From Sanguibacter gelidistatuariae (GTDB taxonomy: Bacteria; Actinomycetota; Actinomycetes; Actinomycetales; Cellulomonadaceae), in the NCBI RefSeq assembly GCF_900096585.1, contig NZ_FMYH01000012.1, positions 1-47,276 on the forward strand: 47,276 nt of DNA. The letters run 5' to 3'. Both the position numbers and the translations under genes were made by a program. The first letter of the stretch is position 1. Each line of letters opens with the position of its first letter. Under the pieces are notes generated by a model. It saw only the letters and a program-made list of their open reading frames with translations, was not told where the DNA came from and searched no databases. This document shows positions 1 to 47,276 of the stretch, one piece after another.

Positions 1-1
1 C

Positions 2-334
2 GAGCACGCGAACTCACTGCCAGCGATGATGCGCACCTCGTTGACCTGGGACCAAGGCTCAGAGATGGCCCAGCACGCGGCGTTGACGCTGGCCACGACC
101 ATGCCGGTCTACTTCGCCCACCCCAGGTCACCCTGGGAGCGCGGCAGCAACGAGAACACGAACGGGCTCATCCGGGAGTACCTGCCCAAGGGCACCATCA
201 TCACGAGCCACCAGCCCTACCTCGACGCCATCGCCAACGAGCTCAACGACCGGCCCCGAGCCGCCCTCGGTTTCTACACACCGCGAGAGATGTTCGACAA
301 GCTCCTCAACGACAACGTTGTCTCCACGCCTTGA
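2..334 (+). CDS. IS30-family transposase, C-terminal part (cut by window start)
   Basis: The frame is open to the left edge of the window, so only the C-terminal ~110 residues are visible. They carry the end of an IS30-type DDE integrase core: a TWDQGSE motif with the second catalytic Asp, then SPWERGSNENTNGLIREY with the catalytic Glu, then LPKGT and the closing NDRPRAALGFYTPREMF segment typical of the family. The reading frame is intact to the TGA at 332. Nothing can be said about the N-terminal half. A second, decayed IS30-like relic lies at the far end of the window. Family assignment is firm; whether the whole element is functional is unknown. Confidence 0.88.
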   Translation, partial: EHANSLPAMMRTSLTWDQGSEMAQHAALTLATTMPVYFAHPRSPWERGSNENTNGLIREYLPKGTIITSHQPYLDAIANELNDRPRAALGFYTPREMFDKLLNDNVVSTP

Positions 335-631
335 CACCAAGCACGTCGACTCATGAGAAGACGGTCGGTACTGCTGATCCCTCCGATCACGCAATACGGC
401 TCGTCAGGGTTGCGGTGGGAGGAGGAGGAGGCCGCCGGCGACCAGGAGCATGCGCAATCGGTAGTGGGTGCGGTTGCGGTAGTTGACCACCCAAACGGAT
501 GACGGCAACCACATGGACCCCGTCCAGGTCGACGATCGTATCCGAACGCGAACAGTACGAACCGGGCGTGGTGCAACAGGTCACAGTAGGCTTGGTTATC
601 GTCGAGGTCCTCGTGGAGCAGTGGCTTAGAT
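335..631. other. Gap between IS elements; possible transposase scrap
   Basis: There is no intact gene here. On the minus strand, roughly 409-493, one frame reads WVVNYRNRTHYRLRMLL followed by a short Gly/Leu/Pro tail and a stop. This looks like the last piece of some transposase, but I could not assign a family and see no continuation upstream in one frame. The other open frames are low-complexity high-GC shadows. Confidence 0.25.
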
Positions 632-640
632 GCTCCTATG
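632..640. repeat. 9-bp direct repeat, copy 1 (possible IS110 end)
   Basis: GCTCCTATG, identical to 3202-3210. It lies about 45 bases beyond the stop codon of the IS110 transposase and is proposed as the shared core at the 3' side of the element. A 9-base match could arise by chance in 2.6 kb, so the position next to the element is the main support. Confidence 0.4.
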
Positions 641-684
641 TCCCGTCAAGTCCTCGCCCGCACTCGGTTGCCTCGTGGCCGGTC

Positions 685-1731
685 TCAGGTGATTGCTGGT
701 CGTAGGGCGTGGAAGGCCTCGCGGGCGACTGCGCGTTTGAGGCAGCGGATGATGTCCTTCTTGCCCAGGCCCTGCTGAGTGCGGCGCTGCACGTAAGTTC
801 GGGTGCGTTCGTCGCAGTGCATCCGGACCAGCACGACGATGTGGAGCGCCCGGTTTGCCTGCCGGTTCCCGCTGCGGCTGAGCTGGTGGCGGTCGGTGCG
901 TCCTGAGGATGCCGGGATGGGCGCGACGCCGGCCAGCCACGCGAAGGCGGCTTCCGAGCGAAGGCGTTCGGGGTTGTCGCCGACGGTGATCAGGAGCTGG
1001 GCGACGGTGTCGATGCCGAAGCCCGGACGCTCCAGAAGCGCGGGAGCGGCCTGCCTGGTCAGGTCGGTCAGGTGCCCCTCGAGCGTTGCGATTTCGGTGT
1101 TGAGGTCGTGGCATTGGCGGGCCAGCGACCTCACAGTGATCCTCACCGCGACCTCTGGGTCACTGGCACCTGATCCTGGCCTCAGGTGAGCCATCGTGGC
1201 AATCAGGGACTTACGGCTCAGTCCGCGACTTTGCTCGCGCAGACGGACCGGTCCAGAGACCAGGAGACCCCTGATCTGGTTGATCGCCTGGGTCCGCGCC
1301 TTGATCGCCGACCGGCGCGCCACGTGCAGGCAACAAATGGACTCGACAAGACCGTCCTTGCCCTTGGGCACCCCGGTGGCGCGACCAGCAGCCACGGCCC
1401 TGGCCGCGGAGTAGGCGTCGAGTGGATCGGACTTGCCTTGCAGGCGGCGGCTCTTACGGTCGGGGCGGTCGACCTCCACGACGGTCATTCCGACGCCGCG
1501 AAGATGACAGGTCAGCGCAGCCCCGTAGGACGATGTCCCCTCCACACCCGCCACCGCCACCACCCCGAACTGCTGGCACCAGGCCGACAGGGTCCGATAC
1601 CCCGTCGGGGTCGTGGGAAAGCCGTGGTCCCCCAAGCCGCGGCCCAACTCGTCGACGACGGCGACATGGTGAACATCCGCATGGGTGTCGACCCCAACAT
1701 AGACTCTGGTTCCTTCGACAATGACGGTCAT
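685..1731 (-). CDS. IS110-family transposase (DEDD type)
   Basis: The 348-residue protein starts at the ATG at 1731; the frame is open further upstream, but homologous sequence begins here. The N-terminal DEDD (RuvC-like) domain starts with YVGVDTHADVHHVAVV, has GVEGTSSYG and VEVDRPDRK, and the KSDPLDAYSAARA stretch with its conserved Asp pair. The C-terminal Transposase_20 domain has LLERPGFGIDTVAQLL, AFAWLAGVAPIPASSG and SGNRQANRALHIVV. The frame is intact and complete. IS110 enzymes act with a structured guide (bridge) RNA encoded in the element's non-coding end, here most likely the region upstream of the start codon, which is the region split by the IS3 element. The SD is weak (GGAAC about 6 bases before the start). 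Confidence 0.93.
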   Translation of the reverse strand: MTVIVEGTRVYVGVDTHADVHHVAVVDELGRGLGDHGFPTTPTGYRTLSAWCQQFGVVAVAGVEGTSSYGAALTCHLRGVGMTVVEVDRPDRKSRRLQGKSDPLDAYSAARAVAAGRATGVPKGKDGLVESICCLHVARRSAIKARTQAINQIRGLLVSGPVRLREQSRGLSRKSLIATMAHLRPGSGASDPEVAVRITVRSLARQCHDLNTEIATLEGHLTDLTRQAAPALLERPGFGIDTVAQLLITVGDNPERLRSEAAFAWLAGVAPIPASSGRTDRHQLSRSGNRQANRALHIVVLVRMHCDERTRTYVQRRTQQGLGKKDIIRCLKRAVAREAFHALRPAIT

Positions 1732-1773
1732 GGCGTGTTCCGTTCTGACGCTTGGACGAGTGAAGCCGCCAAG

Positions 1774-1809
1774 GCCGGTGCCGGACAAGACGCCGGTGCC
1801 GGACAAGAC
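1774..1809. repeat. Two tandem copies of an 18-bp unit
   Basis: The unit GCCGGTGCCGGACAAGAC occurs at 1774-1791 and is repeated exactly at 1792-1809. It lies in the non-coding stretch just upstream of the IS110 transposase start, where a guide RNA would be encoded. Its role is unknown. Confidence 0.8.
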
Positions 1810-1828
1810 AGTGACGAGTCGTGAAGCT

Positions 1829-1831
1829 AGC
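1829..1831. repeat. Target-site duplication of IS3 element, left copy
   Basis: AGC directly before the left inverted repeat, matched by AGC at 3201-3203 directly after the right one. A 3-bp duplication is normal for IS3-family elements. Confidence 0.7.
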
Positions 1832-1860
1832 TGAAGCGCCCCAGGTTTGATGCCGCTCCT
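1832..1860 (+). repeat. IS3 left inverted repeat
   Basis: The first 17 bases match the reverse complement of 3184-3200 exactly, and the following TGCCGCT also matches after two mismatches. Confidence 0.9.
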
Positions 1861-1884
1861 GTTTGAGTCCAGGAGAATGAGTTC

Positions 1885-2196
1885 ATGCCCAAGAAGATCG
1901 ATTCGGAGCTGAAGGCTCGTGCCGTGAGGTTGGTCAACGACCACCTCGGGGAGTATCAGAACGTGACTGCGGCCTCGGTCGCGGTGGCCAAGCAGTTGGG
2001 GGTGAGCCGGGAGTCGGTGCGCCGCTGGGTCGCCCAAGCCGAGGTTGATGCCGGTGGCCGTCCCGGGGTGACCAGTGAGGACCTGGCGGAGATCAAGACG
2101 CTCAAGGCCAGGGTCCGCCGCCTGGAAGAGGACAACGCGATCTTGAAGGCGGCGACGGTTTTCTTCGTCGGGGAACTCGACCCCCGCAACCGATGA
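1885..2196 (+). CDS. IS3 OrfA (helix-turn-helix, leucine zipper)
   Basis: The 103-residue protein has an N-terminal HTH of the transposase_8 type (KARAVRLVNDH ... VAKQLGVSRESVRRWV, about residues 10-55) and a C-terminal coiled coil (EIKTLKARVRRLEEDNAILK, about 70-90) ending in AATVFF, as is usual for this family. The TGA overlaps the first ATG of orfB (ATGA, 2193-2196). The G-GTT-TTC run near 2156-2164 is a plausible -1 slippage site for making the OrfAB fusion, judged by position only. SD AGGAGAATGAGTTC precedes the ATG. Confidence 0.92.
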   Translation: MPKKIDSELKARAVRLVNDHLGEYQNVTAASVAVAKQLGVSRESVRRWVAQAEVDAGGRPGVTSEDLAEIKTLKARVRRLEEDNAILKAATVFFVGELDPRNR

Positions 2197-3173
2197 TCAT
2201 GGGATTCATCGACTCCCTCCGAGCCCAGGGCCATGCGGTCGAGTCGGTCTGCAGGGTCCTGCGCGAGCAGGGCTGCCAGATCGCCGCACGAACCTACCGG
2301 GCCTGGCGCAGCGCCCGTCCTGCCGCTCGCACGATCAGCGATGCCCTGGTGGTCGAGGCGATCCGTCAGGTCGCTTGGATGACCACGACCGACGCCCAGG
2401 GTCACCGGCGCCGGGTGATGACCCCGGAGGGTCTCTACGGGCGCCGCAAGATGACCGCGCACCTGCGCCGCCAGAGCCTGGTCCCGGCGACGCCTGGGGC
2501 CGTGGATCGGGGCATGCGCCTGCTGGGGCTCTCGGGGGTGCGCCGGGACAAAGGCGTGCGCACGACCATCCCGGCCAAGGACGGGATCCGGGCCGGGGAC
2601 CTGCTGAACAGGGACTTCACCGCCACGGCACCCAACTGCGTCTGGGTCACGGACTTCACGTATGTCAGGACCTGGGCGGGGTGGACGTATGTCGCGTTCA
2701 TCATCGACGTGTTCTCACAACGGATCGTGGCCTGGCACGCCGCGACCTCGAAGGAGACCGACCTGGTCATGATCCCGCTGCGCATGGCCTTGTGGCAACG
2801 CGACCGCGAGGGCCATCCGCCCGCGCCCGGGCAGCTCATCCATCACTCCGATGCCGGTTCCCAATACACCTCGATCAAGCTCACCGAGCACCTGGCACTG
2901 GAGGACATCCGCCCCTCGATCGGGTCCGTGGGCGATGCCTATGACAATGCCTTGGCGGAGACGATCAACGGGCTCTACAAGGCCGAGTGCATCCGCACCA
3001 CGATCTTCCATACCGGCCCCTAAAAGACCATCGCTGACGTCGAGTACGCCACAGCCGGGTGGGTCGACTGGTACAACAACCGGCGCCTGCACGGCACCTT
3101 GGGCAACGTCCCGCCCGTCGAGTACGAGCACGCCCACTACGCTTCACTCACAGAGCAGTTTCAACCCGCATAG
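2193..3173 (+). pseudogene. IS3 OrfB integrase, interrupted by an in-frame TAA
   Basis: The frame starts at 2193, overlapping orfA. It carries the HTH_21 segment and the rve integrase core: VWVTDFTYV (first Asp), HHSDAGSQYTS (second Asp) and DNALAETINGLYKAE (Glu). After TIFHTGP a TAA at 3021-3023 stops translation at 276 residues. Beyond it the same frame continues with KTIADVEYATAGWVDWYNNRRLHG and the normal family ending to TAG at 3171-3173, so the ancestral protein was 326 residues. The DDE triad is upstream of the stop, but the conserved C-terminal segment is lost. A sequencing error at 3021-3023 is an alternative. Confidence 0.88.
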
Positions 3174-3200
3174 AAGCGGCAGGAAACCTGGGGCGCTTCA
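3174..3200 (+). repeat. IS3 right inverted repeat
   Basis: It ends AAACCTGGGGCGCTTCA, the reverse complement of the first 17 bases of the element. A second match block (AGCGGCA) lies two mismatches further in. Confidence 0.9.
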
Positions 3201-3201
3201 A

Positions 3202-3210
3202 GCTCCTATG
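3202..3210. repeat. 9-bp direct repeat, copy 2 (possible IS110 end)
   Basis: GCTCCTATG, identical to 632-640. It directly follows (and overlaps by two bases) the IS3 target duplication, so before the IS3 insertion it lay at the upstream edge of the IS110 element. Confidence 0.4.
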
Positions 3211-3400
3211 AGGTCACGCCGCCAGCTACCGGCGAGGACGACATATCTAAGCCCAGGCAGCCTCCGCAGGGACGCCAGTCACCAACTTGGGTCAGGCCCC
3301 GTCGGAAGCGCTGCCCCCATTCTCACTGTCACTACTGATCCTCCAGGGTCTCGACCTATGTCACCACGGACCCTGTGCGCACCGGCGCACCACGTTCCTC

Positions 3401-3430
3401 CCACCCAACTCTGAAGAGCCCGTTGGGTGG
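3401..3430. terminator. Hairpin between IS zone and polysaccharide operon
   Basis: CCACCCAAC (3401-3409) pairs perfectly with GTTGGGTGG (3422-3430) around a 12-base loop. There is no T-run. It could end read-through from the IS side or serve as a control site for the operon at 3505. The rest of 3211-3504 holds no gene that I can see. Confidence 0.4.
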
Positions 3431-3440
3431 TGCCGCAGGT

Positions 3441-3482
3441 TAGGCTGTACTGGCTCAGCCGGCCCCTAGGCTGGAGTGCGCC
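3441..3482 (+). promoter_or_regulatory. Probable promoter region of the 3505-7729 operon
   Basis: Two TAGGCT boxes at 3441-3446 and 3477-3482 fit the TANNNT -10 pattern seen repeatedly in this window. No convincing -35 box is present. The downstream SD is GGAG at 3492-3495. Confidence 0.4.
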
Positions 3483-3504
3483 GTAGATCTCTGGAGCCAA
3501 CCAA

Positions 3505-4578
3505 ATGACCTTGTACGACACCACCGTAGACACCGCAGTAGCCAACTCGAGCCATACGCAGGTGGTGAGGCTGGTCGGGGCGGGAAAGAAGGTGCTAGAC
3601 GTCGGCTGTTCGACCGGATACGTGGCCCGCGCGCTGGTCGACAATGGATGCACAGTCAGCGGAATCGAGTACAACGAGGCCGCTGGTGAGGTAGCCAGGC
3701 CCTCGCTCGAACGCCTGGTGATCGCGGACCTCAACGAAGTCAAGCTCGAAGATGCGTTCGCCGGTGAGAGGTTTGACTCGATCGTGTTCGCGGACGTCCT
3801 GGAACACCTTGCCTCTCCAGCCGACGTCCTTCGTAGTTCAGGTTCGCTCCTCGCTGCGGAGGGGTCGATCGTCATCTCCATCCCCCACGTCGGCCATGGC
3901 TCGCTGCGCCTCGCCCTGCTGCAGGGCCGTTGGCGCTACCGGGATACGGGGCTGCTGGACCGGACCCACATTCACTTCTACACACTTGATGGGCTTCACG
4001 AGCTCCTCAGTGAGGCCGGACTGGTCGCGACGGATATCCGCGCGGTCGTTCTCGACCCGCTGGGGGTCGAGGTCGAGGTAGCGACCGAAGACCTCCCCGA
4101 CGGTGTCGTCGACTGGGTCCGCGCCCAGCCTGACGCCTACACCTATCAATACGTCGTGTCGGCGAAGCTGGGACTCAAGTCGGACGATGATCCGTCACCG
4201 GTTCCGGTTCCGGCCGAGCCGATCCCAGGTGTGGAGAAGTATGCCGCGGTTGTCGAGCGCCGGGCCCGTGTGGAAGCACGGGACCGGGAGCTCGCTGACG
4301 AGTCTCAAGACTTGCGGCACAAGGTGCTCGTGGCCCGGGACAATGCTATTGGCCTTGAGGGCGCCGCTGCTCGGGCCCGACTCGAGGCCGAGCGGCTGCG
4401 TGCCGAGGTGAAGGGCCTCCATCTGCAGCTCGGCGATGCCCGGGCAGAGATCATCGAAACCCATGAGCGGCTTCGCGCCCTAACGGAGTCAATCGGCGAA
4501 CTCAAAGCCACGACGACGTGGCGGTTGGGGAGCCTTGTGCTTTCGCCGACACGGATCTTGCGTGGTGGTCGGAAGTGA
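3505..4578 (+). CDS. SAM-dependent methyltransferase with C-terminal coiled coil
   Basis: The 357-residue protein has a class I methyltransferase domain. Motif I is VLDVGCSTGYVARAL (about residues 30-44), then FADVLEHL (about 95), SIPHVGHGSLRLALLQGRW and DRTHIHFYT. After a Pro-rich link (about 230-240) comes a heptad-rich coiled coil (about 250-335, RARLEAERLRAEVKGLHLQL), and the protein ends ATTTWRLGSLVLSPTRILRG, a tail common on glycosyltransferase-locus proteins. Cytoplasmic; it probably methylates the growing glycan or a nucleotide sugar, with the coiled coil binding partner enzymes. Substrate unknown. It is first in an operon and shares a GTGA overlap with the next gene. Confidence 0.85.
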   Translation: MTLYDTTVDTAVANSSHTQVVRLVGAGKKVLDVGCSTGYVARALVDNGCTVSGIEYNEAAGEVARPSLERLVIADLNEVKLEDAFAGERFDSIVFADVLEHLASPADVLRSSGSLLAAEGSIVISIPHVGHGSLRLALLQGRWRYRDTGLLDRTHIHFYTLDGLHELLSEAGLVATDIRAVVLDPLGVEVEVATEDLPDGVVDWVRAQPDAYTYQYVVSAKLGLKSDDDPSPVPVPAEPIPGVEKYAAVVERRARVEARDRELADESQDLRHKVLVARDNAIGLEGAAARARLEAERLRAEVKGLHLQLGDARAEIIETHERLRALTESIGELKATTTWRLGSLVLSPTRILRGGRK

Positions 4579-6140
4579 CTGACGCCCCAGTCTTCTCCGT
4601 CGTTACTCCTGTCTATGAACCTCCTCTCGACGCTCTTCGAGACATGATTGACTCCGTCCGCGCCCAGTCGTTCGGTGATTGGGAACTCATTCTTGTCGAC
4701 GACTTCTCACCGAGCGAGGACGTCCGACGCGAGCTTCACAGACAGGCCGCGATGGACCCTCGCATCCACGTGATCGAGCGTTCCAAAAACGGGCGGATCG
4801 TCGCTGCCTCCAATGACGGCCTGCGGGCGGCCCGGGGCGAGTTCGTCGTCCTCGTCGACCACGACGACCTTGTGACACCCGATGCCCTCGCAAATATGCA
4901 CGAAGTGCTCGCCGCCGACCCGGAGATTGACTACGCCTACTCAGATGAGGACAAGGTCGATCCGGATGGGATGCACTACGACCTCTTCGAGAAGCCGGAC
5001 TGGTCGCCCGAGCGACTTCGGGCGCAGATGTACACCTCGCATCTGAGTGTCCTCCGCACGTCGATCGTCCGTGAGGTCGGGGGATTCCACGAGGGATATG
5101 ACGGGTCTCAGGACCACGATCTCGTACTTCGGGTGACTGAGAAAGGAAGAAAAGTCGCTCACGTACCGGAGGTGCTCTATCACTGGCGTGTCGTGCCGGG
5201 GTCGGCCGCCGGCGATGTTGACGCGAAACCCTACGCTTGGACCGCTGGACGACGTGCGGTCCAGGCGCACATGGATCGGCTGGGCCTGCGCTCAGAGGTA
5301 ACTTTCGGGGTGACCCAGGGGACTTTTGCGATCCGGAGATTCTTGGATCCCGGGGTCTTCGTCAGTGTCGTGGTCCCGACCCGTGGTTCATGCGGGTACA
5401 TCTGGGGGGAGCGGCGCTGCTTCGTTGTCGAGCTTGTCCGCTCGCTTCTAGAGCACACGAACCACGAGCTCCTGGAGGTCGTCGTCGTCTATGACACCGC
5501 GACCCCCCCAGAGGTTCTGGTCGAGCTGCGCGAGGTTGCGGGGGACAAACTCGTCCTGACCGAGTACGCCGCAGAGTTCAACTTCTCGGACAAGTGCAAC
5601 ACGGGCTACCTGGCCTCCCGCGGCGACGTCGTGGTGATGCTTAACGACGACATGCATATCGCGTCTGACGAGTTCATCGAGCAACTCGTGGCGCCGCTCG
5701 AAGAGCCTGACGTCGGCATGACGGGCGCACGCCTGCTCTTCCCCGATAGCACGATCCAGCACGCCGGTCACGCGTACTACGACTCGCACCTTCGGCATGC
5801 CTTCCTGGGCACACCGACCGAGGACGTTGGATACCTCGGTGTCCTGGGGGTCAACCGCGAGGTGAGCGGGCTGACCGCCGCTTGTGTGGCCCTGCGGCGA
5901 GAGGTTTTCGAGGAGGTCGGGGGGTTCTGCGAAATGCTTCCTGTCAACTTCAACGACGTCGACCTCTCGCTGAAGGTTCGAGCAGCGGGATACCGGAACG
6001 TGTGGCTTGCTGCCGTCACGGCTTTTCACTTCGAGTCGCGCACTCGGATTCCCGTCGTCCATGCCTGGGAGGCGGAGAGGATCTACGACCGATGGGACGT
6101 CGCCGGACAGGATCCCTTCTTGCCCGAGTTTGCCGAGTGA
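4575..6140 (+). CDS. Glycosyltransferase with two GT2 domains in tandem
   Basis: I place the start at the GTG of the GTGA overlap with the preceding stop; a GTG at 4518 is in frame but has no SD and adds non-homologous residues. The 521-residue protein has GT-A domain 1 from about residue 6 (FSVVTPVYEPPLDALRDMI; metal-binding DHDD at 95-98; YAYSDEDKV) and GT-A domain 2 from about 263 (VSVVVPTRG; LNDDM near 358; acceptor-side GGFCEMLPVNFNDVDLSLK). Two-domain GT2 enzymes of this kind often add two sugars in turn, for example in rhamnan synthesis. The actual sugar cannot be read from the sequence. Cytoplasmic. Confidence 0.88.
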   Translation: MTDAPVFSVVTPVYEPPLDALRDMIDSVRAQSFGDWELILVDDFSPSEDVRRELHRQAAMDPRIHVIERSKNGRIVAASNDGLRAARGEFVVLVDHDDLVTPDALANMHEVLAADPEIDYAYSDEDKVDPDGMHYDLFEKPDWSPERLRAQMYTSHLSVLRTSIVREVGGFHEGYDGSQDHDLVLRVTEKGRKVAHVPEVLYHWRVVPGSAAGDVDAKPYAWTAGRRAVQAHMDRLGLRSEVTFGVTQGTFAIRRFLDPGVFVSVVVPTRGSCGYIWGERRCFVVELVRSLLEHTNHELLEVVVVYDTATPPEVLVELREVAGDKLVLTEYAAEFNFSDKCNTGYLASRGDVVVMLNDDMHIASDEFIEQLVAPLEEPDVGMTGARLLFPDSTIQHAGHAYYDSHLRHAFLGTPTEDVGYLGVLGVNREVSGLTAACVALRREVFEEVGGFCEMLPVNFNDVDLSLKVRAAGYRNVWLAAVTAFHFESRTRIPVVHAWEAERIYDRWDVAGQDPFLPEFAE

Positions 6141-7729
6141 GCCGGACGTCCCAGACCTTGATGACCCCCTCGCCTCCCGAACCCTCACTCGGGCGTGGTG
6201 GCCGACTGGTGGCGAACGTCCATAGCTGGGTCGTACGCGCTCTGTCGAGCAAGGTGTTCCTCGCCCTCGTACTGCTGGGGTGCGGGTTGCAGTATGCGTG
6301 GGTCGCAGTCTCGGCGAGGCTCTCGATCTACGACGAGCCCTACCATGTCGCGGCGATCGATGCGTTCAGTCACCGGTGGCTCCCGTTCATCGATCAGACG
6401 GTAGCTGACGGCCCACTCGGGGATGCGGAGAGGTACGGATCCTACCTCTACCACTACCTTTTGAGCTTTCCTTGGCGCGCTGCTCGGGGGCTCGGAATGG
6501 CAGTTGACGACCGGATCGTCCTGCTGCGCCTGCTCACAGTCGGAATCGTGGTGCTGGCGCTGCTGGTCTATCGCCAGGTTTTCGTGGAGATGGGCGCGAG
6601 CCGCGCGGTGGCACACGTGACCGTCGGACTCGTCGGATCGCTCCCGCTATTGGTCTTCCTTGCGGGGACGGTAAACTACGACAACCTCATGTTCTTGGCC
6701 ACGGCACTCCTCTTCCTCTACGGCCTTCGGGTCTACCGCGCCACGGAGTTCTTGTGGGCGAACTGGCTCGTCCTTCTATCCGTCGCTTGCCTGGGGGCGG
6801 TCACCAAGTACACGTTCCTGGTGCTATTGCCGGTCGTGGTGATTGCTGTCCTCGTGCGGCAGTGGTCGAACGTCGTTTCGGGCCTGCGTACGGGGACTGT
6901 CCGATTCTTCAGGCCAGGGAATCTCCGAGCGCTCACTGCGAACTACGCGCTGCTGCTCATCACAGTCGTGGCGGTGTCGCTCTTCGCCGAACGGTACGTA
7001 GGCAACCTGCTCCAGTATGGGTCTCTCATGCCGTCGTGCCTGTCTGTCCACGAGCTTGCCGTCTGCGAGATGCATGCACCGTGGGCTCGCAACGCAGCAC
7101 TTGATGCGGCCTACCCCGACCAGCCGATGACGCTCCCGAACGCGGTCGCGTACTTGAGCAATGAGTGGCTCCCCTTGATGTTCAGATACTCGGGGTACAT
7201 GGGCGTGACGACCACCGAGGGGACGGGCGTGACCACAGTCGGCCCAGCCGTGGGCGGGTGGCTGTGGCTGCTCCTCGCCCCTGCAGGGCTCGCCGTGCTG
7301 GTACTGAGTGCAGGAGTGCTCCGCAGAATCCGCGGTGTCGCCATGATGCTCGGGGCCTCTGCCCTCTATCTGGCGGTGCTGTTCGTTCAGAACCTCTCGG
7401 ACTACCTCACGCTTGGCGAACCCGTCGGTATTGCCGGGCGATATGCGCTCGTCGTGCTTCCCGTGCTCATCGGGCTTACCGTCATTGGCGCTTGCAGGGT
7501 CCTGACGGTCACGAACGCGGACGCGGGCCGAGGCGCAAAGTTGGCTCTTCTGGTGGGAGCCGCACTTGTGCTGACCCAAGGCGGTGGGATCACGAGCTAC
7601 CTATGGTCACTGGATGGGAGCTGGCTCAGGTCGGACGACAACCTCGTCGCCCGCTCGACACTTCGCGCGGGGGACCTCGTCCAGCACATCATTTTATCGG
7701 ATGAGATCGTCTCCGACCCGAGGCTCTAG
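6137..7729 (+). CDS. Multi-spanning membrane protein, GT-C-like glycosyltransferase
   Basis: The start is the GTG in a GTGA overlap with the upstream stop; ATG 6161 is the alternative. About 530 residues with some ten hydrophobic segments. An early extracytoplasmic loop reads RLSIYDEPYHVAAIDAF: the acidic DE pair right after the first membrane segment is the hallmark of GT-C enzymes that use polyprenyl-phosphate sugars. The YGSYLYHYLL and ITVVAVSLFAERYVG segments do not match any family I can name with certainty; it is distantly like DUF2142/PMT_2 proteins. It probably decorates the glycan on the outer face. No cognate lipid-sugar synthase sits in the same operon. Confidence 0.68.
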   Translation: MSRTSQTLMTPSPPEPSLGRGGRLVANVHSWVVRALSSKVFLALVLLGCGLQYAWVAVSARLSIYDEPYHVAAIDAFSHRWLPFIDQTVADGPLGDAERYGSYLYHYLLSFPWRAARGLGMAVDDRIVLLRLLTVGIVVLALLVYRQVFVEMGASRAVAHVTVGLVGSLPLLVFLAGTVNYDNLMFLATALLFLYGLRVYRATEFLWANWLVLLSVACLGAVTKYTFLVLLPVVVIAVLVRQWSNVVSGLRTGTVRFFRPGNLRALTANYALLLITVVAVSLFAERYVGNLLQYGSLMPSCLSVHELAVCEMHAPWARNAALDAAYPDQPMTLPNAVAYLSNEWLPLMFRYSGYMGVTTTEGTGVTTVGPAVGGWLWLLLAPAGLAVLVLSAGVLRRIRGVAMMLGASALYLAVLFVQNLSDYLTLGEPVGIAGRYALVVLPVLIGLTVIGACRVLTVTNADAGRGAKLALLVGAALVLTQGGGITSYLWSLDGSWLRSDDNLVARSTLRAGDLVQHIILSDEIVSDPRL

Positions 7730-7784
7730 CGAGCGGCCAGGCCCCGGTACTTGGGCGGCGGGACCACGCCGGGGCTGTTCGGAT

Positions 7785-7846
7785 GTAGGCATGCCTACGG
7801 CCGGCCAGGCATAGGGTGAGAGCCGGGCGGGCAGAGCCCACCCGGC
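7785..7846. terminator. Convergent-gene terminator region with two palindromes
   Basis: Between two convergent genes lie the perfect 14-bp palindrome GTAGGCATGCCTAC (7785-7798) and a hairpin GCCGGGCGGGC/GCCCACCCGGC (7822-7832 with 7836-7846, one mismatch, 3-base loop). There is no T-run. It probably ends transcription from both sides. Confidence 0.55.
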
Positions 7847-7853
7847 AGGCGGA

Positions 7854-9065
7854 TCAGACGGCGTTCGCGTCGAGCACAGAGAAGCGCGGGTCCAGGCGGA
7901 TGAATCCGCGTGCCCGGCCGTCCCCGTCGACCGAGAACTGCCCGGCCTCGGGTACACGGTGCAACTCGGTTCCGTCGGCGAGGGTGAGCCCGACCTGCAC
8001 GGAGTAGTCCCCCTCGCCCAGGTGCTGCTTCGGGACGAACACGTTGTACTTGTTGACCGAACCCAGCGGTGGGACCTGCGCCTCGAGCATCTTGGTGTTG
8101 GTCGCGTAGACCACGACGCCGAGCGGGTTGGCGATGCCGATCTCGATGATGCAGTCCGGCAGTGTCCGTTCGGACTCGATCTGCATGGCGATGAACAGTC
8201 CCTCACCCCCGGTCAGGACCGGGTGCCCAGTCTGCCCGGACTCCGAGGCGAGTGCGATACCGGTGAACTGGGCCCGGGGGAGTGCGCGCCCGGGGTCGAT
8301 GACCTCGAGGGCACGCTCGCGCTCCTCTTGGCGGGCTTCTTCGAAGTCGGCCCGCAGCAAGCGCAGGGCGGTACGTGGGCTGCCGTCCGTGACGATGTGG
8401 CCCTTCTCGAGGACCACGGCCCGGTCGCAGAACTCGGCCACCTGATCGAGCCCGTGGGTGACGAGGACGATCGTGCGGCCTTCGGACTGGAACTGACGGA
8501 TGCGCTCGAGGCACTTTCGCTGGAACGGTTCGTCTCCGACGGCGAGGACCTCGTCGACGAGGAGGATGTCTGGGTCGACGTGCACCGCGACCGAGAAGGC
8601 CAGCCGGACGTACATGCCCGAGGAATAGAACTTCACCTGGGTGTCGATGAACTTCTCGATCCCGGAGAAGTCGACGATCGCGTCGAAGTACTTGTCGATC
8701 TGGACGCGGCTGAGGCCGAGGATCGAGGCGTTGAGATAGACGTTCTCCCGGCCGGTGAGGTCGGGGTGGAAACCCGCGCCGAGCTCGAGGAGCGCGGCGA
8801 GCCTGCCCCGGATCTTCACACTTCCGGTGTCCGGCTGGAGGATCCCACCGATCATCTTGAGCAGCGTCGACTTGCCGGAACCGTTGGGGCCGATCAGGCC
8901 GACGGTCGTGCCGGACGAGATCTCTAGGTTGATGTCCCGAAGCGCCCAGAACTCCTCTTTGTGGAGTTTGGAGCGGCTGAAGTTGACGACGCGTTCCTTG
9001 AGCGACTTCTCCTTGCGGATGACGAAGTGCTTCGAGAGGTCCTCGATCTGTACGACGGTGGTCAT
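7854..9065 (-). CDS. wzt: Wzt-type ABC transporter ATPase with C-terminal substrate domain
   Basis: The start is ATG at 9065 (SD AGGAG; TGATG overlap with wzm). Of 403 residues, the ATPase has Walker A GPNGSGKST (59-67), signature YSSGMYVRLAFSV (147-159), Walker B DILLVDEVLAVGD (about 166-178) and H-loop His204. Residues ~250-403 form an added domain (DCIIEIGIANPLGVVVYATN ... YNVFVPKQHLGEGDYSVQVG) like the Wzt C-terminal carbohydrate-binding domains, which in E. coli O9a recognise the capped end of the chain before export. Plain Wzt/RgpD/TagH-like exporters lack it. It powers export of the finished polysaccharide through Wzm. The domain implies a terminal modification, which the 38812-42882 fusion could make. 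Confidence 0.94.
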   Translation of the reverse strand: MTTVVQIEDLSKHFVIRKEKSLKERVVNFSRSKLHKEEFWALRDINLEISSGTTVGLIGPNGSGKSTLLKMIGGILQPDTGSVKIRGRLAALLELGAGFHPDLTGRENVYLNASILGLSRVQIDKYFDAIVDFSGIEKFIDTQVKFYSSGMYVRLAFSVAVHVDPDILLVDEVLAVGDEPFQRKCLERIRQFQSEGRTIVLVTHGLDQVAEFCDRAVVLEKGHIVTDGSPRTALRLLRADFEEARQEERERALEVIDPGRALPRAQFTGIALASESGQTGHPVLTGGEGLFIAMQIESERTLPDCIIEIGIANPLGVVVYATNTKMLEAQVPPLGSVNKYNVFVPKQHLGEGDYSVQVGLTLADGTELHRVPEAGQFSVDGDGRARGFIRLDPRFSVLDANAV

Positions 9066-9970
9066 CACAGCTCCTGAGCGAAGTTGGCTTGCAGGCGGGC
9101 GAAGACACGCTGGCACAGCCAGAGCAGGACGATACCGATGAGGATCGCGATCCCCATGCGGAAGTACAGGTGATCAGGGACCGGCTTGGCGTCGCCCGCG
9201 GTCCAGAAGGTCCTCTGGAACCCGAGCACCGCGAGCGTGATCGGGTTCGCGAGGTAGACCTCCTGGATGAGCGTGCTCTTCACATTGTCGATGAACATCG
9301 CCCAGGGGTACACGATCGGGGAGACCCAGAAGAAGATCATGACGAAGATCTCGACAAGGTACTGGATGTCGCGCAGGTAGACGTTCCAAGCACTCAGCAG
9401 CAGTGCCATCGCCGTCCCGTAGAGCACGAGGATGAGCGTTGCACCGATGAAGTATCCCCAGCGGGATCCCGTGGGGAAAGAGCCCATGGCCACCGTCGCC
9501 AGGACGAGGATCACCAGCTGGATGGCAAAGTTGAACAGCGCCGAGCCGATCGCACTCAGGGGGAAGATCTCGCGAGGGAGATAGACCTTCTTGACAAGCC
9601 CGGAGTTCGCGACGACGGACCCGGTTCCGGCACTGAGCGCCTCCGAGTAGAAGCCCCAAGCCGTCAGACCGGCATAGATGAAGATGGCAAACTCGGGAGT
9701 TTGCCGGGCCGCGCCCATGAACTTGCCGAGCGCGACGTAGTAGATGAGCAGCATCGCGAGCGGGCGGATGAGTGTCCAGACGAAGCCGAGCGCGCTGTCC
9801 TTGTACCGCGCCTTGAGCTCGCGCCTGATGAGCATGTCCAGCAGCTCACGCTGGTCGAAAATGTCCTTGATCGAGGACCACGTCCCGGACGCGAACCCGA
9901 GTCGGGGACCGGCGGTCCGCAACGGCTGTTCTGCGAGCGCTACCGCGCGGTCCTGCTGAGTGCTTGTCAT
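9065..9970 (-). CDS. wzm: Wzm-type ABC transporter permease
   Basis: The start is the ATG at 9970 with SD AGGAC six bases upstream; a GTG at 10024 is in frame but lacks an SD. The 301-residue ABC2-type permease has the family's amphipathic N-terminal region (LLDMLIRRELKARYKDSALGFVWTLIRPL), about six membrane segments, the VKKVYLPREIFPLS motif and the WVSPIVYPW segment. With Wzt it forms the inner-membrane channel that moves lipid-linked polysaccharide outward. It shares a palindromic divergent promoter with the GT2-GT4 gene at 10126. Confidence 0.95.
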   Translation of the reverse strand: MTSTQQDRAVALAEQPLRTAGPRLGFASGTWSSIKDIFDQRELLDMLIRRELKARYKDSALGFVWTLIRPLAMLLIYYVALGKFMGAARQTPEFAIFIYAGLTAWGFYSEALSAGTGSVVANSGLVKKVYLPREIFPLSAIGSALFNFAIQLVILVLATVAMGSFPTGSRWGYFIGATLILVLYGTAMALLLSAWNVYLRDIQYLVEIFVMIFFWVSPIVYPWAMFIDNVKSTLIQEVYLANPITLAVLGFQRTFWTAGDAKPVPDHLYFRMGIAILIGIVLLWLCQRVFARLQANFAQEL

Positions 9971-10068
9971 GGTGTCCTTCGCTCTCGGTGCTGCGCTCGA
10001 ACGTGCAGAGACAGCGAGAGTCACAATACAGAATGGGGCGGACCCAGGTGGGCCCCAGTTAGGATCAA

Positions 10069-10086
10069 TAGTCTGCCTGCAGACTA
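10069..10086. promoter_or_regulatory. Divergent promoter with two -10 boxes in one palindrome
   Basis: TAGTCTGC CT GCAGACTA is an 8-bp perfect inverted repeat. TAGTCT reads as a -10 box on the plus strand (10069-10074, toward 10126) and on the minus strand (10086-10081, toward wzm). Predicted leaders are about 45 and 100 bases. It could equally be an operator. Confidence 0.5.
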
Positions 10087-10125
10087 CGCCGACCAGATCG
10101 GTCCCCCTAACCTCGTGGAGGAAGT

Positions 10126-12645
10126 GTGTCTTCGAACCCGATGGCCATCGCTGTACCCAAGGCGGGAGTCCAACCGGGAGTCGTCTCCGTCGTTCTCGTC
10201 AACTACAAGGGCGCCGAGGACACGATCACGTGCCTGAGGTACTTCGACGAGATCGATTGGCCGCGTGAGCGGTTCGAGTTGATCGTCATAGACAACGACT
10301 CCCAGGACGGCAGCGTGGACAAGATCCGCGCTGCTGTGCCGGGCGCGATCGTCGTCGACGCAGGGTCGAACACGGGGTTCGCCGGAGGCTGCAACCTCGG
10401 TGTCGCTCACGCCAAGGGCGAGTACGTCGCGTTCATCAACAACGATGCGCGGCCCGACGCGGGCTGGATCCGCGCGGCCGTCGATGCCTTCGAGTCCGAC
10501 GCGACGATCGGCGCGGTCGCGAGCAAGGTCCTCGACTGGTCGGGCAACCTCATCGACTACGCCGACGGGTCGCTCACCTGGTACGGCATGGGCTACAAGC
10601 GTGAGGCCGAGAAGCCCGACTCCGAGGAGTTCAACACTCCCAAGGACGTGCTCTTCGGAACCGGGGCGGCGATGTTCGTGCGCGCGGATCTCTATCGCGA
10701 GGTCGGCGGATTCGACGAGCGCTTCTTCATGTTCTACGAGGACGTCGACCTCGGCTGGCGCCTGAACATCCTCGGCTGGCGGATGCGCTACGTCCCGACG
10801 TCGCTCGCCTTCCACAAGCACCACGTCACGATGAAGAAGTTCGGCAACTTCCGCGAGACCTACCTGCTCGAGCGCAACGCGCTCATGTCGATGTACAAGA
10901 ACCTCGACGACGAGTCGCTCGCCAAGGCGCTGCCCGCCGCGATGGCGCTCGCCGTGCGGCGCTCCTTGGCGCGCACCGAGACCGACGCGACCGCCCTCGA
11001 CCTGCAGCGCTCTCCCGGCGGCGACGATGTCGGCACCCTCGAGATCCAGAAGATGGCCCTCACCGGTCCCTACGCGATCGACTACTTCACCGACAACCTC
11101 GACACCCTCATCGAGTCGCGGGCGTACCTGCAGAAGATCCGCCGCCGCGCCGACCGTGAGGTCTTCCCGCTGTTCCGGCACGCGATCGAGGCTGCCTACG
11201 CGATCGAGGGCTACAACAGTGCCCACGACGTCCTCATCAAGGCATTTGGCATCGCCGAGCACTTCACGTCCAAGAGCCGCGTACTCGTCGTCACCGGCGA
11301 GCCGCTCCTCGAGCGGATGGCTGGCCCCGCGATCCGCGCCTGGGAGATCGCCACGGCGCTCTCCGCGGAGCACGACGTCAAGCTGCTCTCGACCGCTGGT
11401 GTCAAGGTGACGAGCAAGGACTTCGAGGTCCTCTATCAGGTCGGGCCGAAGCTCGAGGCCGAGACGGACTGGGCGGACGTCATCATCTTCCAGGGCTTCC
11501 TCCTCGAGGGAGCTCCCTGGCTCAAGGAGTCCAGCAAGATCCTCGTCGCCGACGTCTACGACCCCATGCACCTCGAGCAGCTCGAGCAGGCCCGCGACCT
11601 CGGCGAGGAAGGGCGTGCCCGCTCCATCCGCGAGACCAGCCGGATCCTCAACGAGCAGCTCAAGCGCGCGGACTTCGTGCTGTGCGCCTCGGAGAAGCAG
11701 CGAGACTTCTGGCTCGGTCAGATGGCCGGACAGGGGCGGGTCAACGCCCTCGTGTACGACGAGGACAACTCCCTGGACTCCCTCATCTCGGTTGTGCCCT
11801 TCGGCATAGCCGACGAGGACCCGGTCCAGGTCAAGCACGCGATCAAGGGGACCGTCCCGGGGATTGGCGTCGACGACAAGGTCATCATCTGGGGCGGCGG
11901 CGTCTACAACTGGTTCGACCCGTTGACCCTCATCAAGGCCGTCGACCGGCTCGCGGTGCGCCACCCCGAGATCAAGCTCTACTTCATGGGGCTCAAGCAC
12001 CCCAACCCCGGGGTGCCGGACATGAAGATCGCGTGGGAGACCCAGCAGCTCTCCGAGAAGCTCGGGCTCACAGGCAAGCACGTGTTCTTCAACACCGGCT
12101 GGGTTCCCTACAACGAGCGCGCCGACTACCTCCTAGACGCCGACCTGGGCGTGTCGACGCACTTCCACCACATCGAGACGGCGTTCAGCTTCCGGACCCG
12201 GATCCTCGACTACCTGTGGTCCGGGCTGCCGATCGTGGCCACCGGTGGTGACACCTTCGGCACGCTGATCGCCGCGAACAACCTGGGCCGGGTGGTCCAG
12301 CCGGAGGACGTCGACGGACTGGAGGCCGCGCTCGAGGAGATGCTCTTCGACGACGCAGCCATCGCCGACGTCAAGGTCGCGGTCAAGGAGTTCGCCCAGG
12401 GCTACCGATGGAACAGCGTGCTCCAGCCGCTCATCGAGTTCTGCCGGTTCCCGCGCCGTGCACCCGACCTGGCCGTCCGGCTCGGTCGGTCCGACCAGGT
12501 CGCGCACCCGCACAGCAAGCCGCCGTGGAGCATCCGCCAGGACCTCTCCCTGCTCAAGGGTTACCTGGCTGCGGGTGGACCCAAGGAGCTCGTGCGACGC
12601 GTCACCGGACGTCTCAAGCGTCTTGTTCGGGGCACCCCGGGCTGA
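10126..12645 (+). CDS. GT2-GT4 fusion glycosyltransferase
   Basis: The GTG start is preceded by GGAGGA (10117-10122, short spacing). The 839-residue protein has an N-terminal GT2 domain (about 19-290): VVSVVLVNYKGAEDTITCL, DNDSQDGSVD, NTGFAGGCNLGVAHAKGEY, metal site INNDA (105-107) and MFYEDVDLGWR, a rhamnosyltransferase-like layout. A helical link (about 290-380) leads to a GT4/GT-B domain (about 385-780): RVLVVTGEPLLERMAGPAIR, DVYDPMHLEQ, WGGGVYNWFDPLTLIKAV, FRTRILDYLWSGLPIV. A tail with basic residues follows. One protein probably adds two sugars in sequence. It faces wzm/wzt across a shared promoter, so it likely builds the exported polymer. Base composition is regular and strongly GC3-biased. 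Confidence 0.9.
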   Translation: MSSNPMAIAVPKAGVQPGVVSVVLVNYKGAEDTITCLRYFDEIDWPRERFELIVIDNDSQDGSVDKIRAAVPGAIVVDAGSNTGFAGGCNLGVAHAKGEYVAFINNDARPDAGWIRAAVDAFESDATIGAVASKVLDWSGNLIDYADGSLTWYGMGYKREAEKPDSEEFNTPKDVLFGTGAAMFVRADLYREVGGFDERFFMFYEDVDLGWRLNILGWRMRYVPTSLAFHKHHVTMKKFGNFRETYLLERNALMSMYKNLDDESLAKALPAAMALAVRRSLARTETDATALDLQRSPGGDDVGTLEIQKMALTGPYAIDYFTDNLDTLIESRAYLQKIRRRADREVFPLFRHAIEAAYAIEGYNSAHDVLIKAFGIAEHFTSKSRVLVVTGEPLLERMAGPAIRAWEIATALSAEHDVKLLSTAGVKVTSKDFEVLYQVGPKLEAETDWADVIIFQGFLLEGAPWLKESSKILVADVYDPMHLEQLEQARDLGEEGRARSIRETSRILNEQLKRADFVLCASEKQRDFWLGQMAGQGRVNALVYDEDNSLDSLISVVPFGIADEDPVQVKHAIKGTVPGIGVDDKVIIWGGGVYNWFDPLTLIKAVDRLAVRHPEIKLYFMGLKHPNPGVPDMKIAWETQQLSEKLGLTGKHVFFNTGWVPYNERADYLLDADLGVSTHFHHIETAFSFRTRILDYLWSGLPIVATGGDTFGTLIAANNLGRVVQPEDVDGLEAALEEMLFDDAAIADVKVAVKEFAQGYRWNSVLQPLIEFCRFPRRAPDLAVRLGRSDQVAHPHSKPPWSIRQDLSLLKGYLAAGGPKELVRRVTGRLKRLVRGTPG

Positions 12646-12651
12646 TCCGGG

Positions 12652-13629
12652 TCAGACCACTCCGGCGCGATACACGCTGCGCCGCTGCGCCGCACGACCT
12701 GCCCAGGTCGTGCGGCGTAGTCGTCGGGTCTGGGGGGCGCGCCGCAGGACCGCCAGCAGCGCGGAGCGCCGCGCACGGAGGAGGTCGCGGGGCTCGCCGC
12801 GGGTGACCGAATAGCGCACGAGCGCAGCCACCTGCCGCAGGAAGGAGCGCGCGACGACCGAGGCGGGTGCGTGCCTGCCGAAGACGAGCAGCGAGTTCCG
12901 GGTGTTGTAGAACCGGAACAGCGGGCTCGTCGCATCCGAGCTCGCTGCGTGCTGGTGATGGGCGACCGCGCCGGCGACGTAGTGGATGTCCCAGCCAGCG
13001 GCGCGCATCCGCCAGGACAGGTCGGTGTCCTCGTAGTACAGGAACAGTGAGCCGTCGAAGAGACCGATCTCGTTCAGGGTGGTCGCCCGCAGCGCCGCCG
13101 CTCCGCCGCAGAACCCGAACACCTCGGTCGAGGTCTGTTCCGTCCCGGCGATCGCCAGCCAGTCGCGGTCGTTCGCGGCTCCCGCAGCGGTCAAGACGTT
13201 TCCAGTCGAGTTGACGAGCGTCCGCCCGTCCGCGTCCGGCTCAGTGAGCAGGATCTGCGCCGTCGCCGCCCCGACACGCTCGTTCTCGGGGGACTCGAGG
13301 CGCTCGACGAGCAGCCGGACTGCCTCGGGCTCGAAGGTCGCGTCGTTGTTGAGCAGGACGGCATAGGTCGCAGCGAGATCGGTCAGGCCGACGTTCACGC
13401 CTCCCGCGAACCCGAGGTTGGTCTCTGTGACGCGGATGTCAACCATCGGATACGCCTCGGCGAGAAAGGCCGCGGTTCCATCGGTCGAGGCGTTGTCGAC
13501 GACGACGATCTCAAGCGAACCTGGCGGTAGGTCCTGGGCCAGGAGAGAGTCGAGGCACGGGCGGAGCAGGTGTGCTCCGTTCCAGCTGACGACGACGGCA
13601 CGCACCGTGGCCGCCTGCACGGCGGTCAC
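12652..13629 (-). CDS. GT2 glycosyltransferase, WbbL/rhamnosyltransferase-like
   Basis: The GTG start is in a GTGA overlap with the stop of the upstream GT4 gene. The 325-residue protein has the GT2 fold: VRAVVVSWNGAHLLRPCL, VVVDNASTDGTAAFL, NLGFAGGVNVGL, metal-binding LLNNDATFEPEA, FGFCGGAAALR, and FLYYEDTDLSWRMRAAGWDI. This pattern is that of soluble rhamnosyltransferases. The Arg-rich C-terminus (residues ~280-325) probably lies on the membrane. The donor sugar is not determined. Confidence 0.9.
   Translation of the reverse strand: MTAVQAATVRAVVVSWNGAHLLRPCLDSLLAQDLPPGSLEIVVVDNASTDGTAAFLAEAYPMVDIRVTETNLGFAGGVNVGLTDLAATYAVLLNNDATFEPEAVRLLVERLESPENERVGAATAQILLTEPDADGRTLVNSTGNVLTAAGAANDRDWLAIAGTEQTSTEVFGFCGGAAALRATTLNEIGLFDGSLFLYYEDTDLSWRMRAAGWDIHYVAGAVAHHQHAASSDATSPLFRFYNTRNSLLVFGRHAPASVVARSFLRQVAALVRYSVTRGEPRDLLRARRSALLAVLRRAPQTRRLRRTTWAGRAAQRRSVYRAGVV
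12688..12717. terminator. Perfect 13-bp hairpin downstream of the GT2-GT4 gene
   Basis: CGCCGCACGACCT (12688-12700) pairs with AGGTCGTGCGGCG (12705-12717) across a GCCC loop. It lies about 43 bases after the plus-strand stop, inside the 3' end of the convergent gene, and has no T-run. A terminator role is inferred. Confidence 0.5.
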
Positions 13630-14798
13630 AGCTGGTTCCGGGAGATCGGCCAGGCCGCTGCCGCTTCGTGGTAGGCAGTGACATGTTTCTCGGCGCTCGC
13701 CTCCCAGGTGTACCGCGCGGCGTTCGGCCGCGCGGCAGCGCTCAGCCGGTCGTGCGCGGGTCCGGCAGCCTCGACGAGGGCCTGTGCCATCGAGTCGACA
13801 TCGAGCGGGTCGACAAGGATCGCGGCGTCCCCACTCACTTCCTCCATCGAGGTACCGCGCGACGTGACGACCGGGATGCCATGGTTCATGGCCTCAAGGA
13901 TGGGCATGCCGAATCCCTCCCACAACGACGGGAAACAGAACACTCGAGCCCCCGCGTAGGCGAGCTGCAGGTCGTCGTCGTCGAGTCTGCCGAGGGTGTG
14001 GACGCGGTCCGCCGGCAGTGCCTGGACGAGGCGTCGCACGTCGTCGGAGGTGCCACCCCATCCGGAGGGACCGACAAGAACGAGGTCGAGGTCTGCCCCG
14101 GAGGTGAGGGCCGCGTCGAAGGAAGCGAGGAGCGTCGGGAGGTTCTTGCGTGGCTCGAGCGTGCCGCACCACAGCACGTACTCCCGCTCGAGCCTGTGCC
14201 GTCGTCGGAACTGGGCGACATCGTCGCTCGACACAGCCACACCGGTGGTCCCATGGTGGATCACCTGCAGTCGGTCTTCGCGGATGCCCGCCTCGAGGCA
14301 GTCGAGCCGTGTGGTCTCAGAGGGCACGATCACGATGTCGGCCTCGGTGCGGGCGATGTCGAGTGCCCGCTGGAAGAACGAGACCCCGCGAGGGGTGAAG
14401 TGCTCCGGTGAGCGCAGGAAGGCGACGTCGTGGATGGTGACAACAAGTGGTGCGCTCCGTGGTGGGATAGCCCATGTCGTCGCATGGACGACGTCGTAGC
14501 CGCGACCGGCGTGGCGGAGCGCCGGGGTGCGGGGGACCGAGGGGCGCCGCAACTTGTTCCATGCCTCATAGAGCGCACGCCGAGGGAGGTGGGACGCGAC
14601 GACGTCGACCTGCAGGGGTGACGGATCATCGTCGCCGCGTCGCGAGGGGCGTGCTCGCACTCCGGTGACCGCCAGTTCGTCGCGCACGGAGAGGGCGGCC
14701 GTGAGAGCGCGTATGTAGGTCCCGGAGCCACCCGGGACGGGCTGCCAGAGCTGCTCGACAGTGAGGGCGACGGAAATGGTCCCAGGGTGTGCGGTCAC
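13626..14798 (-). CDS. GT4 glycosyltransferase
   Basis: The 390-residue GT-B enzyme has N-terminal TVEQLWQPVPGGSGTYIRAL, VVTIHDVAFLRSPEHF, a linker SETTRLDCLEAGI, then the nucleotide-sugar half YVLWCGTLEPRKNLPTLL and the E-x7-E motif in SLWEGFGMPILEAMNHG. It resembles mannosyl- or rhamnosyl-transferases of actinobacterial wall glycans. The GTG start has the -10 box TAGGCT exactly six bases before it, so the mRNA is probably leaderless. It is first in a two-gene operon with the GT2 gene at 12652-13629. Confidence 0.9.
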   Translation of the reverse strand: MTAHPGTISVALTVEQLWQPVPGGSGTYIRALTAALSVRDELAVTGVRARPSRRGDDDPSPLQVDVVASHLPRRALYEAWNKLRRPSVPRTPALRHAGRGYDVVHATTWAIPPRSAPLVVTIHDVAFLRSPEHFTPRGVSFFQRALDIARTEADIVIVPSETTRLDCLEAGIREDRLQVIHHGTTGVAVSSDDVAQFRRRHRLEREYVLWCGTLEPRKNLPTLLASFDAALTSGADLDLVLVGPSGWGGTSDDVRRLVQALPADRVHTLGRLDDDDLQLAYAGARVFCFPSLWEGFGMPILEAMNHGIPVVTSRGTSMEEVSGDAAILVDPLDVDSMAQALVEAAGPAHDRLSAAARPNAARYTWEASAEKHVTAYHEAAAAWPISRNQL

Positions 14799-14810
14799 CG
14801 GGTCAGCCTA
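14799..14810 (-). promoter_or_regulatory. Leaderless -10 box for the GT4 gene at 14798
   Basis: On the minus strand TAGGCT (14810-14805) is followed by six bases and then the GTG start at 14798. Transcription would begin at or within a base of the start codon. Confidence 0.6.
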
Positions 14811-14855
14811 CCGACACGGGTCGGGGTCGACGGCGGTACCCGACCGAGCACCGGA

Positions 14856-14861
14856 TAGCAT
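14856..14861 (+). promoter_or_regulatory. Candidate -10 box for the gene at 14891
   Basis: TAGCAT, 29 bases before the ATG, giving a leader of roughly 20 bases. No clear -35 box is present. Confidence 0.35.
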
Positions 14862-14890
14862 GGGAGCACTTCCCCTGACATGAGAGTCCC

Positions 14891-15958
14891 ATGAAACTGT
14901 TCGTTCAAGTGCCCTGCCTCAATGAAGAAGACACGTTGTTGTCGGTCCTCGAGACGATTCCGACCCAGATTGATGGGATCGACAAGATCGAGATCCTCAT
15001 CATCGATGACGGTTCGACGGACCGCACGGTCGAGGTCGCTCGGGCGTTCGGTGTGACGCACTTCGTGTTCCACACCCGGAACATGGGGCTCGCGCGGTCC
15101 TTCCGCGACGGCGTCGACTATGCGATCCGCAACGGTGCGGACATCGTCGTCAACACCGACGGAGACAACCAGTACCCCCAGCAGAGCATCGCCGAGCTGG
15201 TCCAACCTCTGCTCCGGGGCGAGGCGGACATCGCTATCGGCGATCGGCAGACCGCGACGATCGCGCACTTCTCCCCGTTCAAGAAGCTTATGCAGCGGGT
15301 CGGCAGCGGAGTGGTGAACAAGGCCGCGGAGACCAAGCTCCCAGACGCGGCAAGCGGGTTCCGTGCCTACTCCCGAGCCTCGTTGTTGCGCCTCAACGTT
15401 GTCACGCAGTTCAGCTACTGCATGGAGACGATCATCCAGGCGGGCAACAAGCGCCTGCGCATCGCGAGCGTCCCGATCACGACGAACCCCAAGACGCGCG
15501 AGTCCCGCCTGTTCAAGAACATCGGCCACCACATGATGAAGTCGGCCTCGGCGATCAGCCGCAGCTACATCATGTTCAAGCCGCACATGGTCTTCATCAC
15601 GCTCGGCGTCGTGTTTGGTGTCCTTGCAGTCATCCCGTTCGCACGCTTCCTCATCTACTGGTTCCAGGGCGACACGAACGGTCACGTCCAGTCGCTCATC
15701 TTCGGCACGGGGATGCTCGTCGGATCGTTGCTGTCCTTCGCGCTGCTCATCATCGCAGACCTACAACGGACCAACCGGGTGTTGATCGAGGACACCCTTG
15801 AGCGCATCAAGGAGATCCAGTACGGGCGCGCTGAGACCGCAGTCAGGCTGCAGGTTTCCGAACCGGCCGATGGCGCAGCTGCGGGGTCGGTTCCCTCTGC
15901 TGAACCAACGTGGTTGTACGAGGACATCAAATCGGTATCTGACCGCCCGGCAACGTGA
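14891..15958 (+). CDS. GT2 polyprenyl-phosphate sugar synthase (GtrB/DPM-like), two membrane segments
   Basis: The 355-residue protein has a DPM1-like catalytic domain: MKLFVQVPCLNEEDTLLSVL, IIDDGSTDRTVEVA, TRNMGLARSFRDGVDYAI, NTDGDNQYPQ with the DxD, and PDAASGFRAYSR. Two membrane helices follow (about residues 235-260 and 275-300), then a charged tail ending in LYEDIKSV. The family moves a sugar from a nucleotide onto polyprenyl phosphate on the cytoplasmic face. The product sugar is unknown. It is one of three such enzymes in the window and sits near a GT-C gene (19505) and a GtrA gene (18070). It stands alone between a divergent GT4 gene and a convergent epimerase gene. Confidence 0.87.
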   Translation: MKLFVQVPCLNEEDTLLSVLETIPTQIDGIDKIEILIIDDGSTDRTVEVARAFGVTHFVFHTRNMGLARSFRDGVDYAIRNGADIVVNTDGDNQYPQQSIAELVQPLLRGEADIAIGDRQTATIAHFSPFKKLMQRVGSGVVNKAAETKLPDAASGFRAYSRASLLRLNVVTQFSYCMETIIQAGNKRLRIASVPITTNPKTRESRLFKNIGHHMMKSASAISRSYIMFKPHMVFITLGVVFGVLAVIPFARFLIYWFQGDTNGHVQSLIFGTGMLVGSLLSFALLIIADLQRTNRVLIEDTLERIKEIQYGRAETAVRLQVSEPADGAAAGSVPSAEPTWLYEDIKSVSDRPAT

Positions 15959-15998
15959 TCCGAGGCATAGGGGCAGGATCGCACGGGACCGGTGATTC

Positions 15999-16961
15999 TT
16001 AGCCCATGCTGGGCATTCTGAAGCGAGCACCGACATCGGCATTGGTCGCGGCGACACCGACGGCGAGAGGAGTCGTCGCTCGGCGATCGAGTTCCGGGAG
16101 GACCACGGAGCGCAACCTGAGATCGCGGGCCTGCTGCTGGGAGTGCGGCGATGCTGCGAGGACCACGGGGACCTGACGCCTGACGATCCGGTTCATCTCG
16201 CCTAGGAGTGCTGCTACTGACACGGACCGTCCGGACGCGAGGATCTTGGTGACAGTTCCTGTGTCGACCGGGCGGGACGCCACAGAGTCGAAGAAATCGA
16301 TCACCAGGCGTGCCGCATCCTCGGCGTAGAGGTAGTCGCGGAGGGTGTCCAGCGATACGTAGACGTTGATCGGCGCACCGGTGTGGTGCGCTCTGCTGAG
16401 CTGAGAGATCAGACCTTGTTGCTTGGACAGGTTCTGTCCTGGCCCGTAAAGGTTCGCCAGCCGTCCCACGGCAACGCGGACTCCAGCCTCGGAGAGGTGG
16501 CCGAAGGAACGCTCGCCGATCAGCTTGGCGTGGCCGTAAGCGGCGAGGGGGCGCGGCTCGGTAAGTTCGGAAAACGGGGGCTCGACCGATCCGGCATAGA
16601 CGCCTCCGGCCGAGGATGCGTAGAATACCGCACCTTGAGCGCGGGCATTCGCTGATAGCGACGTAATCGTCGTGATGAGCACGTTCTGTGCGCGTGACTC
16701 GGCCGCAAGGTCTGCTTGAGCCGTCGAAGTGACACCCGCTCCTGCTGCCCAGACGATGCGCCACGGCTCGTCTCCAGACGCGCTCAGTAGCTCGGCGACA
16801 GCGGTTCTGAGATCCTCCGCGACTCGGTCGAGGTGGCTCCACTCGATCTTTGCTGCCCTGACCGTCGTTCCGCGTCTGGTGTATTCACGGAACAGCGACC
16901 TGCCGAGGAGGCCGTTCGCTCCGATGACGAGCACGCGGGGGGTGGCATTCGGGATCGCCAT
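15999..16961 (-). CDS. NAD-dependent epimerase/dehydratase (extended SDR)
   Basis: I chose the ATG at 16961, four bases after the upstream stop, because the Rossmann motif RVLVIGANGLLGRSLF then lies at the N-terminus. ATGs at 17000 and 17003 are in-frame alternatives. The 320-residue protein has the catalytic Tyr-Lys pair in AAYGHAKLIGE, with the upstream Ser in FYASSAGGVYAG, and GRLANLYGPGQNLSKQQGLI, DTLRDYLYAEDAARLVIDFF. It is a sugar-nucleotide-modifying SDR that probably makes or epimerises the donor used by the neighbouring GtrB-like enzyme. The exact substrate cannot be assigned. Confidence 0.86.
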   Translation of the reverse strand: MAIPNATPRVLVIGANGLLGRSLFREYTRRGTTVRAAKIEWSHLDRVAEDLRTAVAELLSASGDEPWRIVWAAGAGVTSTAQADLAAESRAQNVLITTITSLSANARAQGAVFYASSAGGVYAGSVEPPFSELTEPRPLAAYGHAKLIGERSFGHLSEAGVRVAVGRLANLYGPGQNLSKQQGLISQLSRAHHTGAPINVYVSLDTLRDYLYAEDAARLVIDFFDSVASRPVDTGTVTKILASGRSVSVAALLGEMNRIVRRQVPVVLAASPHSQQQARDLRLRSVVLPELDRRATTPLAVGVAATNADVGARFRMPSMG

Positions 16962-16965
16962 GCTC

Positions 16966-18006
16966 TCAGCGACTGTCCGCGCCGCGGTCGGTTGTGCCAT
17001 CATGCAACTTTCGGGTTCTGCCCAGAGGACCGTACTGAGGGTCACTGACGATGAGGTACGGGGGTTTCCCGATTGCCGCGTTGACGGCGACCCCGATATA
17101 TTCGGCCACCACGCCCATCGAGAAGAGGATGAGACCGGAGGTCAGGAGGATCACTACCATCGTCGATGTCCATCCTGTGGGTACAGTCCCGCCTGTGAGC
17201 CGACTGGCAGCGAGGATGATCGCGAACGCAATGCCAGTGACGGCTGTCAGCGCGCCGAGTATCGAGACCAGTCGTAGGCCCCGAGTGCCCGAGGACAGGA
17301 CCATCCGCCAGAAGTGCGAGAGAAGCCTGCGGGGGGAGTACCCAGACGTGCGCTCACCCTCCGAACGGAGCGTGACAGGTGCCGTCGTGACGTCGCCAGC
17401 GACCCAGCCCAGCGCGACGTCGAGATAGACGCCGGCTCCGGCGTATGCGGCGGCCGACCGGCCGACCTCTCCGAGCATGAGGCGAAAGCTCTGGTAGCGA
17501 GTCGCGCTCGCGTCTCCCATCATCGCCTTGACGATCCACTTCGCGACTTTGGACGTTGCGTTGCGGAAGAGCCCGTGGGGTGCGGCGTTCGTAGCCTCCG
17601 CGTATACGAGGCTTGCTTGATCGACGAGGGCGGCGTCAAGGAGAGAACCAATGTCGGACGGATTGTGCTGGCCATCCTCGTCCATCGTGACGATCCAGTC
17701 CCCCCCTGAGGACGCCATGCCAGCGATCGTCGCTGCATGCTGTCCGAAGTTTCGACTCAGCCACACGGGACGCACGTAGTCGAGTTCCTCGGCGAGACCA
17801 CGGATCGTGTCACCGGAGCCGTCTGGCCCATGGTCATCGACGAGCAGCACCTCAGACACGACGGCCTGATGCCCCAGCGCGGTCTGGAACGGTTGGGTGA
17901 ATGCGTCGATCTCGGCGAGCAGCGGGCGGAGCGTTTGGGCGCCCTGATACACGGGAATAATGATGGAGAGCTTGTGCACTGGGGCAATGCTGTCGTCGGG
18001 GGTCAC
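16966..18006 (-). CDS. GT2 polyprenyl-phosphate sugar synthase (GtrB/ArnC-like), two membrane segments
   Basis: The 346-residue protein starts at GTG 18006. Motifs: LSIIIPVYQGAQTLRPLL, LLVDDHGPDGSGDTI, SRNFGQHAATIAGMA, TMDEDGQHNPSDI (DxD), and a two-helix membrane hairpin (about 240-265 and 275-305) ending MGVVAEYIGVAVNAAIGKPPY, very like GtrB/ArnC. It loads a sugar on polyprenyl phosphate. Its -10 box TAGACT lies exactly six bases before the GTG (leaderless) and overlaps the -10 box of the divergent GtrA-like gene, so the two halves of a Gtr-type module share one promoter. It lies 4 bases upstream of the SDR gene in an operon. Confidence 0.9.
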   Translation of the reverse strand: MTPDDSIAPVHKLSIIIPVYQGAQTLRPLLAEIDAFTQPFQTALGHQAVVSEVLLVDDHGPDGSGDTIRGLAEELDYVRPVWLSRNFGQHAATIAGMASSGGDWIVTMDEDGQHNPSDIGSLLDAALVDQASLVYAEATNAAPHGLFRNATSKVAKWIVKAMMGDASATRYQSFRLMLGEVGRSAAAYAGAGVYLDVALGWVAGDVTTAPVTLRSEGERTSGYSPRRLLSHFWRMVLSSGTRGLRLVSILGALTAVTGIAFAIILAASRLTGGTVPTGWTSTMVVILLTSGLILFSMGVVAEYIGVAVNAAIGKPPYLIVSDPQYGPLGRTRKLHDGTTDRGADSR

Positions 18007-18018
18007 GCCTGTAGTCTA
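18007..18018. promoter_or_regulatory. Overlapping divergent -10 boxes between GtrB-like and GtrA-like genes
   Basis: TAGTCTA at 18012-18018 reads as TAGTCT toward the plus-strand gene and, on the minus strand, as TAGACT (18018-18013) toward 18006. The minus-strand box is six bases from its GTG (leaderless). Only one polymerase could load at a time. Confidence 0.55.
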
Positions 18019-18069
18019 GGCACTGTGGGCGCTTGTCCCTTGTGCGCGCAAGTGAGGATGGAGCATTCG

Positions 18070-18621
18070 GTGGCCGAGGCTGGACCTGTAGAGCGTGGGC
18101 CGCTGTTCCGTATTGTCCGCGACCAACGTGTGGCTTTTGTCATCGTCGGCGGTTTCAACACGATGCTCGGTACGGCGCTGTTCGTCCTATTTCAGCTGGT
18201 GTTCGAGCGGCTCGAAGTCGGCCGGTTCGACTACGTCCTCAGCCTCGTCTGTGCCCACGCGGGCTCGGTGATGTGCTCCTTCGGTATGCAGCGCACGCTC
18301 GTCTTCCGCGTACGCGGGCACTTCTGGCGGGATTTCGTCAGGTTCACCGGCGTGAGCATGGGAGCACTAGGGCTGAATCTAGTGCTGCTCACCATCTTGG
18401 TCGAGGGTGCACATTTACCCAAAATTCCTGCACAACTGATTGTCACGCTCGTGATTGCTGTCGGGACGTACTTCCTCCACAGGGACTTCTCGTTCCGACG
18501 AGGTGATCGACGCTCTCGCAAGCCTGACACGACCGACCCGGAGAAGCCCGAACGAGCTGGCGCAACCGTCCTGAATGTCGAGGCACGGATCGACGGCCCA
18601 ACCCAGAGGAGGGTCCAGTGA
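18070..18621 (+). CDS. gtrA: GtrA-family small membrane protein (probable lipid-sugar flippase)
   Basis: I chose the GTG at 18070 because GGAG (18060-18063) stands six bases before it; ATG 18058 is the alternative. About 183 residues with four membrane helices of the GtrA-like domain: FVIVGGFNTMLGTALFVLF, YVLSLVCAHAGSVMCSF, FTGVSMGALGLNLVLLTIL and LIVTLVIAVGTYFLHRDFSF, the last typical of the family end (the YF..HR.FSF ending). A charged tail follows. GtrA proteins are thought to move polyprenyl-P-sugars across the membrane. It shares a promoter with the GtrB-like gene and is coupled by GTGA to the next GT2 gene. Confidence 0.87.
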   Translation: MAEAGPVERGPLFRIVRDQRVAFVIVGGFNTMLGTALFVLFQLVFERLEVGRFDYVLSLVCAHAGSVMCSFGMQRTLVFRVRGHFWRDFVRFTGVSMGALGLNLVLLTILVEGAHLPKIPAQLIVTLVIAVGTYFLHRDFSFRRGDRRSRKPDTTDPEKPERAGATVLNVEARIDGPTQRRVQ

Positions 18622-19472
18622 CTCCGCGAGTGTCCGTCGTCGTGCCTAGCTACAACAACGTCGATTTCATAGCCGAGACGATGCGGTCGATCCTCGCTCA
18701 GACGTTCACCGAGTTCGAACTCGTAGTTGCCGACCACTCCTCCACCGACGGCACGTGGGAGGCACTCGAGGAGTTTCGGGGTGACTCAAGGGTGCGGTTG
18801 GTCCGCACTCCTGCTGGGGGTGGCGCACCAGCAAACTGGAATCGCGTGAGCCGTCTCGCCACCGGCGACTTCGTCAAACTTGTCTGCGGTGACGATCTTA
18901 TCCACCCCACGATGCTCGAGCGTCAGCTCGCCGCAGTGGAAGCGTTGGGGGAACGGGGCGCGGACATCGTCCTCGTGGCCTCGCAGCGCGACCTCGTCGA
19001 TGCGAGGGGCAAAGTCTTCGTCCGTGGTCGTGGCCTGGGCCGACTGTCTGGTGTCGTCGACGGGCAGAAGGCTCTGCGCGCCACTGTGCGGTCGGGTGGG
19101 AACCTGTTCGGTGAGCCTGCCTGCGTGCTCATCCGCCGGTCAGCGCTCGAGGCTGTGGGGTGGTGGCAGGATCTCGGCTACTACCTCGACGTCGGCAGCT
19201 ACGCCCGAGTCATCGTCCACGGTGACATCATCGCGCTGCGAGAGCCCCTGGCGTCGTTCCGGGTGAGTGCGCAGCAGTGGTCGGTGAGGCTCTTGCGCCA
19301 GCAGGCCCGCGAGGCTGCGGACTTTCATGCCTCGGCTCGCGATCTGGCACCATCAGCGATCTCGGGTGCAGACGTCCGGCTTGGTAACGTCAGGGCAAAG
19401 ATTCTCGCGCTGCAACGCCGAGTCGCGTACGCACTACTGGGCGACCGGATGCGGCCAGCCTCGTCCACCTGA
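18618..19472 (+). CDS. GT2 glycosyltransferase
   Basis: The GTG start overlaps the gtrA stop (GTGA) and has SD AGGAGG. The 284-residue protein has the canonical GT2 start VSVVVPSYNNVDFIAETM, VVADHSSTDGTWEAL and metal site VCGDDLIHPTML, then RSGGNLFGEPACVLIRRSAL, GYYLDVGSYARVI and a short helical end. No membrane segments. The substrate is unknown. The convergent GT-C gene ends 33 bases downstream. Confidence 0.88.
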   Translation: MTPRVSVVVPSYNNVDFIAETMRSILAQTFTEFELVVADHSSTDGTWEALEEFRGDSRVRLVRTPAGGGAPANWNRVSRLATGDFVKLVCGDDLIHPTMLERQLAAVEALGERGADIVLVASQRDLVDARGKVFVRGRGLGRLSGVVDGQKALRATVRSGGNLFGEPACVLIRRSALEAVGWWQDLGYYLDVGSYARVIVHGDIIALREPLASFRVSAQQWSVRLLRQQAREAADFHASARDLAPSAISGADVRLGNVRAKILALQRRVAYALLGDRMRPASST

Positions 19473-19504
19473 GGTCGTGAGTAGGCAGCCCTTGATACAG
19501 GCTG

Positions 19505-21187
19505 TCAGCGGTCCGGCGGGACCGAGTGGATCTCGATGCTCGGCCCGACGAGCCCACCACCAGCCAGGGACAGCAGATAGCTCAATGAGCGAGCAGTGTT
19601 GACCGCCTCGATCGCCGACCCATCACCTCGGGGGGTCGGGTCCCAGGTCTGCACCGTCGGGAACTGCTCGTCGAGGAGTTCGTAGATTCTCTGCTGCTCC
19701 ACGTACTTGGGTTCGGCCATGAACCGTGCAGACATACCCGTGCTGGTCACGACGAACTTCGCATCGCTGGGAGTGGACATCGCGGACAGGCGGAGCCTGC
19801 CGTCGATGACAGCGAAGGCATCGAAGAATACCTTCGCAGCACCGGGGGACAACGGCGTGTAGCCCTCGTAGATCGAGTTGTCCGCCGTGATCGAGTGCTC
19901 ATGCGTATAGCCGAGCGAGGCCGTCCGTGTGTCAGTCGCCAGGAACGACGCCGTCGTGGCGGCGGAACCTGCCAGCAGGTTGACCCCTATGACGGCGGCC
20001 GCAACGGCGAGGACCGCGGTCGGCCACCGCGAATCGGGCCGGTTCTCGCGAACCCACACGACGGTGTAGTAGAGACCGATGGGCGCCACCAGGAGCGGCG
20101 TCACGTACATCGGCAGTCCCCACCGGTCCCAATGCAGCTCGAGGCGGCTCAAGCCGACCCACATCACCAGCCCGAGCATGAGGGGCACAGCCTGCACGAG
20201 GCGCAAGCGGACGGCCCAGAAGATTCCAAGAGCGACGCACAGGACGAGGAGCGCTCCAGCCGAGACAGCGAAATCACGTGCGTAGAACGCCATGTTGCCG
20301 GACCAGTCCAGTCCGTCCGCACCCAGGTGACCAGTCGAGTTCTGGCCGGTCACCTGTTCGCGCACAGCCGCCAGATTGGTGAAGAGCACCGGGGAGAGCA
20401 AGAACAGGAAAGCAAAGACTGCGCCAATGGCCCCGGCGCCGTGGGAGAAGAAACGAAGCCATGCCCTGTCGCGGACCACCCCGATGATGACGACGACTGC
20501 GATGACCACGGCGGCGAGGGCGCCTGGGTACTTGATGGTCACGGCGAGCGAGACTCCCAAGCAGGCCAGAAGCAGGTCACGCCATGTCGCGGACTCGAGA
20601 TAGCGCATGCTGGCGAGGACGACCAGCATGCAGGCGCAGGCGAGCGGGACGTCTGGCGTCGCAAAGTGGGAGTTCTCGATGAACGGGGGAAAGAAGGCTA
20701 CTGCCATCGCGCTGAGCAGACCCACGGGACGGGCGAAACGCTTGCCGATGAGGTAGGCCAAGACGATCATCGCGATGCCGAAGACGGCCGTGATGAGTCG
20801 CGAGATGAGGTAGAAGGATGCCTGGTCCTGGGCGAACCAGACCTCTGGGCTCATTCCGTGTAGAAGATGGGAGTAGGCCTGGTAAGCGAGATAGCTCAAC
20901 TGCATCTCAAGGTGGTCCGGCCGGAAGAAGTACCCGGGCTCGAATGAGTTTCGCGCCGACATGTCGATGGCACCGTTGACTACGACCCACTCGTCTGCGT
21001 GGAGTGTGAGAGGTAGTCCCCAGGCCAGTCCGCCGAGGCGAAATACTGACCCGAGTGCGAGGGTCGTGACGAACAGCCAGCGTGTCACGTCCCACCCGCT
21101 CCTGAAGGAACGTGGGGGAGCGGTTGTGTCGTGCGCAGCGCGGTGTCTTGCGGACGAGGGATGGGCCGTGGTGGCTTCGGTCGACAC
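19505..21187 (-). CDS. GT-C family membrane glycosyltransferase (PMT_2/ArnT-like)
   Basis: GTG start at 21187 with SD AGGAG. The 560-residue protein has about 11-12 membrane helices. The first periplasmic loop reads GLPLTLHADEWVVVNGAIDM: the DE pair after helix 1 is the catalytic-site hallmark of ArnT/PMT-like GT-C enzymes. RPVGLLSAMAVAFFPPFIENSHFATPDVPLA is a very typical PMT_2 stretch. A soluble extracytoplasmic domain closes the protein (about 425-560). It transfers a sugar from polyprenyl phosphate to a wall glycan or protein outside the cell. Likely donors come from the GtrB-like enzymes at 14891 or 16966. Confidence 0.88.
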   Translation of the reverse strand: MSTEATTAHPSSARHRAAHDTTAPPRSFRSGWDVTRWLFVTTLALGSVFRLGGLAWGLPLTLHADEWVVVNGAIDMSARNSFEPGYFFRPDHLEMQLSYLAYQAYSHLLHGMSPEVWFAQDQASFYLISRLITAVFGIAMIVLAYLIGKRFARPVGLLSAMAVAFFPPFIENSHFATPDVPLACACMLVVLASMRYLESATWRDLLLACLGVSLAVTIKYPGALAAVVIAVVVIIGVVRDRAWLRFFSHGAGAIGAVFAFLFLLSPVLFTNLAAVREQVTGQNSTGHLGADGLDWSGNMAFYARDFAVSAGALLVLCVALGIFWAVRLRLVQAVPLMLGLVMWVGLSRLELHWDRWGLPMYVTPLLVAPIGLYYTVVWVRENRPDSRWPTAVLAVAAAVIGVNLLAGSAATTASFLATDTRTASLGYTHEHSITADNSIYEGYTPLSPGAAKVFFDAFAVIDGRLRLSAMSTPSDAKFVVTSTGMSARFMAEPKYVEQQRIYELLDEQFPTVQTWDPTPRGDGSAIEAVNTARSLSYLLSLAGGGLVGPSIEIHSVPPDR

Positions 21188-21266
21188 GCAGGAACTCCTA
21201 GGGTGCAGTGCAGGGCGGGACCGCGTGTGCGCGGGGCCGTGACAAGTCTATGGGTCTGTGGAGGTG

Positions 21267-22226
21267 CTAGCCGAGCGTGGTCGGCCGGTCCGTCAGCTCG
21301 ACGCGACCCCGCTTATGGTGTCGTTCGAGGGCGATCCCGACGCCGGCGAGGGTGAGGTCGACAACGGTCAACAGAGCCCGGCTCGCCAGGACGACCATGA
21401 GGACTGCCCCTGACCCGAGAGATCCGCCGAGGACGAGGAGAAGCACGGCCTCGCGAGCGCCGGCCCCTGCGGGGACGAAGACGACCAGGAATCCGACCAC
21501 CCAGGCCAAGGCATAACCGCCGACCGCCAGAGCGAGCGTCTGACCGGACATCGGCAAACCTAGCCCGGTCGCCAGCAGCCAGACCTGGAGGCCGGCCACG
21601 AGCCACGACGCGACCGCCCAGCCGACCGACGCGGTCAGGCCGCGAGCGGTGAGGGGATGCTCGAGTGGCTCGCGCCGCGTGAGACGGAAAATCCACGCGA
21701 TGACACGGTTCATCACAGCCGGGACTAGGAGCACCATGAGCAACGGAGCGCCCCAAAGGGCCCACCGCCACACTCCCAACACCTCGGCAGGGGCCAGGGC
21801 GAAGGCCACGCAGCCAACTGCTGCGCCCGAGGCGATCGACACCAATACGGCGACGGTCATCGCCGTGACAGATCGGCGCCGGGGGATCTGGCGGTCGGCA
21901 CCGAGCTCGGCTGCGGCGACGATGTTCCAGACGCCTCCCGGTATGTACTTCCCGATCTGGCTGACACCGAAGAGCGAAGTTGCAGCCCCCAACGGAAGGT
22001 GAGACCCGAGATCGGTGAGGATCCGTCGCCACGACAGGAGTGTGAGCCAGACGTAGACGAAGGACGCGACAGTCGCCCCGGCGATCGTCAGTGGTGACAG
22101 TTCCTCCGCAGCCAGAACCAGGTCGGCCCAGTTCGCCCAGACGGCGTAGACCGCGATGGCCAGTGCGACACCCAGAAATACCCAGCGGGTGACAGGCGAG
22201 CGGAGCGCCCCCACTATCCGCTTCAT
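21267..22226 (-). CDS. Flippase-like integral membrane protein (LPG_synthase_TM/UPF0104 family)
   Basis: The 319-residue protein has about eight membrane helices. The family's central motif GVSQIGKYIPGGVWNIVAA and the FVPAGAGAREAVLLLVL segment are plain. Members include the flippase half of MprF and proteins found in many wall-glycan loci; the function here is probably lipid or lipid-sugar translocation, or support of a GT-C enzyme. It starts in an ATGA overlap with the upstream GT4 gene (22223-22226), so the two are made together. Confidence 0.88.
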   Translation of the reverse strand: MKRIVGALRSPVTRWVFLGVALAIAVYAVWANWADLVLAAEELSPLTIAGATVASFVYVWLTLLSWRRILTDLGSHLPLGAATSLFGVSQIGKYIPGGVWNIVAAAELGADRQIPRRRSVTAMTVAVLVSIASGAAVGCVAFALAPAEVLGVWRWALWGAPLLMVLLVPAVMNRVIAWIFRLTRREPLEHPLTARGLTASVGWAVASWLVAGLQVWLLATGLGLPMSGQTLALAVGGYALAWVVGFLVVFVPAGAGAREAVLLLVLGGSLGSGAVLMVVLASRALLTVVDLTLAGVGIALERHHKRGRVELTDRPTTLG

Positions 22227-23326
22227 GCTTGGCGTCGGGGTTCGAGGCGGAGCACGGTGAGCAGTGGCAGGACAACTTGTGTCGCTGAGAACTGCTCGGC
22301 GGCCGCACGGGACCGGGCGCGCAGCTCGTTGACCGCCGCGGGATGCTCCGCGAGCCGTGTGATCTCGCGGGCTAGTGCCTGCGGGTCTGCCGCCGGTACC
22401 AGGGCGACGATGTCGCCCACGGTCCGGCGTTGGGGTGCGGTGTCACTCGTGATGACCGCGCACCCTGCAGCGATGCCCTCGTAGACCTTGTTGGGGACGA
22501 CACGCATAGCCTTCGGGGTGTCAGCGAAGATCCCAAGGCACAGATCGTGTGCAGCGACGATCGACGGCAGCTCGTGGGGATCGACCCACGAGTGCCAGGT
22601 GACCGCAGCGAACCTGTCGAGCCTGCGGTGGACCTCGGCAGAGTCTTGGCCTGAACCGATCATCGTCACGTGGAGCTGGGCGGCGGACTGGAGGACGACC
22701 TCGAGCGCTTCCGCGATGATCGCGGCACCCTGCAACGGGGTGAACATTCCGAAGAACACGATGCTCAGGCCGTCGTCCGTGCTGGCCTCTGTTGCGGCGT
22801 CGAACCACTCGGCGCGTGCGCCAACGGGGACGACGACCCCCCGAGTGCCCTGGGGAAGCATCTGCAGGTGCTCTTCAGTGTCGACCAGCGCGATGCTCGC
22901 GCAACGCAGCGCGGTCCGATCGAGGGCGGAGAGCACGAAGGCTTTGAGTCCGCCGGTACCGCGGTCGCGTGCGGTGTCGCCGGCGAACAGCAGGTGGTCC
23001 AGCACGATCGGTACGCCGCGGAACAGGACCCGTGCGAGAAGAACGTCGAAGTGCCCCATGTAGCCCACGACCACGGCGGACGGCCGCAGCCCGCGTCGCT
23101 TCAAGGCCCGCACGTCACGACCGAGAAGAGACCACGACTTGAGCAGGCGCCAGGCAAGCACGGGGAGCCGCCATGGCTCCTTGAGCATCCGGACGCGCTC
23201 GGCAGTCGAGATACCGAGAGGGTGGTTCAGCTCGGCGACGTCGTACCCATGCACGCGAAGTCCGTCGATGAGGATCCCGATGCGCGGATGACGAGCAGCC
23301 TCATAGGTGCCGAAGGCAAAAATCAT
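22223..23326 (-). CDS. GT4-like glycosyltransferase
   Basis: The 367-residue GT-B protein begins MIFAFGTYEAARHPRIGILI, with a hydrophobic acceptor-side segment (about 95-130: GHFDVLLARVLFRGVPIVLDHLL). The C-terminal half has IVFFGMFTPLQGAAIIAEAL, VTMIGSGQDSAEVHRRL, and VVPNKVYEGIAAGCAVITSD, the N-K-x-x-E form of the GT4 donor site. Actinobacterial relatives act on lipid-linked acceptors. No clear SD is seen at the ATG. Upstream 23327-23515 holds no gene I can support. Confidence 0.85.
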   Translation of the reverse strand: MIFAFGTYEAARHPRIGILIDGLRVHGYDVAELNHPLGISTAERVRMLKEPWRLPVLAWRLLKSWSLLGRDVRALKRRGLRPSAVVVGYMGHFDVLLARVLFRGVPIVLDHLLFAGDTARDRGTGGLKAFVLSALDRTALRCASIALVDTEEHLQMLPQGTRGVVVPVGARAEWFDAATEASTDDGLSIVFFGMFTPLQGAAIIAEALEVVLQSAAQLHVTMIGSGQDSAEVHRRLDRFAAVTWHSWVDPHELPSIVAAHDLCLGIFADTPKAMRVVPNKVYEGIAAGCAVITSDTAPQRRTVGDIVALVPAADPQALAREITRLAEHPAAVNELRARSRAAAEQFSATQVVLPLLTVLRLEPRRQA

Positions 23327-23515
23327 CGTTGCAGCAACCCTTCGAGCCTGCGATCCGCTGCGAGATCCCGCAAGGTCGCGGCGGCCGCGAGCAGTGAGAT
23401 TCGACAGCGCTGGTGCATGACTTGTTCGCTCCGCTCGATGTGGGGACAGGATTGGTCGACGCGGGAATGGAACCTCTCGCTGTCGGCCCTCAGTCTAGTC
23501 GGGCGCAATTTGCCT

Positions 23516-25106
23516 TCAGTTGACAGTGACCGTCCGAGATTCGATGATCGGGTTCCCAGAACCGGCTGGCCATCCGATCGCGTAGACGCGCACCGTGTGG
23601 GTGCCGGGCTGCGCCGGGATCGACGTGGCGAATCCGTGCTGTCGACCGGTCCCGAAGGTGTTGTCGATGTCCGGGCGGTCTCCGTTCGCCAGGAGACTGG
23701 CCACATGCGCCCCGTCGAGGTAGACATGGACCGCGACGGGAGACGTCGTGTCGAGATCGTGCGCCCAGCCTCGGACGTTGATCGTGCCGCTGGACGCCGA
23801 TGCTTCGTCGATCACGCCGTTCGCCGCCGTATTGGGGACGACGACCGTCTTGCAGCCCAGGTTGACCCGTTCCTTTGTGGTGGGGTCGGTGGCGCGGATG
23901 CACACTTCGTGGCTACCGGGTACGGCTGGAGCCGTCAACGAGAACCCCACGTCTGTGCGAGATATGCCGCCTACGTCGGTGCGTCGTACCGATGCAGTGC
24001 CCGACGCGATGACGGCCTGGTCGAGGAGGAGTTCGACGAAGACAGGCGCGTCGGAGTCGAGGTCCCAGGCCCACCCTGTTGCGGTGACGGAGGCGCTGGT
24101 GGATGGTTTTCCACCGCCGCCAGCCGTCGCTAGGTTCCCGGACACCTGGTCGACGGAACCGCTCGTGACGGAGTTCTCGACTGTGACCGTCCGGCAGCCG
24201 AGGTTCGGATTGGAGCCGCCTGAGGAGTCGATCGCGTAGACGCACACCGTATGGGCTCCGGCGATCGTGGCCAGCGAGGTGTCGAATCCGTGTGTCTCGC
24301 TGACCGCGTGAACGCGGGCGACGTCGGGTCGGGATGTGTTCGCGGTGACGCCTTTGGCGACCTTTCCGTCGACGTAGACGTGGACGCTGATGGGGTCCGT
24401 CGTGTCCCGGTCGAAGGCCCATCCTCGGACCTGCATGGTTCCTGGTCCGGTAGACACGAGCGAGTCGAACGAACCGGTCGGCGCGACGTTGATGACCGTC
24501 ACGACCCGGCAACCCACCAGCGGGTTCGATCCGCCGCTGGCATCGATCGCGTAGACGCAGACGGTGTGGCTGCCGTTGCTCACGGGGACGAGGGTGTCGA
24601 AGCCATGGTTGTCACCCAGCCCGAAGGCACGGCCGATGTCGGCCCGCGGCGAGTCAGAGACGGTCGCTCGCGACATCTTGCCATCGACATAGATGTGGAC
24701 CGAGATGGGTGCGGTGGTGTCGGGGTCGAGAGCCCAGCCTCGAACCTGGACGGCCCCAGGCGTGGGTGTGGCGTTGTCGAAGGTCCCCCGCGGCGCCTGG
24801 TTGGTCACCGTGACCGTCGAGCACCCCAGATAGGTGTTGGCGCCCTTCGACGAGTCGATCGCATAGACACAGACAGAATGCGTCCCTCCCGAAGACGGGA
24901 TGTTTACGTCGAAGCCGTGCGCTGCCCCGTTGCCATAGACGCTCGCTACATCGGGTCGGCTGCCATCAGCGAGGGACGCCGTGGCGACCTTCCCGTCGAC
25001 GTAGACATGGACGTTGATCGATGCGCTGGTGTCAGGATCCAATGCCCAACCGCGGACTCTGATGCTCCCCACTCCCGACGCGGAGGACACCGAGTCGACC
25101 ACGCCG
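23516..25106 (-). repeat. Five protein-coding ~104-codon repeats in the lysozyme-like protein
   Basis: Read on the minus strand, the five copies share VRGW, DPDT, YVDG, RPDV, HGFD and VCVYAID blocks. They diverge enough at DNA level to have been separate for long. Confidence 0.82.
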
Positions 25107-25930
25107 AATGGCGTGCGCTGGACGGATGATCCGAACCACTCGGTGAAGTAGAGGTGGAAGTTCCGGTTGCCATACGAGGAGCATGAGTCGCCGGTGCCGT
25201 ATCCCGCTGCCAGAGCCGCCGCGTTGGGCCGGTAGGGGGTGTAGTTGTAGAGGCTCGCGGTCGCCTGGTTCTGGATGTACACCTGCGACGAGCCACAGGT
25301 CGTGTTGGGGTGCCACAGGACGGTGTTCGTCCGGCCCGCGCGGTAGGAGTAGCTCGTCGGGTTGGCTGCATAGCGCTTGAGCTGCTTGGCCGCCGAGTAG
25401 ACCTGGTTTGCGAAGCCGGCGTAGCTGGGGTCGCACGCGCCGCCAGCGTTGTCCGGGCATCCGAAGCCGAGCGCACGCGAGTAGGTCGCCGCGGTCTTGC
25501 CAGCGGTTGCGGTGACCAGTCCCTGCTCCTTCTGGAGCGTCACGAGGAGCACCTGGGGATTGATCCCACACGCGCCGGATACCTTCGCGATGATCGCGGC
25601 GGCACTCTCGTTGGCGGTTCCCACGTAGGCGCCGGTGCACAGAGCGTCCGCGGCTCTGGTCGGTGTGGTCTCCACGTAGTGCTTGATACACGTGTATCCG
25701 GCGCCTGCCGAGCAGCTGGCGCCTTTGGTGTTGAGAAAGGACTGGATGTCCCCGGCAGACATGGTCGACGATTCATTCATGACCGCGTCGCTGATAATGA
25801 GCCCGGGGTCGAAGCCCGTGACTGGTGCGGCAACCGCCGTGCTTGCGGTTGTGACGACCTGGAATCCGACGAGGACCGACAGCAGCATTGCGACGATGAG
25901 GGGAACGGCGATATGTGTTCGCGTGATCAC
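23516..25930 (-). CDS. Secreted lysozyme-like/hemagglutinin-type wall protein with five glycan-binding-like repeats
   Basis: GTG start at 25930 (GTGA overlap with the upstream gene); the frame is open further but a signal peptide begins here. Of 804 residues, 1-36 are a signal peptide (cleavage after AVAA). Residues ~40-270 form a Cys-rich domain annotated in actinobacteria as hemagglutinin, with a lysozyme-like helix CGINPQVLLVTLQKEQGLVT (E135 candidate acid) and ARGFG-like RALGFGCPD. Residues 275-804 are five repeats of about 104 residues: VRGWALDPDT, VHIYVDGK, RPDV, HGFD, HTVCVYAID, GCRxVTV. The fourth is divergent. It has no LPXTG or anchor. It probably binds or trims wall polymers. Function is inferred. 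Confidence 0.82.
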   Translation of the reverse strand: MITRTHIAVPLIVAMLLSVLVGFQVVTTASTAVAAPVTGFDPGLIISDAVMNESSTMSAGDIQSFLNTKGASCSAGAGYTCIKHYVETTPTRAADALCTGAYVGTANESAAAIIAKVSGACGINPQVLLVTLQKEQGLVTATAGKTAATYSRALGFGCPDNAGGACDPSYAGFANQVYSAAKQLKRYAANPTSYSYRAGRTNTVLWHPNTTCGSSQVYIQNQATASLYNYTPYRPNAAALAAGYGTGDSCSSYGNRNFHLYFTEWFGSSVQRTPFGVVDSVSSASGVGSIRVRGWALDPDTSASINVHVYVDGKVATASLADGSRPDVASVYGNGAAHGFDVNIPSSGGTHSVCVYAIDSSKGANTYLGCSTVTVTNQAPRGTFDNATPTPGAVQVRGWALDPDTTAPISVHIYVDGKMSRATVSDSPRADIGRAFGLGDNHGFDTLVPVSNGSHTVCVYAIDASGGSNPLVGCRVVTVINVAPTGSFDSLVSTGPGTMQVRGWAFDRDTTDPISVHVYVDGKVAKGVTANTSRPDVARVHAVSETHGFDTSLATIAGAHTVCVYAIDSSGGSNPNLGCRTVTVENSVTSGSVDQVSGNLATAGGGGKPSTSASVTATGWAWDLDSDAPVFVELLLDQAVIASGTASVRRTDVGGISRTDVGFSLTAPAVPGSHEVCIRATDPTTKERVNLGCKTVVVPNTAANGVIDEASASSGTINVRGWAHDLDTTSPVAVHVYLDGAHVASLLANGDRPDIDNTFGTGRQHGFATSIPAQPGTHTVRVYAIGWPAGSGNPIIESRTVTVN

Positions 25931-26502
25931 GGGACGGTCACCTCGATGGGGTCGGACTGGCCAGAGGATCGCTCCGACACATAGGTCACGATGGCGCTCC
26001 AGGTACCTGTTGACAGATCGGAGCCGGGAATGAGGAATCCGCCGCAGCTCATCGTGGAGACGTCCGAGAGTGCATCGAGGGTCTGCGACCTCACGGTCGT
26101 TCCCTTGGTCAGCGTCAGCGTGCACTGACCGGTGTTCTCGACGACGGCTGCGTAGGCTCCGACTTCCACGGACGAGGTCTCCGTGGCCCACGAGGCGTAG
26201 GTGATGACGACCGTCGCGACGGCGCGGCTCGGCGCGGGATCTGCTATGGCGGGCGGCGACGTGACGGTCGGCTCCGGTGAGGGGGTCGAGGACGCACCGG
26301 GCGTCGCCTCAGCAGGTGTCGTACTCGGCGCAGAGTCGCCCGGGACGGGTGCTGCTGACGGCGTCGGTGCGGCCGTGGTCGTCACGGTCGGCTCCGGCGA
26401 GTCGCGGTCAGAAGCGAACGGGCCCCAGAAGAAGGCCCAGGCTGCAGCCGCAGCGACCAGCGGGAGCGTGATGGCGATGACACGTCGTGTAGGGGAGTGC
26501 AT
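25927..26502 (-). CDS. Small membrane-anchored protein with Pro/Thr-rich stalk, unknown function
   Basis: The 191-residue protein has a short basic N-terminus and one hydrophobic segment (about 8-27, VIAITLPLVAAAAAWAFFWG), no clear signal-peptidase site, a Pro/Thr/Ser/Ala stalk (about 32-90), and a ~100-residue all-beta-looking domain (AVATVVITYASWATETSSVE to the end) with one Cys pair (GQCTLTL, TMSCGGFL). I do not recognise the domain. The gene has SD GAGG six bases upstream and a possible -10 TAGTAT about 41 bases before the start. Translational coupling to the repeat protein at 23516-25930 suggests the two work together at the wall. Confidence 0.78.
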   Translation of the reverse strand: MHSPTRRVIAITLPLVAAAAAWAFFWGPFASDRDSPEPTVTTTAAPTPSAAPVPGDSAPSTTPAEATPGASSTPSPEPTVTSPPAIADPAPSRAVATVVITYASWATETSSVEVGAYAAVVENTGQCTLTLTKGTTVRSQTLDALSDVSTMSCGGFLIPGSDLSTGTWSAIVTYVSERSSGQSDPIEVTVP

Positions 26503-26713
26503 GATCCTCGAGAATCTGGTTACGGCGTTTGCCTGGCGATACTAGTTCTGGCTGTCGCGGTGGCGGTGGTGCGACGCGCTCTCCGTGCTGATCTCTTTCC
26601 GGCCGACTACCCATTCCATCGGCACCTCTGGGGGTGTTTGAAGGAGACTCGACGTGTTCATGCGGACATCCCGGAACCGGCGCCGCCTGCGGGATCGACG
26701 GCTCCCGATTCGA

Positions 26714-26725
26714 TAGTCTGTCGAA
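26714..26725 (+). promoter_or_regulatory. Leaderless -10 box for the amidase gene
   Basis: TAGTCT (26714-26719) is followed by six bases and the ATG at 26726. No SD precedes the ATG, which fits a leaderless mRNA. The rest of 26503-26713 holds the divergent promoter of the 26502 gene and nothing else I can support. Confidence 0.65.
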
Positions 26726-29554
26726 ATGTCCACGAAGATCCTCTCCTCACGGCCGCAGTTCAGAGCCGCTGTCATCGCAGTCGTCGCTCTGACGTTGTGC
26801 GCCAGCGCTGCGCAGACAGGTGCCGTGGCAGAGGTCCGGTTGGCTGCTGTTGCCTCGAGCCTCTCAGCCGATGTCGACCCCGCTGAGCCCGCCGTCGTCG
26901 AACTCGACCTCACGGGGATCGATGACGGCGCGAAGGACGAGCTGGAGACCATCGCACAGGCCCAACCAGACCAAGCGCCTGTCACAGACCCGGAGTCTTC
27001 TCCAGCGCTGACGACAGAGGACCCACTGGGTGTGCTCTCCGACGATTCGAACCCGGACGTCCTGACCGAGCGGCTCGGTGTGGAGCCCTTCAGCGTCATG
27101 GGGGTGACCTGGGACCTCGATCCGTCGCTCGAGGGGGTGGTGGTCCAGTACCGCGTCTTCCAGGCAGGCGGATGGTCACAGTGGGCCTGGGGCGCTCCGA
27201 GTGAGGAGTACGTCGAGGTCAACGGCAGTGCCCCGACCCGTGGCGCCACTGACGCAATCTTCGTGCCGGACTCGACCGGGGTCCAGGTCCTCGTCTCCTC
27301 GACGAATGGCGCGGCCACCGGCGTCAAGATCGTCCTGATCGACCCCGGGACAGGTCCAGACGGGACCGGGGCGAGCACAGGATCAGGAGAACCGACGGAC
27401 GCGGTCGCTGCGCCGGGATCGACGAGCTCCGCACCAGCCCCTGCACCGACCGAGGAGCCGGGGACACAAACGCCCGAGCCGTCGCCCTCCGCAACTCCCG
27501 CCCCGGCCGACGAACCCGAGGCTGTCACGCCGACTGTCCCTCCGACTCCGACTCCGACAGCCACTCCGACACCGACGGAACAGGAGACGACGTCCTCCGC
27601 CCCCGAGGGATCCGTCGGCACCGCCGCTACGGTCTCCAGCACGGTCACGACCGTCTCTAGCCCGTCGACGGCTGTCGCCTCGCCGCTGCGGATGGCGGCT
27701 ACCGCCAAGCCGGGGATCGTCACCCGCGCTGTGTGGGGCGCGAGTCAGCCTGTCTGCACGGCCGACCACGCAAGCTCGACCTTGGCCGCCGCGGTTCACC
27801 ACACCGCCTCGACGAACAGCTACACCGCCGCGCAGGTGCCTGCGCTGCTCCGCGGGTTTGCTGCATATCACATGCTTCCGGAGGCACAGGGGGGCCGAGG
27901 CTGGTGCGACATCGGCTACAACTTCCTCGTTGACAAGTTCGGCACGATCTACGAGGGGCGCGCCGCGAGCATCGACGAACCCATCGTCGGCGTGCACACA
28001 GGCGGATTCAACTCGCGGACGATCGGGGTCGCCGCGATCGGGAACTACCAGGATGCCGTCCCCTCGGCGGCGCTGGCAGAATCGATCAGTCAGATCATCG
28101 CGTGGAAGTTCGCGCAGAACGGAATCCTGGCGAACACCTCGGTGACGATGATCTCCGGCGGAGGTGCGTCGAAGTACCCCGAGGGCGCCGCTGTGACGTT
28201 CAGCACGATCTACGGGCACCGCGACGCTCAGTACACCTCGTGCCCGGGGCAATACCTCTATGCGGCCCTCGGAGACATCCGCAACAGGGTTGCGGCCCTA
28301 TCGAACCAGACCGTGTCGGAGTCGCCGCGCGGTTCCTGGGACAGCGTCCAGGGTGGCGGGAACAGTCTTCGTGTGACGGGCTGGGCCCTGGATCCCGACG
28401 CCGGTTCACCGGTCCAGGTCCAGGTGATCGTCGACGGTTCGGTCGCGACGACTACCACGGCAAATCACACCCGTAGCGACGTCGGCGCCCGGGGCTATGA
28501 CGCCACCGTCCCGGCGAGCGTCGGCCCGCACACAGTCTGCCTGCGACTGCTCAACCAAGGCGGAGGCTCGGATGTGCACCTGGGGTGCCGGAGCGCGACA
28601 TCGACCGCTTCCAGCCCGACTGGTGTCATCGACGCTGTCGAGGCCACGGCCTCCTCGATCCGGGTCCGAGGCTGGGCCAGAGACCCGGACTCAACCAGTC
28701 CGATCTCCGTCCACATCTATGTCGACGGACGCGCCGTCGCGGCCGTCGCCGCCGATCTCGCGCGACCTGACGTGCAAGCGGCGGCGCCTGGGGTAGCCGG
28801 CCCCGCTCACGGTTTCGACCGGACGGTCACCGCTGCCACCGGTCGCCACACCGTGTGCATCTACGGCATCAACGTCGGTGGGGGATCGAACTCGCTCATC
28901 GGCTGCCGCGACGCCGTGGTGCAGAACAAGCTGCCGATCGGGAGCCTGGATCTGGTGGCTGCGGTCAGCGCGAACAGCATCAAGGTGCGGGGCTGGGTCC
29001 TCGACCCCGACACGACCTCGTCGATCACGACCCACATCTACGTCGACGGGCGGCTCGCCACCGGACTGCTCGCCTCCGGTGACCGTCCCGACGTCGCGCG
29101 CGTGCACGGACGGGGAGCCGCGCACGGATTTACCACCGACGTCGTCGTAGCCGCCGGCAAGCACGAGGTGTGCATCTACGCGATCGACTCCGCACAGGGG
29201 CCAAACCCGCGTATCGGCTGCGCCAGCGTGACCGTCACCAACCAGCCCCCGAAGGGCGTGGTCGACGCAGTCTCGGGTGGGGTCGGCTCGGTCGCAGTTC
29301 GAGGGTGGGCTTTCGACCCCGACACATCGGCACCGATCGCGGTGCACGTCTATGTCAATGGTCGCCTCGCAGGGGCAGTGCTCGCCCAGGGCGCGCGCCC
29401 CGATGTCGCCCGAGTCTTCGGTACGGGAGGTGCGCACGGATTCACTTCTTCGTTCGCAGTCCCAGCGGGCAGCTCTACCGTCTGCGTCTATGCGATCAAT
29501 GCACCGGGCGGGAGCAATCCCCGGATTGGCTGTTCACAAGTCAGCGTGCAGTGA
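26726..29554 (+). CDS. Secreted PGRP-type N-acetylmuramoyl-L-alanine amidase with four repeats
   Basis: Of 942 residues: signal peptide (about 1-37), a beta-rich domain (about 110-210, VTWDLDPSLEGVVVQYRVF), a Pro/Thr linker (about 215-325) and a PGRP/amidase_2 domain (about 329-525). The zinc ligands are visible: AVHHTAS (His358/359), YGHRDAQYTSCPG (His498, Cys506), plus GYNFLVDKFGTIYEGR. The domain cleaves the bond between muramic acid and the stem peptide. Residues ~535-942 are four ~104-residue repeats of the same type as in the 23516-25930 protein (VRGWAFDPDT, VHVYVNGR, RPDV, GAHGF, VCVYAI, GC). The first repeat is divergent. Leaderless start. Exported; the repeats probably target it to the wall glycan. 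Confidence 0.92.
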   Translation: MSTKILSSRPQFRAAVIAVVALTLCASAAQTGAVAEVRLAAVASSLSADVDPAEPAVVELDLTGIDDGAKDELETIAQAQPDQAPVTDPESSPALTTEDPLGVLSDDSNPDVLTERLGVEPFSVMGVTWDLDPSLEGVVVQYRVFQAGGWSQWAWGAPSEEYVEVNGSAPTRGATDAIFVPDSTGVQVLVSSTNGAATGVKIVLIDPGTGPDGTGASTGSGEPTDAVAAPGSTSSAPAPAPTEEPGTQTPEPSPSATPAPADEPEAVTPTVPPTPTPTATPTPTEQETTSSAPEGSVGTAATVSSTVTTVSSPSTAVASPLRMAATAKPGIVTRAVWGASQPVCTADHASSTLAAAVHHTASTNSYTAAQVPALLRGFAAYHMLPEAQGGRGWCDIGYNFLVDKFGTIYEGRAASIDEPIVGVHTGGFNSRTIGVAAIGNYQDAVPSAALAESISQIIAWKFAQNGILANTSVTMISGGGASKYPEGAAVTFSTIYGHRDAQYTSCPGQYLYAALGDIRNRVAALSNQTVSESPRGSWDSVQGGGNSLRVTGWALDPDAGSPVQVQVIVDGSVATTTTANHTRSDVGARGYDATVPASVGPHTVCLRLLNQGGGSDVHLGCRSATSTASSPTGVIDAVEATASSIRVRGWARDPDSTSPISVHIYVDGRAVAAVAADLARPDVQAAAPGVAGPAHGFDRTVTAATGRHTVCIYGINVGGGSNSLIGCRDAVVQNKLPIGSLDLVAAVSANSIKVRGWVLDPDTTSSITTHIYVDGRLATGLLASGDRPDVARVHGRGAAHGFTTDVVVAAGKHEVCIYAIDSAQGPNPRIGCASVTVTNQPPKGVVDAVSGGVGSVAVRGWAFDPDTSAPIAVHVYVNGRLAGAVLAQGARPDVARVFGTGGAHGFTSSFAVPAGSSTVCVYAINAPGGSNPRIGCSQVSVQ
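28329..29554 (+). repeat. Four protein-coding ~104-codon repeats in the amidase
   Basis: Repeats begin near 28329, 28617, 28932 and 29247, each opening with a G-x-(W/I/L/V)-D motif and closing with a GC motif before the next. Repeats 3 and 4 are most alike. They match the five copies in 23516-25106. Confidence 0.82.
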
Positions 29555-29570
29555 CATCGGATGGTGCGAA

Positions 29571-30842
29571 TCAACCCAATGGAGCGGGTTCTCGAAGAGA
29601 CACGCTGGTCAGTCGCCACAAGACCGTCGTCCCGACGGCGACTCCGACTAGTGGTCCTACGAGCGCTCCGACGACGGTCGACCCCACCACGCTCAGTGGG
29701 CTGAGGAGCAGCCAGATGGCCGTCGAACCGGCCGCTGATGCCCAGACGATCCCCATCCATCTGTAGTTGCCGAATGCGATGAGGGCAGCGGACATGAGCT
29801 GAAGGAGCGCAAGGATGCACGCGGAGAAAATCAGACCGGCTATCGCTGCGGATGCGACGACGTACTGGGCGCCGAAGGCGATCCGCACTGCCCACGGACC
29901 GACGAACCAGGCACCTGCTGCTCCGATGGTGGCGATCGCAACGGTTGCGCAGGCTCCGCGAATGATCCATTGCCGGGCGTTGAGGCCAGGCGCGTCGTCG
30001 AGCCGCCAACGAACGATCGCGGGGACGGCAAGTGCCTGAAGAGGGGCGACGAAGAGGAGGGGGACTCGGGAGGCCGTCAGGGCAGCGAACACTGTGCCGC
30101 CCTCTGGTCCGAGTGGTCCTCCTGAGAATGCGGCGACCATCGTCGGGTAGCCGGTGATAATGCAGGCGGTGAGGGCGGCCGCGAACATGAGCGACCCAGC
30201 CCTGCGAAAGGGAGCACGCCACAATTGCGGCCCACGATGGGGCGGGGGCGGGGTTGACGTATTCCTGCGGGCGTTGCGTGCCCAGCCGAGCCATGCATAT
30301 GCCCCGACTGCCACGGCGGCAGCTGCGGTCCCGAGGGTGACCCCGACCGTGAGCCAGATGGCAAGGAGAGCCACGAGTCGGACTGAGGCTTCAGTGATCA
30401 CCAGCGCGCCGTAGCTGCGGATCTTTCCACTCCCGACTAGCAGCCCTCGGACCATGAACTGCATCGAGAAGCCGAGCACTGCGAGAAGCACGAGAAATCC
30501 GAGCTTGCTGTGGCTGTCCCCATAGAGACGACCCGCCACCGGAGGTATCAGAGTGACTGCCGCAGCCAAGACTGCGATGATCGAGGCAGCAACCGCAACC
30601 TTGCCTATCGGAGCACTGCCACGGATATCGCCTTCTGCAGACTGCCGAGCGGCTTCCTGCTCGATCGTGGAGAGCGAGCTGGCCAGTCCGAACAGAACGC
30701 CCCAGTAGGAGACGAATAGGCCAAAGTCGTTCGGGGTGAGCAGTCGGCCGATGATCGCCAGGAGGGCGTATCCGACGATGCTTGAGATTCCGACGGCCAC
30801 CCCGACGGTGAAGACTTGTGAGCCTCGACGAGCAGACATCAT
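29571..30842 (-). CDS. Wzx-like polysaccharide flippase (MATE/MVF superfamily)
   Basis: The start is the first ATG of ATGATG at 30842, overlapping the upstream stop (ATGA). The 423-residue protein has about 12 membrane helices, beginning VFTVGVAVGISSIVGYALLAII, then GRLLTPNDFGLFVSYWGVLFGLAS, the classic opening of polysaccharide biosynthesis flippases. It should move undecaprenyl-PP-linked glycan or repeat units outward. Since an ABC exporter is also present and no Wzy polymerase is obvious, it may serve a second polymer or a lipid-linked precursor. It is coupled to the GT2 gene upstream. Confidence 0.85.
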   Translation of the reverse strand: MMSARRGSQVFTVGVAVGISSIVGYALLAIIGRLLTPNDFGLFVSYWGVLFGLASSLSTIEQEAARQSAEGDIRGSAPIGKVAVAASIIAVLAAAVTLIPPVAGRLYGDSHSKLGFLVLLAVLGFSMQFMVRGLLVGSGKIRSYGALVITEASVRLVALLAIWLTVGVTLGTAAAAVAVGAYAWLGWARNARRNTSTPPPPHRGPQLWRAPFRRAGSLMFAAALTACIITGYPTMVAAFSGGPLGPEGGTVFAALTASRVPLLFVAPLQALAVPAIVRWRLDDAPGLNARQWIIRGACATVAIATIGAAGAWFVGPWAVRIAFGAQYVVASAAIAGLIFSACILALLQLMSAALIAFGNYRWMGIVWASAAGSTAIWLLLSPLSVVGSTVVGALVGPLVGVAVGTTVLWRLTSVSLREPAPLG

Positions 30843-31897
30843 GAGGTGGCGTCGCGTCGTGACCGGAACTTCGCCCGTGCGGCAAGGGCATACCCGCGCA
30901 GGACTCCCGAACCGAAGAGGATTGCGAAGGCCGGCGTCATGGCAGCGGCGGCACCGACCTCGCGTCGTGTTCCGCCCGAAGCGCTGACCGCGACGGGGAT
31001 CGCAGCCCATGCCGCAAGCAGGCAAGGTATGCCGACTGAGGGCTTCGCCACGGTGAAGGCGATAAGCGCAACACCTCCGACCGATGCCCCGACGAGAGCA
31101 GGTCCCAGTACGCGGGACTGGCCGAGGTAGCTGTCGACGAAGGTAGTGCCGCGAAAGTATGCCTGCTTTCGAAGGCCCCCGACGCCTGTCTTGCCGTGAT
31201 AATCGAAGGAGAACTGCGGAGAGAGCCAGATGCGCCGTTCGCCAGCGGCCTGACGCAGCAGCCGTGTGTCGTCGCTCGAGAGCCGCTGCTGGTCGAACAG
31301 AGACTCGAAGGCCCCGGCCAGTTCCAGAAAGTAGTCGCGTTCGAGCAGCAACGCGGTGGTGCCTTTGGGGAACTGGTCAAAGTCGTCCGCGCCGAAGGAC
31401 ACGACCCGCGGATTGCTCATGTAGCGCCGCCAACCGACCTTGGTCAACCCGGACCAGAACGCGGCGACCGGGTTGCCTCGCGTCTCGATGTCGACATGAC
31501 CGCACCACACGCTGGCGTCCGGGTACGTGTCCCAGCTGTCGGCCATCCATCGGAGCGAGTCGGTGCCGACGATGACGCGCGCGTCGAGGAGGAGCAGGTG
31601 AGAACGGATGGCCGTCTGCGCGCCTGTCACTCTGGCGGCCATTCGGCCCGCGTTGGTCTGGCTCACGCGCCGCACCCTCGGGTCGATGGCGAGCTCGTCG
31701 ATCACCTGAGCTGTGGAGTCAGTGCTTCCGTCATCGACGACAACGATGTCGAGGTCGATCCCTGCGGTCTCTCCAGCAGCAAGTACCGCGGCGACAGAAC
31801 GCCGAATCCACGCCTCCTCGTTGTAGACCGGGATGACGACGCTGAGCGCGGTGAGGCCACGGCGCAGGTCTGCGGTGGGCTCGGGTGGGGTCTTCAC
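30839..31897 (-). CDS. GT2 glycosyltransferase with C-terminal membrane segments
   Basis: I chose the GTG at 31897 because TACCCT lies exactly six bases upstream (leaderless); the frame is open to a GTG at 31999. The 352-residue protein has LSVVIPVYNEEAWIRRSV, VVVDDGSTDSTAQVI, AGRMAARVTGAQTAIRSHL and LLLDARVIVG (the metal site is DAR, unusual for DxD), WLSPQFSFDYHGKTG, then three or four hydrophobic segments (about 265-340). It resembles membrane-bound GT2 synthases. It is the first gene of an operon with the flippase and is divergent from the 2-epimerase. Confidence 0.85.
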   Translation of the reverse strand: MKTPPEPTADLRRGLTALSVVIPVYNEEAWIRRSVAAVLAAGETAGIDLDIVVVDDGSTDSTAQVIDELAIDPRVRRVSQTNAGRMAARVTGAQTAIRSHLLLLDARVIVGTDSLRWMADSWDTYPDASVWCGHVDIETRGNPVAAFWSGLTKVGWRRYMSNPRVVSFGADDFDQFPKGTTALLLERDYFLELAGAFESLFDQQRLSSDDTRLLRQAAGERRIWLSPQFSFDYHGKTGVGGLRKQAYFRGTTFVDSYLGQSRVLGPALVGASVGGVALIAFTVAKPSVGIPCLLAAWAAIPVAVSASGGTRREVGAAAAMTPAFAILFGSGVLRGYALAARAKFRSRRDATS

Positions 31898-31909
31898 CCC
31901 AACAGGGTA
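31898..31909 (-). promoter_or_regulatory. Leaderless -10 box for the GT2 gene at 31897
   Basis: On the minus strand TACCCT (31909-31904) is followed by six bases and the GTG at 31897. Confidence 0.55.
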
Positions 31910-31967
31910 GCCGTCGAAGGCGAGACGAAGGCGTGCCGGAAGGCCCAGAAGGCGTGTGATGTACCTG

Positions 31968-31973
31968 TAGGCT
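31968..31973 (+). promoter_or_regulatory. -10 box for the 2-epimerase gene
   Basis: TAGGCT, 28 bases before the ATG at 32002, with SD GGGAGG in the leader. It is divergent from the box at 31904-31909, about 60 bases away. Confidence 0.45.
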
Positions 31974-32001
31974 AGCCCGGAATCTGGGAGGACTCGCACG
32001 C

Positions 32002-33093
32002 ATGATCGCCTTCATCGTCGGCACGACGGCCGAACTCATCAAGATTGCCCCTGTCTACCACGAACTAGTTGCGCGTGGACGCTCTGCGGAGATCTGGTAC
32101 ACGGGGCAGCATGTCAATGAACTCCCTGGCGTGCTCGGTGACCTAGACCTCCCCGCTCCCGCGATCTGGCTCGTTCCTGAGCGGGGTGCCAAGAACCTCG
32201 CGCGGACCGCCCAGGTGCCAGGTTGGGTGCTGCGACTCTTCCGAACGGTTCTGTCCCAGAGATCCGAGCTGCGCGCTCGGCTCAGGTCAGATAGCGGGAC
32301 TCCGATCGTTCTTGTCCATGGGGACACGTTCACGACGCTCTTTGGGTCGATCATCGGAAGAATTCTCCGAGCCAAGGTCGGGCACATCGAAGCGGGGCTG
32401 CGTAGTGGCCACCTTCTCCACCCCTTCCCTGAAGAGATCAACCGCAAGGTCACGGCGCGGCTCGCCTATATGCACTTTGCGCCTGGCGAGATCGAGGCGC
32501 GGAACCTCTCCCGTCGACGGCGGGTCGTGGTGACCGGTGGAAATACGGTCATCGACTCAGTGCGTCTCGCGCTGAGCAAGCGCGCGGAGAACCCTGTAGC
32601 CGGTCTTCCGGACCAGTACGGTGTGGCCACGCTCCATCGATTCGAACTCGTCCGTGACAAGCAGATGTATGAGTCCGCGCTCAGAGTTCTCAAGGATGCA
32701 TCGAAACGGATGCCGATCGTCTACTTCGCCGGCGAGTCTGAGAAGGCTCGGCTGGCCGAGTACGGACTCGAATCGATCTTCGACGAGCAGTTTCTGTTGC
32801 GCGACAAGTTGCGCTACGTGGAGTTCCTCCCTGTTCTTTCAGGAGCGCGTTTTGTCGTGACAGATAGCGGTGGGGTTCAGGAAGAATGCGCACACCTGGG
32901 GATCCCGTGCGCTGTGCACAGGGTCAAGACCGAACGGCATCAAGGGATCGGTCACAACGTCATGCTCACGGGCATGGACACTGACCGCCTGGCCAATTTC
33001 CTCGAGAATGTTGACGATTACAGGTCGCGCGACACCGCTGATGCTGCCCGCCCGAGCGCTGTCATAGTCGACGTGCTGGAGAAACTCGCGTGA
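32002..33093 (+). CDS. wecB: UDP-N-acetylglucosamine 2-epimerase (non-hydrolysing)
   Basis: The 363-residue GT-B-fold enzyme has the family motifs in order: IVGTTAELIKIAPVYHEL, VLVHGDTFTTL, VGHIEAGLRSG, HPFPEEINRKVTARLA, VTGGNTVIDSVRLAL, ATLHRFELV, and FVVTDSGGVQEECAHLGIPC. Most relatives convert UDP-GlcNAc to UDP-ManNAc. The usual HREN motif is HRFE here, so a different HexNAc substrate is possible. It supplies a donor for this locus. It runs with the next three genes on the same strand. Confidence 0.88.
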   Translation: MIAFIVGTTAELIKIAPVYHELVARGRSAEIWYTGQHVNELPGVLGDLDLPAPAIWLVPERGAKNLARTAQVPGWVLRLFRTVLSQRSELRARLRSDSGTPIVLVHGDTFTTLFGSIIGRILRAKVGHIEAGLRSGHLLHPFPEEINRKVTARLAYMHFAPGEIEARNLSRRRRVVVTGGNTVIDSVRLALSKRAENPVAGLPDQYGVATLHRFELVRDKQMYESALRVLKDASKRMPIVYFAGESEKARLAEYGLESIFDEQFLLRDKLRYVEFLPVLSGARFVVTDSGGVQEECAHLGIPCAVHRVKTERHQGIGHNVMLTGMDTDRLANFLENVDDYRSRDTADAARPSAVIVDVLEKLA

Positions 33094-33150
33094 GGAGGAG
33101 CCTGGCACACGCGATCGTGGCAGCCTGCTGGCTCGAGGAAGGCTGGAGCT

Positions 33151-33891
33151 GTGGCTGACGGCTCTTCTCCCCCCAAAGTCCTAGTGATCCTGCCCGCATG
33201 GAACGAGCAGGAGGCGCTTCCGAGCGTGCTTGATGACCTCATGCTGACCCTGCCGTCGGTGGATGTTCTTGTCGTGAACGATGGCTCGACCGATGCCACG
33301 AGCAAGGTCGCCAGGCGCGGCCGGGCGATGGTGCTGGACCTTCCCCTTAACCTCGGCGTCGGTGGGGCGATGCGAGCCGGCTACAAGTTCGCTCGGGCGA
33401 AGGGCTACGACATCGCTGTGCAGTTGGATGCTGATGGTCAGCATGACCCCCGCGAGGTGCCCGTTCTTATCGCATCCATGCGCAACGAGGATGCAGATGT
33501 GGTCATCGGAGCTCGATTCACGGGTGAGGGGAAGTATTCTGTCCGCGGACCGCGACGATGGGCCATGCACGTGCTCTCGGTCGTCCTCTCGAGAGTCGCG
33601 GGGACCAAACTCACCGACACGACATCCGGATTCAAGGCGTCCAACCGTCGCGCCATCGAGTTGTTCGCTCGAGAGTACCCAGCCGAATACCTGGGTGACA
33701 CGGTCGAGTCGCTTGTCATTTCCGCACGCTCTGGCCTGAAGATCCGTCAGGTCGGGGTGTCTATGCGTCCCCGTGCAGGCGGCACGCCATCTCACAACCC
33801 CGTCAAGGCGGGGTTCTTCCTGGCTCGGGCTGTGCTTGCGTTGCTTATTGCCCTGACCCGTCCCGTCGTTACTCGGACCGAGGAATTATGA
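33151..33891 (+). CDS. GT2 polyprenyl-phosphate sugar synthase (DPM1-like)
   Basis: GTG start with GGAG three bases upstream. The 246-residue protein has VLVILPAWNEQEALPSVL, VVNDGSTDATSKVA, NLGVGGAMRAGYKFA, LDADGQHDP (DxD), TDTTSGFKASNRRAI and a single hydrophobic C-terminal stretch (about 222-238). It transfers a sugar from a nucleotide to polyprenyl phosphate. It is coupled by an ATGA overlap to a DUF2304 gene and followed by a DUF2142 GT-C gene, the same order of functions as GacI-GacJ-GacL of group A streptococcus (comparison from memory). Confidence 0.9.
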   Translation: MADGSSPPKVLVILPAWNEQEALPSVLDDLMLTLPSVDVLVVNDGSTDATSKVARRGRAMVLDLPLNLGVGGAMRAGYKFARAKGYDIAVQLDADGQHDPREVPVLIASMRNEDADVVIGARFTGEGKYSVRGPRRWAMHVLSVVLSRVAGTKLTDTTSGFKASNRRAIELFAREYPAEYLGDTVESLVISARSGLKIRQVGVSMRPRAGGTPSHNPVKAGFFLARAVLALLIALTRPVVTRTEEL

Positions 33892-34274
33892 CGCTCAACT
33901 TCTTGGCGCTGGCGACGTGTGTTGTCGTGGTCGCGTTCCTCGTCATGCTGTTGCGCACCCGGCGCATCAAGGAAAAGTACGCTGCGGCATGGTTGCTGTT
34001 GGCCACCGCCGTCTGTGTCGTGGCAGCCTTCCCACGGGCCCTCGCATGGCTCGCGAGTATCACAGGTGTCAGCACACCATCCAACCTGCTCTTCGCGGCA
34101 GCACTCGCGGTGCTGTTCGGAGTGTGCATCCAACTGAGCGTAGAGCTGTCGACTGCGGAAGAGGAGACCCGGACGCTCGCGGAGGAGATCGCGATGCTGC
34201 GGCTCGACTTCGAGCGGCTCGGAGCGGATCCGTCATGGCCAGAAATGGGACACATCCCTGAGAAAGAAGACTGA
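33888..34274 (+). CDS. DUF2304 small membrane protein
   Basis: The 128-residue protein has three membrane helices (about 5-22, 33-52, 65-85), the motif LRTRRIKEKYAAAWLLLA between helices 1 and 2, and a C-terminal amphipathic helix rich in Glu and Leu. DUF2304 proteins accompany polyprenyl-P-sugar synthases; GacJ of streptococcus activates its partner GacI. It overlaps the 33151 synthase by ATGA, so a complex of the two is likely. Confidence 0.9.
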   Translation: MTLNFLALATCVVVVAFLVMLLRTRRIKEKYAAAWLLLATAVCVVAAFPRALAWLASITGVSTPSNLLFAAALAVLFGVCIQLSVELSTAEEETRTLAEEIAMLRLDFERLGADPSWPEMGHIPEKED

Positions 34275-34277
34275 TCC

Positions 34278-35909
34278 ATGGACATGGACAAGGCCAGCTC
34301 GGGGCACAACCGATTGATCGGTGGAGACGCCTCAGATATCCGAATAGCACACGCCCATCGCAAGTCTCGTCGAGGTCTACCACGACCGTCCTGGCGGGAG
34401 GTGCTTGCCCTCGGGTTCTTTGTGGTGTTCCTGGCTGCATGGGCGGTCGCCTCACCGGTCGCCTCCAGCCCGGACGAGGACTTCCACCTGGCAAGCATCT
34501 GGTGCGCCCAGGGTGATCGCGACCTGGCTTGCAAAGTCTCCGACGACGGCGCGGTGTACGAGATTCCTCCGGCGGTGCGGCATGCGCCCTGTTTCGCTTT
34601 CCATCCTGAGATTCCGGGGTCGTGCCAGGTGACGACGAACGTTCGGGAGGATGACGTCTTCGTGGCCACCGACCGTGGGAACTTTGGCGCTCACGCCGGC
34701 GAGTACCCCGGTGAGTTCTACTCGATGATGAGCCTCTTCGTCGGACCCGACGTCGCACGCTCGGTCATCGTCATGCGGCTCGTCAACGTCCTCATCATGG
34801 CTTCGATGGTTGCAGTCACGTACGCGGCGTCTTCGCTGCGCGCCCGCCGGGCACTGGTCGCCACCGTGGGCACGACCTTGATCCCGTTGGGCGCCTTCAT
34901 CGTCCCTTCGATCAACCCGAGCAGTTGGGCAGTCATCTCGGCGGCGACCCTCCTATTCGCTGTTTCTGGATTCATGGTCGCGCGTGAACGGGGTCGCATG
35001 ATCACTTTGGGGACCGTAGCTGTGATTGCACTTGGCCTTGGCGCGGGAGCCCGCGCGGATGCGGCCGCTTACGCAATCATCGCGATCGGTGCTGCGACGG
35101 TGACGGCTATGTCGACCATGGCGTCGCCATGGAACCGCCGGACGTTGGGTCGGTTGGTCCTTCCTGTCTGCCTGGCCGTAGTCGCAGGGGTCAGCTACCT
35201 CACCGCTGGTCAGGCCTCGGCCGCGGGACAGTCAGCCGGGCGTGGGCCGTCAGAGTTCTTGTTCGTGTCGTTGGACACGTTGAGCCTTTGGGTGGGGTCG
35301 TTCGGCCTTAGCCCGCTCGGATGGTTCGATACGCCGCTCCCCTCAGTCGTCTGGGTGCCCGTAGCCGCTGTCTTCTTTGCCGTCATCTTTGTTGCCATGT
35401 CGGCCGTAGGTCGGTGGCGCGGCGCCATGGTTGCTTTCGTTGCTCTGAGTGCGTTTGTTCTCCCGACCTATATCCAGGCGAGTGCCGTAGAGCCGATCGG
35501 CAGCGTCCAGCCGCGCTACATCTATCCCTTGTTGATCGTGCTCATGGCGGTGGCCACCCTGAGCACCGAGCAGCGGGAGTTTGTCCTGAGTCCTGTTCAA
35601 CGGTGGATCATCGTTGGGGTGCTCAGTGCGGCCAACAGCGTTGCGCTCTACGAGACGCTCAGGCGTTTTGTGACAGGCACGAGCGTGAGGCAGCTCCGAT
35701 TGGCCCCGGGCGACTGGTGGTGGTCGAGCGTCCCCTTCTCGTCCGAGATGGTCTGGGCTGCAGGGTCCACCGGGTTCTTCGTTGCACTTGCCCTTGCGTC
35801 GCGTGTGCTAGTCCGTCGGGTCAGTGCGGAAGATCCCATGGCTGGTGTGGAGACAGAGACCGCTTCGCGAACTGAGTCTGATCGGAGTTCTTTTGCGTGT
35901 CCTGCTTGA
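34278..35909 (+). CDS. DUF2142 multi-spanning membrane protein (GT-C-like)
   Basis: The 543-residue protein has about 11-12 membrane helices. After helix 1 comes VASSPDEDFHLASIWCAQG with a Cys-containing loop, the signature of DUF2142, where the DED acidic group stands at the expected catalytic place of GT-C enzymes. Later VGSVQPRYIYPLLIVLMAVA is typical. It is predicted to use the lipid-linked sugar made by the 33151/33888 pair to decorate a glycan outside the membrane. It starts three bases after the DUF2304 stop. Confidence 0.85.
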   Translation: MDMDKASSGHNRLIGGDASDIRIAHAHRKSRRGLPRPSWREVLALGFFVVFLAAWAVASPVASSPDEDFHLASIWCAQGDRDLACKVSDDGAVYEIPPAVRHAPCFAFHPEIPGSCQVTTNVREDDVFVATDRGNFGAHAGEYPGEFYSMMSLFVGPDVARSVIVMRLVNVLIMASMVAVTYAASSLRARRALVATVGTTLIPLGAFIVPSINPSSWAVISAATLLFAVSGFMVARERGRMITLGTVAVIALGLGAGARADAAAYAIIAIGAATVTAMSTMASPWNRRTLGRLVLPVCLAVVAGVSYLTAGQASAAGQSAGRGPSEFLFVSLDTLSLWVGSFGLSPLGWFDTPLPSVVWVPVAAVFFAVIFVAMSAVGRWRGAMVAFVALSAFVLPTYIQASAVEPIGSVQPRYIYPLLIVLMAVATLSTEQREFVLSPVQRWIIVGVLSAANSVALYETLRRFVTGTSVRQLRLAPGDWWWSSVPFSSEMVWAAGSTGFFVALALASRVLVRRVSAEDPMAGVETETASRTESDRSSFACPA

Positions 35910-37017
35910 TGCCACGGCAGTTCCCGCGGACCGTGGCGGCGTGGGGCGATACGTCGACGAGATTGCTCCTGAGATCGCCCTAACTGGTGTTCATCTCGCG
36001 ATGGTTGTCCAGAGTCGAGATGTTGACCACTACACGCGGCTTGTGCCTGAGGCGACGATCATCGCTGCGCCTGCCTGGGTTGTAAAACGGCCACTGAGGA
36101 TGGTGTGGGAACAGATCGGACTGCCCGCTCTGATTCGGCGAGTCAGGCCGGACGTCCTGCACAGCCCGCACTACACCCTTCCACTGTTCGCGGGTGTACC
36201 CGTTGTCGTCACCCTGCATGATGCGACGTTCTTCACTACACCTGAGCTGCACCTGAGCTCGAAGGCGGTGTTCTTCCGCACAGCTATCCGGGTCGCGAGC
36301 CGCCGCGCGGCAGGTCTGGTCACCCCGTCCAAGGCGACCCGTGACGAGGTCGTCCGGCTGGTCGGGGCGAAGCCGGAGAAGTTCGCCGTGGCCTATCACG
36401 GCGTCGATCACGCGATGTTCCATCCGGCGAGCCAGGCCGAACAGGACCGGGTCCGGGCCACGCTGGACATCACCGAGACGACATACGTCGGATTCCTGGG
36501 AACGCTCGAACCGCGCAAGAACGTCCCCGCGCTCATCCGCGCGTGGGTGCGTGCCTGCGCGGGCCGCACCGAGCCTCCCGCGCTGGTGCTGGCCGGGGGG
36601 AGAGGGTGGGACGCCGCGATCGACGACGCCGTCGCCGCTGTCCCCGCTGGGCTCACCGTCCGAGTTCCCGGCTACCTCCCGTTGGCGGATCTCCCGGCGT
36701 TCCTCGGCGGATCGATCGTGCTCGCGTACCCGAGTCTGGGCGAGGGGTTCGGCCTGCCGGTCTTGGAGGCCATGGCCTGCGGCACGGCCGTGCTTACCAC
36801 CCGTGAGCTTTCGCTGCCGGAGGTGGGCGGCGATGCCGTCGCCTACTGCGGGACCGATGAGGCGTCGATCGCATCGGAGCTCGCGGCCCTGCTCGAGGAC
36901 CCCGTTCGTCGAGCCTATCTGGCGGAAGTGGCGGTCGAACGCGCAGCCACGTTCACCTGGGCCCAGGCGGCGCGCGACCATGTCGCGGCCTACGAGGCAG
37001 CCCTGCGGGCAGGCTGA
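35893..37017 (+). CDS. GT4 glycosyltransferase (TTG start)
   Basis: The homologous N-terminus MRVLLDATAVPADRGGVGRY begins at a TTG at 35893 with SD GGAG (35884-35887) five bases before it; it overlaps the DUF2142 gene by 17 bases. The 374-residue GT-B protein has VVVTLHDATFFTTPELHL, YVGFLGTLEPRKNVPALI and the donor-site E-x7-E in SLGEGFGLPVLEAMACG. It is close in type to actinobacterial mannosyl/rhamnosyl GT4 enzymes. The gene ends in a perfect hairpin. Confidence 0.9.
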   Translation: MRVLLDATAVPADRGGVGRYVDEIAPEIALTGVHLAMVVQSRDVDHYTRLVPEATIIAAPAWVVKRPLRMVWEQIGLPALIRRVRPDVLHSPHYTLPLFAGVPVVVTLHDATFFTTPELHLSSKAVFFRTAIRVASRRAAGLVTPSKATRDEVVRLVGAKPEKFAVAYHGVDHAMFHPASQAEQDRVRATLDITETTYVGFLGTLEPRKNVPALIRAWVRACAGRTEPPALVLAGGRGWDAAIDDAVAAVPAGLTVRVPGYLPLADLPAFLGGSIVLAYPSLGEGFGLPVLEAMACGTAVLTTRELSLPEVGGDAVAYCGTDEASIASELAALLEDPVRRAYLAEVAVERAATFTWAQAARDHVAAYEAALRAG

Positions 37018-37032
37018 CAGCCTGCCCGCAGG
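37002..37032. terminator. Perfect 14-bp hairpin between the GT4 gene and rmlC
   Basis: CCTGCGGGCAGGCT (37002-37015) pairs with AGCCTGCCCGCAGG (37019-37032) over a 3-base loop; the TGA stop lies at the top of the hairpin. No T-run. It probably acts in both directions, as rmlC ends at 37063. Confidence 0.65.
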
Positions 37033-37062
37033 TGTGCGCCCTTCACCCGTGCGCGAGCGTGA

Positions 37063-37689
37063 TCAGCGTGCGGAGGCGCGCAGCGCCTCGAGGCGCGCGG
37101 TGACCTGCTCGAGCGTCGGCAGCAGACCGGTAGCGGCCGCCTCGCTCAGGCTGGGGGCCGCGAGGTCCTTCTCGGAGAGCAGGGGCGTGAGGGCCGAGCC
37201 GTCGCGGGCCGTCGTCGGCCAGTCGATGGCGACCTCGGGGTCGAGGGGGTGGATGCCGTGCTCGCGCCCGGGGGAGTAGCCCGTCGAGCACAGGTACATC
37301 ACGGTCGAGTCGTCCTCGAGCGAGAGGAAGGCGTGCCCGAGGCCTTCGCCGAGGTAGATGGCGCGGCGGTCGGTGTCGTCGAGGACCACGGAGTCCCACG
37401 CGCCGAAGGTCGGCGAGCCAACCCGGATGTCGACCACGACGTCGAGTACTGCGCCCTTGGGGCAGGTGACGTACTTGGCCTGGCCGGGAGGGGTGTCGGC
37501 GAAGTGGATCCCCCGAAGCACACCGGCCGCGGAGACCGACATGTTCGCCTGCTGCAGGTCGAGCGGGTGCCCGAGCGACTCCTCGAACTTTCCGGCCTTG
37601 AACCACTCGAGAAAGACGCCACGGGGATCTCCGAACTGCTTCGGGGTGATCTCCCAGGCTCCAGGCACAGACAGTTCGCGATACTCCAT
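37063..37689 (-). CDS. rmlC: dTDP-4-dehydrorhamnose 3,5-epimerase
   Basis: The start is the ATG at 37689, with SD GGAGA seven bases upstream. The 208-residue cupin protein begins MEYRELSVPGAWEITPKQFG and has family motifs DPRGVFLEWF, QANMSVSAAGVLRGIHF (catalytic His), KYVTCPKGAVLDVVVDIR, YLGEGLGHAFLSLEDDS and LCSTGYSPGREHGIHPLDP. It performs the double epimerisation that gives dTDP-4-keto-L-rhamnose. The C-terminal ~25 residues are an added helical tail. Divergent from rmlD. Confidence 0.96.
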   Translation of the reverse strand: MEYRELSVPGAWEITPKQFGDPRGVFLEWFKAGKFEESLGHPLDLQQANMSVSAAGVLRGIHFADTPPGQAKYVTCPKGAVLDVVVDIRVGSPTFGAWDSVVLDDTDRRAIYLGEGLGHAFLSLEDDSTVMYLCSTGYSPGREHGIHPLDPEVAIDWPTTARDGSALTPLLSEKDLAAPSLSEAAATGLLPTLEQVTARLEALRASAR

Positions 37690-37746
37690 AGGACGTCTCC
37701 TTCTTGCGACAGGTGGCGAACTGACATCCGCCGTGACCAAGGACCG

Positions 37747-37769
37747 AGTCTAGTGGCGTCCACTAAGAT
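37747..37769. promoter_or_regulatory. Divergent rmlC/rmlD promoter with palindrome
   Basis: TAGACT on the minus strand (37752-37747) and TAAGAT on the plus strand (37764-37769) are candidate -10 boxes pointing apart. Between them TAGTGG-CGT-CCACTA (37751-37765) is an inverted repeat that could be an operator. Confidence 0.45.
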
Positions 37770-37824
37770 CTACCGTGGCGAGGGCATACATTCGCCTTCC
37801 CAGTCGACAGGTAGAGGGAGACTC

Positions 37825-38676
37825 GTGCGCTGGTTGGTCGTTGGTGCGAATGGAATGCTCGGTCAGGATCTTGTCTCCATGCTCAAGGAGCGTGGTCAAG
37901 ACGTCGACGCAGCCGACCGCGCGGAGCTGGACATCACGGATGCGGCGAGTGCTGCTTCGGGTGTTGTGGGATACGACGTCGTGGTGAACTGCGCTGCATG
38001 GACTGCGGTGGATGATGCCGAGACCCAGGAAGGGTCCGCCTTCACGGTGAACGCCGTCGGGCCGGCGAACCTCGCCTCCGCCGCTCGCGCCGCGGGTGCT
38101 CGCTTGGTCCAGATCTCCACGGACTATGTCTTCGCCGGCGATGCATCGACCCCATACGCAGAGGATGCACCGTTCGCGCCGAAGTCCGCCTACGGCCGGA
38201 CCAAGGGCGCTGGTGAGTGGGCGGTCCGCGCCAACACCGACGACTACCTCATCGTCCGGACCGCGTGGCTGTACGGCGCGAAGGGGAACTGCTTCCCCAA
38301 GACCATGGTCAAGCTCCTCGCCGACCGCGACTCGCTCACCGTCGTCGACGACCAGGTCGGCCAGCCCACCTGGACGGTCGACCTCGCGGACCTCGTGGTT
38401 CGCTTGGTCGAGGCCGAGGCGCCGTCCGGGACCTACCACGGCACGTCGTCAGGTCAGACCTCCTGGTTCGGCTTCGCGCGCGCTTGCGTGACTGCAGCTG
38501 GATTCGACCCAGAGAGGATCGCGCCGACGACGAGCGAAGCATTCGTCCGCCCGGCGCCGCGACCGGCCTACTCTGTCCTGGCCCACGACTCGCTCACGGC
38601 CATCGGCGTCGTGCCGATCGGCGACTGGGAGGAGCGCTGGGCTTCCTCGGCACCAAGCGTGCTCTCGGTGCCCTGA
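37825..38676 (+). CDS. rmlD: dTDP-4-dehydrorhamnose reductase
   Basis: GTG start with SD GAGGGAG. The 283-residue SDR begins MRWLVVGANGMLGQDLVSML, with NCAAWTAVDDAETQEG, ISTDYVFAGDAS, YGRTKGAGEWAV (catalytic Tyr-Lys), IVRTAWLYGAKGNCFPKTMV and DDQVGQPTWTVDLADLVV. It catalyses the last step of dTDP-L-rhamnose synthesis. RmlB (4,6-dehydratase) is not in the window. Confidence 0.96.
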   Translation: MRWLVVGANGMLGQDLVSMLKERGQDVDAADRAELDITDAASAASGVVGYDVVVNCAAWTAVDDAETQEGSAFTVNAVGPANLASAARAAGARLVQISTDYVFAGDASTPYAEDAPFAPKSAYGRTKGAGEWAVRANTDDYLIVRTAWLYGAKGNCFPKTMVKLLADRDSLTVVDDQVGQPTWTVDLADLVVRLVEAEAPSGTYHGTSSGQTSWFGFARACVTAAGFDPERIAPTTSEAFVRPAPRPAYSVLAHDSLTAIGVVPIGDWEERWASSAPSVLSVP

Positions 38677-38770
38677 CCTGAGTCTCGCTCCATCAGTCCC
38701 GGGTTCAAGAAACGTGTGGACACCAGCGGCACCACGATGCCCGGGTACCAATACCTACGCACCTGATCTG

Positions 38771-38776
38771 TAGGAT
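38771..38776 (+). promoter_or_regulatory. -10 box for the 38812 fusion gene
   Basis: TAGGAT, 41 bases before the GTG, with SD AGGGGAG in the leader. The -35 region is unclear. Confidence 0.4.
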
Positions 38777-38811
38777 GGCAGAAAATCCGAGGGCAATTCA
38801 GGGGAGCATTC

Positions 38812-41800
38812 GTGAGGTCAAGTGGCGGAGAAGCCAACGATTGGACGCAACTGGCCGACGAAGGTGATCTCACTACGTCGCACGTCACGCCAGTCCGGTC
38901 GAAGGGTCGTCGGACACCAGACGGGTGCCTGCTCCTGCGGGATGCACATTCGACCTACAGTGACGGTGTAGAGGATCGGCTCTACGACCTCCTGATGGAG
39001 CAGGACGACCTGCGGTCGACCAACTCGCATCTTGCGACGCTCGCCGACGGGATGGTCGAGGAATATCACCTCGATCCTGCGCGTGCCAACATCGTCCGAG
39101 GTCTCGACATCCCGGCGGATGCACGTGTGCTGGAGATCGGTGCGGGCCTCGGAGCCGTGACGCGCTATCTGGGCGAGCGGGCTGCGGTCGTCGATGCGAT
39201 CGAGCCGTCCTTCGCTCGTGCTCGTGTCGCACGGGCTCGCACCCGCGACCTTCCAGGCGTCGAGATCCTCGTCGGCGAGCACTCTGATGTGCCCGACGAA
39301 CCGGTCTACGACGTGATCGTTGTCGTCGGCGTGCTCGAGTACACCGGTGCTGGAACGTCCAGCCCCGAGCCCTACGTGGACTTTCTTGCCAAACTGGGCC
39401 GATGCCTGCGCCCAGGGGGGACCCTCGCAGTCGCCATCGAGAACAAGATCGGGGTGAAGTACCTGGTCGGTGCGCCCGAGGACCACACCGACGTGCTCTT
39501 CGACTCGATCGAAGACTACCCGGCCGGGTCGCGGGCAAGGACATTCGCGCGGCGCGAACTGGAACAGCTCTTTGTGGCGGCTGGACTCATCCCCGAGGTG
39601 AGGATCGCCTTCCCCGACTACAAGATCACCCGCGCCGTCATGGATGCGGACGCGCTGACTGGCGAGGCGCCGGAGCTTCTGTGCTCGCTCCCGACGTTCC
39701 CGAGCCGGGATATGTACACGCAGCGGCCGCCCCTCGCCGACGAGGGACGCGTCTGGCGCACACTGGTCCAGGCGGGACTCGGCGCGGAGACGGGGAACTC
39801 CTTCCTCGTGCTGGCGGGCAAGGGAGGGCCACAGACCCTGTGGCCCGACGATCTTGCCGCCGTGTACTACTCCCAAGGGCGACGCGAGGCCTACTCCTTC
39901 GAGAAGAAGGTGCTCCGCGACGAAGACGGGTTGAAGATCGTGCGTGCTCGGATCGGTGACGCCGACGAGTCCATGGTCTTTCAGTTCACTGAGGCGACCG
40001 AACGCCTCATCCCGGGCTCCACGGTCCAGGATGCTGCTGTCGGTGCGACGGGGGTCGAGACCGTAGCCCTCCTTCAGGCGTGGCGCACTGCGTTGACCAC
40101 TCGGTTCGGTGGCCTCTCGGTGCTGCCGGTCGACCTCATCCCGGGGAACTTCATCGTTCGCGCGGACGGCAGCCTCGAATCCTTTGATCAGGAGTGGAAC
40201 GCACAGGGCTGGGAGCTTGAGCGGGTGGTGCGCCGTGGTGTTTTCTGGTTCGCCGCAAAGCTGGTCCGAGCGACACCTCGGAGCCGGTGGGCGTCCTGCA
40301 CGACGGTTCGTGACGTCATGGTCAGCCTTGGGCTAGCTGCGGACCTGGATCCGGCAGGCGAATGGATCGACTCCGCTGTTGCCGAGGAAGCAGAATTCCT
40401 AGCCGAGGTGCGACAGCTCGGCGACGGCGAGTCCATCACTGACGCCGCCGACCGCATCGCCGCCGATCTGCGGTCGCTGGTAGCGGATCAGCTCGAATCC
40501 CTGGCATTCGGTGAGCGTCTCACGGACATCCTCGACAAGGTGCGCGGCTACCTCGCGGTCTCCGAGGAGAGCGTTGCCTATCTGCTCACTGAGAAGGAAC
40601 GTCTCTCCGCAGAGAAGGACCACCTCTCCGAGTTTGCCGCCCGTGAAGAGAGCGCGAAGGACGCAGCTGTGGCATCAACGGTCCAGACCGCAGAGAAGCT
40701 CCGGTCCTCGGAGGCGCTCAAAGCGCACTTCCATGCCCAGCTCGTGGCGACCGACAGACTCGCGCAGAGCGAGCGAGCCAGGGCAGAGGCTGCTGCGTCC
40801 GAGTTGGCGGGTGTGCGGGGTTCACGTGTATACCGCGCCGTTCAGCTCTACTTCAGGGCGGTAGAGAAGGCAGCGCCAGCAGGCACTTTGCGTCGGAGGC
40901 TCTACTCAAAGTCGGGCAACGCTGCAGGGCTTGGCCTGCGGAAGCTACGACCGACCCCCATGCCAGTCGTCGCACCGATCGTGATTCCGCTCGACGCCGC
41001 GCCGCGCGTGTCCATCATCGTCCCTGTCCACGGAAAGTGGGACTACACAGAGCGGTGCCTGCGTGCGATCGCGGCGACTGCCGGCGACATCGCCTTCGAG
41101 GTGATCGTTGTAGACGATGCATCCCCGGACGAGACTGCCGAGCGACTGTCAGCCATACAAGGTGTGCACGTCGTAACGATGCCGGAGAACGTCGGATTCG
41201 TCGGAGCCTGCAACGCCGGAATCGCCGAGGCGCGCGGTGAGTTCGTAGTACTGCTCAACAACGACACCCGGGTGAACCCGTTGTGGCTCATCCCGCTCGT
41301 CGAGACACTTGAGGAGCCGGGGGTCGGCCTTGTCGGTTCCCGTCTCGTCTACCCGGACGGCCGACTCCAGGAGGCGGGTGGGATCGTCTTCTCGGACGGC
41401 TCAGGATGGAACTATGGAAAGTTCTGCGACCCCGAGGACCCTGCCTTCACCTACCGACGTGATGTCGACTATTGCTCGGGCGCGAGCATCATCATCCGCA
41501 AGTCCACGCTCGACGCGGTGGGGAATCTCGACACTCGTTTCGCTCCCGCCTACTACGATGACACCGATCTCGCCTTCTCCGTGCGCGAGTTGGGCCTTCG
41601 GGTCGTGTACGAGCCCCGATCGCTAGTGGTGCACGACGAGGGCATCTCCAACGGGACCGACGAGACCAGCGGGATCAAGGCCTACCAGGCCATCAACAAG
41701 GAGAAATTCGTCGACAAGTGGCGCCACCGCCTCGTTGATCATTGTGCACCCGATGCGGCAAACGTCCCGTTCGCAGTCCGGCGACGCAACGGCGAGCGTA

Positions 41801-42882
41801 TCGTCGTCGTGATCGATCACTATGTCCCTCGCCCGGATGAGGACTCCGGGTCGGTCCGGATGATGGGGATCCTGCGTACGTTGCGCCAACTCGGCTACTC
41901 CGTGATCTTCGTCCCGGATAACAAGTTCCGCACCGAGCCTTGGACGGGCATCCTCGGACGGATGGGTGTTGAGGTGTTCTACGGTCACGGCGACTTCCCC
42001 GGCCTGCTCCGGGACCTCGCGGAGCACATCGAGACGGTGATGGTCTCCCGGGTCACTGTCGCCTGGAACTACGCGTTCATGCTTCGCACGGTGCTTCCTG
42101 ACGTGCCGATGGTCTTCGACACTGTCGACCTGCACTACCTGCGTGAGGAACGTGCTGCTGAGCTTGCCGGACAGGACACGCTATCGCCCCGGGCACTGAC
42201 GCTGAAGTCACTCGAACTGGCGATCGCCGAGAGCGCTGACACCACCGTCGTGGTGTCAACGTTCGAGCAGGAGCTACTTGGACAGGTTCAGCCGGGCAGC
42301 GTAGTCAAGGTGCTCCCGAATGTTCACGTGCGTGAGGTCTTTTCACCGACAGTCGACGGGCGGGCGGGGCTCCTGTTCGTGGGAAGCTTCGCCCACCATC
42401 CGAACGCCGACGGTCTCCGGTGGTTGTTCAGCGAGATTTTGCCGCTGGTCGAGAAGCGTGTTCCGGGTGTTCCCGTCAAGATCGTCGGGCGCTCTCCGGA
42501 CGCGGATCTTGTAGCCTCCGCCCCGACCAATGTCGAGTTCCTCGGGTGGGTCGAAGACCTGACGCCACTGTACGACAGTGCCAGAGTGGCGCTGGCCCCG
42601 CTGCGTTACGGCGCAGGGGTCAAGGGCAAGATTGGCGAGGCGATGGTCCACGGTGTCCCCGTCGTGATGACTCCCGTCGGTGCCGAGGGTATGCAGATCA
42701 GCCATCTTCGGGACGCCTGGGTGGCGCAGGATGCACCGACGTTCGCCGCCGGGATCGTCGAGCTTCTCACCGATGACGAGATGTGGTCCTCGCTGTCAAA
42801 GATCGGCGCCGAGCACATCAACGACATCTTCGGTCCGGAGAAGTTCGCCGAGATGCTGCGCGACATCGTTTCGCGAGGCTGA
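38812..42882 (+). CDS. Methyltransferase / kinase-like / coiled-coil / GT2 / GT4 fusion, probable chain-capping polysaccharide enzyme
   Basis: The 1356-residue cytoplasmic protein has, in order: a class I methyltransferase (about 90-290, VLEIGAGLGAVTRYLGER at about 106); a region like a small-molecule or WbdD-type kinase (about 330-540), with the catalytic-loop-like DLIPGNF (D441, N446) and metal-site-like FDQEW (D459); a coiled coil (about 590-690, EKERLSAEKDHLSEF); GT2 (about 731-980, VSIIVPVHGKWDYTERCL, LLNNDTRVNP, AYYDDTDLAFS); and GT4 (about 997-1356, VVIDHYVPRPDEDSGSVRMM, LFVGSFAHHPNADGLRWL, GAGVKGKIGEAMVHGVPVVM). The methyltransferase-kinase-coiled-coil order is that of WbdD, which caps the O9a chain and sets its length. 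The domains are seen; the capping role is inference. It has its own promoter after rmlD. Confidence 0.9.
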   Translation: MRSSGGEANDWTQLADEGDLTTSHVTPVRSKGRRTPDGCLLLRDAHSTYSDGVEDRLYDLLMEQDDLRSTNSHLATLADGMVEEYHLDPARANIVRGLDIPADARVLEIGAGLGAVTRYLGERAAVVDAIEPSFARARVARARTRDLPGVEILVGEHSDVPDEPVYDVIVVVGVLEYTGAGTSSPEPYVDFLAKLGRCLRPGGTLAVAIENKIGVKYLVGAPEDHTDVLFDSIEDYPAGSRARTFARRELEQLFVAAGLIPEVRIAFPDYKITRAVMDADALTGEAPELLCSLPTFPSRDMYTQRPPLADEGRVWRTLVQAGLGAETGNSFLVLAGKGGPQTLWPDDLAAVYYSQGRREAYSFEKKVLRDEDGLKIVRARIGDADESMVFQFTEATERLIPGSTVQDAAVGATGVETVALLQAWRTALTTRFGGLSVLPVDLIPGNFIVRADGSLESFDQEWNAQGWELERVVRRGVFWFAAKLVRATPRSRWASCTTVRDVMVSLGLAADLDPAGEWIDSAVAEEAEFLAEVRQLGDGESITDAADRIAADLRSLVADQLESLAFGERLTDILDKVRGYLAVSEESVAYLLTEKERLSAEKDHLSEFAAREESAKDAAVASTVQTAEKLRSSEALKAHFHAQLVATDRLAQSERARAEAAASELAGVRGSRVYRAVQLYFRAVEKAAPAGTLRRRLYSKSGNAAGLGLRKLRPTPMPVVAPIVIPLDAAPRVSIIVPVHGKWDYTERCLRAIAATAGDIAFEVIVVDDASPDETAERLSAIQGVHVVTMPENVGFVGACNAGIAEARGEFVVLLNNDTRVNPLWLIPLVETLEEPGVGLVGSRLVYPDGRLQEAGGIVFSDGSGWNYGKFCDPEDPAFTYRRDVDYCSGASIIIRKSTLDAVGNLDTRFAPAYYDDTDLAFSVRELGLRVVYEPRSLVVHDEGISNGTDETSGIKAYQAINKEKFVDKWRHRLVDHCAPDAANVPFAVRRRNGERIVVVIDHYVPRPDEDSGSVRMMGILRTLRQLGYSVIFVPDNKFRTEPWTGILGRMGVEVFYGHGDFPGLLRDLAEHIETVMVSRVTVAWNYAFMLRTVLPDVPMVFDTVDLHYLREERAAELAGQDTLSPRALTLKSLELAIAESADTTVVVSTFEQELLGQVQPGSVVKVLPNVHVREVFSPTVDGRAGLLFVGSFAHHPNADGLRWLFSEILPLVEKRVPGVPVKIVGRSPDADLVASAPTNVEFLGWVEDLTPLYDSARVALAPLRYGAGVKGKIGEAMVHGVPVVMTPVGAEGMQISHLRDAWVAQDAPTFAAGIVELLTDDEMWSSLSKIGAEHINDIFGPEKFAEMLRDIVSRG

Positions 42883-42890
42883 TTGCTGAA

Positions 42891-42935
42891 GGACGATGGG
42901 GCTGCCATCCGATGCGGATGGCAGCCCCATCGTCC
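42891..42935. terminator. Perfect 20-bp hairpin between convergent genes
   Basis: GGACGATGGGGCTGCCATCC (42891-42910) pairs without mismatch with 42916-42935 across GATGC. It sits between the ends of the 38812 fusion gene and rmlA. There is no T-run. It is the strongest hairpin in the window and most likely a two-way terminator. Confidence 0.8.
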
Positions 42936-42962
42936 TGACGATCGGTGCTCTCAGGGAATGGA

Positions 42963-43829
42963 TCAGCTGTTCTCGAGCAGCCCGAGCAGGTACGTCCCGT
43001 ACCCGGACTTGATGAGCTTGTCAGCCCGCTCACGCAGCTCGTTGTCGCTCAGGAAGCCCTGGCGCCAAGCGAGTTCCTCCGGCGCGCCGACCTTGAGGCC
43101 TTGGCGGTGCTCGATCGTCCTGACGTAGTCCGACGCCTCGATGAGGGAGTCGAAGGTCCCGGTGTCCAGCCAGGCCGTCCCGCGGGGGAGGACCTCTACC
43201 TGCAGGCGACCCTGTTCGAGGTAGATCCGGTTCACGTCGGTGATCTCGTACTCCCCGCGCGCCGAAGGCTCGAGGTCGCGGGCGATGTGCACCACGTCGT
43301 TGTCATAGAAGTACAGCCCGGGAACTGCGAAGTTGCTCTTGGGGTTGGCAGGCTTCTCCTCGAGGGAGAGCGCGATGCCGTTCTTGTCGAACTCCACGAC
43401 CCCGTAGGAGGTCGGGTCCGCGACGCGGTAGGCGAAGACGGCGCCGCCCTCGATGTCCTTGAAGCGGGCCAGGCGCGAGCCGAGACCGGGGCCGTAGAAG
43501 ATGTTGTCGCCCAGCACGAGCGCAACCTTCTCGTCACCGATGAAGTCGGCGCCGAGCACGAACGCCTGCGCGAGCCCGTTGGGCTCGGCCTGGACGGTGT
43601 ACTCGATCGAGATGCCGAACTGGCTGCCGTCGCCTAGGAGGCGGTGGAACTGCTCGGCGTCGTGCGGGGTCGTGATGATGAGGACCTCGCGGATACCTGC
43701 CGCGATGAGGGTTGACAAGGGGTAGTAGATCATCGGCTTGTCATAGACCGGGACGAGCTGCTTGCTCACGCCGAGGGTGATCGGGTGGAGACGAGTGCCG
43801 GAGCCGCCGGCCAGGATTATTCCGCGCAT
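42963..43829 (-). CDS. rmlA: Glucose-1-phosphate thymidylyltransferase
   Basis: The 288-residue protein has the nucleotidyltransferase signature [18 protein letters not shown] at the N-terminus, then [31 protein letters not shown] and the downstream [40 protein letters not shown], all typical of RmlA. It makes dTDP-glucose, the first step to dTDP-rhamnose. Divergent genes wbbL and ugd follow to the right on opposite strands. The ATG lacks a convincing SD. Confidence 0.97.
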
Positions 43830-43900
43830 AGGTCAACAGTGTGCCCTATGCGCCTGACCGGGACCTAAGTCAGTGTGGGCTGGCGTGCGCACAGGAACGG

Positions 43901-44782
43901 CTAGCGCCGCGCCCCGCGCACCTCGACCGTCTCGCGCGCCCACAGCCCCGCGCTGATGGCTGCGCGGAGCGGAGCCTGGTACCAGCGTGAGTACCGCCGG
44001 TGCAGGTACTGCTCGGCGCTCGCGTGGTGGGCCCGGATCATCAGCTCGGGCTTGGACTTCCAGGACACCCCCTGCACATGCGTGACGCGCGCCGCCGGCA
44101 CGTAGAGGTTGAGCCAGCCCGCGTCCCGCAGGCGCTCACCGAGGTCGAGGTCCTCGAAGAACATGAAATAGCTCTCGTCGAAGCCGCCCATCTCCTCGAG
44201 CGCCGTGCGGCGCAGCACGAGGCACGCGCCGGAGAGCCAGCCGGCTGGGCGCTCCTGGGTGCTTGCGTGCTCGTGCTCGCGGCGATACTCACGCGACCAC
44301 GGGTTATTCGCCCAGACGCGGCCGAACAGGGCATGCCCCACGCCCTGTCGCAGCGACGGGATCGCGCGCGCGGAGGGGTAGACGGTGCCGTCGGTGTTGA
44401 GCAGGGCTGGGCCGAGCGACCCGGCTCGGGGCTCGGCCTCGCCCGCCTCGAGGAGGACGTCGAGCGAACCCGGCTCCCACACCAGGTCGGGGTTGGCGAC
44501 GACGGCCCACTCGGACGCGCTCGTCGCGAGCCCGACGTTCGCGCCGCCGCCGTACCCGAGGTTCCCGCCACTTGGCAGCACCCGTCCGCCGAGAGAGGCC
44601 GCCACTTCGTTGGCCACCGCTGAGGGGCCGCCGTTATTGACGAAGACGAGGTCGATCGGTCGGCGCGACGCGGTGGCCAGCGAACGGCCGAAGTCGCGCA
44701 GCTCGTCACCGGGGTTGAAGACCACGCACACCACGAGGACGGGGTGCTCGGGTGCGGAGGGCGGGTGCGGAGGTGTTGTCAT
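43901..44782 (-). CDS. wbbL: Rhamnosyltransferase WbbL (rhamnose to polyprenyl-PP-GlcNAc)
   Basis: The 293-residue GT2 protein matches the mycobacterial WbbL pattern almost end to end: VCVVFNPGDELRDF, GGNLGYGGGANVGL, VVANPDLVWEPGSLDVLLEA, DGTVYPSARAIPSLRQG, NPWSREYRREHE, ERPAGWLSGACLVLRR, GGFDESYFMFFEDLDLGERL, and GWLNLYVPAARVTHV. WbbL adds the first rhamnose of the linker that joins wall glycan to peptidoglycan. Here it most likely primes the polymer of this locus. The start has a TAACCT box nine bases upstream; no SD. Confidence 0.94.
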   Translation of the reverse strand: MTTPPHPPSAPEHPVLVVCVVFNPGDELRDFGRSLATASRRPIDLVFVNNGGPSAVANEVAASLGGRVLPSGGNLGYGGGANVGLATSASEWAVVANPDLVWEPGSLDVLLEAGEAEPRAGSLGPALLNTDGTVYPSARAIPSLRQGVGHALFGRVWANNPWSREYRREHEHASTQERPAGWLSGACLVLRRTALEEMGGFDESYFMFFEDLDLGERLRDAGWLNLYVPAARVTHVQGVSWKSKPELMIRAHHASAEQYLHRRYSRWYQAPLRAAISAGLWARETVEVRGARR

Positions 44783-44895
44783 GGTGGAACAAGGTTATCC
44801 ACTGGTACCTGAGAGCGATGTCGTTTCGCGGTCGCCGCGATGTGGCGCGGGACATACCGGGGACCTATGGCACACGAGATCTGCTCAACATTGGG

Positions 44896-44901
44896 TAGGT
44901 T
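44896..44901 (+). promoter_or_regulatory. -10 box for ugd
   Basis: TAGGTT, 33 bases before the GTG at 44935; SD AAGGA (44923-44927) lies between. Confidence 0.4.
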
Positions 44902-44934
44902 GTGGCGGAGTCGGATCGAACGAAGGAACGTACA

Positions 44935-46242
44935 GTGCAGCTCTCAGTCATCGGTTGTGGTTACCTCGGCGCGGTGCACGCCGCCTGCATGGTCTCCCTC
45001 GGGCACGAGGTCGTCGGGATCGATGTGGACCCCGACAAGATCAAGGCGCTCGCCAACGGCGACGCCCCGTTCTTCGAACCTGGCCTGCCCGAGCTGCTGC
45101 GCACAGCCATGGGCACGGGGCGACTGTCCTTCTCGACCGACATCGCCGACGCCCACGGAGCGCAGGTCCACTTCGTGTGCGTGGGGACGCCGCAGAAGGC
45201 CGGCAGCAACGCCGCAGACCTCACCTACGTCGATGCGTCCGTGACCTCGTTGATCCCGCACCTGCGCGCCGGCGACCTCGTGGTCGGCAAGTCGACCGTC
45301 CCCGTAGGGACCGCCGCGCGACTCGCCGCGCAGATCGCGGCTGAGACGCCCGGTGCGATGCTCGCCTGGAACCCAGAGTTCTTGCGGGAGGGATACGCAG
45401 TCCAGGACACCCTGACGCCGGACCGCTTCGTCTACGGCGTCCCCGAGGACGGCTCGGCCGCAACGGCGCTGCTCGACACGGTGTACGCGCAGGCGCTCGC
45501 GGCGGGCACCCCGCGCATCGTCACCGACTACGCGACCGCCGAGCTTGTCAAGGTCGCTGCCAACTCCTTCCTCGCGACGAAGATCTCCTTCATCAATGCC
45601 ATGGCCGAGCTGTGCGAGGTGACCGGGGCAGACGTCACCGAACTTGCCGACGCGATCGGCCTTGACGAGCGGATCGGGCGCAGGTTCCTCAATGCGGGTC
45701 TGGGCTTCGGGGGCGGGTGCTTGCCCAAGGACATCCGGGCATTCATGGCTCGTGCGGACGAGCTCGGAGCCGACCAGGCCGTAGGGTTCTTGCGCGAGGT
45801 CGACGCAATCAATACTCGGCGCCGGGTCAGGATGGTCGACCTCGCTCGCGAGGTGAACGGCGGGAGCGTCGAGGGCAAGCGCATCGCGGTGCTGGGCGTC
45901 ACCTTCAAGCCGAACAGTGACGACGTCCGAGACTCGCCGGCCCTGGACGTGGCAGCTCAGCTTGCGCGGCTCGGTGCACACGTAATGATCACGGACCCTG
46001 AGGGGATTGACAACGCCCGACGCCGTCACCCACACCTCACATATGTCTCGACCGTCGCGGAGGCGACTGCTGGTGCTGACGCCGTCCTGCTCCTCACCGA
46101 GTGGCGAGAGTACCGCGACCTGGATCCCGCGGTCCTGACGAAGTTTGTAAGTTCGCGGACGATCTTGGATGGGCGGAACGCTCTTGACCCGGCCGTTTGG
46201 CGCGCAGCGGGCTGGTCCTATCGCGCGCTAGGGCGCCAATAG
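44935..46242 (+). CDS. ugd: UDP-glucose 6-dehydrogenase
   Basis: GTG start with SD GAAGGAAC. The 435-residue protein has an N-terminal NAD-binding domain (LSVIGCGYLGAVHAACMVSL), VFVCVGTPQ-like VCVGTPQK, GKSTVPVGTAARLA, WNPEFLREGYAVQDTLTPDR, the central domain ATAELVKVAANSFLATKISF, and the catalytic FGGGCLPKDIRAFM with its nucleophilic Cys. The C-terminal UDP-binding domain contains VTFKPNSDDVRDSPALDVA. It makes UDP-glucuronate for an acidic glycan component or its precursors. Confidence 0.95.
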   Translation: MQLSVIGCGYLGAVHAACMVSLGHEVVGIDVDPDKIKALANGDAPFFEPGLPELLRTAMGTGRLSFSTDIADAHGAQVHFVCVGTPQKAGSNAADLTYVDASVTSLIPHLRAGDLVVGKSTVPVGTAARLAAQIAAETPGAMLAWNPEFLREGYAVQDTLTPDRFVYGVPEDGSAATALLDTVYAQALAAGTPRIVTDYATAELVKVAANSFLATKISFINAMAELCEVTGADVTELADAIGLDERIGRRFLNAGLGFGGGCLPKDIRAFMARADELGADQAVGFLREVDAINTRRRVRMVDLAREVNGGSVEGKRIAVLGVTFKPNSDDVRDSPALDVAAQLARLGAHVMITDPEGIDNARRRHPHLTYVSTVAEATAGADAVLLLTEWREYRDLDPAVLTKFVSSRTILDGRNALDPAVWRAAGWSYRALGRQ

Positions 46243-46309
46243 CGACCGAGACCAATAGTTTGACGTCAGCCCTCGCGATCTGGGCAGGCGGCCGGGATGG
46301 TCGTGGCGA

Positions 46310-46790
46310 GCGTCACGCCACTTGCTAGGCGAGCCCGCTCTGAGGAGGGCATAGATGAAGTTGTAGATCGCTTCATGGTTGGCCGTGGCGCGCCAGGGGC
46401 AGGGGAATAACGCTCCGTGTCACCAGGGGGGTGCTCGCCTCGACAAGCAACCAGACTGCGATCTGAAGCGGCATCCGTGACTTGCTTTGGCCCGCCAGCA
46501 CTCGAGCCGGCAGTTCCTCGACTCCGGCGACCATCCCACCTGTCGGCGGACATGGTTACGCCCGGCCAAAAGGCCCGCTGCGACCAACCAACACCCGGCG
46601 TCTTCGTCGAATTGTGCGGGGCTTCACAACCGACCAGCGCCTCCGGGTCGAAATGAGTCGCGATCGCGCAACGATCCCCCAGGCTTTGAGGCCAGGGACC
46701 TCCACCCGCTCAGAGATCGTCAGTATTCTGCGTTTCACGCTCGAGCCCTTCGCCGACCAGCGCTGCCACCACGCGAGGGACTGGCCCTCA
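46310..46790 (-). pseudogene. Decayed IS30-family transposase relic
   Basis: Three pieces in the order expected for IS30 on the minus strand, in different frames: an N-terminal-like ISERVEVPGLKAWGI near 46700-46745; a middle piece with HNSTKTPGVGWSQR near 46575-46625, close to the RNSTKTRGYRW block of IS30; and NHEAIYNFIYALL near 46330-46370, matching the SHEAIY block before the integrase core. Frameshifts and stops separate them, and no core follows. The assignment rests on short motifs. The remainder of 46243-47058 holds no other gene I can see. Confidence 0.5.
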
Positions 46791-47058
46791 GTTCGGGTGC
46801 CCATCGTCACTTGGTAGGTCAGGCAGGTGTGTCTATGGGTCGAATAGTCCCGCCCCTCGTCGGGAGCGCTCCTGCTTGAACGCTTCTTGGCCTCACCCAA
46901 CCCTGACACGTAGGGAGACGACGTGCCCGTGCCCCGAGGTAGTGGGTGAAGGACGATCCGCAGCAGCGTTGACCTCAACATCCGTGCTGAGGTGCCGATG
47001 GACAAGTGACGGACGTCGTTTCGGATGTGCGGTAGTGAACAACGGAGAGGCAGTAGCA

Positions 47059-47276
47059 ATGCGAAAGTACGCAGTTGTAGCAGGGGCGGTCGGAAGTGCG
47101 ATGCTCATCGGAGCAAGCGTGCCGGCCTTCGCATTTGAGATTCCCGCGAGTGCCGTCCATGCAGTGGCCTCGGCCGTGATCGTTGAGCCGACGGTTGTCA
47201 AGAACACGCCGTTGAGCACGCGCTTCAGCGAGAAGAGCTTCACTGAGGAGTCTGGTTCGAAGGGGCACCACGAGTA
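47059..47276 (+). CDS. Secreted protein, N-terminal part (cut by window end)
   Basis: ATG at 47059 with SD GAGAGG eight bases upstream; the frame stays open to the window edge (72 full codons). The start is a signal peptide: MRKYAVVAGAVGSAMLIGAS then VPAFAFEI, with likely cleavage after AFA. The following residues (HAVASAVIVEPTVVKN, FSEKSFTEESGSKGHH) are not recognised. A sharp change from transposon debris to a clear start and SD supports it as a gene. Confidence 0.7.
   Translation, partial: MRKYAVVAGAVGSAMLIGASVPAFAFEIPASAVHAVASAVIVEPTVVKNTPLSTRFSEKSFTEESGSKGHHE

Follow-up and report, generated by a model that had tools for sequence, protein, structure and literature searches.

P0001, a 1356-residue protein encoded in the window (the whole 47,276-nucleotide stretch of Sanguibacter gelidistatuariae DNA analysed here), probably acts as polymerase, ruler and terminator in one for a surface polysaccharide exported by an ABC transporter, like ORF6 from Klebsiella pneumoniae O7. 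A class I methyltransferase, a kinase-like domain, a long helix and GT2 and GT4 glycosyltransferases are joined in its single chain. The original prediction had proposed this arrangement for an actinobacterium, and Pfam, the open frame, an AF2 model and a homologue in Cellulomonas cellasea bear it out.

Table 1. Features of the P0001 gene and its surroundings (positions in the window; residues are those of P0001).
Feature	Position	Strand	Evidence
Gene for methyltransferase-kinase-helix-GT2-GT4 protein (P0001, 1356 aa)	38812..42882	+	Open frame and full-length C. cellasea homologue
Class I SAM-dependent methyltransferase domain, residues 40-269 (E108-x-G110-x-G112-x-G114, Y85, E131, Y177)	38929..39618	+	Pfam; offsets equal to published O7 ORF6 SAM-site residues
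Kinase-like domain, residues 300-562, no Pfam match	39709..40497	+	AF2 model and Foldseek
Catalytic-loop motif D441-L-I-P-G-N446	40132..40149	+	Conservation in 84 family members
D459-Q-E461-W462 motif, proposed metal-binding	40186..40197	+	Conservation in 84 family members
Long helical segment, residues 570-687, proposed ruler/putative coiled coil	40519..40872	+	AF2 helices
GT2 glycosyltransferase domain, residues 731-943	41002..41640	+	PF00535 E 2.1e-28 (734-885), PF13641 (731-943)
GT4 glycosyltransferase region, residues 1015-1356	41854..42879	+	PF13692 E 3.2e-25 (1187-1321)
Hairpin just past the P0001 stop codon, between two convergent genes	42890..42936	+	22-bp stem
rmlD (dTDP-4-dehydrorhamnose reductase) domain, directly upstream of P0001 gene	37831..38640	+	TIGR01214 above cut-off, PF04321
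rmlC (dTDP-4-dehydrorhamnose 3,5-epimerase)	37141..37674	-	PF00908 E 1.2e-59
rmlA-like sugar nucleotidyltransferase, directly downstream of P0001 gene	42963..43829	-	PF00483 E 6.5e-76
Wzt, ABC ATPase with Wzt_C domain	7854..9116	-	PF00005 and PF14524, both above cut-off
Wzm, ABC-2 permease partner of Wzt	9065..10024	-	PF01061

The P0001 gene is real: it is one uninterrupted open frame and has a full-length homologue in C. cellasea. Its GTG start is preceded by a GGGGAG stretch. The homologue, itself a complete frame (L052), matches P0001 at 65% over 1326 positions. Differences at codon positions 1/2/3 number 48/32/117 in the methyltransferase, 85/80/140 in the kinase, 79/77/97 in the helix, 38/30/101 in GT2 and 76/49/169 in GT4. 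Since the third position has changed most in every region and the homologue is full-length, the fusion is no assembly accident. Of the large regions, the helical segment is conserved least between the two proteins (39%), with the methyltransferase at 74% and the kinase at 55%. Beyond the stop codon, a 66-nt stretch containing the hairpin folds at -53.1 kcal/mol (z -10.5), with no T run after it.

The kinase call for the unannotated domain holds up on sequence and modelling, the predicted fold resembling solved kinases weakly. Pfam recognizes the methyltransferase (PF13489, residues 98-259), GT2 (734-885) and GT4 (1187-1321), and gives no match at E <= 1 for residues ~260-730. In protein-kinase-like folds, the catalytic Asp is followed by an Asn at +5 and a metal Asp at +18. 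P0001 has this spacing (DLIPGNF begins at residue 441 and FDQEW at 458, placing N446 at +5 and D459 at +18, 13 beyond N446), as does WbdD, whose catalytic Asp is D351. From their roles in kinase-fold enzymes, we take D441 to be catalytic and N446 and D459 to be metal ligands. All three residues and both motifs lie where they had been predicted, and they are conserved across 84 relatives (D441 in 79, N446 in 80, D459 in 79, E461 in 75, and W462 in 76). The AF2 model of residues 300-562 has a pLDDT of 93.8 and a pTM of 0.89. A Foldseek search with it supports the anticipated kinase fold in kind, 49 of the best 50 of 1818 rows being kinases or kinase-bearing lanthipeptide synthetases; the scores of these 50 are weak (best E 1.0e-3, TMq 0.24-0.36, rmsd 11-22 Å), and WbdD is not among the 50. 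Pfam, NCBIfam and PDB sequence searches do not name the domain, the sole return being choline kinase, the top PDB match of the domain profile (E 0.033, at the DxEW motif). Likewise, no kinase family occurs among 25 of the 28 families matched by 67 members.

The O7 terminator ORF6 appears to be a better relative of P0001, and the closer comparison, than WbdD. By experiment, ORF6 adds a methyl-phosphate cap, and D441A abolishes its kinase activity (JBC 2024, PMC11231755; this and all later statements on O7 and O12 follow portions of that paper). Its published residues are Y28, Y66, G91, G93, E112 and Y158 in the SAM site and the catalytic D441, and its orthologues are defined by a methyltransferase, an unannotated domain and a coiled coil. 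We judged kinship from this published numbering by way of a proxy, a plasmid protein of Pseudomonas asturiensis, not from the ORF6 sequence, which the O7 paper names as MN173773.1. The proxy matches our five-row methyltransferase-kinase profile at 28-539 (E 6.5e-81), has all six SAM-site residues at exactly the published numbers, carries D..P.N at 443, two positions off the published D441, and ends in two GT2 modules (920-1137 and 1179-1403). A Citrobacter plasmid member without a GT has the SAM residues shifted by one and the motif at 446.

Counted from G110, P0001 has Y85, G112, E131 and Y177 at the published O7 offsets; the sixth residue, O7 Y28, was paired by eye with Y49, two residues out of register. 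These offsets are widely kept among the 84 members (Y-25 in 64, G+2 in 83, E+21 in 81, and Y+67 in 61), with Y-63 in only 30. As a control, 14 other presumed methyltransferases (from at most 53 loci tried) never combine Y-25, an acidic residue at +21 and Y+67 (0/14), and have them singly in 0, 5 and 1 cases. P0001 thus shares with the O7 family a residue-level signature. It also shares with ORF6 an N-terminal methyltransferase, an unannotated kinase-like domain with a catalytic Asp (which happens to be residue 441 in both), a helical spacer and two C-terminal GTs, and both clusters hold rml genes and Wzm/Wzt. However, ORF6 has two GT2 domains and, ahead of its coiled coil, an Ig-like binding module, whereas P0001 has GT2 and GT4 and lacks the module: in its AlphaFold model, no beta domain lies between kinase and helices, the one running directly into the other. 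The portions of the O7 paper cited here do not call the module essential, and its authors know of no other terminator with one. The hosts also differ, being a gammaproteobacterium and an actinobacterium, respectively.

The P0001 gene is linked to rml genes and to an ABC exporter. Wzm and Wzt lie 30 kb away in the same window, with many other GT genes between. The PF00483 family of the rmlA-like gene also includes other sugar nucleotidyltransferases. The predicted association with a Wzt carrying a C-terminal domain was found in the window itself and elsewhere: all four frames with the P0001 domain order (window, L052, L074 and L079) are in genomes with Wzt_C. Wzm and Wzt homologues, sought with single-sequence profiles, both occur inside 26 of the 80 fetched loci; the annotation of two plasmids places an ABC permease first, then an ABC ATPase, then the terminator. 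A whole-genome exporter check covered 50 of the 80 loci (36 actinobacterial and 14 others, the latter picked for fusions). Wzt_C is present in 15/20 non-Pseudonocardiaceae actinobacterial genomes with the methyltransferase-kinase front end, versus 45/394 in a class sample, and absent from all 16 front-end-bearing genomes of Pseudonocardiaceae, assigned by tree labels (13 genomes) or by the genus Amycolatopsis (L095, L098 and L101). Export may therefore differ in this family, whose top Wzm hits score poorly (E 4.6e-14 to 5.1e-6).

The helical segment may act as a ruler. In the AlphaFold model, residues 570-619, 626-670 and 672-687 form long helices (mean pLDDT 55-84 per ten-residue block), which may assemble into a coiled coil. 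A crude heptad test saw none in P0001, and was without power because it likewise missed the WbdD stretch. An SRxWR-like motif follows the helix in the window protein, C. cellasea, L047, L056 and WbdD; its occurrence in 11/84 members, where 20 shuffles averaged 1.85, is a lead only.

We propose that the C-terminal GT2 and GT4 would lengthen a chain carried on a lipid, at least one of them probably adding rhamnose, while the long helix would keep the N-terminal active sites apart from the polymerase. Once sufficiently long, the chain would reach the kinase domain with its non-reducing end, and the last sugar would be phosphorylated, D441 serving as the catalytic residue and N446 and D459 holding metal. 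The methyltransferase would then methylate the phosphate on the terminal sugar. The C-terminal domain of Wzt would read the capped end, and Wzm/Wzt, presumably the pair in the window, would export the chain.

The original prediction had considered the N-terminal half WbdD-like, and the methyltransferase-kinase-helix order does agree with WbdD of E. coli O9a, which also shares D-x-x-P-x-N with a further Asp at +13 and partners a Wzt with a C-terminal domain (portions of PMC3482155). Kinship itself was rejected by sequence. With the E. coli HS protein as WbdD reference (phmmer to 4azs, E 0 over residues 2-556), BLASTP found no similarity to the first 720 residues of P0001 (best E 4.9). An hhalign profile comparison gave a distant methyltransferase match (probability 84.9), while the kinase matched over 44 columns at the catalytic motif (probability 9), with WbdD D351 set on D441; beyond the motif, kinase kinship was undetectable. 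Furthermore, WbdD carries no GT domain and recruits WbdA, whereas P0001 has GT2 and GT4 in its chain, and the O7 authors state that ORF6 is distinct from WbdD, with a different kinase. Together with the Foldseek result, this makes it highly improbable that P0001 is a true WbdD orthologue. Alternatively, the kinase domain could have no catalytic role and serve as a scaffold, with the end capped by simple O-methylation, as reported for WsaE of Geobacillus and WbdD of E. coli O8. None of the nearly invariant columns of the domain, R357 being one, is a Lys such as protein-kinase-like folds keep in the N-lobe, and the domain has diverged more than the methyltransferase between the full-length homologues. 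Yet the active-site D, N, D, E and W are kept in 75-80 of 84 relatives, and the loss of activity in O7 D441A argues for catalysis; we regard a scaffold as improbable.

The kinase and methyltransferase might instead decorate the inside of the repeat or a side group, which would place a phospho-methyl substituent on many repeats, with length set elsewhere. In its favour, the heptad test that also missed WbdD lent no coiled-coil support, and Pseudonocardiaceae genomes with relatives lack Wzt_C. Such internal decoration is nevertheless unlikely, given that the O7 relative caps the chain end, that Wzt_C is encoded in the same window and that it is far commoner among non-Pseudonocardiaceae actinobacteria bearing the front end than in the class sample. 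There is a modest chance that P0001 is an O7-type terminator-polymerase whose product leaves by another exporter than the window Wzm/Wzt. The 30 kb between them is compatible with this, as is contig 12 of the window genome, with a second rmlC and another Wzt_C match that falls short of the cut-off (29.9 bits). Against it, contig C30 of C. cellasea likewise carries a Wzm/Wzt_C pair ~26 kb from the P0001 homologue. An O7-type polymerase, ruler and terminator thus remains our preferred reading of P0001.

The methyltransferase-kinase front end is present in many phyla, alone or fused to differing GT modules (GT2, GT4, RgpF and WbsX). In stop-to-stop frames scored with home-made profiles, 47/84 have no GT, contig-edge loci counting as unfused. 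C. citrea (L107) has the GT2-GT4 half as a separate gene beside the terminator gene (53% over 639 aa), and so, at 28-31%, do L048, L096, L097, L112, L116 and L118. Genomes were scanned with two peptide patterns and 80 of 86 loci were kept, which is a lower bound. A2 and A3 comprise the window together with 66 of these 80 loci, with 14 (truncated, odd or near-duplicate) and L047-L049 left out; the tree holds 76 of 84 rows (8 left out) and was built by a quick method without bootstrap. A class-wide search gave matches in 6/394 genomes, among which G137 and G302 were taken as chance from the look of their proteins. In a phylum search, only G541, G495, G509 and G505, beyond the window genome, stood well above the methyltransferase background; the tally of 351/396 counts ordinary methyltransferases and was discarded. 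Among viral contigs, 102 pattern matches yielded no relatives.

Elongation, measuring and termination in one chain have already been described in Gram-negatives, since O7 ORF6 combines them, with one GT supplied separately, and Klebsiella O12 WbbB unites polymerase, ruler and terminator. WbbB differs in ending the chain with Kdo via a GT rather than by a kinase-methyltransferase. WsaE of Geobacillus stearothermophilus is the Gram-positive parallel, with a methyltransferase and two rhamnosyltransferase domains in one chain and Wzm/Wzt export, although its description, in the portions cited, mentions no kinase and gives the cap as 2-O-methylation (PMC2943079). This methyltransferase-GT-GT layout was rejected for P0001, in which the kinase-like domain is present. 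The expectation that no actinobacterial example had been described held, in that open-access full-text literature yielded no actinobacterial terminator of this kind; the one-chain design itself is not new. Apparently new are the actinobacterial members, the GT2 and GT4 pair and the missing binding module before the helix.

Enteric O antigens offer the best-understood cases of chain-length control and end-capping of surface glycans. Should actinobacteria rely on a one-chain machine of the O7 type, length control and end-capping would extend to the polysaccharides of their cell walls. More tentatively, and with somewhat less than even confidence, we suggest that the front end is a cap-and-ruler cassette found across many phyla and repeatedly joined to GT2-GT4, GT2-GT2, GT4-RgpF, WbsX-RgpF or a single GT2 or GT4, and that Gram-positive actinobacteria thereby make length-controlled, methyl-phosphate-capped cell-wall polysaccharides, those of Pseudonocardiaceae without a cap-reading Wzt. 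If so, Pseudonocardiaceae would represent a new way to couple capping with export, and these natural polymerase swaps, which pair the same cap with different helix lengths and GT modules, would allow a direct test of the ruler model.

The window protein, a product of 1356 aa, is probably a variant of the O7-type one-chain polymerase-terminator, with catalytic roles predicted from its sequence. Its frame is open over the whole span, and the gene is genuine. Pfam finds a methyltransferase (MTase) and two glycosyltransferase (GT) domains, and gives nothing at E <= 1 for residues ~260-730; the N-terminal halves of 67 relatives matched 28 families, and the 25 of these that were listed include no kinase family. 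A strong homologue of the N-terminal half was found in only one of 98 other related genomes, Cellulomonas cellasea (59%), of the same family as the window, taken to be Cellulomonadaceae. This homology spans the full length (65% over 1326 positions), with identities of 74% in the MTase, 55% in the kinase-like domain, 39% in the helix, 79% in GT2, and 70% in GT4. Changes at codon position 3 are the commonest in every one of these five regions.

Features of the window protein and its surroundings
Feature	Position	Strand	Remark
Window gene	38812-42882	+	
Class I methyltransferase	residues 98-259		PF13489, Pfam
GT2	residues 734-885		Pfam
GT4	residues 1187-1321		Pfam
rmlC	37141-37674		flanks window gene
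rmlD domain	37831-38640		flanks window gene
rmlA-like gene	42963-43829		flanks window gene
Wzt with Wzt_C, and Wzm	7854-10024		
Second GT2-GT4 two-domain protein	10126-12645	+	839 aa; adjoins wzm
IS110-type and integrase-core transposases	685-3023		left edge of polysaccharide island
Second rmlC and weak Wzt_C match	contig 12 of the window genome, 206846-216098		9 kb apart; 29.9 bits, below cut-off

The middle domain appears kinase-like in its predicted structure, yet distant from every solved structure. An AlphaFold model built from 67 rows had a pLDDT of 88.3, and the kinase part modelled alone reached 93.8 (pTM 0.89). Its modelled order (strands, two helices, strand, D441, N446, strands, D459) is what a protein-kinase-like fold would show, and these three residues lie where the original prediction numbered them. 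All but one of the 50 Foldseek matches listed (49) come from kinases or from class III lanthipeptide synthetases that contain a kinase, the exception being a pre-40S ribosome chain (6zxg_z). The domain is placed far from solved structures because these matches are weak (best E 1.0e-3; TMq 0.24-0.36; rmsd 11-22 A). When the sequence profile was compared with the PDB, a choline kinase ranked first (E 0.033), aligned at the DxEW motif. Among 84 family members (80 scanned loci, L047-L049, and the window), the residues retained are D441 in 79, N446 in 80, D459 in 79, E461 in 75, and W462 in 76.

The original prediction described the architecture well, and its comparison with E. coli WbdD was partly wrong: the residue-level likeness is instead to Klebsiella pneumoniae O7 ORF6. 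When the WbdD protein from the E. coli HS cluster, which matches PDB entry 4azs at E 0, was compared with the window protein by BLASTP, no similarity emerged (best E 4.9). Profile comparison matches the MTase alone (probability 84.9); the kinase reaches a probability of 9, though WbdD D351 aligns with D441. Sequence does not support kinship to WbdD. O7 ORF6 shares the layout of the window protein, and PMC11231755 reports its terminator activity in vitro, an inactive D441A mutant, and the residues Y28, Y66, G91, G93, E112, Y158, and D441. The likeness was judged from these published numbers, with a Pseudomonas asturiensis plasmid protein as stand-in for ORF6. This protein, found with the window MTase-kinase region (profile E 6.5e-81), numbers the first six residues identically, has D..P.N at 443, and carries two GT2 modules. 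In a second plasmid match, from Citrobacter, the residues lie one position off and the motif falls at 446; this protein lacks a GT. SAM-site offsets from the first Gly are kept by the window protein and by the majority of the 84 members (Y-25 in 64, G+2 in 83, E+21 in 81, Y+67 in 61; Y-63 in only 30), and Y-25, an acidic residue at +21, and Y+67 occur together in none of 14 other presumed methyltransferases. The first Gly and catalytic Asp are 350 residues apart in O7 ORF6 and at loci L074, L079, and L117, and 331 apart in the window protein; the shared number 441 is a coincidence. Apparently new in the window variant are the actinobacterial host, the GT2+GT4 pair, and the lack of a binding module, which O7 ORF6 has.

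Two rml genes and an rmlA-like gene flank the window gene, and the O7 cluster reported in PMC11231755 likewise holds rmlD and rmlC. This suggests rhamnose as the sugar, without assigning which GT uses it. The second GT2-GT4 protein in the window could be a polymerase partner of the exporter, and the distant rmlC and Wzt_C pair possibly marks a second exported polysaccharide.

In studied systems, capped ends are read through a Wzt_C-type domain (PMC9445017; PMC3482155). Wzt_C occurs in all four genomes with the MTase-kinase-GT2-GT4 order, so the refuting case for the original prediction, this order in a genome lacking an exporter, did not arise; front-end relatives with other tails do occur in genomes lacking Wzt_C. 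Wzm and Wzt homologues both lie within 26 of 80 loci. Wzt_C is on the same contig, outside or at the locus edge, ~26 kb from the C. cellasea gene and 10-33 kb away for L053, L115, L123, L125, and L129; for L090 it is ~580 kb away on the same contig. Among 50 genomes tested, 25 have Wzt_C (actinobacteria outside Pseudonocardiaceae 15/20, Pseudonocardiaceae 0/16, other phyla, picked for fusions, 10/14), the background in the class sample being 45/394. Wzm is matched in 47 of the 50, weakly in the 16 Pseudonocardiaceae (E 4.6e-14 to 5.1e-6), and the eight tested frames near the Lentzea gene include no exporter. The front-end relatives of these 16 genomes, L108 included, have a GT2 tail in 10. On the Citrobacter braakii plasmid pF217-3 and the P. 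asturiensis plasmid, one of which is typed conjugative, terminator, ABC exporter, and sugar genes adjoin, in the annotated order permease, ATPase, terminator.

Front ends (the MTase-kinase part) carry varied GT tails. Counted on stop-to-stop frames, 37 of 84 carry a GT and 47 none, with 19 tails checked by Pfam. The arrangements are GT2 only, downstream (14), GT2-GT4 (4), WbsX-RgpF (4), GT4-RgpF (4), GT2-GT2 (3), single GT4 (2), and four others (1 each), with a GT solely upstream in two. Front ends of four Xanthomonas loci (L083, L088, L091, L100) are fused to WbsX and RgpF, and that of a Dyella locus (L087) to GT2 and WbsX; all five loci hold Wzm/Wzt homologues. At L049, L110, and L080, GT domains lie 5' of the MTase-kinase within one stop-to-stop frame. 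The window and C. cellasea carriers of the MTase-kinase-GT2-GT4 order and the two Pseudomonas ones fall far apart on a quick, non-bootstrapped tree of 76 of the 84 rows; the first two belong to a 15-row group with support (99*) whose remaining members, L060 excepted, are unfused. With ranks taken from submitters' titles, the tree requires 15 fused/unfused and 16 phylum label changes, some of which may be losses. Elsewhere the GT2-GT4 half is encoded on its own, by a gene close to a terminator gene: C. citrea matches at 53% over 639 aa, and L048, L096, L097, L112, L116, and L118 match at 28-31%. The broader picture is of a putative cap-and-ruler front end combined with many polymerases, a more interesting result than the window protein itself.
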